From the NCBI RefSeq assembly GCF_019430885.1, contig NZ_JAHYBZ010000008.1, positions 1 to 64,000 of the forward strand: a stretch of DNA of 64,000 nt. The letters are read 5' to 3'. Shown here one piece after another: positions 1 through 64,000 of the stretch. The DNA is from Roseomonas alba (GTDB lineage: Bacteria; Pseudomonadota; Alphaproteobacteria; Acetobacterales; Acetobacteraceae). A program made the position numbers and the translations under genes. Position 1 is the stretch's first letter. Every line of letters begins with the position of its first letter. Below the pieces are notes generated by a model, which worked only from the letters and a program-made list of their open reading frames with translations, did no database searches and was not told the DNA's origin.

Positions 1-62
1 CCGCACCCCCGCCCGGCCGCCCAACGACACCATGCTGCATGGGTGGCCGGGCGGGGGTGCGG
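1..62. repeat. Long GC-rich inverted repeat, dispersed copy 1
   Basis: Two 23-base arms (1-23 and 40-62) are complementary with one mismatch, around a 16-base loop. The right arm and the bases after it (GGTGCGGGCCGGTGCCGG) recur almost unchanged at 48991-49065, so this is a dispersed element and not a gene-specific hairpin. It lies upstream of the methyltransferase gene and may end transcription of a gene to the left of the window. It may extend beyond the left edge. Confidence 0.7.
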
Positions 63-136
63 GCCGGTGCCGGCATTCTCAAACAGCCTCCCGGACCTGC
101 TGGTCCCGCATCGCATCCCGGCGTAACACGCAGGGC

Positions 137-1378
137 ATGAGCGACGCCGCCGATGCCGCCCTGGCTGCCCAGTACGAAGCCTACCCCTACCCGCAGCGCG
201 ACCCGCGCGAGGAGTCGAAGCGCCTCATCGTCGGGAGCCCCAGCCATTTGCGGGAGATCGACCATTGGGTCTTCGGCGCCCGGCGCCAGGCCGCGAAGCC
301 ACTGAAGGCGCTGATGGCCGGCGGCGGGTCCGGTGACGCGACGGTGATGCTGGCCCAGCAGATGGCGACCGCCCTGCGTCCGGGGACCGTCACCTGGCTC
401 GACCGTTCGGCGGCCGCGCGCAAGGTGGCCGGGGCGCGGGTGGCGGCACGCAAGCTCGCGAATGTGGTGTTCGAGGAAGGCTCGCTCCTCGACCTGCCGG
501 CCAGCGGCCTTGGCCCCTTCGACTACATTGATTGCTGCGGCGTGCTGCACCACCTGCCGGATCCGCTCGCGGGGTTGAAGGCGTTGGTCTCCGTGCTCGC
601 GCCAGGCGGCGGGGTGGGGCTGATGGTCTATGCCCCGCACGGCCGCACCGGGGTCTACATGGTGCAGGACGCGCTGCGGCTGATCGCGCCCGCCGGCGAG
701 CCGCCGCGCGAGCGCGTCGAGATCGCCAAGCGCCTGTGGCGCCAGATGCCCGAGACCAACTGGCTGCGCCGCAACCCCTGGATCACCGACCATGTTAAGG
801 GCGGCGATGCGGGGCTCTATGACCTGCTGCTGAACCCGCGCGACGTCGCCTTCACGGTCCCGCGGCTCGCCGCCCTGATCGCGGCGGCGGGGCTCGAGAT
901 CCGCTGCCTGGTCGAACCGTTCCGCTACGACCCGGACAGCTTCCTGACCGACCCCCGGCTGCGGGAGCGCACCGCGAACCTCGACCCGGTGCAGCGCGCC
1001 GCGCTGGCCGAGGCGGCTGCAGGCAACATGGGCATCCACATCGCCTATTGCGTCCGGGCCGGGGAGGCGCCGCCGGCACCGGCCTGGGACGACCCGGCTG
1101 CGGTGCCGATCCTGCGCGAACTGGACGGCGCGAAGCTGGCCGCGACCATTCCCCCTGATGGCGTGCTGCGCATCGCCTTCGATGGGTTGTCCGTGCCGCT
1201 CGCCCTGCCACGCCTGGCCCAGGCGATCCTGACGCGGGTGGACGGCGTGCGCAGCATCGGCGCGATCGGCGACGAACTGGCCGCCAACGGCACCTCGCGC
1301 GAGGCTTTCACCAAGGATTTCGCCGCCCTTGCCCGGGGGCTGGAGCGGGTGAACCGGCTGCTGCTCGCCGCCCGCTAG
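137..1378 (+). CDS. Class I SAM-dependent methyltransferase
   Basis: The 413-residue protein probably transfers a methyl group from S-adenosylmethionine to an unknown small molecule or protein in the cytoplasm. The SAM-binding glycine loop (AGGGSGD) is at about residues 61-67, followed by an acidic strand end (WLDRS, about 88) and the post-motif DYIDCCGVLHHL at about 129-140, typical of Methyltransf_11/25 folds. The C-terminal ~110 residues lie outside the catalytic fold; I do not recognise them. An in-frame ATG at 32 lies inside an inverted repeat, so I chose ATG 137 (MSDAADAALA). The gene stands alone, followed by a TctC gene on the same strand. Substrate unknown. Confidence 0.8.
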   Translation: MSDAADAALAAQYEAYPYPQRDPREESKRLIVGSPSHLREIDHWVFGARRQAAKPLKALMAGGGSGDATVMLAQQMATALRPGTVTWLDRSAAARKVAGARVAARKLANVVFEEGSLLDLPASGLGPFDYIDCCGVLHHLPDPLAGLKALVSVLAPGGGVGLMVYAPHGRTGVYMVQDALRLIAPAGEPPRERVEIAKRLWRQMPETNWLRRNPWITDHVKGGDAGLYDLLLNPRDVAFTVPRLAALIAAAGLEIRCLVEPFRYDPDSFLTDPRLRERTANLDPVQRAALAEAAAGNMGIHIAYCVRAGEAPPAPAWDDPAAVPILRELDGAKLAATIPPDGVLRIAFDGLSVPLALPRLAQAILTRVDGVRSIGAIGDELAANGTSREAFTKDFAALARGLERVNRLLLAAR

Positions 1379-1459
1379 GCTGCGAATCCGCTCCCCCTCG
1401 GGCGCATCGCTGCCCTAGGCTTCCTCCCAAAGCCCATGAGGCTTGGGAGGAGACACAGC

Positions 1460-2431
1460 ATGATCACCCGTCGCGCCGTTTTCGGCGCTGCCGGCGCAGT
1501 TTTGGTTGCGCCTTCCGTCCGGGCCCAGGGTGCCTGGCCGGACAAGCCCATCCGCTTCATCATCGGCGGCGCATCCGGCGGGGTCTCCGACATCTTCCTG
1601 CGCATGATGGAGAACCGGCTGCGCGAGACGCTCGGCCAGCCCCTGATCATCGAGCCGCGCCCGGGCGCCGGCGGCATGGTCGGTGCCGAGGTCACCGCGC
1701 GCTCCACCCCCGATGGCTACACCTTCTACGTCAACCACGTCGCCTCGCATGGCATCGGGCCGACGCTGTATCGGCGGCTGTCCTTCGACCCGCTCAAGGA
1801 CCTTCCGGGGGTGGCGCGCATCGCGGCCATGCCCAATGTGCTGATCGTGAAGGGCGACGGGCCGATCCGGTCGGTCCAGGACCTGGTCGCCTTCTGCAAG
1901 GCGAATCCGTCGCGGGCGAATTTCTCCTCGGCCGGGTCGGGGACGTCGTCGCATCTGTCCGGCCTGTTGTTCGGCATGCGCATGGGCATTGACGTCACCC
2001 ATGTCCCCTATCGCGGCACCGCCCCGTCCATGGCCGCGGTGCTGAACGGGGAGGTGCTGTTCAACATCGACAACGCGCCGGTGTCGCGGCAGCAGGTGCT
2101 GGCGGGCATGCTGCGGGCACTCGGCGTGTCTACCGCCCGGCGCGCGTCGATGATGCCGGAACTGGCGCCGCTGCAGGATCAGGGCGTGCCGGATTTCGAC
2201 GTGGCGTCCTGGTACGGCGTGGCCATGCCGGCCGCAGTGCCGGTGGCGATCCGCGACCGGCTGGGGGCGGAGATTGTCTCGGCACTGAACGATCCCGGCA
2301 TCGCGCAGCGGCTGCGCGACTACGGGGCGGAGCCCTGGCCACTGGGGCCGGCCGACTACGACGCGTTCATGCGGGCGGAGGTGGAGAAATGGGCGCCGGT
2401 GGTGCGAGCCTCGGGCGCCCAGGTGGATTGA
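1460..2431 (+). CDS. TctC/Bug-family periplasmic solute receptor (1 of 7)
   Basis: A 323-residue exported binding protein of the tripartite tricarboxylate transporter receptor family. An arginine-containing signal peptide (MITRRAVFGAAGA...VRAQG) precedes the mature start GAWPDKPIRFIIGG. The family signatures PRPGAGGMVGAE and DVTHVPYRGTAPSMAAVLNGEV are present. Such proteins bind carboxylates or related small molecules in the periplasm and normally deliver them to TctA/TctB, neither of which is in the window. The start is ATG 1460, with GGGAGGAG about 9 bases upstream. Ligand unknown. Confidence 0.9.
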   Translation: MITRRAVFGAAGAVLVAPSVRAQGAWPDKPIRFIIGGASGGVSDIFLRMMENRLRETLGQPLIIEPRPGAGGMVGAEVTARSTPDGYTFYVNHVASHGIGPTLYRRLSFDPLKDLPGVARIAAMPNVLIVKGDGPIRSVQDLVAFCKANPSRANFSSAGSGTSSHLSGLLFGMRMGIDVTHVPYRGTAPSMAAVLNGEVLFNIDNAPVSRQQVLAGMLRALGVSTARRASMMPELAPLQDQGVPDFDVASWYGVAMPAAVPVAIRDRLGAEIVSALNDPGIAQRLRDYGAEPWPLGPADYDAFMRAEVEKWAPVVRASGAQVD

Positions 2432-2561
2432 GACGGCAAGGGCCCTGGGCCAGGCGCGTCAAGGCCGCCGTCGACACGGCTCTCGCGGAAATGGGGATGG
2501 CGGCGTCCCCCGCGTCCGGATCATGGGCGGGGGGAGGTGGTGCTCCCCCCCAAGCCTGCCT

Positions 2562-2670
2562 CCAGAGCATTTCCGGTGAGCTTCCGTTCACCTGCAATGC
2601 TCCAGGTGTGTGTTTTTGCGAGCATCTTTACCTGTCCGGATGAGTTCATCCGGACAGGATCTGCTCTAGG
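2562..2670. repeat. Alphaproteobacterial-type palindromic intergenic element
   Basis: The element begins AGAGCATTTCCGG and ends GATCTGCTCTAG, so its ends are complementary (AGAGCA / TGCTCT). Inside is a perfect inverted repeat at 2631-2658 (13-base arms around GT) and a weaker one near 2565-2600. Elements with AGAGCAT ends are common between genes in alphaproteobacteria. The right end supplies the TAG stop of the leftward metallo-hydrolase gene. The inner hairpin could also end transcription, but no T-run follows it on either strand. Confidence 0.6.
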
Positions 2671-3550
2671 CCAGCGCCTCTGCCTTCCGCGGTGTCACCG
2701 GCACCTTGAGGTAATGGACCCCGTTGCTCTCTGCCGGTGGAAACCGCCCGGCCCGGATGTTGACCTGAATCGAGGGCAGCAGCAGCAGCGGTGCCGACAG
2801 GGTCGCATCGCGCTTGGTGCGGAAGGCGACGAATTCGTCCTCGGTCACGCCGTCCTTCACATGAGGGTTGTGGGCGCGCTGTTCGGCGACCGTGGATTCC
2901 CAGGCAAAGACGTCGCGCCCTGGTGCCTTGTAGTCGTGGCACATCCACAGATGCGTCTCGGGCGGCAGGGCGAGCAGCTTCTTCATCGACCGGTACAGAA
3001 TTCGGGCATCGCCACCCGGGAAATCGGCCCGCGCCGTGCCGTAATCGTGCATGAAGAGCGTGTCGCCGACGAAGACATCGCCGCCGATGCGATAGGAAAC
3101 GCAGGCCGGCGTGTGGCCCGGGGTGTGGATCACCTCGGCCTCGAGCGATCCGATCGGGAAATGCTCGCCATCCTTGAACAGATGGTCGAAATCGCCCCCG
3201 CCGGGTTTCACGTCATCCGCCGCGAAGACGGGGCGGAAGATCGCCTGGACGTCCCTGATGTGCTCGCCGATGCCGATCGGCGCGCCGGTTTTCGCCTTGA
3301 TATAGGGGGCGGCGGTCAGGTGGTCGGCATGGGCGTGGGTTTCCAGCACCCAATCGATCGTCACGCCTTCCTCGGCCGCGGCGCCCAGGATTCGATCGGC
3401 GAAGGCGACATCGGCGGTGCCCGAGCGGTTGTCCCAGTCCAGCACCGGATCGATGACCGCTCCGCGTTTCGTCGCCGGGTCCCACACCAAGTAGCTGACC
3501 GTGTTGGTCGGTTCGTCGAAGAAGGCGCGGATCGTGGCTTTGCCGCTCAT
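2666..3550 (-). CDS. MBL-fold metallo-hydrolase, persulfide dioxygenase / Blh-like
   Basis: A 294-residue cytoplasmic metallo-beta-lactamase-fold protein of the glyoxalase II / ETHE1 / Blh branch. Metal ligands are visible: THAHADH at residues 71-77, the histidine of HTPGH at 146, D163 in FVGDTLF and H205 in MCHDY. Blh and ETHE1 relatives oxidise glutathione persulfide in sulfide detoxification; that role is inferred from the overall pattern, and other hydrolase activities are possible. No BigR-type repressor or rhodanese is adjacent. The stop codon lies in the palindromic element at 2562-2670. The upstream region (3560-3600) holds two TATATGC repeats that could be regulatory. Confidence 0.8.
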   Translation of the reverse strand: MSGKATIRAFFDEPTNTVSYLVWDPATKRGAVIDPVLDWDNRSGTADVAFADRILGAAAEEGVTIDWVLETHAHADHLTAAPYIKAKTGAPIGIGEHIRDVQAIFRPVFAADDVKPGGGDFDHLFKDGEHFPIGSLEAEVIHTPGHTPACVSYRIGGDVFVGDTLFMHDYGTARADFPGGDARILYRSMKKLLALPPETHLWMCHDYKAPGRDVFAWESTVAEQRAHNPHVKDGVTEDEFVAFRTKRDATLSAPLLLLPSIQVNIRAGRFPPAESNGVHYLKVPVTPRKAEALA

Positions 3551-3699
3551 CGTGCGTCACTCCGGAACGATATATGCGCTGATGCTTACTATATGCACAC
3601 CAAGCGCGCTTGCACCACGAAGATGGGGCAGGTGGGGGCGGCTTGCCATCCGAAAGCATCGCAGCTTCCATGCCGACGCTCGGGAAACAGGACCCAACG

Positions 3700-5088
3700 A
3701 TGCGCCGAAGCGCCGCCCTCCTCACGCTGCTGTTCTGCCTGATCGCTGGCAGCGTCTCCGCGCAACCGGCCATGCTCGTCCTCGATGCCTCCGGCTCCAT
3801 GTGGGGGCGGATCGAGGGCCGCACGAAGATCGAGGTCGCGCGGGAGGTCGTGGGCGGGTTGATGTCCCGCTGGCCGGCGGGGCGACCGATCGGCCTGATG
3901 GCCTATGGCCACCGCCGCAGCGGGGATTGCGCGGATATCGAGGTGCTGGCCCAGCCCGCGCCCGACCCGACCGCCATCACCGCCCTGGTGCGCCGGATCA
4001 CTCCGCGCGGCCGGACCCCAATGGCGGACGCCGTGCGCCTGGCCGCCGAGGCGCTCGGGCCCAGCGGCGGCAGCGTCATCCTGGTCTCGGACGGCATCGA
4101 GACCTGCCACCCCGATCCCTGTGCCGTCGCCCAGGCCATCGCACGGTCAGGCGTTCGGCTGGTGATCCACACGGTCGGCTTCGGCATCAGCGACCCGGCG
4201 GCCGCGGCCCAGCTCCGTTGCATGGCCGAGGCCACCGGCGGCCGCGCCGTCACCGCCCAGGACGCGAACGAATTGGCCGAGGCCCTGGACCGGGCGGCGG
4301 CAGCCCCGACACCCGGGCCCCGTGCCGCCGCCCCGCGCCCCGAACCCGTCCCGCAGCCGCGACTGATCGTCACATTGCGCCTCTGCGCGACCTGCGAGCC
4401 CATGACCGGCGACGCCGGCATCCTGCTGCGCCGCGGGGAGGACGTGGTCGCCACCAATGGCGATCCCTTCGGCCGGTTCTTCGACCTCGACCAGGGCGAC
4501 TACCAGGTCAGCGTCGAGACCCCCTATTTCACCCGCGGCCCCGTCACAGCAACGGTGCCGGGGTCCGGCGTGGGCCGCGCCGAGGTGGTGCTGGATGCCG
4601 GGTGGCTGGTCGGCGATGTCCGCAGCGAGCCTTCGGGTGCCGACGTCACCGACCGGGCGGGTCTGGAGTGGGAGGCGCTGGGCGACCTTCCGGACGGCGA
4701 CCGCCGCAGCGCCGAGGCGCAAGGCGGTCCCTCCTTCCTGGTTCCGGTCGGCACCCACAGGCTGACCGCGCGCATCGGCACGGCGACAGGCTCCGCCGAA
4801 GGCGCCGTCACCGCCGGCGAGGTGGTGGTGCTGCGCATCCCCATCCGCTTCGGCACGATCGCGCTGCGGCGGGAGGGGTTCGGCAATGATGCGCCGCGCA
4901 TCACCATCACGGATCTCGGCAAGGACGAGGTCGTCTTTGACGACTGGCCGGGAGGCGACGTCGCGGAGATCCGCCTGGCGCCCGGGCGGTACCGCATCGC
5001 GGGCGATGCTGACGGGCGCACGGGCACGGCCGAGCTCGAACTCGCCGCCGATGCGTCGGAGGCGGTGACGCTCAGAGCCACGGAATAG
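3700..5088 (+). CDS. Exported von Willebrand factor A domain protein
   Basis: A 462-residue protein with a signal peptide (residues 1-21, ending AGSVSAQ) followed directly by a VWA domain of about 170 residues. The MIDAS metal site is complete: DASGS at 29-33, T106 in RGRTPM, and VSDGIETC for the second aspartate. A proline/alanine-rich linker (about 210-235) leads to a beta-rich C-terminal half resembling repeated carboxypeptidase-regulatory-like domains. The role is probably metal-dependent adhesion or scaffolding in the periplasm; the partner is unknown. ATG 3700 is the only start giving a proper signal peptide. The gene stands alone. Confidence 0.75.
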   Translation: MRRSAALLTLLFCLIAGSVSAQPAMLVLDASGSMWGRIEGRTKIEVAREVVGGLMSRWPAGRPIGLMAYGHRRSGDCADIEVLAQPAPDPTAITALVRRITPRGRTPMADAVRLAAEALGPSGGSVILVSDGIETCHPDPCAVAQAIARSGVRLVIHTVGFGISDPAAAAQLRCMAEATGGRAVTAQDANELAEALDRAAAAPTPGPRAAAPRPEPVPQPRLIVTLRLCATCEPMTGDAGILLRRGEDVVATNGDPFGRFFDLDQGDYQVSVETPYFTRGPVTATVPGSGVGRAEVVLDAGWLVGDVRSEPSGADVTDRAGLEWEALGDLPDGDRRSAEAQGGPSFLVPVGTHRLTARIGTATGSAEGAVTAGEVVVLRIPIRFGTIALRREGFGNDAPRITITDLGKDEVVFDDWPGGDVAEIRLAPGRYRIAGDADGRTGTAELELAADASEAVTLRATE

Positions 5089-5524
5089 CCCCCGGTCGGC
5101 GGAACCGGGACGTGCTTTGCCCCTGCGCGGATCTCATTCCGCCGAAAACCTTCCGGACGGTCCTGCAAACCCGCTCGTCGGAGCTGGAGGGGCAGACCGC
5201 CGCAGCACGAGCAGGATCGCCGGGTCGGTGACCGCGTGGCCCGCATCCCTCTCTTGCCAAGATCCGCTCCGGCAGAGGGTGGAACGTCCACGCAATCCAC
5301 CGCAGCCCATATCAGGCGCGCGGGGTGCCCGATCGGCGGGGGGCTCCTCCCTGCTGGCTGCGCTCTGCCCGGCGCAACCGCGGCCCCTCGAAGCCTTCTC
5401 CGCCCGCACCGCATAGCCAGGGAGATCCTCGAACCCCTCTGCCATCCGCGGGGTGCCCGCTGAGTCCTCCAGGCCACCGAAGCAAAGCGTTGGAAGCCGC
5501 ACAGTCCCGGAGCCCCCCGACGGA
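5089..5524. other. 436-base gap without a recognisable gene
   Basis: Between the VWA gene and the convergent histidine kinase gene. Both strands have open frames because of the high GC, but none has a ribosome-binding site, a known domain or consistent codon use. I see no strong terminator hairpin. Confidence 0.4.
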
Positions 5525-6862
5525 TCACGCCGGCAGTCGCACCCTCGCCCTCAGGCCGCCCAGGGGGCTGTCCTCCAGCTCGATGTCCCCCCCATGCGCC
5601 CGAGCGATATCGCGGGCGATCGCGAGTCCCAGCCCAGTCCCACCGGCGGAGAAGGTCGCAAAGGGCCGGAAGGCTTCCTCGCGTTGTTCCTCGGGTATGC
5701 CAGGCCCGTCGTCGTCCACGGTCACCACTGCCCAGCTTCCGGTCTCGCCGCGCGGCACGCTGGACAGGCCGACCGCGATGCGGCGGGCATGCTTGCGCGC
5801 ATTGTCGAGGAGATTGCCCAGGCAGCGGCGCAGGGCATCGGCGCGTACCGGCAGGACCATGGTGCGCTCGCCGAATGAAAGGTCCACCTGCGCCCCGTCG
5901 CGACGGGCCTTGGCGGCGGCTTCGCCAACCAGTTCGACGAGATCGGCGGGGGCGGCCTGCTCCATCCCCTCCCCGCGGGCGAAGGCAAGGTAGGCGGCGA
6001 TGAGGCGATCCATCTCCTCGACGTCCTGGGTCATCGCCGCCGCGTCCTCCTGCGCATCGGAGGGCAGCATGGCGAGGCCGAGGCGCAGGCGCGTGAGGGG
6101 CGTGCGGAGGTCGTGGCTGATGCCGGCCAGCATCTCGGTGCGGCTTTCGACGAAGCGACGGATGCGGGACTGCATCGAGTTGAAGGCGATGGCGGCCTGG
6201 CGCGCCTCAGCGGCCCCTTCGGGCTTGATGGGACCGAGGTCGCGGCCGCGGCCGAAGGCTTCCGCGGCGTCGGCCAGGCGGCGCACGGCGCGCACCTGGT
6301 TCTTCATGAACAGGGCCGCGACGCCGAAGAGGAGGAGGGAGGAACCGACCACCCAGATGACGAAGAGGTAGAGCGTCCCGCTGAACAGGCGCTTGCGCGG
6401 CGCCTCGGCGTGCAGGACGCCGTCGGGGAGCTGGACGCGGATGATCACGCTGCGCGGGTCGGTCTGCCAGTCCGTGTCGAAGGGCAGGCGGACGCGCTCG
6501 CGCATGGCGGCGTCGAGGTCCTCCTCGAGCGGCAGCAGCGGCAGGGAGGCGCCGCGGTTACCGGAGGGACCGAGTGTCGCGCCGGCCTCGAACGCCAGGG
6601 AGAGGTCGAGGCGCCAGGCGGCCTCGCGGAAGATCCAGCCGCGGTCCTCGGGCTTGGGATTGCGGGCGAGAAGCTCGACCACCATCGCGACATCGCCGGC
6701 CACGCCGCCGGCCAGGCGCCGGGAGATGACGTCGAGATGGTTCCCGTAGAACAGGTAGAGCGAGATGACCTGGAGCACGACTAGCGGTACCAGGATGATC
6801 AGCAGCGCACGGCCGAGCAGGCCGCGCGGGACGGTCCGGCGCAGCAGGCCGGCGATCGTCAC
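5525..6862 (-). CDS. Membrane sensor histidine kinase (EnvZ/OmpR-type partner)
   Basis: A 445-residue inner-membrane histidine kinase. Transmembrane segments at about residues 17-38 and 163-186 flank a ~125-residue periplasmic sensor. Then come HAMP (about 187-240), the H-box with phosphoacceptor H250 (GISHDLRTPLTRL), N-box N354 (GNLLDNARKHA), D-box DDGPGIP (384-390) and G-box GTGLGLAIA (408-416). All catalytic boxes are intact. The start overlaps the stop of the upstream response regulator gene by 4 bases, so the two are translationally coupled. It should phosphorylate that regulator; the signal is unknown. Confidence 0.92.
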   Translation of the reverse strand: MTIAGLLRRTVPRGLLGRALLIILVPLVVLQVISLYLFYGNHLDVISRRLAGGVAGDVAMVVELLARNPKPEDRGWIFREAAWRLDLSLAFEAGATLGPSGNRGASLPLLPLEEDLDAAMRERVRLPFDTDWQTDPRSVIIRVQLPDGVLHAEAPRKRLFSGTLYLFVIWVVGSSLLLFGVAALFMKNQVRAVRRLADAAEAFGRGRDLGPIKPEGAAEARQAAIAFNSMQSRIRRFVESRTEMLAGISHDLRTPLTRLRLGLAMLPSDAQEDAAAMTQDVEEMDRLIAAYLAFARGEGMEQAAPADLVELVGEAAAKARRDGAQVDLSFGERTMVLPVRADALRRCLGNLLDNARKHARRIAVGLSSVPRGETGSWAVVTVDDDGPGIPEEQREEAFRPFATFSAGGTGLGLAIARDIARAHGGDIELEDSPLGGLRARVRLPA

Positions 6863-7569
6863 GGCCCGGGCCGCAGCACGTAGCCGCGGTGGCGCACGGT
6901 CTGGATGAAGCGGGGTTCGCGCGGGTCGGCCTCGACCTTGCGGCGCAGGCGGGTGACCTGCACGTCGATGGCGCGCTCGCCGGCCTCGGGGGTACCGAGG
7001 GCGGCGCCGATCTCCTCGCGGGACAGCACCTCGCCGACGCGGCGGGCGAGGGCCTGGAGCAGGGCGGCTTCGCCGCCGGTCAGGCGGACGATGCCCTCGG
7101 GGCCGCGGAGTTCGCCGCGCTCGATGTCGAACCAGCTATGGCCGAGCTGGACCGGGGCGGTGGACAGCGCCTGGGTCGTCACCGGCGGCGCGGCGCGGCG
7201 GAGGATGGTGCGCACGCGCAGCGCCAGCTCTCGCGGGTCGAAGGGCTTGGCCAGGTAGTCGTCCACCCCGTGCTCCAGGCCGGCGATACGGTCCTCGGGC
7301 GCGCCGCGGGCGGTGAGCATGAGGATGGGGACCTCGTTGCGCTCGCGGCGCAGGGATTCGGTCAGCGACAGGCCGGATTCGCCGGGCATCATCACGTCCA
7401 GCACCAGCAGGTCGAACATCATGGCCGAGATGGCCTGGCGCGCGGCGGCGGCGCTGTCCACGGCGGTGACGCGGAAGCCCTCCTCGCTGAGGAAGCGCTG
7501 GAGCAGGCCGCGCAGGCGCGCATCGTCATCGACAACCAGCAGATGCGCGCTGTCGCCCGGACTGCTCAT
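6859..7569 (-). CDS. OmpR/PhoB-family response regulator, PetR-like
   Basis: A 236-residue DNA-binding response regulator. The receiver domain (about 9-120) has the acidic pair D14/D15, phosphoacceptor D58 (LLVLDVMMPG) and K108 (LAKPF). The C-terminal winged-helix domain (about 135-232) ends with VRHRGYVLRPG. I chose ATG 7569 (MSSPGDSAHL), which overlaps the stop of the marR-type gene; a longer frame up to 7614 would run further into that gene. The marR-regulator order resembles the petP-petR pair of Rhodobacter, with the cognate kinase downstream here. Confidence 0.92.
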   Translation of the reverse strand: MSSPGDSAHLLVVDDDARLRGLLQRFLSEEGFRVTAVDSAAAARQAISAMMFDLLVLDVMMPGESGLSLTESLRRERNEVPILMLTARGAPEDRIAGLEHGVDDYLAKPFDPRELALRVRTILRRAAPPVTTQALSTAPVQLGHSWFDIERGELRGPEGIVRLTGGEAALLQALARRVGEVLSREEIGAALGTPEAGERAIDVQVTRLRRKVEADPREPRFIQTVRHRGYVLRPGP

Positions 7570-8123
7570 CGCGCCCCCCCGGCCGAAGCGACATGGCCCT
7601 CGAGCGTGTCGCAAGCGGCGCGCGCCTGGTCGCCCATCAGGCCGCGCATGACGCGGCGGAAGCCTTCCACGGCGACAGGTCCGGCCTCGCGATAGGCCTG
7701 CATCACCGTCTCCCGCTGGCGTTCGAACAGGCGGCGTTCAAGCGCGGCGCCCTTTTCGGTCAGGGTCAGCAGGCGCTGACGACGGTCGTTGCGGCCGGGG
7801 GTCTGGGTGACGTAGCCGTCCTCGACCATGGGCTGAAGAACGCGGCCGAGGCTCTGCTTGGTGATGGACAGGATGCCGAGCAGGTCGCCCACCGTGATGC
7901 CGGGGCGGCGGCCGACGAAATGCAGGACGCGGTGATGGGCGCGGCCCATGCCGAGCTCGGCGAGGATCGCGTCCGCGCCGGCGGTGAAGTCGCGGTAGCC
8001 GAAGAAGAGCAGGTCCTGCGCGATGCGCAGCTCCTCCTCCCGCAGGAAGAGAAGGTTGCGGCCGGCGGGCAGGGTGCTGCGCTCCGGGGCTTCTGCGATC
8101 TGCGCTGGGCGTGGGGCTGGCAT
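7566..8123 (-). CDS. MarR-family regulator, PetP-like
   Basis: A 185-residue MarR-family DNA-binding protein and first gene of a three-gene operon with the response regulator and kinase. The winged helix covers about residues 60-130: a recognition helix around SITKQSLGRVLQPMVEDG and the wing motif DRRQRLLTLTEKG. It is longer than a minimal MarR (about 145 residues) because of an N-terminal extension. The start ATG 8123 has AGGAGGT about 12 bases upstream. An inverted repeat at 8147-8163 is a candidate site for autoregulation. The ligand cannot be deduced. Confidence 0.85.
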   Translation of the reverse strand: MPAPRPAQIAEAPERSTLPAGRNLLFLREEELRIAQDLLFFGYRDFTAGADAILAELGMGRAHHRVLHFVGRRPGITVGDLLGILSITKQSLGRVLQPMVEDGYVTQTPGRNDRRQRLLTLTEKGAALERRLFERQRETVMQAYREAGPVAVEGFRRVMRGLMGDQARAACDTLEGHVASAGGAR

Positions 8124-8146
8124 GTTCGGGCGTGGACCTCCTCTTG

Positions 8147-8163
8147 GGTCAGTATCATTGACC
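8147..8163. promoter_or_regulatory. Candidate operator between marR-type gene and ilvE
   Basis: The palindrome GGTCA-N7-TGACC lies 24 bases upstream of the marR-type start, in the divergent region with ilvE. MarR proteins commonly bind such repeats over their own promoters. A second, wider inverted repeat (CTGGCACGG at 8215-8223, complement at 8259-8267) lies nearer ilvE and could be a leader hairpin. Both are pattern-based assignments. Confidence 0.35.
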
Positions 8164-8303
8164 GATCAGTTCTGTCATTCTAACTTCACAGGCGTTGAAG
8201 CAACATTCTTTCGTCTGGCACGGCCTCCACATAGCAACTCAATGACCCGACTGGAGCACCGTGCCAGCGCGAATGCATAAGTGTCGCTGGAAGGAACCGC
8301 AGC

Positions 8304-9389
8304 ATGGGCCAGTTTCCGTTCACCCGCACCACCACGCCGAAGGCCAAGCCGGCTGACGACTCGCTGTCCTTCGGCAAGGTCACCACGGATCACATGTTCC
8401 TCATGAACTATGAGGAGGGGAAGGGCTGGTTCGATCCGCGCATCGTCCCCTATGGGCCGCTCAGCCTGGATCCGGCGACCTCCGTGCTGCATTACGGCCA
8501 GGCGATCTTCGACGGGCTGAAGGCGTTCCGCGGCGATGACGGGCAGATCCGGTTGTTCCGCGCCGATCGCCACGCGCAGCGGTTCAATCGCTCGGCGAAG
8601 CTGATGAGCATGCCGGAACTGCCGGTGGACGTGATCCGCGACAGCTTCGAGGCACTGGTGGGCGTGGATGCCGACTGGGTGCCCCGCAAGGCGGGGACCT
8701 CGCTGTATCTCCGGCCGACCATCATCGCGACGGATGTGATGCTGGGCGTGCATCCCTCGCACAGCTACCTGTACTTCCTCATCCTCTCGCCGGTGGGGTC
8801 CTACTACAAGGAAGGAGTGAAGCCGGTGCGCATCCTGGCCTCCGACGCCCATGTGCGCGCGGTCAAGGGCGGCACGGGCGAGGCCAAGACCGCGGCGAAC
8901 TACGCGCAGTCGCTGTCCGGCCAGGTCGATGCGGAAAAGGCCGGCTACACCCAGGTGCTGTATCTGGATGGCGTGCACCGGAAGTACCTCGACGAGGTCG
9001 GCACCATGAACATCATGGTGAAGATCGGCGACGAGGTGATCACGCCGCCGCTCGCCGGCACCATCCTGGACGGCGTGACCCGTGCCTCGACCCTGCAGCT
9101 GATGCGCGACTGGGGGCTGAAGGTCAGCGAGCGCCCCATCACCATCGACGAGGTGATGGAAGCCGGGCGCAACGGCACGCTGAAGGAAATGTGGGGCACG
9201 GGCACGGCGGCCGTGGTCTCCCCGGTGGGCACGCTCGGCTACAAGGGCGAGGACGTGACCATCAATGGCGGCCAGACCGGCGAACTGACGCAGAAGCTGT
9301 ACGACGCGATCGTCGGCATCCAGTACGGGCGGACGAATGACCCGCATGGCTGGACCAGCGTGGTGAAGGTGCCGGCGGAAGTCGCGTAG
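8304..9389 (+). CDS. ilvE: Branched-chain amino acid aminotransferase
   Basis: A 361-residue cytoplasmic class IV PLP aminotransferase that interconverts leucine, isoleucine and valine with their 2-oxo acids, the last step of their synthesis. The sequence matches the long (type II, about 360-residue) branch: YGPLSLDPATSVLHYGQAIFDG near the N-terminus, PLP lysine K195 in GTGEAKTAANYA, and the phosphate-binding GTMN motif around residue 234. ATG 8304 follows AAGGAA by 8 bases. It is transcribed divergently from the marR-type operon and stands alone. Confidence 0.93.
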   Translation: MGQFPFTRTTTPKAKPADDSLSFGKVTTDHMFLMNYEEGKGWFDPRIVPYGPLSLDPATSVLHYGQAIFDGLKAFRGDDGQIRLFRADRHAQRFNRSAKLMSMPELPVDVIRDSFEALVGVDADWVPRKAGTSLYLRPTIIATDVMLGVHPSHSYLYFLILSPVGSYYKEGVKPVRILASDAHVRAVKGGTGEAKTAANYAQSLSGQVDAEKAGYTQVLYLDGVHRKYLDEVGTMNIMVKIGDEVITPPLAGTILDGVTRASTLQLMRDWGLKVSERPITIDEVMEAGRNGTLKEMWGTGTAAVVSPVGTLGYKGEDVTINGGQTGELTQKLYDAIVGIQYGRTNDPHGWTSVVKVPAEVA

Positions 9390-9452
9390 AACAGGCACTG
9401 AAGGGACGGCGCCCCATGCGCCCCGGCGGGATAAGGCCCTGACGGAGATGGA

Positions 9453-9516
9453 GAGGGGCATTGCCCCTCCCTGTCGCGCCGCGTGCCTTATCGTCGCGCG
9501 CATGGGGCACGGCCCC
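9453..9516. terminator. Paired hairpins between convergent genes
   Basis: Two small GC hairpins of the form GGGGC-NNN-GCCCC sit at 9453-9469 (GAGGGGC / GCCCCTC) and 9504-9516, between ilvE and the convergent lipase-like gene. Neither has a clear T-run, so termination is inferred from position and stem strength. The same hairpin style recurs after other genes in the window. Confidence 0.45.
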
Positions 9517-9524
9517 TCCAGCCG

Positions 9525-11093
9525 TCATCGCCGCCGGCGCACCAGGCACCAGCGTTCCTCGTCCGGCGCCGCGCCGCAGCCGGGCCACCACGATGCCCGG
9601 CAGTACCGGTTGGCCGTGGTGAACCATTCGGCACTCGCGGTGCAGCCTCGCCAATGCACCTCCGTGGTCGCGTCGCGCGACAGGTGCAGCATCTCGAGCC
9701 ACAGGTCGCCGACATCCTCGAGCGTCGGCATCAGGTCGGAGAACCACTCCCAGCGCGCCGGCCGGGCCGGCCGTGCCACGGCGATCGCACCGCGCCCCAC
9801 CGCGCGGCGGTACCCCTTCAGGAAATGCGATTCGAGCCGCACGCCGAAGGCGCCGGGCTGCATGCCGATGATCAGCTCGGCGACCGTCATGTCGCATTCC
9901 TGGGGCAACACCAACGCGGTGGGAAACGCGAAGGCAGTGCCAAGGAAGCTGCCGCCGCGCGCGAACAGGTCGATCTCGAAGAAGAAGCCCACGACGCGCA
10001 TGCGTGATGCGATGGCGGTGAGCCAGGCATCCTCCTGGCCCGGCGCCACGGCGGCCCATTGCGACGCGATGGCGTCCCACACGGCCATGGTCTCGGCCTG
10101 GTCGGGGATGGTCTCGGCCTGGTCGGGGATGGTCTCGGCCCAATGGCGTTCCATCTGGCCGGGGAAGCCGCGGCCACCGCCGGCGCGCTGTTGGGCGATG
10201 GCACGGGCCAGCGTCTCGCGCACGCCGCTCGCCCCCCAGGAGACGACATGGATCAGGGCATGCGGGGCGCCACGCGCTTCGAGATAGGCCTGCAGCATCA
10301 CCCCGAAGCCCTGGGCGACAAGGCCGCCCTGGCTCTGGCCGGTGATGAAGACCTCGCCGCCCCGGCCGGCGTAGTCCGCGGCGTCCCGCACCAAGCGCAG
10401 CGCGGCGTTGGAGACGTATTGCGCCCGCCCCATCGTCAACCCCGAGGCCCAGCTCCGCAGATCGGTCCGCTCGAAGACGTGGGTGCCGGCGATGGCATAG
10501 ATGCGATGCGGCGGCCCGGCGCCGGGCCGGGATTCCAGCACCATGGCGGCGAAGCCACTGTAGCGGTCGGTGACAAGCCGGACCAGCCGGTAGTCCTCGA
10601 GGCCCTCCTCATCCTCGCTCGCCTCCAGCCGCGGCGATGTGCCGGGCCCGGCGTCATGGACGTCGTAGGCGCGGTTGGCAGCGGAGACAGTCGCCGTATC
10701 GACGCGCCACAGCGCCGGATGGCGTGAGCGGCGGTCCTGCAGGATGGCCGCTCCGTCCACGCCGGGCAGATAGGTGGTGGAGGGATGGCCCTCGGGCAGT
10801 TCCAGCTCGCGCAGGGCGCGCAGGTGGATCTGCACCCGCGCCTCGCGCCCCCTGCCCTCGATCGAGGCGTGGACGCGATGATGCGCCAGCACGTCGCGGG
10901 CAAAGGGCGCGAGGCGGGCGAAAGTAAGTTGCAGATCCTGCGTCGGCTCCGGCACCTCGCAGCCGCCGGAAGGGGTGTCCGGGGCCGCGGCGAAGGCGAC
11001 CGCAGGCAGCAGCAGCAGCAGCACGGCCAACCCCGCCTGCCGCCGGCCGCGCGGCATCCGCGCCGCAGCATCGACCTGGCAGCGGCGCTGCAT
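9525..11093 (-). CDS. Exported lipase-like alpha/beta hydrolase
   Basis: A 522-residue protein with an N-terminal signal peptide (RRQAGLAVLLLLLPAVAFA, cleavage near residue 36) and an alpha/beta-hydrolase nucleophile elbow GQSQGG with serine at about residue 254, in an FITGQSQGGLVAQGFG context like class 3 lipases. A gap in the fold holds a tandem peptide AETIPDQ-AETIPDQ-AET (nucleotides about 10086-10142) made by a 21-base direct repeat. ATG 11093 has a purine-rich AGGGGAGAA upstream; longer frames would precede the signal peptide. Probably an extracytoplasmic esterase or lipase; substrate unknown. Confidence 0.7.
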   Translation of the reverse strand: MQRRCQVDAAARMPRGRRQAGLAVLLLLLPAVAFAAAPDTPSGGCEVPEPTQDLQLTFARLAPFARDVLAHHRVHASIEGRGREARVQIHLRALRELELPEGHPSTTYLPGVDGAAILQDRRSRHPALWRVDTATVSAANRAYDVHDAGPGTSPRLEASEDEEGLEDYRLVRLVTDRYSGFAAMVLESRPGAGPPHRIYAIAGTHVFERTDLRSWASGLTMGRAQYVSNAALRLVRDAADYAGRGGEVFITGQSQGGLVAQGFGVMLQAYLEARGAPHALIHVVSWGASGVRETLARAIAQQRAGGGRGFPGQMERHWAETIPDQAETIPDQAETMAVWDAIASQWAAVAPGQEDAWLTAIASRMRVVGFFFEIDLFARGGSFLGTAFAFPTALVLPQECDMTVAELIIGMQPGAFGVRLESHFLKGYRRAVGRGAIAVARPARPARWEWFSDLMPTLEDVGDLWLEMLHLSRDATTEVHWRGCTASAEWFTTANRYCRASWWPGCGAAPDEERWCLVRRRR

Positions 11094-11269
11094 CAGGTTC
11101 TCCCCTCTCTCCGGCCCGCGCCCACAACGCCTCACACCAGGCGCCGTTGTCATCTCGCCGGGCACTGTGTCGAGAATGCGGAGGTCATGCCGCGCCTGCG
11201 AAGCCGGGGGGTCGCCGCGCGGCTTCCGCGGCTGCACAATGGTGCGAACACGCGACGGGAATCCCTCCG

Positions 11270-13570
11270 ATGGACGACATGAAGCACCCACCCACCGAGG
11301 ACACGCGGACGGCCCGCGTGACGGGGGAAGAAGCGCTGGCGATGCATGCCGAGGGCCGTCCAGGCAAGCTCGAGATCCGGCTGACCAAGCCGCTGATCAC
11401 CGCGCGCGACCTGTCGCTCGCCTATTCCCCGGGCGTCGCGGAACCCTGCCTGCACATCCATCGGGATCCGAAGCTCGCCTATGACTATACGGCGAAGGGC
11501 AATTTCGTCGCCGTCATCTCGAACGGCACGGCGGTGCTGGGGCTCGGCAATCTCGGCGCGCTGGCGTCGAAACCGGTGATGGAAGGCAAGGCCGCGCTGT
11601 TCAAGCGGTTCGCCGATGTCGATTCCATCGACCTCTGCGTCGATACCGAGGATGTGGACGCCTTCGTCAATTCCATCCGCTACCTCGGCCCATCCTTCGG
11701 CGGCATCAATCTCGAGGACATCAAGGCGCCGGAATGCTTCGTCATCGAGCAGCGCCTGCGCGAGCTGATGGACATCCCGGTCTTCCATGACGACCAGCAT
11801 GGCACGGCGATCGTCGCCGCGGCGGGGCTGATCAACGCCATCCATCTGACCGGGCGCGACATCAAGACGACGCGCCTCGTCATCAACGGCGCCGGCGCAG
11901 CGTCCATCGCCTGCGCCGAGCTGGTGAAGGCGATGGGCATGCGCCCGGAGAACGTCATCCTCTGCGACACCAAGGGCGTCATCTGGCGTGGCCGCACGGA
12001 AGGCATGAACCAGTGGAAGTCGGCGCATGCGACGGCAACCGAGGCGCGGACCCTCGCCCAGGCTCTGGACGGCGCGGATGTCTTCTTCGGCCTGTCGGTT
12101 AAGGGCGCGCTGACGCCCGACATGGTGCGCGCCATGGCGCCGAAGCCGATCATCTTCGCCATGGCCAACCCGGACCCCGAGATCACGCCGGACGAGGCGC
12201 GTGCCGCACGGCCCGACTGCATCATCGCCACCGGGCGCTCGGACTATCCCAACCAGGTGAACAACGTCCTCGGCTTCCCCTTCATCTTCCGCGGTGCGCT
12301 CGATGTGCGGGCGTCCACCATCAATGAGACGATGAAGATCGCCGCGGCCGAGGCGCTTGCCATGCTGGCGCGCGAGGACGTGCCGGAGGAAGTGGCCGGC
12401 GCCGGTGCGGGCAAGGCACTGCGCTTCGGGCCGGAATACATCATCCCCAACGCCTTCGACCCGCGGCTGATCTCCCGCGTCTCGCCCGCCGTCGCCAAGG
12501 CGGCGATGGAATCCGGCGTCGCCCGCGCGCCGATCATCGATCTCCAGCGCTATGCGCGCGATCTCGCCAACCGGCTCGACGCGACCGTCGGCGCGCTGGA
12601 GGCGATCGCCGAATCCGTGCGCGACAATCCCAAGCGCGTCGTCTTCGCCGAGGGCGAGGAGGAGAAGGTCATCCGCGCAGCCATCGCCTTTCGCAATGCC
12701 GGCTACGGCACGCCGATCCTGGTGGGGCGGGAGGACCGGATCAACGCCGTGGCCGCCGCGCTCGGCATCCCGATGCCCGACGGCATCGAGATCCACAATG
12801 CGCGGCTGTCGGACTCCAACCGGCGCTATGCGGAATACCTCTACGCCAAGCGCCAGCGCGAGGGCTTCCTGCTGCGTGACTGCCAACGCCTGGTGAACCA
12901 GGACCGGAATGTCTTCGGCGCCTGCATGGTGGCAACCGGCGATGCGGATGCCATCGTGACCGGCACCACGCGGTCCTATTCGGTCGCGATGGAAGGCATC
13001 GGCATGGCGATCGATCCCGTGCCGGGGCGTGTCGTCTTCGGGCTGTCCATCATCGTCTCCCGCCGCGCCGGCACGGTGCTGGTGGCCGATACGGCGGTGC
13101 ATGAGCGCCCGGATGCCGAGACGCTGGCCGGCATCGCGCGCGGGTCCGCCGCGGCGGCACGGCGGCTGGGGCTGGAGCCGCGGGTTGCCTTCCTGTCCTT
13201 CTCGACCTTCGGCGATCCGCGCGGGACCATCCCGGGGTCGATTCGCGATGCGGTGAAGCTGCTGACCGAACGCGGCGCCGATTTCGAGTTCGACGGCGAG
13301 ATGTCGGCCGATGTGGCGCTGGATCCGGGGCTGCGCGCCTCGCTCTATCCCTTCTGCCGGCTGAGCGGGCCTGCGAACGTCCTCATCATGCCCGGTCTGC
13401 ACGCCGCGCACATCCTGACGCGGTCGGTCCCCAGGCTGACCAGCGCGACGGTGATCGGCCCGCTGCTGACCGGACTGAGCCATTCGGCGCAGGTCGTGCC
13501 GATGCAGGCGGGGGTGAACCAGCTTCTCGACGTCGCCTGCCTCGCCGCACATGCCGCGGCGCAGAAGTGA
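11270..13570 (+). CDS. maeB: NADP-dependent malic enzyme with phosphotransacetylase-like domain
   Basis: A 766-residue cytoplasmic enzyme that oxidatively decarboxylates malate to pyruvate with NADP. The malic-enzyme half covers about residues 1-430: [23 protein letters not shown], and the dinucleotide fold at [15 protein letters not shown]. The C-terminal phosphotransacetylase-like half (about 440-766) is regulatory in this family. Length and order match MaeB (about 760 residues). ATG 11270 was chosen because the upstream frame lacks homology to the family N-terminus. The stop overlaps the start of the DUF488 gene. Confidence 0.93.
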
Positions 13571-13998
13571 CGGAGGAAGTCCTTACTGTCGGCTATGAGA
13601 ACACGACGCCTGCGGGGCTGATCTCGGCCCTGCAGGACTCGGGCGTGCGGGTGCTGGTGGATGTCCGCGCCCTGGCCAACAGCCGCAAGCCGGGCTTCGC
13701 GAAGACAGCCCTGTCGGCGGCGCTGGAACAGGCGGGGATCGGGTATCTGCATCTGCGCGCGCTCGGGACGCCGGCCGAGGGGCGCGCATCAGTGCGGTCC
13801 GGCAAGCCGGCCGAGATGCGGCGCATCTTCGCCCGGCACCTCGCCGGGACGGAGGCACAGGCGGCGCTGGCGAACCTGTCCGACCTGGCGCGGCAGCAGC
13901 GGGTCTGCCTGCTGTGCCTGGAAGCCGATCCGCAGCATTGCCACAGGACTTTGGTGGCGGAAGCGGTGGGGCTGCCGGTGGTGCATCTGCGGCCGTGA
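13567..13998 (+). CDS. DUF488 family protein
   Basis: A 143-residue protein whose GTG start overlaps the maeB stop (GTGA), so it is probably co-translated. DUF488 features are clear: TVGYENTTPAGLISAL at the start, DVRALANSRKPGF at about 33-45, and the cysteine/histidine segment CLLCLEADPQHCHR near residue 117. The family is widespread and of unknown function. The conserved Cys and His suggest metal or nucleotide binding, but no activity can be assigned. Confidence 0.85.
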   Translation: MTEEVLTVGYENTTPAGLISALQDSGVRVLVDVRALANSRKPGFAKTALSAALEQAGIGYLHLRALGTPAEGRASVRSGKPAEMRRIFARHLAGTEAQAALANLSDLARQQRVCLLCLEADPQHCHRTLVAEAVGLPVVHLRP

Positions 13999-14313
13999 TG
14001 GCGGAAGGGGCTGTGCCCCTCCCCGGCCTCTCCCAGCCAAGGGATCCCACGGCATTCGTGATGACCCAGACGCCTCCGCCGCCGCCCCGGGAGGGGCTCC
14101 GGCCCTCCAAGCGCGCTTCGTGCGCAAGTGCGGGTCTCGACATTGATCCTGCCGTTAGCGCCCGGCGCCAAGTTGAGGTTTCCAAGGGCCTTTCGGCCCT
14201 TGGCGCGTGGGGGGGCGGGGGAGGGCAGAGCCCTTCCCCGTTCCACCGCGCCATGATCCCCGCACCTATGGGGGCCGGCTGCGCCGGAGCAGATCGTCGC
14301 GTCTGCCGCCCTG
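13999..14313. repeat. Intergenic palindromic repeat cluster, family copy A
   Basis: This 315-base gap carries stacked GC hairpins: 14006-14020 (AGGGGC-TGT-GCCCCT), 14092-14110, and 14182-14203 (CCAAGGGCC-TTTC-GGCCCTTGG). The stretch from about 14110 (GCGCGCTTCGTGCGCAAG) through GTTGAGGTTTCCAA at 14172-14185 to about 14240 recurs reverse-complemented at 52859-52983 and in part at 61920-61980. The first hairpin may end the maeB operon. No gene seen. Confidence 0.6.
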
Positions 14314-15096
14314 TCAGTCGATCCCCGCATCCGGGATGTTCAGCAACGCCCCGCAGGCCTTGCAGTGCACGGCGTCCGGTTCATGCCGCTGCAGCCCGCA
14401 GGCCGTGCAGGTGAAGCGCACCTTGGCCGGGCGGAACAGCGCCTGGGCCAGGCGCAGGAAGAGCGTCACCCCCGCCAGCATGATGATGACGGAGATCAGC
14501 CGCCCGGTCGTCCCTGGCAGGGTGATGTCGCCGAAACCCGTCGTCGTCAGTGCCGTGACCGTGAAGTAGAGCGCATCGGCGTAGTTGCCGATCTCGGCAT
14601 TGGTGGCGTGCTGCGTCTCATAGACCACGGCGGTCATGATGAAGACAAAGACGACGAGGTGCGTTGCGGCGAGGGTGGCTTCCTCGTTGCGGCGGAAGAA
14701 GGCGAAGTCCTCCCGCAGCATGCCGAGCATCCGGTAGGAATGCAGCAGGCGCAGGGTGCGCACCACGCGCAGGAAGCCGAGACCTTCCCCGGCGAGCGGC
14801 GCAAGGAAAGACGCGATGGCAAGAAGGTCGGCGAGGGAGGTGAGGCGCAGCGCCTCCCGCCACGGGCGCCGGCTGGCGGCGAGGCGCGTGGCGAACTCGG
14901 CGGCCAGCACCAGGCCGATCACCAGGTCGACCACGCCGATAACGGGGTGACGCGGCAGGAAGGACGTGACGATGACGAAGGCAACCGTCGCCAGGTCGAG
15001 CGTCAGCACCCCGTAGCGGAAGCGGCGGCAGGCGGGCCCGTGGCCGTAGTAGTAGTGATGCAGCCGCGCCCGCAGCCGTGTTGCCCCGGACGGCAT
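14314..15096 (-). CDS. Voltage-gated-type potassium channel with C-terminal zinc ribbon
   Basis: A 260-residue inner-membrane channel of the six-helix ion-transport family. The S4-like helix has arginines at every third position (GFLRVVRTLRLLHSYR, about 107-122). The selectivity filter TTTGFGD (about 186-192) sits between two membrane helices. After the last helix comes CTACGLQRHEPDAVHCKACG (about 230-249), two CxxC pairs that look like a zinc ribbon, an uncommon ending for a small Kv-like channel. Its start directly abuts the stop of the upstream dehydrogenase gene, so the pair is one transcript. Selectivity for potassium is inferred from GFGD. Confidence 0.85.
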   Translation of the reverse strand: MPSGATRLRARLHHYYYGHGPACRRFRYGVLTLDLATVAFVIVTSFLPRHPVIGVVDLVIGLVLAAEFATRLAASRRPWREALRLTSLADLLAIASFLAPLAGEGLGFLRVVRTLRLLHSYRMLGMLREDFAFFRRNEEATLAATHLVVFVFIMTAVVYETQHATNAEIGNYADALYFTVTALTTTGFGDITLPGTTGRLISVIIMLAGVTLFLRLAQALFRPAKVRFTCTACGLQRHEPDAVHCKACGALLNIPDAGID

Positions 15097-15996
15097 TCAG
15101 TCCTTCAGGCCGGAAAGCTCGGCGACCAGCGCGCCGAGCGAGGCGCAGTCGTCGCCGCCACGGCCGGAATTGACCAGGGCTTCCATCATCTGCGCGGCAA
15201 GGGCGGTCGAAGGCGCGAAGACAGCGTTGTCGCGCACCGCGCCGAGGGCCAGGCGGATGTCCTTGCGCATGAGTTCCGCACGGAAGCCTGGCTTGAAGGC
15301 GCGGTCGAGCATGCGCTTGGCGTGGTTCTCAAGCACGAAGGACCGGGCGGAACCACCGAGCAGCGCCTGGCGCATCCGTGCGGGGTCGAGGCCGGCCTTG
15401 CGGCCCATGGTCAGGGCCTCGGCGGCGGCCTGCATGGCAGCGACGATGATGAGCTGATTGGCCGATTTGCAGATCTGCCCCGACCCGGCCGGCCCGAGCA
15501 AGGTGATGGTCTTGCCCACCGCGTCGAGGACCTGCCGCGCGGCGGAAAAGCCGGCATCGGCCCCGCCCACCATGCAGGTGAGCGTGCCGTCGATCGCGCC
15601 CTGAGGCCCGCCGGACACTGGGCTGTCGAGCAGGATGACGCCGCGTTCGGCCATGCGCCGCGCGAAATCCGCCGAAGCCGAGGCGGCGATGGTGGAGAAG
15701 TCGATGACCACCGTGCCGGGTGCGGCGCCGTGGACGACGCCTTCATCGCCGAAGAGCACGGCCTCGACATCCGGCGTGTCGGGAACGCAGAGGCAGACGC
15801 AGGCGGCGCCGTCCGCGGCATCCTGGGCCGAGGGCGCCCATTCGGCGCCGGCGGCGAGCAGCGGCTCGGCCTTGGCCTTACTGCGGCTGCTGACGGTCAG
15901 CGCGAAGCCGGCCTTGCGGATGTTCGCCGCCATGGCGGCGCCCATGACGCCCATGCCGATGAAGGAAACCGGGGCGGGGGGCGTGATGGGTGTCAT
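15097..15996 (-). CDS. NAD(P)-dependent beta-hydroxyacid dehydrogenase (3-hydroxyisobutyrate dehydrogenase family)
   Basis: A 299-residue oxidoreductase with the N-terminal Rossmann motif FIGMGVMGAAMA (12-23), the substrate-binding signature DSPVSGGPQGA (about 125-135) and catalytic lysine in GSGQICKSANQ (about 173-182). Members oxidise beta-hydroxyacids such as 3-hydroxyisobutyrate or tartronate semialdehyde; the exact substrate is not readable. The gene lies upstream of the channel with no gap and downstream of scoAB on the same strand. Confidence 0.88.
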   Translation of the reverse strand: MTPITPPAPVSFIGMGVMGAAMAANIRKAGFALTVSSRSKAKAEPLLAAGAEWAPSAQDAADGAACVCLCVPDTPDVEAVLFGDEGVVHGAAPGTVVIDFSTIAASASADFARRMAERGVILLDSPVSGGPQGAIDGTLTCMVGGADAGFSAARQVLDAVGKTITLLGPAGSGQICKSANQLIIVAAMQAAAEALTMGRKAGLDPARMRQALLGGSARSFVLENHAKRMLDRAFKPGFRAELMRKDIRLALGAVRDNAVFAPSTALAAQMMEALVNSGRGGDDCASLGALVAELSGLKD

Positions 15997-16057
15997 GGCG
16001 GGCTCTCCGGACGGTTCTTGCGGGCGGAGGGTGCCGGCTGGGGCGAAAAACGCAAGG

Positions 16058-16081
16058 CAGGGAGGCGCCTTCGCCTCCCTG
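16058..16081 (-). terminator. Rho-independent terminator after scoAB
   Basis: Perfect 10-base arms (CAGGGAGGCG and complement) flank CCTT. Read leftward, the direction of scoB, the stem is followed by TTGCGTTTTTCG, a T-rich tail. It probably ends the scoA-scoB transcript, so the dehydrogenase/channel pair may have its own promoter between here and 15996. Confidence 0.7.
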
Positions 16082-16095
16082 TCCGGGGCGGCGCG

Positions 16096-16749
16096 CTACG
16101 CCGCCGCCTTCATGCCCACTTCGAACTCGGCCTCGGTCTTGGCGCGCAGCTCATCCAGCGTGACGCCCGGGGCGAGCTCGGTCAGCACCAGCTTCTCCGG
16201 CCCCTTGCGGGCGATCTCGAAGACGCCGAGCTCAGAGACCACCATGTCCACCACCCGCGCGCCGGTCAGCGGCAGGGTGCAGGCCTTCAGCAGCTTGGGC
16301 TTGCCGCCGGCGGTGTGCTCCATCAGCACGATCACCTTCTTCACCCCGGCGACGAGGTCCATCGCCCCGCCCATCCCCTTCACCATCTTGCCGGGGATCA
16401 TCCAGTTGGCGAGGTCGCCATTCGCCGCGACCTGCAGCGCACCCAGGATCGACAGGTCGATATGCCCGCCGCGGATCATCCCGAAGGACTGCGCGGAATC
16501 GAAGTAGCTGCTGGTCGGCAGCGCGGTGATGGTCTGCTTGCCGGCATTGATCAGGTCCGGGTCCTCCTCGCCCTCATAGGGAAAGGGGCCGAGGCCGAGC
16601 ATGCCGTTCTCGGACTGGAGCTGCACGTTGAAGCCGGCGGGGACGTGGTTCGCCACCAGCGTCGGGATGCCGATGCCGAGGTTCACATAGAACCCATCCT
16701 GCAGTTCGCGGGCCGCGCGGGCGGCCATCTCGTCGCGGGTCCAGGGCAT
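16096..16749 (-). CDS. scoB: 3-oxoacid CoA-transferase subunit B
   Basis: A 217-residue beta subunit of the succinyl-CoA:3-oxoacid CoA-transferase type enzyme, which activates acetoacetate or another 3-oxoacid. Conserved features: [15 protein letters not shown] (23-37) and catalytic Glu47 in [11 protein letters not shown], the residue that carries CoA in the mechanism. It follows scoA with a 12-base gap; the two subunits form the active enzyme. Confidence 0.93.
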
Positions 16750-16761
16750 GGTCCGTCCTCC

Positions 16762-17499
16762 TCAGGCCAGGGATTCGACGCCGGCGGCCGCGGCGGCCGG
16801 GTGCTTGCGCACGGTGCGCTGCTCGATGCGCTTCTCATAGCCGACCGGGCAGACGATCATGCGCTTGATGAAGATGCCGGGGGTGTGGATGTGGTCGGGG
16901 TCGATCTCGCCCGGCTGCACCAGGTGCTCGACCTGGGCGACGGTGATCTTCGCCGCGGTCGCCATCATCGGATTGAAGTTCCGCGCGGTCTTCCGATAGA
17001 CGAGGTTGCCCTCGGTATCGCCCTTGTAGGCATGCACGATGGCGAGGTCGGCGAAGATACCGCGCTCCATCACATACATCTCGCCGTCGAATTCGCGGGT
17101 TTCCTTACCCTTCGCGACCTCGGTCCCGAAGCCGGTCTTGGTGAAGAAGGCGGGGATGCCCGCGCCGCCGGCGCGGATGCGCTCGGCCAGCGTGCCCTGC
17201 GGGTTGAATTCGATCTCGAGCTCGCCGGCGAGGAACTGGCGGGCGAATTCCGCATTCTCCCCAACATAGGAGCTGATCATCTTGCGGATCTGCCGCGTCT
17301 TCAGCAGCAGGCCGAGGCCGGCGTCGTCGATGCCCGCATTGTTGGACACGACGGTGAGGTCCTTCGCCCCGGATTCGCGAATCGCCTCGATCAGCAGGGC
17401 GGGAATGCCGCACAGGCCGAAGCCGCCGGAATGGATCACCATGCCGTCGCGCAGCACGCCGGCCAATGCGGCCTTGGCGTCAGGATAGACCTTGCCCAT
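16762..17499 (-). CDS. scoA: 3-oxoacid CoA-transferase subunit A
   Basis: A 245-residue alpha subunit of the CoA-transferase encoded with scoB. GGFGLCGIPALLIEAI (about 24-39) is the CoA/oxyanion loop, followed by VVSNNAGIDDAGLGLLL. I chose ATG 17499 (MGKVYPDAKAA), the usual family N-terminus; the open frame extends to 17748, but that part runs antisense through tRNA-Ala. The 3-oxoacid specificity (against other dicarboxylic acids) is inferred from overall resemblance. Confidence 0.93.
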   Translation of the reverse strand: MGKVYPDAKAALAGVLRDGMVIHSGGFGLCGIPALLIEAIRESGAKDLTVVSNNAGIDDAGLGLLLKTRQIRKMISSYVGENAEFARQFLAGELEIEFNPQGTLAERIRAGGAGIPAFFTKTGFGTEVAKGKETREFDGEMYVMERGIFADLAIVHAYKGDTEGNLVYRKTARNFNPMMATAAKITVAQVEHLVQPGEIDPDHIHTPGIFIKRMIVCPVGYEKRIEQRTVRKHPAAAAAGVESLA

Positions 17500-17625
17500 G
17501 GACACTCCCCAATTCCCGTAGCCCTTCGAGGGCTTCTCCCTACCGTTCTCGGCGTCTTGCCGAAAGAGGCAAACCCCCCCTTGCGGGGTCCGAGGAGCGA
17601 GGTTATACCCCGCGCCTCTTCCCGG

Positions 17626-17701
<76 letters not shown>

Positions 17702-18005
17702 CCCCCAACTTTCTTCAAAGAAATCAGTAGGTTATAGCCTGTTTCCATACAGGCTTTCCCTACATCTTTGAGGCTCGATTAGGCGGTCCGTCAGGGCCGC
17801 CAATCGAATGCCCGAAGCCCCCGCGACCAATACGCCTCAAACAGTCTCCCTGCCCGGACGTAGACCGCCGGGGAGAACAGAGGACAAGATCGACGGCATC
17901 ATCGCCACTGTGAACGCGCTGACCTGGGTGATCGCCGCCACACTGCGCGAAAGCGATTATGCGAAGCGGCCGCTGCGAGTGCTTACGTGACGCTCGGACG
18001 CGCTC
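17702..18005. other. Junction between tRNA-Ala and island; possible 60-residue frame
   Basis: Base composition drops just after the tRNA (CTTTCTTCAAAGAAATCAG). One short open frame, 17808-17990 on the plus strand (MPEAPATNTPQ...), has no recognisable domain and no convincing ribosome-binding site. An inverted repeat (AGCCTGTTTCCATACAGGCT, about 17737-17756) could be a tRNA-distal terminator. Confidence 0.35.
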
Positions 18006-18521
18006 CTAGTTGCGCAGCACCTTCGATTGACGGCGGAAGACACCGTGACCAATTCTGGGTCCGCTGAACTCGATTTCGTGGGTCCTCACCGTCGTGAAGT
18101 GCTTGTTGAGCAGCGGACAGTCCTCCTCCAGCGCAGTGCGGATGAGATGCTTCTCAACGATGGCAAGGCAATTGTTGGTGACTTGTCCGGGCCCTGAAAC
18201 AAAGTACCCCTGATGGAAATACCGCGCTCCGTGGCCAATGTACGGCACGTCACGCCGCTTCACTTGGCACAGCACATTTTGGATGTTAGCAACGGCCAAG
18301 TGCTGCTTCAGGCGTGCACGCATATTCCTTGTGCGACCTACATAGAACGGGATGTATGCCGTGCCGTGCTTGCGGGAGAAGAAATACACGCCCGGCGCGT
18401 TCTCGATCTCGTCGTAGTCGATCTCCGCAAGGTTCCTATTTCTTGCGACCAGCAACGGTCGCGCCCATTTGATGTTGATCGCCACAGCGACTTTTGTCCG
18501 ATTGTTGCGCTGACTAAGCAT
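18006..18521 (-). CDS. GIY-YIG nuclease superfamily protein
   Basis: A 171-residue protein with a GIY-YIG core: GVYFFSRKHG...PFYVGRTRNMRARLKQHL, where GVY and YVG are the two signature triplets, and RTRNMRARLKQHL the first helix. A candidate catalytic glutamate is in AIVEKHLIRTALEED. The family includes homing endonucleases, repair nucleases and many small mobile-island proteins. ATG 18521 lacks a good ribosome-binding site; a TTG at 18551 with purine-rich upstream bases is an alternative. It is the only apparently intact gene of the tRNA-Ala island. Function unknown. Confidence 0.65.
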   Translation of the reverse strand: MLSQRNNRTKVAVAINIKWARPLLVARNRNLAEIDYDEIENAPGVYFFSRKHGTAYIPFYVGRTRNMRARLKQHLAVANIQNVLCQVKRRDVPYIGHGARYFHQGYFVSGPGQVTNNCLAIVEKHLIRTALEEDCPLLNKHFTTVRTHEIEFSGPRIGHGVFRRQSKVLRN

Positions 18522-18551
18522 GCGCTGGGGTGGCGATCTGTCAATCAACAA

Positions 18552-19194
18552 ACCCGCGCTTCTTCCTCTGCACTCCCGCCGAGGGGTATCCCGAGCGGGT
18601 AGCCTGCTTCGATTGTGGGAGGCTGGCGTGAGGAGCCGCGCATCCTCTTATTCGATCCTGCCCGCTCGAATGGCTGCCCAAAAAACGCCCCAGGGAGTAT
18701 TTGGGACGGAACGCCAAGCAAATGCGGAACCTCGCAACGAACGGAGTACCAACAACATGACACAGCAGACGCGTTTGCGAGTCAAATATATCAAGGCCAT
18801 AACAAGCGAAGAAATGGATTTCTTGTGAATATAGACGGCCTATGTTTGAAGTAATTATGACAAATTCTCCTTTCTCAACATGCCTGTGTTGATGAAAGAA
18901 GTCCGCCGAGGTCGTCATGATCAGGGCATTTTAGAACATGTCTTTCGAGCACATGGGGAAAACACTCGATGGCCACGGCAACTACAGCGCCCAGACATAC
19001 CAACCCGACATCGCGCAGGGCGATATCTTCACCTTGGCTATGGAGAAGACTGCACTCACCGTGGGAGACAAACGCAACCTTGAAACGCTGGTCGCGGAGG
19101 GGTGGCTTCGGGAGTATGGCCGTCTGGTAGCGACGACGTAGCCCCCCACCGGGGGCTTGCGCAGCCGCCTGCTCGATCCTACCCCCTTGGATGG
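18552..19194. other. AT-richer island DNA without a recognisable gene
   Basis: Composition is lower in GC than the flanks, notably 18750-18960 (AAATATATCAAGGCC, GTAATTATGACAAATTC). Short open frames exist (for example 18938-19141, plus strand, 67 residues) but show no domain and no good ribosome-binding site. The low GC and loss of coding pattern fit decayed foreign DNA. Confidence 0.4.
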
Positions 19195-19491
19195 TTGCCG
19201 CAAATCTTCCGGGGTCAGGCGCCTAACGTCAGACCTCCGCATGTCCTTGGTCTTCTCGGAGATGGCACAGGTCGAGAGCCATTCTTCGAGATGCTCAGTG
19301 GTCGGGGTTAGCTTCCCTGTCGCACGTTCGAGGAACCTCTCGGCCTCGATCACCCCAGGAACGTCATCGAACCTCGGCCCCATGGGTTCCATCACACCCA
19401 CTCGCGCAACGGCCTTCTCGGCTCACTCTTGGGCAATCTCGCCAACGTGTTCGGTGAGGGCTGCTCGCTCCTCCTCCGTCTCCGCGTTCTT
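19195..19491 (-). pseudogene. Tyrosine integrase N-terminal fragment, interrupted
   Basis: The minus strand encodes NAETEEERAALTEHVGEIAQE, a TGA stop, then AEKAVARVGVMEP...ERFLERATGKLTPTTEH and LEEWLSTCAISEKTKDMRRS, ending near PEDLRQ. The second part resembles the SAM-like core-binding domain of phage-type tyrosine integrases (LEEWL...KT..MRRSDV). The catalytic domain is absent, and the frame carries an internal stop and is fused upstream to an IS3 orfA fragment. It is best read as the dead integrase of the island beside tRNA-Ala. Recognition is by pattern only. Confidence 0.5.
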
Positions 19492-19665
19492 GGCCAGCCG
19501 GGCGTTCTCACGCTCAAGCTCCTTCAGTCGTCGCGCTTGATCGACCTTCAGTCCGCCGTACTCGGACCGCCAGCGATAGAAGCTTGCTTCCGAAACCCCA
19601 ATGCCGCGGCAGACCTCCCCCACCGTCCGACCTTGGGCCAATTCCACCTCAGCCTGCCGCAGCAG
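19492..19665 (-). pseudogene. IS3-family transposase OrfA fragment (minus)
   Basis: The segment LLRQAEVELAQGRTVGEVCR then GIGVSEASFYRWRSEYGGLK and ARRLKELERENARL is the helix-turn-helix and leucine-zipper start of IS3-family OrfA. The usual end of OrfA and all of OrfB (DDE domain) are missing. Downstream it runs directly into integrase-like sequence. Confidence 0.8.
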
Positions 19666-19752
19666 CCCGAGGGGGAACTGGCGCGGGGGCACAGGATTGG
19701 AGAGGTCTGCCGCAGCCTGGGTGTGTCGGAGGCGAGCTTTTATCGCTATCGA
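19666..19752 (+). pseudogene. IS3-family transposase OrfA fragment (plus, head-to-head)
   Basis: The plus strand encodes PEGELARGHRIGEVCRSLG then VSEASFYRYR, a diverged copy of the same OrfA helix-turn-helix. It starts at almost the exact point where the minus copy begins, so two different IS3 fragments meet head-to-head near 19665. The homology stops after about 29 residues. Confidence 0.7.
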
Positions 19753-19992
19753 ACACCGTCCATTGCGCGCGGGACTACTCTTCCTTGCCTCGAATTCACT
19801 ATCGAATGGCGGCGCCGGATCGGCGGCGGCGGCCTGCCCGGATCGGCCGGCAACGTGCCCCACGCAGCAGACACCCTCTGATATGCCGCATGGGAGTCTG
19901 GCACCCCGCCTACACAACTCCCGCACAGTAGCTTCCAGCAAAGCCGGCGCGGTTCGGAACCGGGCAAGACGCCGTGCCTCGCCGCAGCGCGA
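19753..19992. other. Island edge without a recognisable gene
   Basis: Between the IS3 fragment and the yghU-like gene. Short overlapping frames have no domain. No clear terminal inverted repeat of an IS is visible. Confidence 0.35.
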
Positions 19993-20868
19993 TCAACGCA
20001 CCGCGCGCAGCTTGTCCTGCGTGCTGGTCTCGAAATCAGTCGCATCATGGCGTTCCCAAAGCTGGCTCGACAATTCGCCCCTGGTCCGATTGACCATGCG
20101 CCCGCGTTTCACAGCCGGACGTTCGCCGACCAGATCGGCCCAGCGAAGAACATGCCTGTATGACGACACGTCGAGGAACTCCGCCGCACCGTAGGTCCAG
20201 CCTTTCACCAAGCCCCCGTACCAGGGCCAGATCGCCATGTCCGCGATCGTAAAGCTGTCCCCGGCGACGTATTCGCTCTCGGCGAAACGTCGGTCGAGCA
20301 CATCGAGCTGGCGCTTCACCTCCATCGCGAAGCGATCGATCGGATACTGCATCTTGGTCGGCGCGTAGGCATAGAAATGCCCGAAGCCGCCGCCGAGATA
20401 CGGTGCGCTGCCCATCTGCCAGAACAGCCAGGACAGACACTCGGCCCGGGCTGGGGGGCTGGTCGGCAGGAAGGCGCCGAACTTCTCGGCGAGATAGACG
20501 AGTATGGCGCCAGACTCGAAGATGCGGATTGGCGCCGCGCCGCTTCGATCCATGAGTGCCGGTATCTTCGAGTTCGGGTTCACGGCGACGAAGCCACTGC
20601 CGAACTGGTCGCCGTCGCGGATGCGGATCAGCCATGCATCGTACTCGGCGCCGGCGTGCCCGAGAGCGAGCAACTCCTCCAGCATGACCGTGACTTTCAC
20701 GCCATTCGCCGTTCCCATGGAATAGAGCTGAAGGGGGTGCCGGCCGACTGGCAGTTCCTTCTCGTGGGTGGGTCCGGCAACCGGCCGATTGAGCTCCGTG
20801 TACGGGCCATTGTCGGTCTTGGTCCAGGTCCAGACCTTGGGGGGCGTGTACTCGGCAGACATGTTCAT
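19993..20868 (-). CDS. yghU: Glutathione-dependent disulfide-bond oxidoreductase, YghU-like
   Basis: A 291-residue glutathione transferase of the Nu class. Features: the N-terminal NRPVAGPTHEKELPVGRHPLQLYSMGTANGVKV (Nu-class two-glutathione site), NPNSKIPAL, and FESGAILVYLAEKFG (glutathione contact), then an all-helical C-terminal domain with YVAGDSFTIADMAIWPW. Length matches E. coli YghU (about 288). ATG 20868 follows GGAG by 8 bases. It is transcribed in the same direction as the hydrolase/TctC/SDR group upstream and could share its promoter. Role: reduction of organic peroxides or disulfides with glutathione. Confidence 0.85.
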   Translation of the reverse strand: MNMSAEYTPPKVWTWTKTDNGPYTELNRPVAGPTHEKELPVGRHPLQLYSMGTANGVKVTVMLEELLALGHAGAEYDAWLIRIRDGDQFGSGFVAVNPNSKIPALMDRSGAAPIRIFESGAILVYLAEKFGAFLPTSPPARAECLSWLFWQMGSAPYLGGGFGHFYAYAPTKMQYPIDRFAMEVKRQLDVLDRRFAESEYVAGDSFTIADMAIWPWYGGLVKGWTYGAAEFLDVSSYRHVLRWADLVGERPAVKRGRMVNRTRGELSSQLWERHDATDFETSTQDKLRAVR

Positions 20869-20977
20869 CGGAACCACTCCGGACGATCGTGAAGCGGCGC
20901 CATCGGGCGGTCGATGGCACGCCGCGGATCCGCAACCTGAACGGGCGTCACGCCCGCCGGCGAGCAGGAAGGATCGA

Positions 20978-22408
20978 CTATCCCCGATCCGAGCCCGCAC
21001 CGCGAGACCGTGCGGGCGGGTGACGGCCCTCGCCGATGTCCCACCAGACGCCGGTCATCAACGCCAGGCCGGCGCCCAGTAACGCCGACAAGGCATGCTC
21101 GTCTGGTGCGTGTTGATTGCTGCCCGCATGACCGCTGGGGATCCAGGTGACGGGAACGCCGAGTTCCTCCGCGAAGATCGCGGAAGGATTCCCACCCGAG
21201 GAGTTGGGCACCAGGTTCGCCGGCACACCCGCGCTCCGCGACAGGCTCTCCGCCAGGGCGACGATCCACGGATCGTCGGGATCGGTCCGGGAGGCGGGGA
21301 ACATGTCGCGCTCCTTCACCGGATGGATCTCGACCCGCGTATGGCCGTGCGCATCGAGGTGGCGACGCAGCGCGGGAACGATCGTCGCGCCATCGACATC
21401 GACCGTATGCCGCACCTGCATCCGCAGTCTGGCTTCCGCCTGGACGGCATTGACCGGTGCCTCGGGATTCCCGGTGATGCCGGCGAGCACCACGGCGGAG
21501 GTCCATGCGAAGATGCGCTCCGCCTTCGTCAGTCCCGGCTCGCCCCACCACGCGTCAGGCTGCGGCAGGCCCGGCAGTTCTTCGAAGACCAGACTGGCGC
21601 AGGCGCGTCGAACGGCATCGGGTATCGCGGCCGGAGTCCAGCCTTCCACCAGGATGCGGCCGTCCTCGCCGAGGATCGAGGCCAGTGCGTGCGCGAGAAG
21701 GACGGCCGGATCGGCCAGCACGCCACCCCAATGCCCGGAATGATGGGCACGGTCGCGCAGCGCCACACGCAGATCGAAGGCCACGCCGCCGCGACAGCCC
21801 AGCCTGAGTTCCGGCACCATCGTGGCCTGCCGTGGCCCATCAAGGCCGATGAAGACATCGGCGCCGACGCCGGCGCATTCGCGACGGACGATCTCCCGCA
21901 GGCCAGGCGACCCGACCTCCTCGCCGGTCTCGATGAACAGAACGGCGTTGAAGCCGAGCCGGCCGCGTTCCTCCAGCACGGCGCGCAGCGCCTCGATGGC
22001 GATCAGGTGCTGACCCTTGTTGTCCGCCGTGCCGCGCCCATACCACTTGTCATCGCGAATGGTGACGGCCCAGGGATCGAGCCCGTCCGACCAGCGCCCC
22101 GCCATGCCGCGTACCACGTCGCCATGACCGTAGATGAGTACCGTCGGAAGCCCCGCGCCTTCGCGGCGCTCGGCGATCAGGGCCGGACCGCGATCGGGCA
22201 GCGGGTTGGGCGCGACGCGCCCGGCGAATCCCAGACCCTGAAGGAGCGAGGGAATGGTTTCCGCGCAGTAGCGGCGCAACTCCCCGGCGCTCCCGGGATT
22301 CTGGCTTTCCGTCGGCACCGCGACAAGGCGGCGCAGATGGTCGAGATACTGGCCGCCTGAGAAGGCGGCCCTTGCGCGCCCGATGGCGCCGTCGCGTGTG
22401 CCCGACAT
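20978..22408 (-). CDS. M20-family metallo-hydrolase (ArgE/DapE type)
   Basis: A 476-residue amidohydrolase/peptidase. The dizinc site is complete: H95 and D97 in LIYGHGDVV, D129 in GRGTADNKGQ, catalytic E163/E164 in IETGEEVGSPG, the aspartate of FIGLDGP, and C-terminal histidine in PSGHAGSNQHAPDEH. A dimerisation insert lies between. It probably cleaves an N-acyl, carbamoyl or dipeptide bond. ATG 22408 lies 11 bases after the TctC stop, so it shares that transcript. Substrate unknown; the neighbouring receptor may import it. Confidence 0.87.
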   Translation of the reverse strand: MSGTRDGAIGRARAAFSGGQYLDHLRRLVAVPTESQNPGSAGELRRYCAETIPSLLQGLGFAGRVAPNPLPDRGPALIAERREGAGLPTVLIYGHGDVVRGMAGRWSDGLDPWAVTIRDDKWYGRGTADNKGQHLIAIEALRAVLEERGRLGFNAVLFIETGEEVGSPGLREIVRRECAGVGADVFIGLDGPRQATMVPELRLGCRGGVAFDLRVALRDRAHHSGHWGGVLADPAVLLAHALASILGEDGRILVEGWTPAAIPDAVRRACASLVFEELPGLPQPDAWWGEPGLTKAERIFAWTSAVVLAGITGNPEAPVNAVQAEARLRMQVRHTVDVDGATIVPALRRHLDAHGHTRVEIHPVKERDMFPASRTDPDDPWIVALAESLSRSAGVPANLVPNSSGGNPSAIFAEELGVPVTWIPSGHAGSNQHAPDEHALSALLGAGLALMTGVWWDIGEGRHPPARSRGAGSDRG

Positions 22409-22419
22409 GGGATCGTCCG

Positions 22420-23394
22420 CTATTGCTGGGTAAGCCGAGCCGCCGTCGCGACTTCGGCCCAGAGCTGCATCTCGACCGTCTTGTCCGCCTGATAGGTCGC
22501 GGTGCCTGCGCCGTCCGGCCGGAAGCCAAGCTCGGCCAGCCGGCCGGCGATGGCCGGATCGAACAGGGCCTCGCGAAATGCCGCATAGACGCGGTCGATG
22601 ATCGGCTGTGGAACGCCCAGCGGCGCGAAGAGGCCCCATTCCGATGCAGCAGGGAAGCCGGGAAGGCCCTGCTCCTCGAAGGTCTGCACCTCGGGCATCG
22701 AGGGGTTGCGCGCGGTGCCCGTCGAGCCGAGCCCGATCAGTTCACCGGATCGAATGAAGGGCCGGCCGTTGCTGGCGCCGTTGAAGGTCAGCTGCACATG
22801 GCCGCTGATGGCATCGTTCATGGCCGGCCCGCCGCCGCGATAGGGCACATGCACGATGTCCACGCCGGTGCGGATCTTCAGCAATTCAGTCAGCAGGGCC
22901 GCGCCCGTGCTGCCCGTGCTGCAGCTGATCGCGCCGGGGCTCTGCCGCGCCTTGGCCAGCAGGTCCTGCATGCCACGCACGTCCAGGCGCGGATTGGCGA
23001 AAAGCACCAGCGACCCGATGGCTGTCCGCATGACGGGAATGAGGTCGGTCATCGGATCGTAGGGCATCTGCGCGCGGACGATCTTGTTGATATAGACGCT
23101 GGAATCGCTGAACAGGAACGTATAGCCGTCGGGTGGGGAGCGGACGACGTGCTCGGTCCCGATCACGCCGTCCGCACCGCTGCGGTTGTCGATCACGATC
23201 GAGCCGCCCAGCACCGAGGAAGCCTTGGGCGCGAGGAGGCGAACCAGAATGTCCGTGCCGCCACCGGGTGCAATCGGCACGACGATGCGCACCGGCCTGG
23301 ACGGATAATCGCCCTGCGCCAGAGCCGGCGCCGCCAGCAGGCCACCCGCACCGAGCTGCAGCCCGGCCGCCAGGACATTCCTACGCCTCATCAC
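22420..23394 (-). CDS. TctC/Bug-family periplasmic solute receptor (2 of 7)
   Basis: A 324-residue exported receptor. Signal peptide MMRRRNVLAAGLQLGAGGL...APALAQG, then GDYPSRPVRIVVPIAPGGGT, DNRSGADGVIGTE and DIVHVPYRGGGPAMNDAISG. It sits between an upstream SDR gene and a downstream M20 hydrolase, a context suggesting uptake of an amide or ester that the hydrolase opens. No TctA/TctB nearby. Confidence 0.9.
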   Translation of the reverse strand: MMRRRNVLAAGLQLGAGGLLAAPALAQGDYPSRPVRIVVPIAPGGGTDILVRLLAPKASSVLGGSIVIDNRSGADGVIGTEHVVRSPPDGYTFLFSDSSVYINKIVRAQMPYDPMTDLIPVMRTAIGSLVLFANPRLDVRGMQDLLAKARQSPGAISCSTGSTGAALLTELLKIRTGVDIVHVPYRGGGPAMNDAISGHVQLTFNGASNGRPFIRSGELIGLGSTGTARNPSMPEVQTFEEQGLPGFPAASEWGLFAPLGVPQPIIDRVYAAFREALFDPAIAGRLAELGFRPDGAGTATYQADKTVEMQLWAEVATAARLTQQ

Positions 23395-23437
23395 GAAACC
23401 TCCTTCGCTTGCGATGATTCCCGATCGCCGCGCCGAC

Positions 23438-24199
23438 TCAGCTGCCGGCGTCGGCCGTCACGATGGTGCCGGACACGTAGCCGGCACGCGGGCTGGCCAG
23501 GAACGCGACGACCCAGCCGATCTCCTCAGGCTTGGCCATGCGCCCGAAGGGCATGGACTTCGACAGTTCCTGCCAGCGATTCTCGTCGCCGAGCTGCGCC
23601 TTGGCGCGGCTCTTGGCGAGCATGGTCTGACGCTCGGTGGCCGTGGCGCCGGGATTGAGGCCGATGACGCGAATGCCGTCCGCGGTACTCGACTTGCCAA
23701 GCGCGCGGCTGAAGCCCATCAGCGACGCATTGCCGGCGGTGCCGGCGATGTAACCCGGATTGAACTTCTCGCCGGCGCCGCCGATGACGTTGATGATCAC
23801 GCCGCTCTTGCGCGCCGCCATGCCCGGGTAGATCGCGCGGCTGAGGTTGATGTAGCCGAACACCTTGAGGTCCCAGGATGTCCGCCAGGCTTCCTCGCTC
23901 ACCGCCAGCAGGCCGCCGGGCGGGATAGCGCCGGCGTTGTTGACCAGGATGTCCACCTCGCCGGCACCGTCGACGACCGTCTTGATCCCTTCGGCCGTGC
24001 CGAGATCGGCGGCGATCGCCGTCACCTCGACGCCGTAGCGCGAGCGGATGTCGGCGGCAGTCGCCTCAAGCTCGGCGGCGGTGCGCGCCGCGATGACGAG
24101 GTTCGCGCCTTCCGCGGCCAGGCATTCCGCAATCGCCTTGCCGATGCCTTTCGAGCCCCCGGTGACGAGCGCACGCTTGCCCTTGATCTCGAGATCCAT
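23438..24199 (-). CDS. Short-chain dehydrogenase/reductase
   Basis: A 253-residue classical SDR using NAD(P). TGGSKGIGKAIAE (13-25) binds the nucleotide, NNAGAI (about 87-92) is the structural motif and NVIGGAGEKFNPGYIAGTAGN (about 134-154) covers the active site. The usual serine position reads GGAG and the tyrosine lies in YIAGTAG, not YxxxK, so the catalytic lysine is replaced by a glycine or threonine. Co-oriented with the TctC gene 43 bases downstream. Confidence 0.8.
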   Translation of the reverse strand: MDLEIKGKRALVTGGSKGIGKAIAECLAAEGANLVIAARTAAELEATAADIRSRYGVEVTAIAADLGTAEGIKTVVDGAGEVDILVNNAGAIPPGGLLAVSEEAWRTSWDLKVFGYINLSRAIYPGMAARKSGVIINVIGGAGEKFNPGYIAGTAGNASLMGFSRALGKSSTADGIRVIGLNPGATATERQTMLAKSRAKAQLGDENRWQELSKSMPFGRMAKPEEIGWVVAFLASPRAGYVSGTIVTADAGS

Positions 24200-24265
24200 C
24201 CTACAATCCTTCCTGACAGTAGCTGCTTGAATGCAGCGGTGACGCCCGCGCCGGCCGACTGGCGT

Positions 24266-25957
24266 TCAGCGCTGGTCGCGGGCTTGGCTGGCATGCGCGA
24301 AGGCTGCGTCGGCGAGTTGCAGCGCATGCAGCAGGTGATTGCGCGCCCGCATGGCAGATACGGCGCGGAACGGGATGTCGGCCTCGTTGGCCTCGCGCGC
24401 CAGGCGGCGCAGCGGTTCCAGTGCGGGCCAGGCGGGGACCGGCAGCGCCGGTTCATGCGCGAAGCGGTCGCCCGAGGTGTAGTCCACCGGCACCAGGGCC
24501 CGGCAGGCGGACCGGATCGCCTCGTTCAGCATGGCCTGCCCGGCGATGCCGCCAGCTTTCAGCGCTGCCGTCGTGTCGGTGATGGTCGCCGCGAGCCTGG
24601 CGGCAGCAACGGCGATCGGCTCGCACAGATCGCGCGCCGCCGCTGCCGCGCTCAGCGGTTCAAGTTGCGCCTGCAGGTCGCGAAGCTGGGCCTGAAGGTC
24701 GATCGGCAGGATCTCGTCGGTCACCAGCCGCCAGACCGCGTGGCCCACCACGCGCGTGTCGCGCACCAGATGGGCCTCGTCGACCTTGTCGGCGAGATCC
24801 TCCGGCGTGTGCCACCACCAGCCGAGATTGCGGCGCCCGTTGCTATCGCCCTTGGGCTGCTCGCTGACCGGGCCGAACATTGACGGCACGCCGATGCCAC
24901 CGAAGCTGTCGTCGCCGGACCGGCCGCGCCGCTTGCCGACATAGCTCTGGCCGGCATGCTCTTCGACGGCCTCCTTCGCCAGCGCATGCAGCAGCGACAT
25001 GGAGGCGGTCTCTGACAGATCGACCGCGTTCATGCCGCCCGTGGAATCCACGTTCACATGGGCCACGCAGCGGCGTTCCAGTTCGGCCCAATGCGCGTCG
25101 GCATACCAGGCCGACCCGGAATAGCGTCCCTGCGAATGGCCGGACCAGAAGCACAGGCGAAGGCCGCGCTTCCAGCGCGCCCGCTGCGGCGCCAGGACGC
25201 GGGCGATCTCGAGCATCGTCGCATTCGCCGCGCCATTGTCCATGACGCCGAAATACCAAGTGTCGTTGTGGCCCGAGAGCAGGACGAAGGGTTCGTCCGG
25301 GGTGCCCGCCTCGCTTGCCATGTCGGCAACCAGCAGCGGCGTCTTGCGCCAGCCGGTATCGACTTCGGCGAACAGCGTGGCCTCGACGGGCGATACCGCC
25401 AGTGCTTCGCGCAGGCGCCTGCCGTCGGGACCAGAGATCGTGGCGACGACGGTGCTGGGCAGACGATCGCGCAACTCCATGGTCGGGCTGCCCCAGACCG
25501 GGGAGATGCACATCGCGTAGCGCTGCTCATGCGGGCTGACGTGGATCTGGCCCATCGCGCCCGCCGCGGAGGCGAGTTTGCTGGTCTCCGGCGTCGCAAT
25601 CCCGTCGATCAGCACGATCCGGCCGCGCAGGTCACGGCCGGCATAGTCCGAGGCATGGCCCCGACCGATGTCGACGATCCCGGCGGTCAGTCCCTCCGCC
25701 GGCGAGGGGCGCGAGAAGGAATGCGTGATCGCCGCGACGACCTGCCCGGCGACGACGATCCGCGCGGGGCCCGGCAGGCTGATGTAGGCGTCGTGGTGAA
25801 GCAGCGTGGCGCTGAAGCCGATGGTCTGCAACTCAGCGGCGAAATATCGGAGGCTCTCGACCTCGGTGGGCGTGCCCGCCAGCTTGGTCCAGCGCGCCAC
25901 TTCCGCAATGTCGCGCATCAGACGCGACCCTTCCACGGCCTGCAGGACAGACGACAT
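24266..25957 (-). CDS. M28-family metallopeptidase-like protein with PA domain
   Basis: A 563-residue protein with an inserted protease-associated domain (about 90-200) in an M28 fold. Expected metal ligands are seen as H230 and D232 (SGHNDTW), D240 (VMDNGAAN), D304 (HVNVDSTGG) and the histidine of WWWHTPEDLADKVD. The place normally holding the catalytic Glu-Glu pair (GEExGLxGS) reads GHSQGRYSGS, so the general base and one ligand are altered. Start: ATG 25957 has an AAAGG site 8-9 bases upstream; ATG 26035 is a longer option without one. First gene of the leftward group. Activity uncertain. Confidence 0.75.
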   Translation of the reverse strand: MSSVLQAVEGSRLMRDIAEVARWTKLAGTPTEVESLRYFAAELQTIGFSATLLHHDAYISLPGPARIVVAGQVVAAITHSFSRPSPAEGLTAGIVDIGRGHASDYAGRDLRGRIVLIDGIATPETSKLASAAGAMGQIHVSPHEQRYAMCISPVWGSPTMELRDRLPSTVVATISGPDGRRLREALAVSPVEATLFAEVDTGWRKTPLLVADMASEAGTPDEPFVLLSGHNDTWYFGVMDNGAANATMLEIARVLAPQRARWKRGLRLCFWSGHSQGRYSGSAWYADAHWAELERRCVAHVNVDSTGGMNAVDLSETASMSLLHALAKEAVEEHAGQSYVGKRRGRSGDDSFGGIGVPSMFGPVSEQPKGDSNGRRNLGWWWHTPEDLADKVDEAHLVRDTRVVGHAVWRLVTDEILPIDLQAQLRDLQAQLEPLSAAAAARDLCEPIAVAAARLAATITDTTAALKAGGIAGQAMLNEAIRSACRALVPVDYTSGDRFAHEPALPVPAWPALEPLRRLAREANEADIPFRAVSAMRARNHLLHALQLADAAFAHASQARDQR

Positions 25958-26063
25958 TGCCGGCAACCTTTCGTCGAGACGGGCCGCACCGAAGCGCCGC
26001 ATTGGCCCGAATGCCTCTGAGGCTGGCTCGCGCATGGCCGGGGGTCAATGACGGCGGGATCTC

Positions 26064-26074
26064 ATATCTGATAT
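26064..26074. promoter_or_regulatory. Candidate operator in divergent promoter region
   Basis: The perfect palindrome ATATCTGATAT lies in the 26036-26145 gap between the leftward M28 group and the rightward SDR/KPR pair, in locally AT-rich DNA. It resembles in style the AT-rich repeat before the iclR-type gene (29753-29773), so the IclR or LysR protein nearby is a candidate binder. Pattern only. Confidence 0.3.
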
Positions 26075-26145
26075 CCACATGTTGATGTCTTCTGCCCCTG
26101 GGCGAAGCAGGTAGGCTCGGTCGAGCCAACCAGCGGATCGCGGCG

Positions 26146-26904
26146 ATGGACTTTCAATTCGACGGCAAATGCGTGGCCATAACCGGCGTAGGGTCAGGCT
26201 TCGGCCGCGCCATCGCCCGATCCTTCGCCACGATGGGCGCGACGGTGCATGGCTGTGACATCTCCGCCGAAGCCCTGGCGCTCGCCAGGGCCGAGGCGCC
26301 GGTCGCGACCGCGCAGATCGACCTCGCCGACCGCACGGCCGCGACTGAATGGGTCCATGACGTCGAGGCGAAGGTCGGCCGCAACATCGACATCCTCGTG
26401 CACAATGCCGGCGGTCCGCTCGGCATACCGCTGCGGCCGATCGACGAGTTCTCCTTCGAGGATTGGGACCGGCTGTTCGCCGCCAACATACACGCGGCCT
26501 TCGCCGTGGCGCGCGCCGCCCTGCCAGGCATGCGCAAGGCCCGGTGGGGCCGCATCATCACCATCAGCTCGGGCGCCGGCCTCAAGGCGTCGCTGTCCGG
26601 CCTGCACGGCTACGCCGCGGCGAAGCACGCGCTGGTCGGGTTCACGCGGCAGCTCGCTCTCGATGCCGGCGAGTTCGGCATCACCGTGAACAGCGTCGCG
26701 CCGGGACTACAGATGACGAGCCCGATCAAGCAGGAACGGTGGGACAGCTACACCGCGGAGAAGCAGCGCGGCTTCATGTCGCGCATCGCGCTGCGGCGTC
26801 TCGGCACGCCCGAGGATATCGCGAACGCAGCCGTCTTCTTCGCCTCGCCGATGGCCTCCTTCATCACCGGCGAGGTGCTGTCGGTGAATGGCGGCACCTT
26901 CTGA
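26146..26904 (+). CDS. Short-chain dehydrogenase/reductase
   Basis: A 252-residue classical SDR. Nucleotide-binding motif TGVGSGFGRAIA (14-25), HNAGGPLG (about 85-92), catalytic S in TISSGAG (about 144-150) and YAAAKHALVGF (about 158-168) are all present, so it is a competent NAD(P)-dependent alcohol dehydrogenase or ketone reductase. The TGA stop overlaps the ATG of the following ketopantoate-reductase-like gene, so the two are co-translated and may act in sequence on one substrate. Confidence 0.9.
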   Translation: MDFQFDGKCVAITGVGSGFGRAIARSFATMGATVHGCDISAEALALARAEAPVATAQIDLADRTAATEWVHDVEAKVGRNIDILVHNAGGPLGIPLRPIDEFSFEDWDRLFAANIHAAFAVARAALPGMRKARWGRIITISSGAGLKASLSGLHGYAAAKHALVGFTRQLALDAGEFGITVNSVAPGLQMTSPIKQERWDSYTAEKQRGFMSRIALRRLGTPEDIANAAVFFASPMASFITGEVLSVNGGTF

Positions 26905-27926
26905 TGCCCGACCCGATCGTGATCTGGGGTGCCGGCGCGATCGGCGGCACGATCGGCGCCTACCTCGCACAGGCGGGCCACGACGTGCTGATGGTCGACC
27001 GGGTGGCCGCGCATGTGGCCGAGATCCGCGCCGGCCGACTGTCGATCGAAGGACCGGTCGACAACTTCACCGTCGGTGCCGACGCCTGCACACCGGATGA
27101 ACTGCGCGGCCGGTTCGGCCGCATCCTGCTCGCCGTGAAGGCGCAGGACACGGCAGCGGCCACGCAGGCTCTGCTGACGCATCTGCACGAGGACGGCTTC
27201 GTGCTGTCGTGCCAGAACGGGCTGAACCCGCCGGTCATCGCCGATATCGTCGGCGCGCCGCGGACGCTCGCCGCGCAGGTCGCCTTCGCACCGGATTGGC
27301 TGGCGCCCGGACGCATCTTGCTCGGCAATCGCGGCCCCTTCGCGATCGGCGAGCTGGATGGGCAGGTGACACCCCGGCTCGAGGCGCTACTCGCCGTGTT
27401 GCGGGATTTCGAGCCCGGGGCGGAGATCACCACGGACATCTACGCGGATCTCTGGAGCAAGATGGCCCTGGCTGTGCTGCTGAAGGCCTCCGCCCTGACC
27501 AACGACACCATTGCGGACTTCATCACTCGGCCGGACATGCTCGACGCGCAGATCGCGCTGGTGCGCGAGGTGGTGGCCGTGGCGCATGCGCTCGGCCTGC
27601 ATCTGCATGCGTTCCAGCATTTCGACCCGGAAGCGTTCCCGCAAGCCGACACGGCGTCCCTGGCACGGATGTTCGAGGCGCATGCCACGATCCGGCGGGC
27701 CTCGGCGAAGCAGCGCAGCGGGATCTGGCGCGACCTCGCCGTGCGCAGGCGGAAGACGGAGGTTCCGGCACAGCTGGCGCCGATCCGCACGCTGGCGCGC
27801 CGCCATGGCATCGCGACGCCGATGATCGATGCGCTGGAAGAGCTGATCCTTCGCATCGAAGCCGGACAGGCGATGCCAGGCGATGGGCTGGAGACGACAC
27901 TGTCGCGCGTCGCCGCCTCCGGCTGA
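26904..27926 (+). CDS. Ketopantoate reductase family (ApbA/PanE-like) oxidoreductase
   Basis: A 340-residue NADP-type oxidoreductase. VIWGAGAIGGTIGAYLAQAG (about 5-24) is the Rossmann loop, LAVKAQDT and CQNGLNPP are the family's cofactor/substrate segments, and KMALAVLLKASALTN carries the central-helix lysine. It begins inside the SDR stop codon (TGATG). True PanE acts in pantothenate synthesis; placement in a catabolic group with an SDR argues for a different 2-oxo or 2-hydroxy acid substrate here. Confidence 0.85.
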   Translation: MPDPIVIWGAGAIGGTIGAYLAQAGHDVLMVDRVAAHVAEIRAGRLSIEGPVDNFTVGADACTPDELRGRFGRILLAVKAQDTAAATQALLTHLHEDGFVLSCQNGLNPPVIADIVGAPRTLAAQVAFAPDWLAPGRILLGNRGPFAIGELDGQVTPRLEALLAVLRDFEPGAEITTDIYADLWSKMALAVLLKASALTNDTIADFITRPDMLDAQIALVREVVAVAHALGLHLHAFQHFDPEAFPQADTASLARMFEAHATIRRASAKQRSGIWRDLAVRRRKTEVPAQLAPIRTLARRHGIATPMIDALEELILRIEAGQAMPGDGLETTLSRVAASG

Positions 27927-27936
27927 CCCGCGGCCG

Positions 27937-28905
27937 CTACTCCGCGCCGCGCTGCATCGGCTGCGCGCGATCCGCCCAGCCGATGCCGGTGTCGCGCGGG
28001 CGACGCCCTTCGACGGCGTAGATGCGCTGGATCTCCGACTTGATCGCGCGAACCAGGGCCGCGGCCCCGGGCATCGGCACGCGGTTGACCGGCAACACCA
28101 ACACCAGCGTGCGATCCATCCGCGGCTCGATGAGTTCTGCGGCCTGGAGACGATAGTGGGCGATCTCCTCCTGCAATGCCTTGGCGGGCAGGATGGACCA
28201 GCCTTCCCCGGCCTCCAGCAGCTTCAACAGGCTGTCGAGGCTGTCGACCTCCATGACCACGTCGAGCTCGATGCCCAGCCGCTGGGCGATGCCCTCCAGC
28301 TCCCCGCGATTGCCGAGCGGCCGGCTCGACAGGATGAGCGGCCGGTCCGCCAATTCCCGGAACGGAATGGTGGAGCCAAGCTTGCCGAGGCTCTTCGCAC
28401 CGACGAGGTGCAGGAACTGGGTGGCGACCGGCTCCGGGTTCAGGCGCCTCAGCGGCGGCTTGTCGAAGACGATGGCGATATCCAGCCGCCCATCCGCCAA
28501 CCACTCGACGAGATGTCCGCAGGATCCCTCGACGATGCGGAGCAGCGCGTCCGGATAGAGATCGCGCAGCGCGCGCGTGAGCGGCACGGCAAGCTGGCGG
28601 CTCAGAGCCGGCAGCAGGCCGATCGTCGCGCCGCGCAGCCGTCCACCGGCCTCGCCATCCAGGTCTCGCCGCATCTGGTCAATCTGATCGACGAACTCCG
28701 CGGCCCAGCGCGCGAAGCGCTCGCCCTGATCGGTCAGCCTCACGCCCCGGCCATCCCGATACAGCAGCTCGGTGCCGATATCGGCCTCGAGCTGACGCAG
28801 CGCGCGGCTCAATGCCGGCTGGCTCTGGCCGAGCACGGTAGCGGCGCGGGAGACGCTCCGCAGTTCCACGACCTTGAGGAACTGCTCAATGGCTCGCGTG
28901 TTCAT
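27937..28905 (-). CDS. LysR-family transcriptional regulator
   Basis: A 322-residue LTTR. The N-terminal winged helix (RAIEQFLKVVELRSVSRAAT...QPALSRALRQLEADIG, 4-44) and the two-lobed ligand-binding domain (about 90-300) are complete. It ends 10 bases from the convergent KPR-like stop and follows the iclR-type gene on the same strand. Probably controls part of the surrounding catabolic region; its target site is not identified. Confidence 0.9.
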   Translation of the reverse strand: MNTRAIEQFLKVVELRSVSRAATVLGQSQPALSRALRQLEADIGTELLYRDGRGVRLTDQGERFARWAAEFVDQIDQMRRDLDGEAGGRLRGATIGLLPALSRQLAVPLTRALRDLYPDALLRIVEGSCGHLVEWLADGRLDIAIVFDKPPLRRLNPEPVATQFLHLVGAKSLGKLGSTIPFRELADRPLILSSRPLGNRGELEGIAQRLGIELDVVMEVDSLDSLLKLLEAGEGWSILPAKALQEEIAHYRLQAAELIEPRMDRTLVLVLPVNRVPMPGAAALVRAIKSEIQRIYAVEGRRPRDTGIGWADRAQPMQRGAE

Positions 28906-28969
28906 GACGATCGACTATGCATGACAGTCGCATGCCGCGCCAGACCGCCGCGCGGCATGGTGCAGGCGG

Positions 28970-29743
28970 TCACCCAGGTCCGATGCGTGGCGTGTCCATA
29001 CGAAGATGGCGACACACCGCATTCCTGATCAGGCCGAAGAGCATCTCGTGCCTGGCGGCGACTATGTCGGACAGTGTCGACACCGCCACCGCCATCGGGC
29101 CCATGCGGCCGAGCGGCGGCAGCAGGACGTTCACGCCCCCGATCCCCGTCTCCATCTTGTCGATCGCGACCGCATAGCCGCGCTGGCGGATGATTGCGAT
29201 TTCATCCATCAACGCCGGCAGGTCGATCCGATAGGCCGGGTTGCGTTCCTCCGCATTGAGTCGGCGAACGAGCCGGCCGATCTGCCGGTCAGGTAGCGTC
29301 GCCATGAACAGGTTGCCCATCCCGGACCGACCGAGCGGCCGCACCGTGCCACGCCGCGTCCTCGGCCGGTCTGCTTCACGGGCCGCGAGCGCGTGGATAT
29401 GCCGGACGGTGAGCCCGTTCAGCGCGCCGAGCAGCACCAGTTCGCCGGTCGCCTCATGCACCTCGTTGAGCAGGCGGATGAGCGCGCCGTCCTCGAACAG
29501 CTGCGCCTCGATCCATGATCCAAGCAGCGTGACCCGCGAGGTCGGCGCGTAACGCCGCGTCGCCGCATCCATGTCGCAATAGCCCCGCGCCACCATGCTG
29601 CGCAGCAGGGCCGAGCTGCTCGACTGCGGCATGCCGAGGGCCCGCGCGACCTCCATCACGCTGACCGGCCGCCGCACCTCGTCGAAATACTCCAACAGGT
29701 CGAGCGTCCTACCGACCGACTTGATGACACGATCTTCCACCAC
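28970..29743 (-). CDS. IclR-family transcriptional regulator
   Basis: A 257-residue IclR protein. N-terminal helix-turn-helix: RTLDLLEYFDE...VMEVARALGMPQSSSSALLRSMVARGY (12-55). The C-terminal effector domain follows, with the GSGMGN-like RSGMGNLFMATLPD and the conserved ending IRQRGYAVAIDKMETGIGGV. It starts with GTG at 29743. Divergent from the SDR/TctC gene group on the right, it is the likely regulator of that group and possibly of itself. Confidence 0.9.
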   Translation of the reverse strand: MVEDRVIKSVGRTLDLLEYFDEVRRPVSVMEVARALGMPQSSSSALLRSMVARGYCDMDAATRRYAPTSRVTLLGSWIEAQLFEDGALIRLLNEVHEATGELVLLGALNGLTVRHIHALAAREADRPRTRRGTVRPLGRSGMGNLFMATLPDRQIGRLVRRLNAEERNPAYRIDLPALMDEIAIIRQRGYAVAIDKMETGIGGVNVLLPPLGRMGPMAVAVSTLSDIVAARHEMLFGLIRNAVCRHLRMDTPRIGPG

Positions 29744-30062
29744 GCCCAGCAGTATATTCCGTTAGCGGATATAGGCAGCACAAATGTGATGCCTGCATTC
29801 ACGCCTGCGTTCCAGCTTGATCGCCTTTGGCCCCGGGACATACTCGCGCTCCAGGGAGTTCGCTGATCCACGCGCTGACCGGGCCTTTGACTGCTCGAGA
29901 GGGCACGGCGCGTCGCACGGATGCTGCTGCGGAAAGGGCGCGATCGCGCACCCCCTCGATTGCCTGCACCGCCGCGCCATGCCGCGCGACCGCAGCGGCT
30001 TGCCGCTGCGCTGCGTCGGCCTGCGTCTTCGTAAACCGCGCCTGATCGCTCAAGGAACAGAA
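29744..30062. promoter_or_regulatory. Divergent promoter region with candidate IclR operator
   Basis: The 319-base gap between the iclR-type gene and the rightward SDR/TctC genes. At 29753-29773 TATATTCCG-TTAG-CGGATATA forms an imperfect AT-rich inverted repeat just upstream of the iclR GTG, a good place for autoregulation. No open frame here has a ribosome-binding site; frames continuing into the SDR gene from 29817 lack SDR homology. The repeat assignment is by pattern. Confidence 0.4.
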
Positions 30063-30851
30063 ATGCCGCCACGCCTCGACAACAAGGTCGCCTTCATCAC
30101 CGGCGCCGGCATCGGCGGCATCGGCGCGGCGTCGGCCGCCGCCTTCGCGCGCGAAGGCGCGCGCGTCGCCGTTTGCGACATCCTGCCCGAACGTGGCGAG
30201 GCGACCGTCGACGAGATCCGGGCCATCGGCGGCGAGGCGATCTTCGTCCAGGCCGATGTCTCGAAGGACGACGAGGTGCGCGCCGCGATCGGCCGCACGG
30301 TCGCACAGTTCGGCGCACTGCACGTGCTGATGTGCTCGGCCGGCGGTTCGATCGCCGAGGACGACTTCATCGCCGATGTCGATCTCTCCGTATTCGAGCA
30401 CACGATGCGGCTTGACCTGCTCGGCACCATGCTCGCCTGCCGCCACGCGATCCCGGAGATCGCAAAGGCCGGCGGCGGCTCGATCGTGAACATGTCCTCC
30501 GGTGCCGCGCTGCGCGGTGCGAGCCCGGCCCATGTCTACACCGCGGCGAAGGGCGCGATCATCTCGCTCACGCGCGCTCTCGCCGGCACCTATGCCAAGG
30601 AGGGCGTGCGGGTGAATGCGATCGCCGCCGGGCGGATCCTCAGCAAGCGCATCCTCGACAGCATCGGCGCCCCGGGGCAGGCCGGTCCCGTGCCCGACCG
30701 CCAGGACGCGGCCGGTCGCCTGAAGGACTACCCCTTCTGGGTCGGCGGGCCAGAGGACATCGCCAGCATCGCGCTCTTTCTCGCATCAGAGGAGTCGAAG
30801 ATGATCACGGGTGCCACCATTCCCGCCGATGGCGGGCGTTCGGCCTATTGA
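30063..30851 (+). CDS. Short-chain dehydrogenase/reductase
   Basis: A 262-residue SDR with TGAGIGGIGAASAAAFA (nucleotide loop slightly longer than usual), CSAGGS, catalytic S in NMSSGAA, and YTAAKGAIISLT. ATG 30063 (MPPRLDNK) follows AAGGAAC; the frame is open to 29817 but without homology. The following TctC gene starts 1 base after the stop, so they are one operon with the CMD gene and the next TctC gene. Confidence 0.9.
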   Translation: MPPRLDNKVAFITGAGIGGIGAASAAAFAREGARVAVCDILPERGEATVDEIRAIGGEAIFVQADVSKDDEVRAAIGRTVAQFGALHVLMCSAGGSIAEDDFIADVDLSVFEHTMRLDLLGTMLACRHAIPEIAKAGGGSIVNMSSGAALRGASPAHVYTAAKGAIISLTRALAGTYAKEGVRVNAIAAGRILSKRILDSIGAPGQAGPVPDRQDAAGRLKDYPFWVGGPEDIASIALFLASEESKMITGATIPADGGRSAY

Positions 30852-30852
30852 G

Positions 30853-31824
30853 ATGACGCCCGTCACGCGGCGCATCGCGCTCGCTCTCGGCACCGCCGGC
30901 CTGGCCGCACCGGCCCTGGCGCAGGACTGGCCTTCCCGGCCCGTGCGCATCGTCGCGCCGGCCCCGGCCGGCGGCGCCAGCGACATCTATGCCCGCATCT
31001 GCGCCCAGCGGATGAGCGACATGACCGGCAGGCCCTTCATCGTCGAGAACCGCGCCGGCGCGGCGGGACGCATCGGCCTCGAGAACGTCGTGCGCTCGGC
31101 GCCCGACGGCTACTCGCTGCTGCTCGGCTCCTCGGCGATCGCGCTGGCCAGGGCGCTCTACCCCAATCTCGGCTATGACCCCGTGGGCGACCTGACGCCG
31201 ATCGCGCTGATGGCCCGCACGCAGCAGATGATGGTGGTGCCCGCCGCGCTGCCGGTCACCGATGTGCGCAGCTTCATCGCCTATGCGAAGGCACGGCCGG
31301 GCGAGCTCGCCTATGCCTCCTCCGGCGTCGGCAACCCGCCCCACTTGGCCGCCGAGCTGTTCAACGCCATGGCCGGGCTGACCATGACGCATGTCCCCTA
31401 TGGCGGCGACACGCCGGCGCTGATCGATATCATCGCGGGGCGCGTGCAGATGTATTTCGGCTCGGTCGCGCCGGCGCTGCCGCATCGCGAGGCCGGCCGG
31501 GTGCGTGCGCTCGCCGTCACCGGCCCGACACGCGCCCGCTCGGCACCGGACGTCCCGACCATGCAGGAAGCCGGGCTGCCCGGATACAACGTGTCCGGCT
31601 GGTTCGGGCTGCTCGCGCCGCGCGGCACGCCGCGCGAGATCATCCTCCGCCTCAACGAGATGATGACGCGCATCATGGCGATCGAGGAGGTGCGCGCGAC
31701 GCTGGAACGCGGCGGCGCCGACCCGGCCGATCCCGCTCTCCCGGTCATGGAACAGGCGATCGTCGATTCCACGCGCCTGATCGGCGAGGCAGTCCGCATC
31801 GCCAACATTCGAGCAGAGGGCTGA
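30853..31824 (+). CDS. TctC/Bug-family periplasmic solute receptor (3 of 7)
   Basis: A 323-residue receptor. Signal peptide MTPVTRRIALALGTAGLAAPALAQ, then DWPSRPVRIVAPAPAGGASD, VENRAGAAGRIGLE and MTHVPYGGDTPALIDIIAGR. It starts immediately after the SDR stop and is followed after 4 bases by the CMD-family gene. Probably samples the compound processed by these cytoplasmic enzymes. Confidence 0.9.
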   Translation: MTPVTRRIALALGTAGLAAPALAQDWPSRPVRIVAPAPAGGASDIYARICAQRMSDMTGRPFIVENRAGAAGRIGLENVVRSAPDGYSLLLGSSAIALARALYPNLGYDPVGDLTPIALMARTQQMMVVPAALPVTDVRSFIAYAKARPGELAYASSGVGNPPHLAAELFNAMAGLTMTHVPYGGDTPALIDIIAGRVQMYFGSVAPALPHREAGRVRALAVTGPTRARSAPDVPTMQEAGLPGYNVSGWFGLLAPRGTPREIILRLNEMMTRIMAIEEVRATLERGGADPADPALPVMEQAIVDSTRLIGEAVRIANIRAEG

Positions 31825-31828
31825 CGCC

Positions 31829-32395
31829 ATGCGCCTTCCGGACGCGGATCCCACCCAGTCGCCGGAGCTGGAAGCGGCTTACGCCGAATTCCGCCGCACC
31901 CGCGGCATCGTCTCCAACATCATGAAGTCCTTCGCGCATGCGCCGGAGGGGTTGAACGCCATCGTCGGGCTCGGCGGCTATTGCCGCTACGGCACGGCGC
32001 TCAGCGAACTGCAGAAGGAGATCGTCATCCTCCTCACCGGCCGCGGCATTGCCTATGCCTGGCACCACCACGCGCCGCTGGGACGCAAGGCGGGGCTGAA
32101 CGAGGCGCAGATGGACGCGATCCAGGCCGGCCTCGTCCCACCGGGCCTGTCGGAAGCCGATACGGCACTCGCCGAGTATGTGCTCGCCTACACCGCGTTG
32201 AAGGGCGTGCCGCAGGAGGTCTTCGACCGCCTGCTGCGGCACTTCAACCCGCGCCAGCTGACTGACGTCAACATCATCGCCGGCTACTACCTGATGATCG
32301 CAGCCAGCATGATCGGCATGGAGGTGCAACCGGATCCGACTGACACGATCCGCGATGCCGTCTCCTTTCACGATGCGGCCCACACACCGTCCTGA
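31829..32395 (+). CDS. Carboxymuconolactone decarboxylase (AhpD-like) family protein
   Basis: A 188-residue protein of the CMD/AhpD fold. The conserved core is YGTALSELQKEIVILLTGRG...YAWHHHAPLGRKAGL (about 51-90), with the usual EW.HH region read as YAWHHHAP. The AhpD CxxC pair is absent, so peroxidase-coupled disulfide chemistry is unlikely and a decarboxylase or isomerase-like role is more plausible. It lies between two TctC genes in one operon. Confidence 0.8.
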   Translation: MRLPDADPTQSPELEAAYAEFRRTRGIVSNIMKSFAHAPEGLNAIVGLGGYCRYGTALSELQKEIVILLTGRGIAYAWHHHAPLGRKAGLNEAQMDAIQAGLVPPGLSEADTALAEYVLAYTALKGVPQEVFDRLLRHFNPRQLTDVNIIAGYYLMIAASMIGMEVQPDPTDTIRDAVSFHDAAHTPS

Positions 32396-32422
32396 ACAGC
32401 CTGCAGCAGGGAAACGAGACCG

Positions 32423-33397
32423 ATGCGCATCGCCCGCCGCCATGTCCTCGCAGGAACCGCCGCTGTCCTGGCATCGCCAAGTCTAGCATCCGCGCAGGCG
32501 GTCTATCCGTCGCGCCCGATCCGCGTGATCGTTCCCTTCGGCGCCGGCGGAGGCACGGATATCCTGGTCCGCATCCTCGAGCCGCATGTGTCGCGCAGCC
32601 TCGGCCAGCCAATGGTGATCGAGAACCGGCCGGGCGCCGGCGGCATCGTCGGGACCGAGGCAGTCGCGCGATCCGATGCGGATGGCTACACGCTGCTGGC
32701 GCTCGATTCCACCTTCTGCATCAACCCCGGGCTCTTCCCGACGCTGCCCTATGATCCGGCGCACGACTTCGCGCCGGTCGCGATCCTCGCCAATGCGCCG
32801 ATCGTGCTGCTTGCCCATCCGACGGTGCCTGCGCAGACCCTGCAGGAGCTGATCGCGCTGGCGAAGGCACGGCCCGGCGCGCTCGCCTACGCCTCGGGCG
32901 GCAACGGCGCGCCGACGCATCTCGGCGGCGAGATGTTCAAGACGGCCGCGGGCGTGGACATCACCCACCTGCCCTATCGCGGTACCGGGCCGGCCATGAA
33001 CGACGTCATCGCCGGGCATGTGCCGCTCGCGGTCAACGGGCTGAGCGCCTCCCGCCCGCATATCGTCGCCGGTCGCGTGCGCGCGCTGGCGGTGACGGGC
33101 GATGCACGGGCCACTGCCTTCCCCGATGTGCCCACCTTTGCCGAGGCCGGGGTGCCGGGCGTCGACATGTACACCCATTGGGGCGTGCTGATGCGGGCCG
33201 GCACCCCCGATGCGATCGTCCAGAGGGTCTCGGCCGCGCTCACCGAGGCGGTGATGCGCGATGATCTTCGGCAGCGCCTGAACGACCTCGGCTTCGTGCC
33301 CGCCGGCGGCGGTCCGGCCGCCTATGGCGAGACGATCCGCCGCGAGACGGCGCGCTTCACCGAGGTGATCCGCGCCGGCAACATCCGGCCGGACTGA
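32423..33397 (+). CDS. TctC/Bug-family periplasmic solute receptor (4 of 7)
   Basis: A 324-residue receptor with signal peptide MRIARRHVLAGTAAVLASPSLASAQ, then YPSRPIRVIVPFGAGGGTDI, ENRPGAGGIVGTE and DITHLPYRGTGPAMNDVIAG. It closes the SDR-TctC-CMD-TctC operon. GGAAACGAG upstream is a fair ribosome-binding site. Confidence 0.9.
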   Translation: MRIARRHVLAGTAAVLASPSLASAQAVYPSRPIRVIVPFGAGGGTDILVRILEPHVSRSLGQPMVIENRPGAGGIVGTEAVARSDADGYTLLALDSTFCINPGLFPTLPYDPAHDFAPVAILANAPIVLLAHPTVPAQTLQELIALAKARPGALAYASGGNGAPTHLGGEMFKTAAGVDITHLPYRGTGPAMNDVIAGHVPLAVNGLSASRPHIVAGRVRALAVTGDARATAFPDVPTFAEAGVPGVDMYTHWGVLMRAGTPDAIVQRVSAALTEAVMRDDLRQRLNDLGFVPAGGGPAAYGETIRRETARFTEVIRAGNIRPD

Positions 33398-33401
33398 CGG
33401 C

Positions 33402-33761
33402 ATGGTTCGACCGGGCTGGATCGCCGCGCTGAGGGTGACGCTGCCGGTGCAGACGGTCGCATCGTTCGTGACGCAGAGCCTTCCCGCCATCGCGTCGATG
33501 ATGGCGGCCGAGACGAGCCTTCGGCCGAAGATGATCGGTAAGCCGGCGTCGGTCATCGCGCCGGGCACGGTGTTGTTCCCGCTTGCGGACGCCGGCGTGC
33601 CGGCGCGCTCAGGGCCGGTGCGGACATTGCCGCTCGGCAACATCTTCGCACTGCTGATCGCCGCGACCAGTCGTTGGAGTGCGTCCTTCGCCGCCGTCAC
33701 GGTGGCGTCGATCCCGCCGCTGCGACCGGCGGTCATCCTGCCCGCGCCGATCCGCGACTGA
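33402..33761 (+). pseudogene. Truncated MFS transporter remnant
   Basis: A 119-residue open frame whose start (IAALRVTLPVQTVASFVTQSLPAIAS) and GTVLF...PVRTLPLGN resemble the first helices of a major facilitator transporter. Length is about 30% of a full protein (about 400) and hydrophobic stretches are broken by Pro and charged residues (for example SLRPKMIGKPAS). It reads as a decayed N-terminal fragment that kept an open frame. A real small membrane protein is less likely. Confidence 0.5.
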
Positions 33762-33789
33762 CCTTCGCTCACCGACGGAGCCCATTGTC

Positions 33790-34608
33790 ATGTTGACCCC
33801 TTCCATGTCCTTCCTGCGCACCAGCGACGGTATCCGGCTCGCCTATCGCGTGGACGACTTCAGCGACCCCTGGCGGGACAACCCGGTGCCGGTGCTGATG
33901 CTGCACGCGGCCATGGGCGCCTATCGGCGCTGGTACGCCTGGCTGCCGATCATCGCGCGGCGCTTCCCGGTGATCAGCCTTGAGCTGCGGGGGCATGGCG
34001 CGTCGGACGTGCCGCCTCCCTCGCTGCCCTTCAGCCTGGAGCGCCTGGTGCAGGATGCACGCGAGCTGCTCGACGACCTCGATGTCCCGCGCGCCCACGT
34101 CGTCGGCCTGTCGGCCGGCGGCTATGTCGGCCAGCGCCTGGCCATCGAGGATCCGCAGCGCGTCGCGACGCTCAGCCTGTTCGCCTCCACGCCCGGGCTG
34201 CGCGGCACCCAGGCAGCGGGATGGCCGGAACGCATCGGCGCGATGGGGCTCGAGGCGTTCATGCGCGCGACCGCCGCGGACCGCTTCGGATCGGATGCGG
34301 ATCCGGCGCTGGTGGACTGGTTCTGCCGGCAGACCGGCAGCAACGATCCCGCCTATCTCGGACGCTTCGTGACCCACATGGCCAGCCGCGACTGGTCCGC
34401 GGACCTGCCGCGCATCACCTGCCCGACATTGATCGTGGCCCCCGGCCATGAACCGATCGGCAGTAGCAACCACTACGAGGCGATGGCCGCCGCCATCCCT
34501 GATGCGGAACTCGTTGTCTTCGAGGGCATGCCGCACAACATCGGCGACGCCGCGCCGGAGCGCTCGGCGCGCGAGGCGTTGCGCTTCATCGAGGAGCGCG
34601 GCGCATGA
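33790..34608 (+). CDS. Alpha/beta hydrolase
   Basis: A 272-residue alpha/beta-hydrolase-fold enzyme: HAAMGAYRRWY (oxyanion region, about 34-44), LRGHGASD (about 66-73), nucleophile elbow GLSAGG with serine near 115, and catalytic histidine in MPHNIGD near 252. Relatives hydrolyse esters, enol-lactones or C-C bonds. ATG 33790 follows GGAG by 9 bases. Its stop overlaps the next SDR start by 4 bases (ATGA), so hydrolysis and oxidation are genetically coupled. Confidence 0.87.
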   Translation: MLTPSMSFLRTSDGIRLAYRVDDFSDPWRDNPVPVLMLHAAMGAYRRWYAWLPIIARRFPVISLELRGHGASDVPPPSLPFSLERLVQDARELLDDLDVPRAHVVGLSAGGYVGQRLAIEDPQRVATLSLFASTPGLRGTQAAGWPERIGAMGLEAFMRATAADRFGSDADPALVDWFCRQTGSNDPAYLGRFVTHMASRDWSADLPRITCPTLIVAPGHEPIGSSNHYEAMAAAIPDAELVVFEGMPHNIGDAAPERSAREALRFIEERGA

Positions 34609-35360
34609 CCGCCGCACCCACGCGAACCGCGATCGTCACAGGCGCCGCCCGCGGAATCGGTCGTGCCATCGCCCTGTCCCTCGCCCAGCAGGGCCACGCC
34701 ATCGCGCTCGTGGATCTGCGCGAGAAGGACCTCGCGCAGACCGCGCAGGAGGTCGCGGCACTCGGCGTCGATGCCATGCCGATCATGGCCGATACCAGCG
34801 ACTACGAAGCCGCCCGCCGGCATGTCGCGGACGTCGCCGCGCGCTGGGGGCGCATCGACGTGCTGGTGAACAATGCCGCCGTGCCGCAGCCCAGGCGTAT
34901 CCTCGAGATCACCGAAGCCGAATGGGATTCCGGCATGGCGGTAAACCTGAAGGGCTACTTCAACTGGAGCCAGGCGGTTGCGCCGGTGATGCTCGCCGCG
35001 GGCGGCGGACGCATGATCAACATCTCCTCCGTCTCCGCCAATACCGGCCCGCGCATCTTCTCCGTCAGCCGCTTCGCCTACAGCACCGCGAAGGCCGGCA
35101 TTCTCGGCATGACGCGTGCCTTGGCGCGCGAGCTGGCGCCGACCATCGTTGTGAACGCCGTCTGCCCCGGCGCGATCGAGACAGAGCGGACGCGCGCCAA
35201 TCTCGGCACACATCTCGATCACGTCATCAGGGAAACACCACTGGCACGCCTTGGCACGGCGGAGGACATCGCCGTCGTCGTTACCTTCCTGGCCACCGCA
35301 ACGCCCATGTACATGACCGGAGAAGTCATCGACGTGGATGGCGGCGCGAACATCAACTGA
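34605..35360 (+). CDS. Short-chain dehydrogenase/reductase
   Basis: A 251-residue classical SDR: TGAARGIGRAIALSL (11-25), NNAAVPQ (about 87), S in NISSVSAN and YSTAKAGILGMTRALARELA. The C-terminal TGEVIDVDGGANIN is the normal SDR ending. Translationally coupled to the hydrolase upstream and followed after 10 bases by a TctC gene. Confidence 0.92.
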   Translation: MTAAPTRTAIVTGAARGIGRAIALSLAQQGHAIALVDLREKDLAQTAQEVAALGVDAMPIMADTSDYEAARRHVADVAARWGRIDVLVNNAAVPQPRRILEITEAEWDSGMAVNLKGYFNWSQAVAPVMLAAGGGRMINISSVSANTGPRIFSVSRFAYSTAKAGILGMTRALARELAPTIVVNAVCPGAIETERTRANLGTHLDHVIRETPLARLGTAEDIAVVVTFLATATPMYMTGEVIDVDGGANIN

Positions 35361-35370
35361 AGAGGCTTCG

Positions 35371-36345
35371 ATGACCGATATCAGCATCTCGCGCCGCGCG
35401 GCGATCGGCTCCGCGCTGGCCGGCACGTTCGCCCGACCGGCTCTCGCCCAGGCCTTCCCGGATCGGCCCATCCGCATCGTCGTGCCCTTCTCGGCCGGTG
35501 GCGGGACGGACATCGCGGCGCGCGAGGTCGGTCGCCGCATGGCAGAGACGCTCGGCCAGCCCGTGGTGATCGAGAACCGCAGCGGCGCCAACACCGCGAT
35601 CGGCGCGGAGTATGTCGCGCGATCCCGGCCCGACGGCTACACGCTGCTGTTCACCAGCGGATCGACCATGCTCGTGGCGCCGCTGCTGATGCGCAACCTG
35701 TCCTACAAGCTGTCCGACTTCACGCCGGTAGGCATGGCGCTCGAACAGTATTTCGGCCTCGGCGTGGCGCCGCGCGCCGCTGGCAGTATCCCGGAACTGG
35801 TCGAGAAGGCGCGCGCCAGGCCCGACAGCATGTCCTTCGGCCATACCGGCACCGGGGGCGTCGGCCATCTGCTCGGCGAGAAACTGATGGCGGCGACCGG
35901 CACGCGAATGGTCTCGGTCCCCTATCGCGGCTTTCAGCAGACAGTGACGGACATCCTCGGCGGCCAGCTCGACATGACCTTCGAGGGCATCCACAACATC
36001 GTGCCGTATCACCGCGACGGGACGATCAAGCTGCTGGCGCTGGCAAGCCCCGAGCGCGCGCCGCCACTGCCCGAGGTGCCGACCTTCAAGGATGTCGGAT
36101 ATCCCGATCTCGCGGTGAATGCTTGGCTGGCTTTGTTCGCGCCGGCCGCGACACCCGCGCCGATCATGGCGACGCTGAACCAGGCACTGGTTGCGGCGGT
36201 GGAAAGCCCATCCTTCCGCGAGCATGCCGCGAGCCAGGTGCAGAACGCGCGCAGCAGCTCGGTGCAGGAGATGTCGGACTCTCTCGCGCAGCAGGTCGAG
36301 GTCTGGCGCGGCATCATCGCGCCGCTGAATCTTCAGCTCGACTGA
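35371..36345 (+). CDS. TctC/Bug-family periplasmic solute receptor (5 of 7)
   Basis: A 324-residue receptor. Signal peptide MTDISISRRAAIGSALAGTF...LAQ, then FPDRPIRIVVPFSAGGGTDI, ENRSGANTAIGAE and MVSVPYRGFQQTVTDILGGQ. I chose ATG 35371 after AAGAGG; the frame is open a little further upstream in the SDR gene. Co-transcribed with the hydrolase, SDR and following TctC. Confidence 0.9.
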   Translation: MTDISISRRAAIGSALAGTFARPALAQAFPDRPIRIVVPFSAGGGTDIAAREVGRRMAETLGQPVVIENRSGANTAIGAEYVARSRPDGYTLLFTSGSTMLVAPLLMRNLSYKLSDFTPVGMALEQYFGLGVAPRAAGSIPELVEKARARPDSMSFGHTGTGGVGHLLGEKLMAATGTRMVSVPYRGFQQTVTDILGGQLDMTFEGIHNIVPYHRDGTIKLLALASPERAPPLPEVPTFKDVGYPDLAVNAWLALFAPAATPAPIMATLNQALVAAVESPSFREHAASQVQNARSSSVQEMSDSLAQQVEVWRGIIAPLNLQLD

Positions 36346-36380
36346 CACGTAGCCCGGTCCCCACAGGAAGGAGAGCAGCG

Positions 36381-37355
36381 ATGATGACGTCCCGACGTGC
36401 CTGGCTGGCCGGTATCGGCACGGTGCTCGCGGCGCCTGCGCTTGCCCAGGATGGCTGGCCGACGCGCAGCATCCGGCTGCTGGTGGGCTATCCCGCCGGC
36501 GGCGCCAACGATCTGGTCATGCGGGGCATCGCCGCGCCGCTCGGCGATGCGCTCGGCCAGCCGGTACTGATCGAGAACCGTGCAGGGGCGGCCGGCGGGA
36601 TTGCCGCCGAAGCTGCGGCGCGGGCAGCGCCGGACGGCTACACGCTGTTCTCGATTTCGAGTGCTCATGTCCTGGCGCCGAGCGTGCGGCGGAACCTGAA
36701 CTGGGATCCGGTGCGCGACTTCACGCCGATCGCGCTGGGCGCTCGTTCGCCCTACTTCCTGATGGTGTACAAGGACTTTCCCGCGCGAAGCGTCGCGGAG
36801 TTCGTCTCCTATGTGAAGTCGCGGCCGCCGGGATCGATCAGCTATGCGTCATCGGGCGTCGGCGCAGGGCCGCATCTGACAAGCAGCCTGTTCATGCATC
36901 GCGCCGGCATCACCCTGGATCACGTTCCCTACCGGGGTGACGCGGATGCGCTGGTCGATGTCACGACCGGGCGCGTGCCCTGCGCCTTTCTGTCCGTCGC
37001 GCCTGCCTTGCCGCACATCGCGGCGGGCAGCATCCGCGTCCTGGCCGTATCGGGCGCGGATCGCCTGTCAATCTTGCCAGATGTGCCGACGGTGGCGGAG
37101 TCCGGCTTTCCAGGCTTCGCGATGGATGTCTGGTGGGGCGTCAGCGGACCGGCCGGCCTGCCGGCGCCGATCGTACAGCGCATTGCCGCCGCGATGCGGC
37201 CGATCCTGGATGCACCGGCCTTCGCCGAACGCTATGCCGCCATCGGCGTCGTGCCGGGCAAACTCGGCACCGAGGCCTTTGCTCAACTCATCCGGGATGA
37301 CCGGGTCCGTCTCGACCGGATCGTGCAGGACGCCGGCATCACGCCCCAGGATTAG
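36381..37355 (+). CDS. TctC/Bug-family periplasmic solute receptor (6 of 7)
   Basis: A 324-residue receptor: signal peptide MMTSRRAWLAGIGTVLAAPALAQ, then DGWPTRSIRLLVGYPAGGAND, ENRAGAAGGIAAE and TLDHVPYRGDADALVDVTTG. The ribosome-binding site GGAAGGAGAGCAGCG precedes ATG 36381. Two receptor genes in a row (35371 and this one) suggests divergence after duplication, or separate ligands. Confidence 0.9.
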   Translation: MMTSRRAWLAGIGTVLAAPALAQDGWPTRSIRLLVGYPAGGANDLVMRGIAAPLGDALGQPVLIENRAGAAGGIAAEAAARAAPDGYTLFSISSAHVLAPSVRRNLNWDPVRDFTPIALGARSPYFLMVYKDFPARSVAEFVSYVKSRPPGSISYASSGVGAGPHLTSSLFMHRAGITLDHVPYRGDADALVDVTTGRVPCAFLSVAPALPHIAAGSIRVLAVSGADRLSILPDVPTVAESGFPGFAMDVWWGVSGPAGLPAPIVQRIAAAMRPILDAPAFAERYAAIGVVPGKLGTEAFAQLIRDDRVRLDRIVQDAGITPQD

Positions 37356-37364
37356 GCGCGACGG

Positions 37365-38381
37365 TCAGGCGGGACGGAGAGCCTCGAGCTTCTCGACCAC
37401 GGCCGCATTGGCGGGCGCCGCGATGCCACGGCGTCGCGCCTGCTTCACCACCTCGCCATTGATCAGCGAGACCTCGGTACGACGGCCGCGGCCCAGATCC
37501 TGCGCCATGCCGCTGATTGCCGTCGGGTTCAGGTGCTCGCCATACCGGATCAGCCCGGCTTCCACCTCGGCACGCTTCGCGACGTCGCCCTCTGCCACTC
37601 CAAGCCAGGCGTCCCCTGCGACGCCGCAGATCCGATCGAGCGCAATGCCGCCGGCCGTGGCCACCGTGACAACTTCCAGCGCGATGGACAGCAACTCGGC
37701 CCGCAGCGACGGCTCGAGAAAAAGGTCGCGGATCGGCCGCCCATGCAACGCGGAGAGCGGTGAGGTCATGCAGTTGAAGGTCAGCTTCGTCCAGCGCGCC
37801 GCCGCCATGTCGCTGACCGCCTCTGCGCCATCGATACCGCTGAAGAGATCGACGAGCGCCGCGATGCGCGGTGTTGCCGGACCCGCCGTCTCGCCAATCC
37901 GGAACAGCGGTGCGCCGCCATCGCGACGCGCGCGGTGCCGCCGCATGGCGCCGGGTTGCGTGAGATTGGCGAAGAAGCCTGTGACGATGCAGCCGATCAC
38001 GCGGTCATGGCCGAGTTCATCCGCCATGGCGAGATCGGCGAGCGCATTGAGCGTGACCAGCCAGGTGCCACGCCAATGGCGCTCGATCGCCGCGACCATG
38101 GCGGGCGCATCGGCGAGCTTGGTGCAGAGAATGGTCAGCCGCGGCGCTATGGCGGGCACTTCCTCGGGTGTCGCGATCACGCGTGGATGCGCCACGAATT
38201 CGCCGCTCGGCTCGCTCACGGCGAAGCCACTGGCGGCGATCGCTGCTCGGTTCGGCGTCCATGGTTCGAGCAACGCGACCGCCTCGCCCCGCGCCGCGAG
38301 ATGAGCAGCGATGTAGCCGCCGACCGCGCCAGCACCAACCACAAGGAGAGGCGCGCAATCCGACGGCGTGATGTTGGTCAT
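37365..38381 (-). CDS. Ketopantoate reductase family (ApbA/PanE-like) oxidoreductase
   Basis: A 338-residue protein. LLVVGAGAVGGYIAAHLAARG (about 12-32) is the nucleotide loop; KLTFNCMTSPLSALHGRP marks the catalytic-lysine helix and the C-terminal half (GRRTEVSLINGEVVKQARRRG) is typical of the family. It is convergent with the TctC gene, 9 bases apart. A second KPR-like gene lies at 26904; they are distant relatives, not copies. I chose ATG 38381; the frame runs open to 38762 without homology. Confidence 0.85.
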   Translation of the reverse strand: MTNITPSDCAPLLVVGAGAVGGYIAAHLAARGEAVALLEPWTPNRAAIAASGFAVSEPSGEFVAHPRVIATPEEVPAIAPRLTILCTKLADAPAMVAAIERHWRGTWLVTLNALADLAMADELGHDRVIGCIVTGFFANLTQPGAMRRHRARRDGGAPLFRIGETAGPATPRIAALVDLFSGIDGAEAVSDMAAARWTKLTFNCMTSPLSALHGRPIRDLFLEPSLRAELLSIALEVVTVATAGGIALDRICGVAGDAWLGVAEGDVAKRAEVEAGLIRYGEHLNPTAISGMAQDLGRGRRTEVSLINGEVVKQARRRGIAAPANAAVVEKLEALRPA

Positions 38382-38736
38382 CGAGGAGCTTCCATGATCG
38401 TCGTGTCGTTCACCTCGCATCATGCCAGCCTTCGGAGCATGCCGTGAAGTACGTGCCCGACGAGGAACACGATTGAGTCCCGTGCGCGATCGCATGCCTG
38501 CATCATGGAGATTGGCGCGCCACAGGCGCGCGACGGAGATGGGGCGCGGCACAGTGTTCACGCGATGCACCTTCCTGAGTTTCTTGCTGTCATTGCCGAT
38601 ATCGTTGGAGGAACTCTGAAGGTGAGGTTGACCCGCTTTCGTGGAGACCCCGAGGCTTGAGACGGCGGTATTGGAGATGCCCAGGCCGATGCCGCCCCGC
38701 TGCGTCGGATCCGGACGATCCAGGCTGGTTCGCATG
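38382..38736. other. Gap without a recognisable gene
   Basis: Between the KPR-like gene and the IS481 remnant. Some AT-richer patches (38560-38610) but no open frame with a ribosome-binding site or domain. It probably holds the promoter of the leftward KPR-like gene. Confidence 0.35.
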
Positions 38737-38965
38737 AGACCTACGGCGCGCCGCGAGTGCATGCAGAGCCGAGCGCGCCAGGTGCGCGATGGTAGCGCTG
38801 CGGGGCAAAGAGACAGTCGTCCAGCGACAGCAAGGTGTGACGGCGGAAGGCGACATCAGCTCGCGCTCGCCGCTGGGTGATGGTGTTCGGATTCACGCCC
38901 GGGCGACGAGCCAAGGCCCTCCGACTCTCTTGACTATCCTGGATCGCGCGACCGGCCGCGTCAGT
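38737..38965 (-). pseudogene. IS481-family transposase remnant, frameshifted
   Basis: Read leftward, one frame gives AIQDSQESRRALARRPGVNP and, after an apparent deletion, VAFRRHTLLSLDDCLFA; the homology then shifts frame to RSATIAHLARSALHALAARR. These match in order the IQASQES.RALARR..., VAFRRHTLLPLDDCLYALQ and TIPHLTRSSLHRCLQRHG segments of IS481-type transposases. The DDE core is missing. A dead insertion beside the large secreted-protein gene. Confidence 0.7.
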
Positions 38966-39248
38966 CGCGCGGCGCAGCCGTGGCGACCCTGACCCATAGC
39001 GTGTCCCTCCAAGCCGAGGAGAAGATGGCACGACCAAAATCCGAGCAAAACATCCAGCCTCACCAACGCATATCGCGAAAATCTCTCCCAAGAAAAATTA
39101 TACGAATATTGATGATTCTAAAATGAATTGGCAACTATCCAGAGGAATAGAGATGAAATCCGACCACGCTTATTATCACTCTATACGCGGCGATGCGGAT
39201 TGCGCCGATTTCCCAGACGGCGCCTTTCATCAACGGAGGGATCCGATC
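38966..39248. promoter_or_regulatory. AT-rich upstream region of the large secreted protein
   Basis: About 39030-39200 is much lower in GC than the surroundings (AAAAATTATACGAATATTG). It probably contains the promoter of the secreted-protein gene and has the composition typical of silenced, horizontally acquired DNA. Alternative starts ATG 39123 and ATG 39153 (the latter after AGAGGAATAGAG) lie here. Confidence 0.4.
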
Positions 39249-42200
39249 ATGACGCTCAGGTCCAGCCGATCTCTATCGCACGTGGTCGACCTTGGCCGGG
39301 CTCTGCGAGGGCCCGACGCGCCGGAGGAATGGCTGCTGGCCCTGCTGTCGCATGACGAGGCCGACCTCGTTCGGGGCCCGGTCAGCCAAGCTGGGATGGA
39401 TCTTGTTTTCCTGGCGCATCGGGGTCCGCCGGAGGCCTCCGCTGACAGCGTGATCGAAGCCGCCGGCAACGTCGCGCAGGCGCTGTCCGACACGCGATCC
39501 GGGGTGGCCCTGGCGCCTGCCGCCACCACGAACAACGATGCGACCATCGGCATCGCGGCACTCGACGCCAGCAATACCGAGGGCTCCGACGGCACTACGC
39601 CATTCACCTTCTTGGTCACTCGCACCGGTGGCATCTCGGCCGCGCATGCCGCGACCTGGAGAGTGACCGGCTCAGGAGCCGCTCCCGCGGTCGCCGCCGA
39701 CTTCGCGGGTGGCGTCCTGCCGACCGGCAGGGTCCGCTTTGACGCCGGCGAGACCACCAAGGTCGTCACCATCAACGTTGCGGCCGACGTCGCGGGAGAA
39801 CTGAATGAACGCTTCCAGGTTACCCTGTCGAATCCCTCGGCCGGCGCCACGATCGGCAGCGCGTCGGCCGGCGCCCTCATCCTGGACGATGACGGCCTGC
39901 TTTCCGTCGCCCCGGCCGGCATGGCCCGAGCCGAGGGAAACGGCGGCGGCGCGACGGAGGTCGCCTTCCTTGTCACACGTACCGCCGATCTCGGGCAGGC
40001 AACGACACTCACCTGGTCCGTCGCGGGATCCGGCGCGTCCCCCGTCAACGGGGCCGACTTCGCGGGTGGCGCCCTACCCAGCGGAACGCTGAGCTTCGCC
40101 GCGGGCGAAGGCAGCCGGATCGTAACCCTGCGGATCGCCGCCGATGCCGTGCATGAGGCGGTGGAGGCGCTGCGCTTCACCGTCTCCGGCACCGTGACCG
40201 GGCAGGCATTCGCCCCCAGTACCACGCAGACCATCCTGAACGATGACGCACCGGCCTCGCCCCTCGATCCGCGCGTGATCTATGTCGATCCTACCGCCGC
40301 GGCCGGTGGCGACGGCTCGATGGATCGGCCGCTGCAGTCACTCGATGGCGTCACGCTCCTGCCCGGCGACATGGCGCTGCTACGCGGCGGCACCGTGTCG
40401 AAGTCCTTCGTCATCACCGACCAGGGCATGCCCGACCGGCCGATTGTCATAGGCTCCTATGGTGTCGGAAACGCCAGAGTGGACGGCACTGTCGTGCTCA
40501 GCGGGGCACGATACGTCGCGCTGACCAACCTCGATATCGAGCCAGGCGATGGCTACGGCGTAGTCCTGACCAATGCGACCGGTTTCAGCACGGTGGACAA
40601 CTGCAGCATTCACGGGGGTGAGATCGGCGTCGTGGTCCGGGGCAACGTCGCCGATGGCAACGTCATCTCCGGCAACCGCATCTATGAGAATGACGGCATG
40701 GGGGTCTGGCTCGACAGCACCGATCTCTGCATCGGCGCGGCCACCCTGGTCAGCGGCAATACCATCTACAGAAACGGCCAGCAGGGTATCGCGCTGCATG
40801 CCGGGCACGCCATCGTCGAGGGCAACACCGTCGTCAACAACGGTCTTGCCGGGCTCGCCGGCATGTCTGCAATCCACGTGGTCGGGACTGCCAGCCACGA
40901 GGCGCACGGCAATGTCATCCGCAACAACATCATCGCCCACCAACGCGACGGCGCGTCCTACGACGGCAACGGCATCCAGCTCGATCACTGGTCGGACGAC
41001 ACCCTCGTCATCGACAACCTGGTGTTCGGCAATGATGGCTGCGGGATCAACGTATTCGCCGCGAGCGGCAGCGTCGTCGCCGGCAATATCGTGCATGGCA
41101 ACATGGTCGACAGCGGCGGCACTCACGTCATCGCGATGGCCGAGATCTTCTTCGGGGAAGCCTTGTTCGCTCCCGGATACAGCCAGCACAACGTCATCAC
41201 CGGCAACACGGTATTCGCCACGCATCCCGACGCCGCGGCCATACAGGTGCAGGAGGTCGTCACGGCGCAGACGTCCAACATCATCACCGGCAACGCGCTC
41301 GGCCGCTCCGGTCCCGGCGCCCTGTGGATCTGGGGATTGCAGCAGGGCACGTCTCTCGACGACTGGAACGCCCTGGCACTGGTCGGCAACGATGCCGCAG
41401 CCGTCGCGCCCGCTACCCCCGCGATCGATGCGGCGATGCTGGATCGCAGTTTCACGCCGCACTCAGGTCTCTATGGCGCTCACGATCCGGAGGATATGAC
41501 CCAGGAGGTGGCGGGCCCAGGCCACACCGACATCCTTGGCAGCCCGCATGGCAGTTGGATGTCCGCCGGCGGCATGGATGCCACGCTGTCGGCCTTTGCC
41601 GGAGATAACCAGCTCGCGGCGGGCAGCGGCGAGACCACCTTGCGGGGTGGGCCGGGCAATGACGGTCTGTTCGGCGGTGCCGGCAATCATCGCATCTTCG
41701 CCGGCACCGGCGGTGCGGTGATTACCGGAGGATCGGGCAGCAGCCTGCTCGTCGGCGGCCCGGGCGACGACATCATCTACGCCGGCAACGGTACGCTTCC
41801 CGACACGATCGATGGCGGCGGCGGCACCAACACGCTCGTTGCAGGTGGCGGCATCGACACCTTCGTGATCGGCGCGGGAGTCAGTTACATCTATGAGTTT
41901 GCCACCGGCCAGGATCGTCTCGATGTCAGCAGCCTTGGCGCCCGCACGCTGGCCGACCTGGACCTCCTCGCGGGAGGGGAACATTCCGTCGTGCTCGACA
42001 AGGGAGGTGTTGTCCGCGCGTTCCTGGTGGGTGTCGATGCCACGAACATGCCGCCGGACAGCTTTATCCTCGCCCACAGTGACCACGCCGCCATCCTGTC
42101 CATCACCGCCGCGCCAGCGCCGAAGCTGGAGGGCAACTCCGGCACCACGCGATACGCTTTCGCCGTAACCCGGTCGGGCGACCTCTCCGTCGCCCACTCG

Positions 42201-43601
42201 GTGCGTTGGTCTACCGAGGGCATTACCGGCAAGGAGGGCGGTCCGGCAGATGCATCGGACTTCGCGGCCGGCGTGCTGCCCTCCGGCACGCTGCAATTCG
42301 CGCCCGGCCAGGCCACCCGGTCCATCGTGGTGGAGGTCGCCGCCGACAGCACCCTCGAACGGACCGAGACATTCGCCGTGCGGATGACGGAGCCCTCGTC
42401 CGGCGCGACAATCGGCACGGCTCTGGCGTTCGGCACGATCCGCAACGACGACGCCCAGATCGACCTGGTGTCTGCCGGTGCCGCCAATGCCGAGGGGCAG
42501 GCGGGCAGCGACGGCGCCGTCGTCTTTACGGCGCTTCGATCGGGCAGGGCCGATGGCGCCGCGTCAGCCAACTGGTCCGTGGAGATCAGCCGTTCCGGCG
42601 GCGCCAACGAGGCGGACTTCGTCGGCGGGGTCTTGCCCAACGGCACGGTCACCTTCGCGCCTGGCGCCAGGTCGGCATCGATCGTCGTGCCTGTCGCCGG
42701 CGATAGTCTGATCGAGGGTGATCAGCGCTTCACACTCCACCTCACCGACCCGAGCACAGGTGTGTCGATCGGTAGGAGCAGCGTGACCGGGATCATTCGC
42801 GACGACGACATGCCAGGCAGCGGAACGCTCTCGGTCGTCACGCCGCTCGTCGCGAGGCTCGAGCGCACCGGCGCTACGACGACCTTTGCCTTCGATGTGG
42901 TCCGTAGCGCGGACCTTTCACTTGGTGCCAGCGTCGACTGGGCGGTGCATGGCGGCGGCGTCGCCGGCATCGGGGCGGCCTCAGCCAGCGATTTCGGCCG
43001 TTCCGACATGCCTGCGGGGAAGATCGATTTCGCGCCGGGCCAGGATGTGCAAACCGTTCTCGTCAAGGTGTCCGGCGACCGCACCGGCGAGCAGGATGAG
43101 GCCTTCACCTTCGTGCTCTCCGGCCCAGCTGCCGGCGTCGCATTGGCGAAGGCGAGGGCGGTGGCCGTCATCACCAATGACGACCCGATCACCGGCACCG
43201 CGGCCAACGAGACCATCCGAGGCTTTGAGACGGCCGACATCTTCGTCATCGGCGGCAGCCGCGATACCGTGATCGGCAAGGACGGCACCGACACCTTTCG
43301 CTTCCAGCAATCGGCAATCGGCGCCGCCAGCACCAACGGCACGACCATCGAGGATTTCCGCCCGCAGAGCGGGGAGAAGCTCGACCTTGCCGCCATCGAC
43401 GCCATTGCCTGTACCGAGGCCAATGACGCCTTCCATTTCATCGGCACGGCTGCGTTCAGCGGCCGGGCGGGCGAACTGCGCTGGACGGACATCGGCGCGT
43501 TGCGATTGATCGAGGGCGACATTGACGCCGATCGTTCGGCCGACCTGTCCATCGTCGTTATCGCGACCGGCGTTGTTGACGTGTCGTGGTTCGTTCTTTG
43601 A
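39249..43601 (+). CDS. Large Calx-beta / parallel beta-helix / RTX secreted protein
   Basis: A 1450-residue protein, probably exported by type I secretion. Domains: an N-terminal region of unknown fold (1-95), Calx-beta repeats 1-2 (about 97-334), a right-handed parallel beta-helix (about 338-717; GNTIYRNGQQGIALHAGHA, many GN.I/NN steps), RTX calcium-binding nonapeptides (about 790-867; GGPGNDGLFGGAGNH, GGPGDDIIYAGNG), Calx-beta repeats 3-5 (about 950-1310) and a serralysin-type C-terminal domain (about 1313-1450). No signal peptide. No ABC/HlyD/TolC secretion genes nearby. Start ATG 39249 has GGAGGG 8 bases upstream; ATG 39153 is an alternative. Likely a surface adhesin or polysaccharide-acting protein. 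Confidence 0.85.
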   Translation: MTLRSSRSLSHVVDLGRALRGPDAPEEWLLALLSHDEADLVRGPVSQAGMDLVFLAHRGPPEASADSVIEAAGNVAQALSDTRSGVALAPAATTNNDATIGIAALDASNTEGSDGTTPFTFLVTRTGGISAAHAATWRVTGSGAAPAVAADFAGGVLPTGRVRFDAGETTKVVTINVAADVAGELNERFQVTLSNPSAGATIGSASAGALILDDDGLLSVAPAGMARAEGNGGGATEVAFLVTRTADLGQATTLTWSVAGSGASPVNGADFAGGALPSGTLSFAAGEGSRIVTLRIAADAVHEAVEALRFTVSGTVTGQAFAPSTTQTILNDDAPASPLDPRVIYVDPTAAAGGDGSMDRPLQSLDGVTLLPGDMALLRGGTVSKSFVITDQGMPDRPIVIGSYGVGNARVDGTVVLSGARYVALTNLDIEPGDGYGVVLTNATGFSTVDNCSIHGGEIGVVVRGNVADGNVISGNRIYENDGMGVWLDSTDLCIGAATLVSGNTIYRNGQQGIALHAGHAIVEGNTVVNNGLAGLAGMSAIHVVGTASHEAHGNVIRNNIIAHQRDGASYDGNGIQLDHWSDDTLVIDNLVFGNDGCGINVFAASGSVVAGNIVHGNMVDSGGTHVIAMAEIFFGEALFAPGYSQHNVITGNTVFATHPDAAAIQVQEVVTAQTSNIITGNALGRSGPGALWIWGLQQGTSLDDWNALALVGNDAAAVAPATPAIDAAMLDRSFTPHSGLYGAHDPEDMTQEVAGPGHTDILGSPHGSWMSAGGMDATLSAFAGDNQLAAGSGETTLRGGPGNDGLFGGAGNHRIFAGTGGAVITGGSGSSLLVGGPGDDIIYAGNGTLPDTIDGGGGTNTLVAGGGIDTFVIGAGVSYIYEFATGQDRLDVSSLGARTLADLDLLAGGEHSVVLDKGGVVRAFLVGVDATNMPPDSFILAHSDHAAILSITAAPAPKLEGNSGTTRYAFAVTRSGDLSVAHSVRWSTEGITGKEGGPADASDFAAGVLPSGTLQFAPGQATRSIVVEVAADSTLERTETFAVRMTEPSSGATIGTALAFGTIRNDDAQIDLVSAGAANAEGQAGSDGAVVFTALRSGRADGAASANWSVEISRSGGANEADFVGGVLPNGTVTFAPGARSASIVVPVAGDSLIEGDQRFTLHLTDPSTGVSIGRSSVTGIIRDDDMPGSGTLSVVTPLVARLERTGATTTFAFDVVRSADLSLGASVDWAVHGGGVAGIGAASASDFGRSDMPAGKIDFAPGQDVQTVLVKVSGDRTGEQDEAFTFVLSGPAAGVALAKARAVAVITNDDPITGTAANETIRGFETADIFVIGGSRDTVIGKDGTDTFRFQQSAIGAASTNGTTIEDFRPQSGEKLDLAAIDAIACTEANDAFHFIGTAAFSGRAGELRWTDIGALRLIEGDIDADRSADLSIVVIATGVVDVSWFVL

Positions 43602-43878
43602 GTGATACCACCCGATCCGGAGACGACGTCGCGTTGTGCGCCGGCGCCACGCCATCCTGATGCGGCGTGGCCACCCATGCTTAACAACGCGGTGATCCGA
43701 GCCGGCGCGCGCTACAGGGCGAGAAGGGTTCGGACTGAGCGCCGATAGGTCACGGTGCTGACCGACTTCATCCTGCGAAGCTTCAGGCGGTGTGGACTCC
43801 GGGGATTCCCTTGAGGTGCTGACCCTGCGCCCTTGGATGCCCTGGGACTGTGCGAGAGTGCGTTGAAGGGAGACGGAG
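43602..43878. other. Gap after the large secreted protein
   Basis: No gene recognised. No strong hairpin follows the stop at 43601. The right part merges into the remnant of an abortive-infection-type gene on the other strand. Confidence 0.35.
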
Positions 43879-44091
43879 CCCGTGCGCATCGCTGATCCTG
43901 TTCCGCAGCGCGCCGAGCCGGTTCACGATCTGCTGGCAGCTTCCGGGAATGACCTTGAAGCTCTCCTCATGGTGTTGGCTCGGCGCGAGCTTGAGGCATT
44001 CCGCCGCAAACCCCCACAGCTTCGGCAAGTCCGCATCGTCCGTGTAGCCGGCGCATCCTTGGGGATAGAAATGGGGGTTGGAAAACTCGCC
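43879..44091 (-). pseudogene. Abortive-infection C-terminal (Abi_C-like) domain remnant
   Basis: The leftward frame reads FYPQGCAGYTDDADLPKLWG, FAAECLKLAPSQHHEESFKV, IPGSCQQIVNRLGALRNRIS, DAHG. The LGALRNRISDAHG block after a QxIV helix is the hallmark of Abi_C-type domains in abortive infection proteins. No upstream catalytic or sensor part is present (a stop lies just before), and sequence after DAHG is unrelated, so it is a fragment. It abuts tRNA-Ser, a typical defence-island location. Confidence 0.55.
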
Positions 44092-44133
44092 GCCTGATTA
44101 TTCGCTGATCAATCAACACTCTGGCGGGGAAAA

Positions 44134-44224
<91 letters not shown>

Positions 44225-44323
44225 GCATCGGGCCGGCTCAGGCCGCCCCACAAGGTTCCCCGGTCGAGGGGTCCCGCCGTATAATCATCTCCCTCGCGTG
44301 GCGCAACGCCCCCTCCTCTGCGG

Positions 44324-44353
44324 TTGACGCCCGCCCTCCCCCGGCGCTATACG
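44324..44353 (+). promoter_or_regulatory. Candidate sigma-70 promoter for rplU-rpmA-obgE
   Basis: TTGACG (44324-44329) and TATACG (44348-44353) are spaced by 18 bases, about 95 bases upstream of the rplU start. Close agreement with consensus in otherwise GC-rich DNA and the position ahead of ribosomal protein genes support it. Confidence 0.6.
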
Positions 44354-44448
44354 CCCGCTCCCACGGCAGCACCTCGGGTGCCGCCGATGATCGGTTTTGG
44401 GCCGACACCCACAAACCACAACAGTTCGAGAGAGTCCCGGGGCGACCC

Positions 44449-44766
44449 ATGACCTATGCAGTGATCCGCACCGGCGGCAAGCAGTACCGCGTCACCCCCG
44501 ACGCCGTGCTCACCGTCGAGAAGCTCGAGGCCGAGCCCGGCTCGACCGTGACCTTCCACGACGTCCTCCTCCTGGCTGGTGAAGCCGGGCTGACCGTCGG
44601 CGCCCCCACCGTGCCGGGTGCCACCGTCACCGCCACCGTGGTCGAACAGACCCGCGGCGACACGGTCATCATCTTCAAGAAGCGCCGCCGCCAGAACAGC
44701 CGGCGCAAGAACGGCCATCGCCAGCACCAGACGGTGCTGAAGATCGCCGCCATCACCGCGGCGTAA
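44449..44766 (+). CDS. rplU: 50S ribosomal protein L21
   Basis: A 105-residue ribosomal protein that binds 23S r[23 protein letters not shown] at the start and [19 protein letters not shown] near the end are the L21 signatures. ATG 44449 gives the standard family N-terminus; a longer frame upstream crosses tRNA-Ser and is not coding. First gene of the rplU-rpmA-obgE operon. Confidence 0.97.
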
Positions 44767-44778
44767 GGAACACTCCCA

Positions 44779-45048
44779 ATGGCTCACAAAAAGGCAGGCG
44801 GCTCGTCCCGCAACGGTCGCGACTCCGAAGGCAAGCGCCTTGGCGTGAAGCTGTTCGGCGGCCAGACCGTGAATGCCGGCTCCATCATCGTGACCCAGCG
44901 CGGCACGAAGATGATCCCGGGCACCAATGTCTATGCCGGCCGCCAGCACTCCCTGCACGCCGCCGTCACCGGCCGCGTGAAGTTCGTGCGCAAGGCCGAG
45001 GGCCGCGTCCATGTCACGGTCGAGCCCGAGACCCTGGCCGCCGAATAA
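44779..45048 (+). CDS. rpmA: 50S ribosomal protein L27
   Basis: An 89-residue ribosomal protein at the peptidyl-transferase centre. [20 protein letters not shown] and the [18 protein letters not shown] segment are diagnostic. It starts 12 bases after rplU. Confidence 0.97.
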
Positions 45049-46140
<1,092 letters not shown>

Positions 46141-46186
46141 CGCAACCGTCATCCCGCACCGGCGCTGGATGCGATAGAATGTTTTC

Positions 46187-47746
46187 ATGTCCAGGGCCCC
46201 GCTCGGCGAGGACGCCGCTCGACGCCTGCTGAACCGCATCGCCTACGGCCCGCGGCCGCAGGATGTGCCGGCTGTCGCGCAGATGACGGCGGCCGACTGG
46301 ATCGAGGCCCAACTCGCCCTGCCCACCGGAGGGTCGGAGGTCGACGCCCATCTCGCTACCCTGACGATCCCCATCCGCTACGCCTCCGGGCCGGGCGAAC
46401 AGATCGTCGACGAGGACCGCCCCCTCGTCACTCTCGGCTGGACCCAGGAAAAGCGCTGGGCGCTGGCACAGAACCGCCTGGCGGTCGCGTATCAGGAACG
46501 CGAAAGACCCTACCGAGAACTCGCTGCCGCAACGATGGCGCGCAAGGTGGTCGCACCGGATCAGTTGCGGGAGCGCCTGGTCGAATTCTGGCACGACCAT
46601 TTCTCTGTCGCCTGGCAGGCTGGACCCGGCGTGCTGGTCTCCCTGCCCGACCACGATGCGCGTATCCGGCAGCACGCCTTCGGCAATTTCGGCGCCTTGC
46701 TCGAAGCCATGGCCTCGAGTCCGGCCATGCTGGCCTATCTCAACAACAGCAGCTCACGGGCTGGGGCGCCCAACGAGAACTACGCCCGCGAATTGTTCGA
46801 GCTGCACACGCTCGGCGCCGCCGCCTATCACCCCGACGCCCGCACCTGGCACGACGTGCCCGGGGCCGAGGCAGGTGAGCCGGTCGGCTATTTCGATGGT
46901 GATGTGTGGGAAGCTGCGCGCGCCCTCACAGGCTGGACGATTGCCATGGGCCAGCGCGTGGACGCGGCGCGGACCCTGCCGGAGACCGGCGCATTCACCT
47001 ATGTCGAGCGTTGGCATGACGGCTACCAGAAGCGCGTGCTGGGGAAGGAGCTGACGCCCTTCGCGCCGGCCCTGGCTGACGGCCGCGCTGTGCTCGGCTT
47101 CGCCGCCACCCATCCCGCCACGGCGAGACATGTGTGCGGCAAGCTCGCCCGCTTCCTGCTCGGCGACCCCGCGCCGCCGGCTGCGGTGGCCCGGGCCGAG
47201 GCCGCCTTCCTGCGGCATCGCGCCTCCCCGGACCAGATCGCGCAACTGCTTCGCGCCCTGCTCGACGGGCCGGAAGTGACCGACCCGGCCGTCTTTCGCG
47301 TGCGCCGGCCGCTCGACATCGTGGCCGCTTCGGCGCGCGCGCTTGCCATCCCGCTCGTCCCGCGCCCGCCCCTGACGGATGGGATGACCCGTGCCGGTCA
47401 GAACCTCTTCGCGTGGTTCCCTCCCGATGGGCAGCCCATCGACGCCGCCTATTATCTGGGTGGCGGCGCGCTGATGGCGCGGTGGTCTCTCCTGCTCGGC
47501 CTGGCCCGGAATGACTGGGGCACCGGCACCTCACCCTTCTATGCCGAGATGGCCGGGCGGCCGGTGGCGGAGGCGGCAGGCCGGGTGGCGACCCTCGCCC
47601 TCGGCAGTAGCGCCGGCCCTGCCGTGGCGGACCGCCTGATGCGGGCCTGGGCCGTGGACCGCCGCCCCGACCGGCTGCGCAATCCGCAGGAGGCGGCGCT
47701 GCTGGCCGGCATGACGCTGCTCGCGCCGGGGTTCCAGCAAACATGA
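46187..47746 (+). CDS. DUF1800 family protein
   Basis: A 519-residue protein of the DUF1800 family: RRLLNRIAYGPRPQDV near the start, LVEFWHDHFSV, and YLNNSSSRAGAPNENYARELFELHTLG at about 184-210, then a WEAARALTGWTI segment. The family is nearly always paired with DUF1501, as here (4-base ATGA overlap), and is thought to be secreted or membrane-associated; its biochemical role is unknown. No clear signal peptide on this member. The pair is inserted between obgE and proB. Confidence 0.87.
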   Translation: MSRAPLGEDAARRLLNRIAYGPRPQDVPAVAQMTAADWIEAQLALPTGGSEVDAHLATLTIPIRYASGPGEQIVDEDRPLVTLGWTQEKRWALAQNRLAVAYQERERPYRELAAATMARKVVAPDQLRERLVEFWHDHFSVAWQAGPGVLVSLPDHDARIRQHAFGNFGALLEAMASSPAMLAYLNNSSSRAGAPNENYARELFELHTLGAAAYHPDARTWHDVPGAEAGEPVGYFDGDVWEAARALTGWTIAMGQRVDAARTLPETGAFTYVERWHDGYQKRVLGKELTPFAPALADGRAVLGFAATHPATARHVCGKLARFLLGDPAPPAAVARAEAAFLRHRASPDQIAQLLRALLDGPEVTDPAVFRVRRPLDIVAASARALAIPLVPRPPLTDGMTRAGQNLFAWFPPDGQPIDAAYYLGGGALMARWSLLLGLARNDWGTGTSPFYAEMAGRPVAEAAGRVATLALGSSAGPAVADRLMRAWAVDRRPDRLRNPQEAALLAGMTLLAPGFQQT

Positions 47747-48942
47747 TCACGCGCATCGGCCGCCGTGGCCTGCTCCGGGCAGGTCTTGCCATCGCAGCCA
47801 TGCCGGGGCTTCGCGGCCTCGCCTTTGCCGATGCGGCCGCCGCGCCGCCGCTGCTGGTGGTGGTCTTCCTGCGCGGCGGGATGGATTCGCTGCATGTCCT
47901 CTCGCCGGCCGACGATGCCAGCTTCGTCGCCATGCGCACCGCCGATCTGCGCAGCACCGCCGAAGGCGGCATGGCAGGCCATCGCCTCGATGCCCATCCG
48001 GGGATCGATTTCCGTCTCCACCGGGAAGCCGAGGGTCTCGCCGACATCTGGCGCGACCGCCGCATGGCCTTGTGGCCGGCCGCGGGCGTGCCGGAAGCGA
48101 CCCGCAGCCATTTCGAGGCCCAGGCCATGATTGCCGGCGGTCGTGGTCGACAGAACGACCCGCGCGCCGCACGGGGCTGGCTTGCGGCCTGGGCGCAGGC
48201 CGTCGGGCACGGCAACAGCGGCCCCGCGGCACTTGCCGCGCAGAGCGGGCTGACGCCCGAGCTGCTCGGCGGTGACCGCGCCCTGGCGCTGCCCTCCATC
48301 GCCGGCGGCCTGCGGCTGCCGGGCGGGCGCCTGGGGGCGGCGGCACTTGAGGCTCTGCATGCGGGCGGCCAGGACATGGTCTCCGTCGCCGTGCGCAGCG
48401 CGATCGACGACATGCTCGCGCTGGATGCGCTGCTGCCGCGGAACGGCGAGGACCGGCCGATCCCCTATCGTCCCGCCAATGGCGCGGATTACCGGCCGGC
48501 CGGCAGTTTCGGCGCGGCGCTCTCGACAGTGGCCCAGGCGGCCAAGCTGCATGGCGGGCTGGTCGCAGCCCAGGTCGATCTGGGCGGGTGGGACACGCAT
48601 GAGGCGCAGGCCGCTCGATTGCAGAACCAGGTGCGCACGCTCTCGCGCGGCCTCGCGGCCTTCGATGCGGACATGGCCCAGTTGCCGCGGCGCTGGACCG
48701 TGCTGGTGGTGAGCGAGTTCGGCCGCCGCCTGCGCGCCAATGCGAGCGGCGGAACGGATCACGGCCGCGCCGGCACGGTCATGGCCTTCGGGCGCGGCGG
48801 CGCCCTGGGCGGGCATTTCGGGGCCTGGCCGGGGTTGGCGCCCGATGCGCTGGAGGACGGCGTCGACCTGCGCGTCGCCGAGGACTACCGCGCCGTCTTC
48901 CGCACCGTCATGCAGGACCTGGCCGGGCAGGCCGTGCTGTAA
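47743..48942 (+). CDS. DUF1501 family protein, probably Tat-exported
   Basis: A 399-residue protein. An N-terminal twin-arginine-like segment RIGRRGLLRAGLAIAAMPGL suggests Tat export. The family core has VVVFLRGGMDSLHVLSPADD, LGGWDTHEAQ, VLVVSEFGRRLRANASGGTDHGRAG, resembling the alkaline phosphatase / sulfatase superfamily metal site. Translationally coupled to DUF1800. Function of the pair unknown; metal-dependent hydrolysis is suggested only by the fold. Confidence 0.87.
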   Translation: MITRIGRRGLLRAGLAIAAMPGLRGLAFADAAAAPPLLVVVFLRGGMDSLHVLSPADDASFVAMRTADLRSTAEGGMAGHRLDAHPGIDFRLHREAEGLADIWRDRRMALWPAAGVPEATRSHFEAQAMIAGGRGRQNDPRAARGWLAAWAQAVGHGNSGPAALAAQSGLTPELLGGDRALALPSIAGGLRLPGGRLGAAALEALHAGGQDMVSVAVRSAIDDMLALDALLPRNGEDRPIPYRPANGADYRPAGSFGAALSTVAQAAKLHGGLVAAQVDLGGWDTHEAQAARLQNQVRTLSRGLAAFDADMAQLPRRWTVLVVSEFGRRLRANASGGTDHGRAGTVMAFGRGGALGGHFGAWPGLAPDALEDGVDLRVAEDYRAVFRTVMQDLAGQAVL

Positions 48943-48990
48943 GCGGCTGCCTGGAAACGCGCCGCTCGGCGCGTCGCCATACCCGGTATC

Positions 48991-49058
48991 GGCCCGCGCG
49001 CCCGCCCGGCCACCCAATGACAGGACCCTGGATGGGTGGCCGGGTGGGGGTGCGGGCC
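48991..49058. repeat. Long GC-rich inverted repeat, dispersed copy 2
   Basis: Imperfect 26-base arms (48991-49016 and 49033-49058) around a 16-base loop. The right arm and following GGTGCGGGCCGGTGCCGG match the element at 1-75. It lies between the convergent DUF1501 and DUF1269 genes and could end both transcripts. Confidence 0.7.
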
Positions 49059-49090
49059 GGTGCCGGACGTTCCGTAGGGGCTTCGCGGGA

Positions 49091-49576
49091 TCAGCCCGCC
49101 TTCAGCGCGTCGCGCAGCTTGCCTTCCTGTTCGGTCGTCAGGTTGGTGCGCAGCACGGTCCCGCCGAAATGCGCCATGGCCGGCAGCACCTTGTCCGCCG
49201 TCACCTTGCGCACCAGGACGCAAAGCGCCGCCTGGCCAGGCGTCAAGGCAGCGGCGGCGTCCTTCAGGAACTTGTCGTCAATGCCGACATCGGTGAGGTA
49301 GCCGCTGATCGCCCCGCCGGCCGCGCCCGCCGCCGCACCCAGCAGCGGATTCAGGAAGAGCAGCCCGATCAGCGTGCCCCACAGGGCCCCGCCGGCCGCC
49401 CCGGCCGCGGTGGTGTTGATGAGCTGGTGCAGCTTCACCGCGCCGTCCGGTTGGCGTTCCGCCACCACGGCGTCGCCGATCTCGATCAGGTATTCCTTCT
49501 GCAGTTCGATGAGCTTCGCGCGGGCCGCCTCGGCCGTTGCGAGGTCGGGATAGGCGATGATGATCAGGTCGGCCAT
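49091..49576 (-). CDS. DUF1269 family membrane-associated protein
   Basis: A 161-residue protein: [20 protein letters not shown] start, then a central glycine/alanine-rich hydrophobic segment (about 55-95, [20 protein letters not shown]) predicted to enter the membrane, and an amphipathic C-terminal domain ([20 protein letters not shown]). This is the DUF1269 pattern; function unknown. ATG 49576 follows GGGAG by 9 bases. Opposite strand to the core genes around it. Confidence 0.85.
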
Positions 49577-49704
49577 GCGTGGTGCTCCCTCATGCCATGC
49601 GGCGGGCGGACCATGCGGCGGGCCGCGGGGCATGGCAAGCAAAGGGTCTGTGTCGCGCGTCCCGGCCTTCAGACCCGCCGTCCCGCGTGCTACAGCCGCG
49701 CGCC

Positions 49705-50832
49705 ATGTCAGATCCGACTGCTCCCTCCCTCGCCGGCGCCAAGCGCATCGTCGTCAAGATCGGCTCCGCCCTGGTGGTGGATGAGAAGACCGCGGCACCG
49801 CGCGCTGACTGGCTCGCCTCGGTCGCCGCGGATGTCGCGGCCCTCCGGGCGCGGGGCGCGGAGGTGGTGCTGGTCTCCTCCGGCGCCATTTCGCTCGCCC
49901 GCCGTGCCCTCGGGCTGACACGCCGTGCCCTGCGTCTGGAAGAGAAGCAGGCCGCCGCCGCGGTCGGCCAGATCCGCCTGGCCGGCGCCTGGCAGGAGGC
50001 GCTGTCGGCCCATGGCATGAACGCTGCGCAGCTCCTGCTGACGCTCGAGGATTCCGAGGATCGCCGCCGCTACCTCAATGCGCGCGCGACCATTGCGACG
50101 CTGCTGCATCTGGGATGCGTGCCCGTCATCAATGAGAACGACACCGTCGCGACGGCGGAGATCCGCTTCGGCGACAATGATCGCCTCGCCGCGCGCGTCG
50201 CCGAGATGATCGGCGCCGATGCGCTGGTGCTGCTGTCGGATATCGATGGCCTCTACACCGCCGATCCGCGCAAGGACCCCGACGCCGCGCATATCCCCGC
50301 GGTCGATCGCATCACCGACGACATCATGGCCATGGGGGGCGAACCGCCACCGGGCTATTCGTCAGGCGGCATGCGCACCAAGCTGATCGCGGCACGCATC
50401 GCGACTGGCGCGGGCTGCGCGATGGCGATCGCACTCGGCAAGCGCGACAATCCGCTGCAGGCGCTGGTTGATGGTGCGCGCTGCACCTGGTTCCTGCCCG
50501 CGCCGGAAGGGCGCACGGCGCGCAAGCGCTGGATCGCGGGAAGCCTCGCACCGCTCGGGGTGCTCACGGTGGATGCGGGGGCGGCGCGCGCACTGAAGCG
50601 CGGCTCCTCCCTGCTGCCGGCGGGGGTACGCATGGTGGATGGGGATTTCTCGCGCGGCGATCCGCTCAGCGTGCGCGACGAGACGGGCCGCGAAGTCGCG
50701 CGTGGCCTGTCGGCCTATGATGCCGAAGCCGCGCGGCTGATCGCCGGCCACCGCAGCGAGGAGCTCGAGACGCTTCTCGGCTGGCGCGGCCGCGACGAGA
50801 TCATCCATCGCGACGACCTCGTCCTGCTGTAG
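49705..50832 (+). CDS. proB: Glutamate 5-kinase
   Basis: A 375-residue enzyme that phosphorylates glutamate, the first step of proline synthesis. Amino-acid-kinase domain: VVKIGSALV (16-24), [38 protein letters not shown]; a C-terminal PUA domain (about 275-350) follows. Length and domain order match the long ProB type. proA, normally adjacent, starts 2.4 kb downstream on the same strand with three other genes between. Confidence 0.96.
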
Positions 50833-50840
50833 GGCAGACA

Positions 50841-50913
50841 CGACAACGGCCCGCACCTCGTTGGGGGATGCGGGCCGTTGTCGCCTGCGGGCTGCGCCCT
50901 GGGGGCGCAGCCC
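50841..50913. terminator. Two strong hairpins after proB
   Basis: The first has 15-base perfect arms (CGACAACGGCCCGCA, 50841-50855, and complement 50869-50883). The second is CGGGCTGCGCCC-TGG-GGGCGCAGCCCG (50887-50913). They lie between convergent proB and a small secreted-protein gene and probably act in both directions. Confidence 0.7.
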
Positions 50914-50928
50914 GACAGCCGGGACGGG

Positions 50929-51240
50929 TCAGCGCGGCGCGACAGGCACGTAGCGCACGGACTGGTTTTCACCCGAGCCGTCAATCACGGCATGGTACTG
51001 CACGACGCTCGGCAGGACGGAGCGCGGCACGTCGACCGATACATTGCCGCCGCTACCGACGATGGTTGCGGGTTCCAGCGCAACGCCCTGCGGCGTCGCA
51101 CCGGCATAGGCGACGGACTCGTTCTCGCCCGTGCCGCCCACATAGGCGTAGCCGAGGCCGGCATCGGCGGCGAGCGCACCCTGCGCCGCGGCAAGACCCA
51201 GAGCGGCGGCAGCGGCGAAGCGAACGATGATGCGGTTCAT
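50929..51240 (-). CDS. Small secreted GxGENxSV-repeat protein (tandem copy 2)
   Basis: A 103-residue protein with signal peptide MNRIIVRFAAAAALGLAAAQ...LAADA. The mature ~78 residues contain three related motifs: GTGENESVAYAG, GSGGNVSVDVP and GSGENQSVRYVPV, each beginning a short predicted strand. No known domain. It is 75-80% identical to the neighbour at 51337-51651, so the pair arose by tandem duplication. Both have purine-rich ribosome-binding sites. Probably extracytoplasmic; function unknown. Confidence 0.75.
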   Translation of the reverse strand: MNRIIVRFAAAAALGLAAAQGALAADAGLGYAYVGGTGENESVAYAGATPQGVALEPATIVGSGGNVSVDVPRSVLPSVVQYHAVIDGSGENQSVRYVPVAPR

Positions 51241-51336
51241 GATCTTTTTCCTTGCTGAGGGAGATGCGCCGTCGGGCGCAACCCCGAATTCAAAGTCGTG
51301 CGCCGGATGGCGCAGATGTTGGGAGAGAGGCCAGGA

Positions 51337-51651
51337 TCAGCCGCGCGGCGCGACCGGCACGTAGCGCACGGACTGGTTCTCGCCCGAGCCGTCGACCACG
51401 GCGTTGTACTGCGCGACGCCGGGCAGCACCGTGTGCGGCACGTCGACCGAGACGTTCTCGCCGCTGCCGGTGATGGTCGCGGGTGCCGCGAGCACGCCCT
51501 GCGGCGTCGCGCCGGCATAGGCGACGGACTCATTCTCGCCGGTGCCGCCCACATAGGCGTAGCCAAGGCCGGCATCGGCAGCGAGCGCACCCTGCGTCGC
51601 GGCGAGGCCCAGAAGGGCAGCGGCGGCGAAGCGAATAGCGATGCGGTTCAT
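51337..51651 (-). CDS. Small secreted GxGENxSV-repeat protein (tandem copy 1)
   Basis: A 104-residue protein, signal peptide MNRIAIRFAAAALLGLAATQ...LAADA, with motifs GTGENESVAYAG, GSGENVSVDVP and GSGENQSVRYVPV. All three GEN motifs are intact here, while the downstream copy has GGN in the second. The first and third motifs are identical between the copies, which implies selection. The 96-base spacer between the genes holds a ribosome-binding site only. Confidence 0.75.
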   Translation of the reverse strand: MNRIAIRFAAAALLGLAATQGALAADAGLGYAYVGGTGENESVAYAGATPQGVLAAPATITGSGENVSVDVPHTVLPGVAQYNAVVDGSGENQSVRYVPVAPRG

Positions 51652-51849
51652 GTTCGTTCTTCCTTTGATCGGTCACGGGGGAAGGAAACTTCCTGTCCAC
51701 CGCTTCGCCGCCAGAGATGGTCCGGTAACGCTGAACTTCCCAACGCGTGGTGATGATCGCCGCCATGCGATCCGCGAATGATGACTTGTCGCGGATCGAC
51801 ACCATGCGACACTGCGAAGAACGACAATCATCGAACCGGGTGAACATCC

Positions 51850-52824
51850 ATGATCGATCACTTCTCTCGTCGCGCCATTCTGGCCGCTGCGGCAGTACCG
51901 CTTGCGACCCCGTCTTTGGCGCAGGATGCTTTTCCAAATCGCCCGATCCGTATGCTTGTCGGCTACACGCCAGGCGGCGCTGTGGATATTTCGGCGCGCG
52001 CCTTCGCCCCGCGCATGGGTGAGATCCTTGGCCAGCCCGTGGTGATCGAAAACCGGCCCGGCGCGGGATCCAACATCGCGAGCGAGGCCGCCGTGCGCAG
52101 CCCGGCGGACGGCTACACCATCCTGCTCGCCACCATCGGTGCGCTGGTGGTCAGCCCGATGGCGATGCGGCTGTCCTTCGATCCGCAGCGTGACCTGGTG
52201 CCGGTCTCGATGGCGGTGGATTTGTTCAACATCCTCGTCGTTCCCGCCGACCGGCCCTGGCGCAACGCGGCGGAACTGATCGCCGCGGCGAAGGCCGCGC
52301 CGGGCCGGCTATCCTACGGCACCAGCGGCATCGCCGGCGGGCCGCATCTGGCCGGCGTGCTGTTCGACCGCATGGCCGGCATCGAGACGACGCCCGTCCA
52401 CTACCGCGGCGGCGCGCTGATCGTGACCGACCTGCTGTCCGGCCGCATCGATTTCTCCTTCGCCACCGCGCCCTCGGTGCTGCCGCAGATCGAGGCCGGC
52501 AAGCTGCGCGCGTTGGCCGTGCCGACCCTCACGCGATCCCGCCTGCTGCCGAACGTGCCGACGGTCGCGGAAAGCGGCGTGCCCGGCTTCGACGTGCCGG
52601 GCTGGTATGCGGTGGTCGCACCGCGTGGCACGCCTGAGCCGGCCATCGCCCGGCTCGCCTCTGCCATGCGCACGGCGCTGGACGAACCCGAGGTGACCGC
52701 AACCCTCAACCGCAACGGGCTGGAGCCCAAGCCGAGCACGCCCGCGGAACTCGCCGCCGCCTGGGCGGAAGAACGTGCGAAGTGGGAACCGATCATCCGC
52801 GAAAGCGGCATCCGCATCGAATAG
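51850..52824 (+). CDS. TctC/Bug-family periplasmic solute receptor (7 of 7)
   Basis: A 324-residue receptor: signal peptide MIDHFSRRAILAAAAVPLATPSLAQ, then FPNRPIRMLVGYTPGGAVDI, ENRPGAGSNIASE and TTPVHYRGGALIVTDLLSGR. A lone gene placed between proB and proA, divergent from the small secreted-protein pair. No transporter subunits nearby. Confidence 0.9.
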   Translation: MIDHFSRRAILAAAAVPLATPSLAQDAFPNRPIRMLVGYTPGGAVDISARAFAPRMGEILGQPVVIENRPGAGSNIASEAAVRSPADGYTILLATIGALVVSPMAMRLSFDPQRDLVPVSMAVDLFNILVVPADRPWRNAAELIAAAKAAPGRLSYGTSGIAGGPHLAGVLFDRMAGIETTPVHYRGGALIVTDLLSGRIDFSFATAPSVLPQIEAGKLRALAVPTLTRSRLLPNVPTVAESGVPGFDVPGWYAVVAPRGTPEPAIARLASAMRTALDEPEVTATLNRNGLEPKPSTPAELAAAWAEERAKWEPIIRESGIRIE

Positions 52825-53273
52825 AGCCCCGGCGACCGGAGAGTTCCGCTGTGGAATTGGAGGGGCGCCGCCCCTCCAAACCACCCCGGCAAAGGCCGAA
52901 AGGCCTTTGCAAACCTCAACTTGGCGCCCTGCACCACTGATAGAATGCGAGCCGAAACCCGCCCTTGCGCACGAAGCGCGCTGGGTGGGCCAAACATGTC
53001 CGTTGCGCCGAGTAGCAATAGATTGCGGTCCAGGATGCCCGGCATCCTGGCGGGGTGGTCCGGAGGGGCGGCGCCCCTCCGGTTCCCGCCTGCGAAAGCA
53101 AACGGGCAATCAGGCTCATTGTCGTTTGCAATGACCCGCCCGGCCTCGTGCGCGGACATTCCACGGAAGGGTGCGGACACGACACCGTCGCGCGGATCGG
53201 GTAATCTGCGCCGGCGCCACCATCTGATGGGCGCGCGGTGGGCAAGTCGCCCGCCGCCAAGGAGAATTGGACC
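52825..53273. repeat. Palindromic repeat cluster, family copy B
   Basis: A 449-base gap between a TctC gene and proA. 52859-52983 is the reverse complement of the repeat at about 14110-14240, containing the hairpins GGAGGGGC-GCC-type (52859-52877) and GGCAAAGGCC/GGCCTTTGC, then CAAACCTCAACTTGGCGCC and GCGCACGAAGCGCGC. A second hairpin module (GGAGGGGCGGCGCCCCTCC) is at 53062-53080. No gene seen; the proA promoter must lie in or after this cluster. Confidence 0.6.
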
Positions 53274-54539
53274 GTGAACGTCATCGCTGAGGACGCTACC
53301 CGCCTGCTCGACACCGCTGCCCGCGCCGCGCGCGAGGCTGCCGCGATCGTCGCGCGTGCGCCGCGACCGGCGAAGGACGCGGCATTGCGGGCGGCGGCTG
53401 CGGCGCTGCGCGCGCGCCAGGATGCGATCCTCGCGGCGAATGGGGCGGATGTGGATGGTGCCCCTGGCCTCAGCGTGGCCTTCCGCGACCGGCTGACGCT
53501 GACGCCCGCGCGCATCGAGGCCATGGCGCAGGGGCTTGAGGAAGTCGCGGAATTGCCCGATCCCGTGGGGCGGACGCTCGCCGAATGGACGCGGCCGAAT
53601 GGCCTCGTCATCCGCCGCATCGCGCAGCCGCTGGGCGTCATCGGCATGATCTTCGAGAGCCGGCCGAACGTCACCGCCGATGCCGCGGCGCTCTGCCTGA
53701 AGTCGGGCAATGCGGTGATCCTGCGCGGCGGGTCGGAGAGCACGCGCTCCGCCGCCGCCATCCATGAATGCCTGGCCGAGGGTCTGCGCGCCGCCGGCCT
53801 GCCCGAGGCCGCGATCCAGGTCGCGCCGACCGCCGACCGGGCCTTCGTCGGCGCCATGCTGCGCGCCTCCGGCCTGATCGACCTGATCGTGCCGCGCGGC
53901 GGCAAGGGGCTGGTCACGCGCGTGCTGGAAGAAGCGCGCGTGCCGGTCCTCGCCCATGCCGAAGGCCTCTGCCACACCTATGTGCACGCCGCCGCCGATC
54001 CGGCGATGGCGCGCAGCATCGTGGCGAATGCGAAGATGCGCCGCACCGGCATCTGCGGCGCGACGGAGACGCTGCTGATCGACGCGCAGATCGCGCCGAC
54101 GCTGCTGCCGTTGCTGATCGAGGATCTGCGTGCGCTCGGCTGCGACTTCCGTGCCGATGACCGCGCGCGTGCGATCGTCGCGGGCCTGAAGCCGGCGACG
54201 GAGCAGGATTTCGCGACCGAATGGCTCGATGCCATTCTCTCGGTCGCGGTGGTCGACGGCGTCGCCGATGCGCTCGCGCATATCCGTCGCTACGGGTCCG
54301 AGCACACCGAGGCGATCATCACGCAGGACGAGGCCGCGGCGCGCGCCTTCCTCGACGGGCTCGATTCCGCGGTGGGGCTGTGGAATGCCTCGACGCAGTT
54401 CTGCGACGGCTTCGAATTCGGCTTCGGCGCCGAGATCGGCATCGCCACCGGGCGCATGCATGCCCGCGGCCCGGTGGGGCTCGAACAGCTCTGCACCTAT
54501 CGCTACCTGGTGCTCGGCACCGGACAGGTCAGGCCGTGA
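53274..54539 (+). CDS. proA: Gamma-glutamyl phosphate reductase
   Basis: A 421-residue NADPH-dependent reductase giving glutamate-5-semialdehyde, the second step of proline synthesis. ALDH-fold signatures: [34 protein letters not shown], and the catalytic cysteine in [12 protein letters not shown] chose GTG 53274 with AAGGAG 9 bases upstream; the open frame begins at 53238 without support. Its TGA overlaps the ATG of the next gene. Confidence 0.95.
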
Positions 54540-55285
54540 TGCGGGGCGCGCTGGCGCTGGTGGCGTTGCTCGCCGCCACGCCGGCGCGCGCCGACTGCCC
54601 TGACCTGCCGGCCGCCGCGCGCTTCGCGATGGCGCTGCTGGAGCGCCGGGTCCCCGCGCCCTTCGACATCGCGACGGAGACCGAGGCGCATTGCGCGCAG
54701 CGCAAGCTTGTCGCCTTCCTGGCGCAGCCCTGGGGGGATGTCTCGGGCATCGCGCTCGATGCCGCGCGGCTGCCGCCGCTGCAAGGGTCGCTGCTCTTCG
54801 CCAATCTGCGCGCACGGTCGGGGGCGACGATCGACATCGGCTATGCGGCCCGTCCGGCGGTCGCGCCCGGCGTGCTGCTGCGCATCGGCGCGAATGGCGA
54901 ACCCGTGGCGGCGAGCCCCTTCCTGGCGCTGCTGGACCTCGCCGCCTTCGCGGGCAGGACGGATGCCGTGGCGCGGATTGCCGGGAATCTTGGCCTGCGG
55001 CTCGGCGTGGTGGGGACGGAAGCCCCGCTGCCGGCCACCGCGCCGGACGCGCTTCTGCAGGCGGATGGCAGCACCATCGCGGCGCTGCCGCGGCTCGGCC
55101 TGGCCGCCCCGCCGGCGGATCTCATCGCCGACCTCGCCCGCGACATGGCGAATGAGGGCCGCCCACTGCGGCGGGACGAGCTGGTCGCGCTGTTCGCCGA
55201 CCCCTCCCCCCTCACGCCCCGGGCCGGCGAGACCTGGCGCCTGTCGATCCCCGGCCTCGGCTCGGCGGAGGTGAACTTTCGCTGA
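54539..55285 (+). CDS. Exported protein, degenerate FAH/hydratase-fold relative
   Basis: A 248-residue protein with signal peptide [18 protein letters not shown] and mature start DCPDLPAAARFAMALLERR. Layout and local sequence (QRKLVAFLAQPWGDVSG...GATIDIGYAARPAVAPGVLLRI, TDAVARIAGNLGLRLGVVGT) parallel the next gene (ARLVEELQRAWGRPVGYK, NVGARLGVLGT), suggesting a diverged paralogue that has lost most catalytic-fold residues. It begins in the proA stop codon (TGATG). Function unknown. Confidence 0.65.
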   Translation: MRGALALVALLAATPARADCPDLPAAARFAMALLERRVPAPFDIATETEAHCAQRKLVAFLAQPWGDVSGIALDAARLPPLQGSLLFANLRARSGATIDIGYAARPAVAPGVLLRIGANGEPVAASPFLALLDLAAFAGRTDAVARIAGNLGLRLGVVGTEAPLPATAPDALLQADGSTIAALPRLGLAAPPADLIADLARDMANEGRPLRRDELVALFADPSPLTPRAGETWRLSIPGLGSAEVNFR

Positions 55286-55331
55286 GGCGCGCTTCCCCGC
55301 TAGCATCGCGCCGACGCGGAGGAACAACACC

Positions 55332-56186
55332 ATGCGCCGGATGCTGCTGCTGGCCAGCCTGATCGCCCTGCCCCTCGCCGCGCAGGCCGAATGCCCCGAC
55401 GAGGCGGCGATCGAGCGCCTGGCCGAGGCGCTGCAAGACAACCAGCCCTCGCCCGCCTTCACGGGCATGACATCGCTCGCCGACGGCTTCTGCGCCCAGG
55501 CACGGCTGGTCGAGGAGCTGCAACGCGCCTGGGGCCGGCCGGTGGGTTACAAGGTCGGGCTGACCAGCGCGCCGGTGCAGCAGCGCTTCGGGGTGAACCA
55601 CCCGGTGCGCGGCGTGCTGCTGGAAAGCAGCGTCAGCCTGCGCTCCGGCGCCGAAATCCCGGCCCGCTTCGGCGCCGTGCCGGTGATCGAGAGCGACTTC
55701 CTGGTACGCGTGCGCGACGACGGCATCAACCAGGCCGGCCATGACCGACTGGAGATCCTGCGGCATCTCGACGTGGTCATTCCCTATATCGAGCTGCCCG
55801 ACCTGGTGCTGTCAGGCGGCTTCGACGGGCCGAACCTGCTGGCGATCAATGTCGGCGCGCGGCTCGGCGTGCTCGGCACGCCTATCCCGGCGGAAGCGAC
55901 GCAGGACTTCGTGGACCGGCTGGGGTCGATGACCGTGACCATGGTCGATGACCGCGGGCAGGTCCGCGCCACCGCGCCGGGGACGGCGGCCCTCGGCCAT
56001 CCGCTGGATGTCGTGGCCTTCCTGATCGAGGACCTGGCCCGCGCCGGGCTGAAGCTCGAAGCCGGGCAGTATCTGTCGGTCGCCGGCTACTCGCCGACGC
56101 TGCCTCTGGAAGCCGGGCGCACCTATACGGTGCGCTATGACGGGCTGGTGGCGCAGCCGGTCAGCGTGAGCGTCCGAACACGGTGA
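55332..56186 (+). CDS. Exported 2-keto-4-pentenoate hydratase (FAH-fold) family protein
   Basis: A 284-residue protein with signal peptide MRRMLLLASLIALPLAAQA followed by a fumarylacetoacetase / MhpD-like fold: RAWGRPVGYKVGLTSAPVQQ, NHPVRGVLLESSV, VIESDFLVRVRDD, PYIELPDLVLSG, NVGARLGVLGTPIP. MhpD-type hydratases are cytoplasmic; an exported one is unusual, so its substrate must be periplasmic. Its stop overlaps the nadD GTG. Confidence 0.8.
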   Translation: MRRMLLLASLIALPLAAQAECPDEAAIERLAEALQDNQPSPAFTGMTSLADGFCAQARLVEELQRAWGRPVGYKVGLTSAPVQQRFGVNHPVRGVLLESSVSLRSGAEIPARFGAVPVIESDFLVRVRDDGINQAGHDRLEILRHLDVVIPYIELPDLVLSGGFDGPNLLAINVGARLGVLGTPIPAEATQDFVDRLGSMTVTMVDDRGQVRATAPGTAALGHPLDVVAFLIEDLARAGLKLEAGQYLSVAGYSPTLPLEAGRTYTVRYDGLVAQPVSVSVRTR

Positions 56187-56809
56187 CACCGGGACGATTC
56201 GGCGATGCGCGGCGACGGCGCATCGGGCTGCTTGGCGGCTCCTTCAACCCGGCGCATGAGGGGCACCGCCATGTCGCGCGCCGGGCTATGCAGGCGCTGC
56301 GGCTGGACGAAATCTGGCTGATGGTCTCGCCGGGCAATCCGCTGAAGCCGGTGCAGGGCATGGCGCCGCTTCCCGAACGCCTGGCCTCGGCGCGGCGCAT
56401 CGCGGATGGGCGGCGCATCATCGCGACGGATATCGAGGCGCGGCTCGGCACCCGCTACACGGCCGATACGCTGGCCGCGCTGCGCCGGCGCTTCCGCCGC
56501 GCGCGCTTCGCCTTCGTGATCGGGGCGGACAATATGGTGCAGTTGCCGCGCTGGAAGCAGTGGCGGGCCATTGCGCGCACCGTGGCGCTTGGCGTATTGC
56601 CGCGGCCCGGCTGGACACGCCGGGCACTGGCCGGCCGCGCGGCGCATGTGCTGGCACATCACCGGCGCGTGCCCGGGGGCGTGCTGACGGAATCCTTTGC
56701 GCCCCACGCCGCTTGGTGCTTGGTTCCGGCGCGGGAGCACGCCGCATCCGCCACCGCGATACGACGCGCGCAGGCGGAGCGATCCACGGGCGAGAGGAGG
56801 GGGCCATAG
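56183..56809 (+). CDS. nadD: Nicotinate-nucleotide adenylyltransferase
   Basis: A 208-residue enzyme adenylating nicotinate mononucleotide in NAD synthesis. RRRRIGLLGGSFNPAHEGH (10-28) is the nucleotidyltransferase GSFxPxHxGH motif, followed by WLMVSPGNPLKP and GADNMVQLPRWKQW; the ISSTxIR motif region reads EHAASATAIRRA. It starts with GTG overlapping the upstream stop. The final codons contain GAGGAGGGGGCC, which also serves as ribosome-binding site for rsfS. Confidence 0.93.
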   Translation: MTPGRFGDARRRRIGLLGGSFNPAHEGHRHVARRAMQALRLDEIWLMVSPGNPLKPVQGMAPLPERLASARRIADGRRIIATDIEARLGTRYTADTLAALRRRFRRARFAFVIGADNMVQLPRWKQWRAIARTVALGVLPRPGWTRRALAGRAAHVLAHHRRVPGGVLTESFAPHAAWCLVPAREHAASATAIRRAQAERSTGERRGP

Positions 56810-56859
56810 CCCGCACGCCGAAGACCACCGAGACGACGACCGCGCCGAAGGCGAAGGCC

Positions 56860-57690
56860 GTGTCGAAGGCGAAGACGAAAGCGGAGATCGAGCCGAAGAC
56901 CAAGGCCGTCACCGCCAAGGCCAAGGCTCCGCCGAAATCGAAGGCAAAGGCTGCGCCGAAATCGAAGGCAAAGGCCGAGGCCGAGCCGAAGACCAAGGCC
57001 ACTGCGGCCAAGGCCAAGGCTGCGCCGAAACCCAAGGCAAAAGCCGAGCCGAAGACCAAGGCCACTGCCGCCAAGGCCAAGGCTGCGCCGAAACCCAAGG
57101 CAAAAGCCGAGCCCAAGGCCAAGGCCGCTACCGCCAAGGCCAAGGCTGCGCCGAAACCCAAGGCAAAAGCCGAGCCCAAGGCCAAGGCCGCTACCGCCAA
57201 GGCCAAGGCTGCGCCGAAATCGAAGGCACCTGCGAAAGCGGCCACGACCAAGGCGAAGTCCGCGGCGCCGAAGGGCACGGCCACGCCCGCAGCCCCCCGC
57301 CCCGCCCGCACGAGCAAGCGGGAAAAGCTCTCGCCCGATCGCCTGTCGCTGCTCGTCGCCGCGGCGATGGCCTCGCTCGAGGACGACAAGGCCGAGAACA
57401 TCGTGCTGCTCGATGTCACCGGCCGGGCCGACTACGCCGACCGCCTGATCATCGCCACCGGCCAGGTGGAGCGCCAGCTCCAGGCCATGGCGACCCATCT
57501 GGACGAGGCGCTGGGCAAGGCCGGGCTGAACCTGAAGCGCGATTCGATCCAGGCCTCGCCCGACTGGGTGCTGATCGACGCTGGCGACCTGGTGATCCAC
57601 CTGTTCCGCCCGGATGCGCGGGAACTCTACCGCATCGAGCGTATGTGGGGCCCGGAAAGCCCGGGGGCCGGCGACGCCGCGGCCGGTTAG
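56860..57690 (+). CDS. rsfS: Ribosomal silencing factor RsfS with long Lys/Ala/Pro-rich N-terminal repeats
   Basis: The C-terminal ~110 residues are RsfS, which binds L14 and blocks subunit joining: [60 protein letters not shown]. Before it lie ~150 residues of [20 protein letters not shown] type, made by a 63-base tandem repeat (units at 57019, 57082, 57145, partial at 57208). This H1-like tail is not part of ordinary RsfS (about 110-130 residues). The start is unclear: GTG 56860 is the first standard codon downstream of nadD; ATA 56806 has an ideal AGGAGG five bases upstream and overlaps the nadD stop. Confidence 0.85.
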
Positions 57691-58141
57691 GATCCTCGCC
57701 GTCGGGCGGATGAAATCGGGGCCGGAGGCGGCACTCTACGCGCACTACGCCGCGCGCCTCCGCCCGCCGCCCGAGGTCACGGAAATCCCCGAAGCCCGTG
57801 GCTCTGCCGCCGAGATCCGCCGGCGGGAAGGCGCCGCCTTGCTCGCCGCCCTGCCGCCGGATGCCGCGGCCGTTGCGCTCGACCTCGGCGGCGACGCCCC
57901 CGACAGCGAAGGCTTCGCCGCGCTGATCACCCGCATCGAGGAGGCCGGCCGTACCGCCTGCTTCCTGATCGGCGGGGCGGAAGGGCTCGATCCCTCGGTG
58001 ACCGCGCGGGCGGAACGGCGGATCGCGTTGGGGCCGATGACTTGGCCGCACTTCCTCGTGCGGGGGATGCTGGCGGAACAGCTCTACCGGGCACAGGCCA
58101 TCCGGCAGAACCATCCCTACCATCGCGCCTGGCGACCCTGA
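57614..58141 (+). CDS. rlmH: 23S rRNA pseudouridine-1915 N3-methyltransferase
   Basis: The SPOUT methyltransferase that modifies pseudouridine 1915. Core [61 protein letters not shown]. The true family N-terminus corresponds to VRILAVG, whose first codon is GTT (57686) overlapping the rsfS stop (GTTAG). The nearest standard start is ATG 57614, adding about 24 residues unlike RlmH; ATG 57710 would cut the first strand. So the 5' boundary is uncertain. Confidence 0.88.
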
Positions 58142-58327
58142 TGGCGGGATGAGGTCCGGATAGGGGCAGCGCCCCTCTCCGGTTCGGCCGGCAACGCCTA
58201 TCCCTGCCCTCAAGGAGGCGAGGCCCCTCCGACTGCCGCCTCGCCGGACGACCCCATGAGGAAACACGTCCCTCGGCCTTCAAAGTGACGCTGGACGCCA
58301 CACGGGCGCCGCGCGGATCATGGCGTC
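58142..58327. other. Intergenic hairpin after rlmH
   Basis: An AGGGGCAGCGCCCCT hairpin (about 58163-58177) of the style seen elsewhere follows rlmH and may terminate the nadD-rsfS-rlmH operon. The rest shows no gene. Confidence 0.45.
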
Positions 58328-59005
58328 ATGCTGCTGCTCATCCTCGTCGCGCTGCTGTGGATCGCCGTGCATGTCGGCGTGTCCGGCACGGCACTGCGCG
58401 GGCGCGTCGTAGCCCGGACCGGCGAGGCCATGTTCATGGCCGCTTTCTCGGCCGTTTCCCTGGCCCTGCTCGCCCTGATGGTGATCGCCTGGCGCGGGGC
58501 CGAGACTGCGCCGCTGTGGTTCGCGCAGGGTTGGCTGCGCTGGGTCATCGCCGTGCTGATGCTGCCGGTCTTCGTGCTCTTCGCCTGCTCGCTGATGGGC
58601 AACCCCACTGCGACGGGCGGTGGTGGGCTGCTGGCGAAGGGGGCACACGGTATCCAGCGCGTTACGCGCCATCCGATGCTCTGCGCCTTCGCGGGCTGGG
58701 CGGCGCTGCACATCCTGGGCAATGGCGACACGGCAGCCATTGTCTTCTTCGGCACCCTGCTGATCACCGCGCTGGCCGGCATGCCATCCATCGACGCGAA
58801 GATGGCGCGGCGCCATCCGCAGGCGTGGCCGGGCTTCGCGGCGGAGACTTCGATCCTCCCGTTCGGGGCGATCCTCGCCGGACGAAACCGGCTGGTGCTG
58901 CGAGAGATCGGCTGGATCGCGCCGCTGGCGGGCCTGCTGCTCTGGGCAGGCGTACTGCATGGGCATCGCATCCTGTTCGGCGTGCCGGTGCTGATTCCTG
59001 GCTGA
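58328..59005 (+). CDS. NnrU family membrane protein
   Basis: A 225-residue integral membrane protein of the NnrU / methyltransferase-like membrane family. Five to six hydrophobic helices (for example MLLLILVALLWIAVHVGVSG, VIAVLMLPVFVLFACSLMGN) and the conserved GIQRVTRHPMLCAFAGWAALH. NnrU proteins are linked to nitrite/nitric oxide reduction, but no nir/nor genes are here, so the role is open. TTG/GTG starts further upstream are not supported. Confidence 0.82.
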   Translation: MLLLILVALLWIAVHVGVSGTALRGRVVARTGEAMFMAAFSAVSLALLALMVIAWRGAETAPLWFAQGWLRWVIAVLMLPVFVLFACSLMGNPTATGGGGLLAKGAHGIQRVTRHPMLCAFAGWAALHILGNGDTAAIVFFGTLLITALAGMPSIDAKMARRHPQAWPGFAAETSILPFGAILAGRNRLVLREIGWIAPLAGLLLWAGVLHGHRILFGVPVLIPG

Positions 59006-59041
59006 CCGGGACGCCAGTCAGCCCCGCGCCGCGTCGATATA

Positions 59042-59081
59042 GTTGACTTGGAAATCAAATGTCGTTAGTTTCCTAGTCAAC
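59042..59081. promoter_or_regulatory. Long inverted repeat over the marR promoter (candidate MarR operator)
   Basis: Arms GTTGACTTGGAAA (59042-59054) and TTTCCTAGTCAAC (59069-59081) are complementary at 12 of 13 positions. TTGACT (59043-59048) fits a -35 box, with TAGTTT 17 bases on as a weak -10. The repeat therefore covers the promoter, 15 bases before the marR ATG, in AT-rich DNA: a classic autoregulatory layout. Confidence 0.6.
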
Positions 59082-59096
59082 AATAGGCTTCGATGC

Positions 59097-59549
59097 ATGA
59101 CCGCCATCCCCGATCTCAGCGATCATCTCGGCTACTGGCTGCGCCAGGTGTCGAACCATGTCTCGCACGCCTTCGCCCGCCGCCTGGCCGATCAGGACGT
59201 GACCGTCGCCGAATGGGCGCTGATGCGCGTGCTGCATGGCGAGGCCCCGATGGCGCCCAGCCGCATCGCCGACCGCATGGGCATGACGCGCGGCGCCGTC
59301 ACCAAGCTGGCCGACCGCCTGATCGCCAAGGGCCTCCTGGTCCGGGAAGCCAGCCCCGAGGACGGCCGCGCCCAGACTCTCTCCCTGACGGAACCGGGCG
59401 CGGGATTCGTGCCGCGCCTCGCCGCGCTGGCCGATGCCAATGACGCGGCCTGCTTCGGCCATCTGCCGGATGCCGACCGAGCGGCGCTCGGCCGCATCCT
59501 CAGGGACATGGTTCGCCATCTCGGCGTCACGACCGTCGCCATCGATTGA
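59097..59549 (+). CDS. MarR-family transcriptional regulator
   Basis: A 150-residue MarR protein: VAEWALMRVLHGEAPMAPSR, IADRMGMTRGAVTKLADRLI (recognition helix), then wing EASPEDGRAQTLSLTEPG. The start ATG 59097 (MTAIPDLSDH) was chosen because the preceding frame runs through the operator. It is followed after 22 bases by the DUF1398 gene, its likely target and operon partner. Confidence 0.9.
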   Translation: MTAIPDLSDHLGYWLRQVSNHVSHAFARRLADQDVTVAEWALMRVLHGEAPMAPSRIADRMGMTRGAVTKLADRLIAKGLLVREASPEDGRAQTLSLTEPGAGFVPRLAALADANDAACFGHLPDADRAALGRILRDMVRHLGVTTVAID

Positions 59550-59571
59550 ACCCCAACACCCAGGAGCCTTC

Positions 59572-59973
59572 ATGGACGACCACCTCGCCGCCATCGCCGC
59601 CGACTGCCTGGACGGCGCCGAGACCGGCAGCCGGACCTTCCCCGGAATCGTCGCCACGCTGATGCGGGCCGGCTTCGAGAGCTACGCCATCGACTTCCGC
59701 CGCGCGACGGCAACCTATTACCGGCCCGATGGCGACAGCGTCGCGTTGTCGGCACCGCGCCATGCGGTCTCGATCGCCGAGACCTTCGATGTGCCTGCCC
59801 TCCAGGCCGCGATCCGCGAGGCTCAGCAGCTCGTCCCCGGCTACACCTATGGCGGCTTCTGCACCAAGGCGATGGCCGCCGGCTGCGTCGGCTATGTCGT
59901 CTCCTTCCCTGGCCGCCGCGCAGTGTATTCCGGCCGGACCGGCGAAACCCATGTCGAGCACTTCCCGCAATAG
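59572..59973 (+). CDS. DUF1398 family protein
   Basis: A 133-residue protein matching the DUF1398 pattern: SRTFPGIVATLMRAGFESYAIDFRRATATYY, then FDVPALQAAIREAQQLVPGYTYGGFCTKAMAAGCVGYVVSFPGRRAVYSGRTGETHVEHFP. It starts at ATG 59572 after CAGGAGCC. Function unknown; co-regulation with MarR is inferred from the 22-base gap. Confidence 0.85.
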   Translation: MDDHLAAIAADCLDGAETGSRTFPGIVATLMRAGFESYAIDFRRATATYYRPDGDSVALSAPRHAVSIAETFDVPALQAAIREAQQLVPGYTYGGFCTKAMAAGCVGYVVSFPGRRAVYSGRTGETHVEHFPQ

Positions 59974-60036
59974 CCGACCGGCCTTGCCGGGCGGGCGCGG
60001 CAGGGGTTAAGCCCGGGGCAACATAAGGACCCTGCC

Positions 60037-61596
60037 ATGCCCGCCAGTCGCCCGCGCCCCGTCATGCTCGTCATCCTCGACGGCTGGGGATGGCGTGAGG
60101 ACCGCGCCGACAACGCCGTGCTGCAGGCGAAGACGCCCGCCTTCGATCGGCTCTGGGCCGAATGCCCCCATGCGTTCCTGCGCACCTCGGGCCCCGATGT
60201 CGGCCTGCCGACTGGCCAGATGGGCAATTCCGAGGTCGGCCACCTGAACATCGGTGCCGGCCGCGTGGTCATGCAGGACCTGCCGCGCATCGGGAATGCC
60301 GTCGCCGATGGCTCGATCGCGAGTTTGCCCGCGCTGACGGGACTGATCGAGAAGCTGAAGGAAACCGGCGGCACCTGCCATCTGATGGGGCTGCTGTCCC
60401 CGGGCGGGGTGCATGCCCATCAGGACCATGCGGTCGCCCTCGCCCGGATTCTGTCCGCAGCCGGAATCAAGGTCGCCATCCATGCCCTGACCGATGGCCG
60501 CGACACCGCCCCCAAGGCGGCCCCCGAGTTCCTGGCAAAGTTCGAGGCCGATATCGACGGACTGCCCGGCGTCTCGATCGCCACGGTGATTGGCCGCTAC
60601 TTCGCCATGGACCGCGACAATCGCTGGGAACGCGTCTCCCAGGCCTATGACGCCATGGTCGTCGCCGAGGGCACCCACGCCACGGACGCGCAGGCGGCCA
60701 TCGCGGCCGGGCACGCCGCTGGCAAGACGGACGAGTTCATCCCCGCCACCGTCATCGGCGGCTATGCCGGCATGCAGGATGGTGACGGGCTGCTCTGCTT
60801 CAATTTCCGCGCCGACCGGGTGCGGCAGATCCTGGCGGCGCTGCTCGACCCGTCCTTCTCTGGCTTCGCCCGCAAGCGCGTCGTCCGCTTCGCCTCCGCC
60901 GCCGGCATGACGGAATACAGCGAGGCGCTGAACCCCTTCCTCGCCACACTCTTCGCCCCGCAATCCATGGCCGACATCCTCGGCAGCGTCGTCTCCGCCC
61001 AGGGGATGACGCAGCTCCGCATGGCGGAGACCGAGAAGTACCCGCACGTCACCTACTTCCTGAACGGCGGCGAGGAGACCCCCTTCCCCGGCGAGGACCG
61101 CATCCTGGTCCCCTCCCCCAAGGTCGCGACCTATGACCTGCAGCCAGAAATGTCCGCGCCCGAGCTGACGGACAAGGCCGTGGCGGCGATCGGGTCCGGC
61201 ACCTACGATCTGATCGTGCTGAACTTCGCCAATGCCGACATGGTGGGCCATACCGGCAGCCTGGCCGCCGCCACCAAGGCGGTGGAGACGGTGGATACCG
61301 GCCTCGGCCGCATCGCCGATGCCATCCGCGCCGCCGGCGGCGCGCTGTTCGTCACGGCCGACCACGGCAATGCCGAAATGATGAAGGACCCCGTCACCGG
61401 CGGGCCGCACACGGCGCACACCACCAACCCCGTGCCGGCCATCCTGCTCGGCGCGCCCAAGGACGCGGCGCTGAAGGATGGCCGCCTGGCCGATATCGCG
61501 CCGACGCTGCTGGCACTGCTTCAGGTCGCGCAACCGGCGGCGATGACGGGGACGTCGCTGCTCCGTCCACGGCATGAAGCGGCCGCCGCGGACTGA
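60037..61596 (+). CDS. gpmI: 2,3-bisphosphoglycerate-independent phosphoglycerate mutase
   Basis: A 519-residue metalloenzyme interconverting 3- and 2-phosphoglycerate in glycolysis. LVILDGWGWRE (11-21) holds a metal aspartate, S65 in QMGNSEVGHLNIGAGR is the phosphorylated nucleophile, and HNAD/ADHGNAE (about 444-450) bind metal. Complete at about 510-520 residues. ATG 60037 follows ATAAGGACC. Confidence 0.95.
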   Translation: MPASRPRPVMLVILDGWGWREDRADNAVLQAKTPAFDRLWAECPHAFLRTSGPDVGLPTGQMGNSEVGHLNIGAGRVVMQDLPRIGNAVADGSIASLPALTGLIEKLKETGGTCHLMGLLSPGGVHAHQDHAVALARILSAAGIKVAIHALTDGRDTAPKAAPEFLAKFEADIDGLPGVSIATVIGRYFAMDRDNRWERVSQAYDAMVVAEGTHATDAQAAIAAGHAAGKTDEFIPATVIGGYAGMQDGDGLLCFNFRADRVRQILAALLDPSFSGFARKRVVRFASAAGMTEYSEALNPFLATLFAPQSMADILGSVVSAQGMTQLRMAETEKYPHVTYFLNGGEETPFPGEDRILVPSPKVATYDLQPEMSAPELTDKAVAAIGSGTYDLIVLNFANADMVGHTGSLAAATKAVETVDTGLGRIADAIRAAGGALFVTADHGNAEMMKDPVTGGPHTAHTTNPVPAILLGAPKDAALKDGRLADIAPTLLALLQVAQPAAMTGTSLLRPRHEAAAAD

Positions 61597-61600
61597 ACCA

Positions 61601-61675
61601 GAGAGGGGCTTTGCCCCTCTCCGGACCTTACCCCACCACGGGGACCCATTCGCGTTGCCATGTAACGCGAATGGG
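61601..61675 (+). terminator. Terminator of gpmI and adjacent perfect inverted repeat
   Basis: GAGAGGGGC-TTT-GCCCCTCTC (61601-61621) directly follows gpmI. A second perfect repeat CCCATTCGCGTT-N7-AACGCGAATGGG is at 61645-61675. Both belong to the palindrome-rich stretch preceding the EnvC-like gene. Confidence 0.6.
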
Positions 61676-61693
61676 AACCCGCATAGGCCACAA

Positions 61694-61820
61694 GGCCTTT
61701 GGTGGGGTGGCTTGGAGGGGCAAAACCCCTCCGACTCTGCCTCTGCCTGTTGCTCTCCGCCTCCGCTCTCGCCCAGCAGCCCTCCCGCGAATCCGTCCAG
61801 GACGCCCGTCGCGCCGCCGA
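61694..61820 (+). pseudogene. Duplicated 5' fragment of the EnvC-like gene
   Basis: This 127-base stretch is repeated at 61944-62070, offset exactly 250 bases, with about four differences. It encodes from a TTG at 61699 the same signal peptide and first mature residues (LLLSASALAQQPSRESVQDA) as the real gene, then diverges after DARRAADAKR. It is a truncated, non-functional duplicate lying between palindromic repeats. Confidence 0.75.
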
Positions 61821-61913
61821 TGCGAAACGCGTGCTGCGCATACGAGCCCGCTCATCTTCATGGCACCCTGCACCGGAGCCCGTGTGCCAAACCCGAAACC
61901 CCCGCCGCGCCCG

Positions 61914-61980
61914 GAACCAGGTTGAGGTTTCCAAAGGCCTTTCGGCCTTTGGTGGGGTGGCTTGGAGGGGCAAAGCCCCT
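61914..61980 (+). repeat. Palindromic repeat, family copy C, overlapping a gene start
   Basis: GTTGAGGTTTCC (61921-61932), hairpin AAAGGCC-TTTC-GGCCTTT (61933-61950), GGGGTGGCTT and hairpin GGAGGGGC-AAA-GCCCCTCC (about 61964-61982). It shares sequence and order with the repeats at 14172-14240 and 52859-52925. The EnvC-like gene starts inside it. Confidence 0.7.
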
Positions 61981-63211
61981 CCGACTCTGCCTCTGCCTGT
62001 TGCTCTCCACCTCCGCTCTCGCTCAGCAGCCCTCCCGCGAATCCGTCCAGGACGCCCGCCGCGCCGCCGAGGCCGAGCGTGCCGCCGCGGAAGACGCCGC
62101 CCGCCTCGCCCGCGAGGCGTCCGAGGTCGAGCGTGGTCTGGCCCGCCAGCGCGTGGCCATGGCCGAGCGCGTCCAGCAGGCCGAATCCGTGCTCGATGCG
62201 GCTCAGGAACGGGAGCGGCGTGCCGTTCACGCCGCCATCGCAGCGCGAGACGAGGCGACGCGCCGGGCCGCCGCCCTCGCCCCGATGCTGCCGGCGATGC
62301 GGCGCCTGTCGCTCTGGCCGGCCGAGACGCTGCTCGCCGTGCCTTTGCCTCCGGAGGAAGCCCTGCGCGGCGTGCTGGTCCTGCAGGGCATCGCCCGCCA
62401 GATCCGCCAGGATGTCGAGGCGCTGCGCGAGGCGGACCGGGAGGCCTCCCGCCGCGCCCGCGTCGCCGCGGCGGAGGCTCTGCTGGTCACGGCGGCCCGG
62501 GAGGAGGCGCTGTCCTCCGCCGCCGCGCTGGATTCCGAGATCGCCGCCGCCCGCATGCGCGAGGCCGAGGCCCGCCAGGCCGAGCGGACGGCGGACCGCC
62601 GCGCGCAGGACGCGCTGGCCCGAGCCTCGAATCTGGCCGACATGCTGGCCCGGATCGAGCGCGACCAGGCGCGCGAAGCCGCTGCCCAGGCTGCCCGCGA
62701 GAGGGCCGCGGCGGCCCAGCGGGCGCGCGAGGAACGTGCCGCGGCCCGCGCAGGCCGCACCCCGCCGCCATCCGAGCCGCTGCCGACGCCCCCGGGACGG
62801 ACCCAGGTCGCCTCGGTGGCGTCGGGCGCGCGGGTGATGCCGGTCGCCGGGCGGGTACTGCGGGGCTTCGGCGACCAGGGGGAAGGTGGGGCTGCACGCG
62901 GGGAGACCATCCAGACCCCGGCCGGGGCGCGGGTCGTCAGCCCCTGTGGCGGGCGGGCGGTCTTCAGCGGTCCCTTCCGAAGTTATGGCCTGTTGCTGAT
63001 TGTCGACTGCGCCGATGGCCACCATGTCGTGCTGGCCGGCCTCGGGCGGCTCGACGCGTCGACGGGTGCGCGCCTGCTGCCCGGGGAACCTGTCGGCGTG
63101 ATGGGCGAAGGGGAGGGCGGGCGCGACCGGCTCTATCTGGAGCTGCGTCGCGAAGGCCAGACGATGGATCCGCGGCCCTGGCTCGCCGGGGCACGTGGCA
63201 GTGGAGGATGA
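61949..63211 (+). CDS. EnvC-like murein hydrolase activator (degenerate M23/LytM)
   Basis: A 420-residue periplasmic protein. Signal peptide LVGWLGGAKPLRLCLCLLLSTSALAQ, a long coiled coil (about 30-260, rich in Ala/Glu/Arg), a low-complexity linker, and a C-terminal LytM domain (about 290-415; VMPVAGRVLRGFGDQ, TPAGARVVSPCGGRAVFSG). LytM catalytic residues are missing (HxGxD reads ARGETIQ; HxH reads YLELR), as in EnvC activators of amidases. Start TTG 61949 or GTG 61952 lies in the repeat copy C; no ATG is available before 62158. It precedes ctpA, as in other alphaproteobacteria. Confidence 0.8.
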   Translation: MVGWLGGAKPLRLCLCLLLSTSALAQQPSRESVQDARRAAEAERAAAEDAARLAREASEVERGLARQRVAMAERVQQAESVLDAAQERERRAVHAAIAARDEATRRAAALAPMLPAMRRLSLWPAETLLAVPLPPEEALRGVLVLQGIARQIRQDVEALREADREASRRARVAAAEALLVTAAREEALSSAAALDSEIAAARMREAEARQAERTADRRAQDALARASNLADMLARIERDQAREAAAQAARERAAAAQRAREERAAARAGRTPPPSEPLPTPPGRTQVASVASGARVMPVAGRVLRGFGDQGEGGAARGETIQTPAGARVVSPCGGRAVFSGPFRSYGLLLIVDCADGHHVVLAGLGRLDASTGARLLPGEPVGVMGEGEGGRDRLYLELRREGQTMDPRPWLAGARGSGG

Positions 63212-63382
63212 CCCGGCCGGGCTTGTCCGATCGGTAAGCCTGAAGCTTGCCGAACGGTAAGGCTGGTAACAGCACTGTTTCGACGCGGTTTCCGGCTGCA
63301 CCCGGGGGGCGCCATAGGCTACAGCTTGATGTCTCGCGCGGGGGTGCTTGCCTGACCCGCGTCACGGAAGGAAGGAATTGGA

Positions 63383-64000
63383 ATGCGGCGCAGGAGCATG
63401 ACCTTCGCGGCTGTGGGCGCGGCCTTCGCGGCCGGGGTGGTCGCCGGACCCATGGTCGCGGCCTGGGCCCAGGACACCGGCGGACGGGCAGAGACCTATC
63501 GCCTGCTGAACCTGTTTGGCGATGTCTTCGAGCGCGTGCGCGCCGAGTATGTCGAACCGGTCAATGATCGCGACGCCATCGAGAATGCCATCCAGGGCAT
63601 GCTCACCGGCCTCGACCCGCATTCCTCCTACATGAACCCGCGCATGTATCGCGACATGCAGGTGCAGACGCGCGGCGAGTTCGGCGGCCTCGGCATCGAG
63701 GTCAGCCAGGAGAACGGCTACATCAAGGTCATCAGCCCGATCGACGACACGCCGGCGGCGCGCGCCGGGGTGAAGCCGGGCGACCTGATCACGCATCTGA
63801 ACGGCAATTCCGTGCAGGGCCTGTCCCTGCAGGAGGCGGTCGAGCAGATGCGCGGCGAGCGCGGCACCGCGATTCGCATCACCATCCGCCGCGAGGGCAC
63901 CGAACGGCCGATCGAGCTGTCCATCACCCGCGACGTGATCCGCCCGCAGGTGGTGCGCTTCCGGCTGGAAGCCGGCGATATCGGCTATATCCGCCTGACC
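63383..64000 (+). CDS. ctpA: C-terminal processing peptidase (S41), partial at window edge
   Basis: The first 206 residues of a carboxy-terminal protease. Signal anchor (MRRRSMTFAAVGAAFAAGVVAGPMVAAW), then YRLLNLFGDVFERVRAEYVE, LTGLDPHSSYMNP and a PDZ domain (EFGGLGIEVSQENGYIKVISPIDDTPAARAGVKPGDLI). The Ser/Lys catalytic region lies beyond the window. ATG 63383 follows AGGAATTG. CtpA trims periplasmic proteins, and in this gene order acts with the EnvC-like protein in wall remodelling. Confidence 0.93.
   Translation, partial: MRRRSMTFAAVGAAFAAGVVAGPMVAAWAQDTGGRAETYRLLNLFGDVFERVRAEYVEPVNDRDAIENAIQGMLTGLDPHSSYMNPRMYRDMQVQTRGEFGGLGIEVSQENGYIKVISPIDDTPAARAGVKPGDLITHLNGNSVQGLSLQEAVEQMRGERGTAIRITIRREGTERPIELSITRDVIRPQVVRFRLEAGDIGYIRLT

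Follow-up and report, generated by a model that had tools for sequence, protein, structure and literature searches.

The stretch of DNA analysed here (the window, 64,000 nucleotides of Roseomonas alba) carries the gene of an EnvC-like protein, called envC below. Its upstream operon partner is gpmI, the gene for 2,3-bisphosphoglycerate-independent phosphoglycerate mutase (TIGR01307, 660.8 bits against a cut-off of 330.65), and family matches place a PDZ/S41-type protease downstream. The EnvC-like protein has a C-terminal M23/LytM domain (PF01551, 46.5 bits, gathering threshold 28.7). Against the NCBIfam EnvC equivalog NF008644 the window protein scores 51 bits and does not reach the cut-off of 270; therefore we call it only "EnvC-like". 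Orthologues were found in 34 of the 35 genus genomes searched. Inspected by eye, the M23 domain (window 62821-63190) seems to be without the usual zinc ligands, with LYLELR at the place where catalytic M23 members have HxH. The missing ligands would be expected of an activator of the EnvC type and not of an active peptidase. The features are collected in Table 1. Among the genomes compared, G000 is that of the window, G007 is Neoroseomonas lacus and G034 is N. terrae.

Table 1. Features at the gpmI-envC junction (window coordinates)
Feature	Position	Strand	Basis
gpmI	60037..61596	+	TIGR01307 and open reading frame
ATG at the ancestral gpmI-overlapping start position, in frame with envC, no stop between	61574..61576	+	frame comparison with relatives
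Left arm of the element (outer hairpin 61602-61620, extra hairpin 61639-61681, inner hairpin 61682-61702)	61597..61702	+	matches C12:325015-325120, 90% over 106 nt; compare L058
Right-arm fragment of duplication copy 1	61682..61732	+	nhmmer arm match and direct repeat
Gene head, copy 1: signal peptide plus initial mature codons, not in the frame of the remaining envC	61733..61823	+	direct repeat
Interior segment of the element	61824..61901	+	without match elsewhere in the genome search
Right arm (inner hairpin CCAAAGGCC-TTTC-GGCCTTTGG, outer hairpin GGAGGGGC-AAA-GCCCCTCC), encodes the n-region	61902..61984	+	nhmmer match 61904-61982, genome copies, fold
TTG and GTG, candidate starts in the right arm, phase 0	61949..61954	+	same arm position in frame in other genes
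Predicted signal peptide from TTG 61949: MVGWLGGAKPLR (arm) and LCLCLLLSTSALA (the gene's own core and cleavage region)	61949..62023	+	by eye; aligned with four similar N-termini
Mature EnvC-like protein with C-terminal M23 domain	62024..63211	+	PF01551

The hairpin in front of the signal-peptide core belongs to a dispersed repeat. With up to 3 mismatches it has 13 matches in the window where 2.0 are expected, and at least 75 in the genome, 40 of 672 first-look candidates having been scored. The copies consist of two inverted arms with variable middles. Each arm combines two hairpins, the outer one GGAGGGGC-NNN-GCCCCTCC and the inner one around AAAGGCC-GGCCTTT, and the two-armed copies examined measure about 190-345 bp. 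A profile search found 258 arms in a sample of 1.66 Mb of the 6.33-Mb genome; this sample grew from 861 kb, and its first half was picked partly around known matches. Zero overlap with called coding sequence was found for 252 of the 258 arms, although called coding makes up 87% of the sample; the calls come from a purpose-written codon-usage script rather than a standard caller. Five long stretches, with 143 arms in 1.144 Mb and two component 20-kb pieces chosen for their matches, extrapolate to some 790-800 arms genome-wide. Additional arms of the same element lie in the window at 14156-14237 and 52859-52937. The interior is peculiar to this copy: when the genome was searched with 61822-61934, the 14 matches besides the query itself all covered only its last 28-35 nt. 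A known structured RNA was ruled out as the identity of the element, as no Rfam family reached the gathering level within 61200-62300 and the two sub-threshold matches scored 20.6 of 69.1 and 19 of 60 bits.

At envC the dispersed repeat takes in the codons from TTG 61949/GTG 61952 through CCCCTCC. A sequence-only reading of this DNA had proposed that a mobile palindrome encodes the n-region of the export signal and appears to have been exapted as translation start and export signal. The first statement is borne out, the right arm coding for MVGWLGGAKPLR; as to the export signal, the second holds for the n-region only, as the hydrophobic core and the cleavage region are the gene's own. That the whole signal peptide is mobile was ruled out. 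The head (61735-61830) matches only itself and its own duplicate in the genome search, and relatives carry the head without the repeat; their repeat-free junctions show a similar core and cleavage region behind an ordinary or a TTG start, a finding that the sequence-only reading had itself named as refuting, so that the stronger version in which the entire signal came with the repeat is not supported.

The relatives also reveal the older state of the junction. At all 18 sister-clade loci examined, envC starts with a TTG 60 nt before the mature end which overlaps the gpmI stop and leaves no room for a repeat. In the window-species group gpmI lies directly upstream of envC in eight genomes (G000, G001, G005, G006, G007, G011, G013 and G014), and the two genes are apart in seven (G008, G009, G010, G012, G015, G033 and G034). 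In G006, envC begins with an ordinary ATG that lies 54 nt ahead of the mature end. The gap of G001, G005 and G013 holds a common, different palindromic repeat which ends in GGQGGRA(P/L)LF and encodes the n-region, and the junctions of G014, G007 and G000 contain other insertions. The old GTG is 192, 240 and 231 nt away from the mature end in G001, G005 and G013 (L010, L011 and L120), distances which differ by multiples of three. In N. lacus the gpmI overlap is without ATG, GTG or TTG and the equivalent arm position reads GTG GTG GGG. In N. terrae the upstream arm stands in a different phase, and the distance to the core is 90 nt longer; near the core its envC (L121/L037) has no ATG, GTG or TTG, and, by eye, a GAGGAG is followed at 6 nt by a CTG as a possible start.

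A second peculiarity of the locus is a duplicated gene head. As had been noticed from the sequence, a near-identical copy lies exactly 250 bp upstream: 61682-61823 recurs at 61932-62073 (142 nt, 93% identity). The repeat had been put at 127 bp with about four differences; its existence stands, while the count becomes 5 differences over the 127 nt from 61697 and 10 over all 142. Similarity ends at both borders, with 8 of 30 and 9 of 30 positions identical beyond. Copy 1 reads AADAKR where copy 2 and the relatives read AAEAER, and the relatives resemble copy 2 more than copy 1. In other copies of the element (L058 and others) the inner hairpin of the left arm runs into AAACC. At envC it runs into right-arm sequence and the gene head, followed by the unique interior and the second right arm. 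We infer from this arrangement that, some time after the insertion of the element, interior, right arm and head would have been duplicated in tandem over 250 nt, and that the DNA between two inner hairpins, that of the left arm and that of the first right arm, would then have been deleted, leaving the headless, out-of-frame copy upstream. A palindrome that keeps deleting or duplicating the gene head, as had been suggested, is not supported: one duplication is present, and since copy 1 is out of frame and the relatives match copy 2 better, we read it as the relic of a single rearrangement and not as an ongoing process.

The palindrome-encoded N-terminus of envC is not a one-off. Among 1,493 called genes, screened for an arm just upstream irrespective of its phase, 63 qualified and 13 of these had no ATG after the arm. 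By eye, four of the 13 offer no plausible start except in the arm: envC, a WD40-cytochrome c gene (C12:137251; PF00400, PF00034), fliP (C12:229717, minus strand; TIGR01103, 269 bits, cut-off 217) and a phytase-like lipoprotein gene (C27:137273; PF13449). All four are signal-peptide-like and use the arm in phase 0, with the N-termini MVGWLGGAKPLRLCLCLLLSTSALAQ, MLGWFGGARPLQCVALLLALTAPALAQ, (MRPL)PGWLGGAIPFYLLVLAILLLPGTAFAQ and MVCGGPGAGKALPRRAVLAAALATTGC; the lipoprotein, whose arm has extra bases, fits phase 0 only at the TTG. In most of the remaining nine the arm is followed by a GTG or TTG, or an ATG lies slightly past the screen limit. One ambiguous gene, C1:3903-5243 (L234 in G000), shows no ATG, GTG or TTG between the upstream arm and its coding-like start and is not signal-peptide-like. 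By a crude hydrophobicity rule 345 of 1,451 genes, and 15 of 62 behind arms, are signal-peptide-like; the chance of four in four is then 0.003, or 0.013 for four in five with the ambiguous gene included.

Other species show the same pattern. The WD40 protein of N. lacus begins with MVGWFGGAKPLRVFLLLLTLAAPALAQ and FliP of N. terrae with MVGWLGGARPLRLLALLLLLCPATAAAQ, and a hydrolase of N. lacus (L315) is a further case among 47 loci. The arm position of the two candidate starts is thus in frame also in envC of G007, fliP of G000 and G034, the WD40 gene of G000 and G007, the lipoprotein gene of G000 and the hydrolase gene of G007. Counting only the five loci that were found independently of phase (the four of G000 and envC of G007), all are in phase 0 (P = 0.004 by simple counting). 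When four genomes were searched with the N-termini, six matches had E ≤ 1.7e-11, namely the duplicate copy and the five rows used as query, and bare arms followed from E = 1e-5 (among the matches listed; 150 candidates per genome were scored). In repeat-free relatives the start overlaps the upstream stop at 12 of 12 WD40 and 14 of 14 fliP loci; the loci examined came from 14 of the 30 genomes with a WD40 match and from 16 of the 31 with a fliP match. For the lipoprotein the recurrence is less clean than for fliP and the WD40-cytochrome c gene, a clear ancestral overlap being seen in just 2 (G008, G010) of 12 other loci examined, and an in-frame stop lies between its old start position and the arm. 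The WD40 gene of G000 does not share the frame of the GTGA position at which its relatives start and may have undergone a one-base shift. In this gene (L186/L055, near 17285) an ATGCG directly after the repeat is out of frame with the signal-peptide core, possibly by a one-base shift or a sequencing error.

Where does translation of envC begin? The open frame begins 49 nt ahead of the last base of the gpmI stop and offers ATG 61574, TTG 61655, TTG 61712, ATG 61820, TTG 61922, TTG 61949 and GTG 61952. The claim that the gene has no ATG is thus contradicted by ATG 61574 and ATG 61820, and TTG 61949 and GTG 61952 are not the only usable starts, as the former ATG stands at the ancestral position in frame with no intervening stop. 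It belongs to the same frame class as the GTG of G001, G005 and G013, the ATG of G014 and the TTG of the sister clade. For the arm start speak the constant phase, the stop of the lipoprotein, the old start that is missing in envC of G007 and a signal peptide of normal length. Against it speak the weak ribosome-site pairing, the hairpins and the conserved open leader: Shine-Dalgarno pairing at TTG 61949/GTG 61952 amounts to -3.2 kcal/mol versus -5.9 for gpmI and -7.5 for ctpA, and the fold places both codons in or beside strong hairpins. In our judgement a start inside the arm is slightly ahead of ATG 61574.

We therefore suggest that replacement of the n-region proceeded in the following steps. 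A two-armed element of the intergenic type would have inserted at the overlapping stop-start junction of gpmI and envC, downstream of the ancestral start and ahead of the signal peptide's hydrophobic core, and would have left the envC frame open. The n-region would since then be written by the right arm, with core and cleavage region staying the gene's own. An exported short form, MVGWLGGAKPLR-LCLCLLLSTSALA, would start at TTG 61949 or GTG 61952, and a longer form possibly arises from ATG 61574, the old start, which has stayed in frame. The duplication and deletion described above would have come later. Such insertions may survive mainly at signal peptides, because the N-termini of these tolerate change and are removed. 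We give this account as a whole a probability of about 0.52. The element and its copy number, the frame, the phase, the ancestral junctions and the recurrence are observed directly; the act of insertion, the choice of start codon, the cleavage and the sequence of rearrangement steps are deduced from them. More tentatively, and with the odds against it, the arm may serve as a portable translation start and n-region (TTG-GTG-GGG-TGG...GGAKPL) which would repeatedly, within one genus, have re-armed exported downstream genes when the element split overlapping, translationally coupled genes.

The strongest competitor is a read-through leader. Here the element would be translated in frame from ATG 61574, which would place about 150 residues ahead of the cleavage site; the TTG and GTG of the arm would be unused and their shared phase would reflect the chemistry of insertion. 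The reading frames of related junctions bear on this. From 118 family gpmI-envC loci (60 + 58), of which 101 showed gpmI, we obtained 25 testable gaps of 45-600 nt; some of these may hold real N-terminal codons, and three genus junctions represent one common insertion. The envC frame is stop-free in 22 of the 25, compared with 13 and 13 for the other forward frames and a shuffle expectation of 12.6 (Poisson-binomial P about 1e-6, or 2e-6 with the shared insertion counted once). A stricter, wider margin weakens the test to 18 of 21 versus 14 and 10. DNA lodged in this junction thus tends to keep the envC frame translatable, whether or not a repeat is present, and this openness argues for upstream starts and not for the arm start. 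The gap before the signal peptide is stop-free in the envC frame even in genera without an identified repeat, which suggests long translated leaders or starts near gpmI there.

Openness as an intrinsic property of the arm was ruled out: over the 169 anchored arms (89 of the 258 could not be anchored) phase 0 is open in 76% and the other phases in 96% and 98%, with median upstream open lengths of 59, 69 and 72 codons, respectively. Phase 0 is not the phase in which the arm is intrinsically most open. Nor is openness general behind the elements: among 56 other genes with a same-strand upstream gene, the two alternative frames were open in 33 and 26 cases and the gene's own frame in 24. The frame class of the old start is retained in 11 of 13 assessable insertions (P = 2e-4), or in 9 of 11 (P = 1e-3) if G001, G005 and G013 are taken as one, with envC of G006 and WD40 of G000 as the misses; this again accords with read-through. 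So does G001, where the gpmI-overlapping GTG is the only ATG, GTG or TTG between the overlap and the core, and where an arm start is therefore not in use. On the other hand, Shine-Dalgarno pairing is not detectable at ATG 61574, although coupling to gpmI could substitute for it, and the codon-usage score of the envC frame climbs only from 61997, so that the leader does not look like a selected protein. The lipoprotein is one of the 11 keepers of the frame class, yet has its stop in the element. Finally, an n-region of 137 residues would be far beyond the usual length; n-regions are as a rule far shorter. We regard a read-through leader in envC of the window as a real but doubtful alternative.

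Improbable in our view is a decaying or misassembled gene head, with the start lost and translation poor or the duplication an assembly error. The two tandem-like copies, one of them out of frame, might suggest it, as might the contigs of several relatives which end inside envC and indicate a gene that is hard to assemble. However, 10 differences in 142 sites are unlike a collapsed or doubled read stack, the open reading frame beyond the head is intact and 78% identical to that of G001, and the pattern is seen again in other genes and in species that were sequenced separately. Least credible is a non-canonical start right after the hairpin, at CTC 61979 or a CTG, with the protein beginning near the hydrophobic core, the arm as mere leader and the GGAGGGG of the hairpin just upstream as ribosome site: the CTG of the N. 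terrae envC, and a CTG which overlaps the upstream stop where the ATG is missing in the lipoprotein genes of G008 and G010, are in its favour, but CTC is not an accepted start codon, the fold locks GGAGGGG in the hairpin and an arm open in one phase would be left unexplained.

Fusion of a repeat to an open reading frame, as in the arm-written n-region preferred here, is already known. In the passages concerned, Delihas (2007, PMC2759123) describes open reading frames to which enterobacterial RU (repeat unit, MITE-like) elements are fused, among them the pestis case YPO1552, whose homologues have unrelated signal sequences. Our element shares with these the terminal inverted repeats, high copy number and non-coding location (inverted arms; 258 arms in 1.66 Mb), and like them it is an intergenic, mobile-like repeat with open frames fused in frame to genes. 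Unlike in the RU passages, here the same arm and phase occur in several conserved core genes (envC, fliP and others) across species, these genes ancestrally overlapped their upstream neighbour and a start codon lies in the arm. Rickettsia palindromic elements and Wolbachia palindromic elements insert within open reading frames and keep the frame, according to the relevant part of PMC3767692. By that description the Rickettsia elements resemble ours in being palindromic, alphaproteobacterial and in frame without stops (the envC frame is open through the element); they measure 100-150 bp and lie inside open reading frames, whereas ours measures about 190-345 bp and has 252 of 258 arms intergenic, and in the cases found here only signal-peptide starts are affected. 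The enterobacterial RU and the Rickettsia elements appear as the closest precedents, the RU elements being the nearest. REP/BIME sequences are high-copy intergenic imperfect palindromes which occur as pairs of opposite orientation and are known chiefly at gene ends, not as N-terminal codons. Compared by description, our element is likewise high-copy, intergenic (252 of 258 arms outside called coding) and made of paired opposite palindromes, but differs in that the arm supplies N-terminal codons. In the open-licence literature we found no paper on this element.

In summary, the locus offers a concrete case of an intergenic repeat becoming protein sequence in conserved core genes (envC, fliP), in which the ancestral junctions, the insertions in several genes and the surviving frames are all visible in living relatives. 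It suggests a reason why such fusions survive, in that cleaved signal peptides tolerate new n-regions, and a way in which repeats may interrupt operon junctions that overlap while the downstream gene survives. It is also a warning that the start-site annotation of exported genes is unreliable in repeat-rich genomes.
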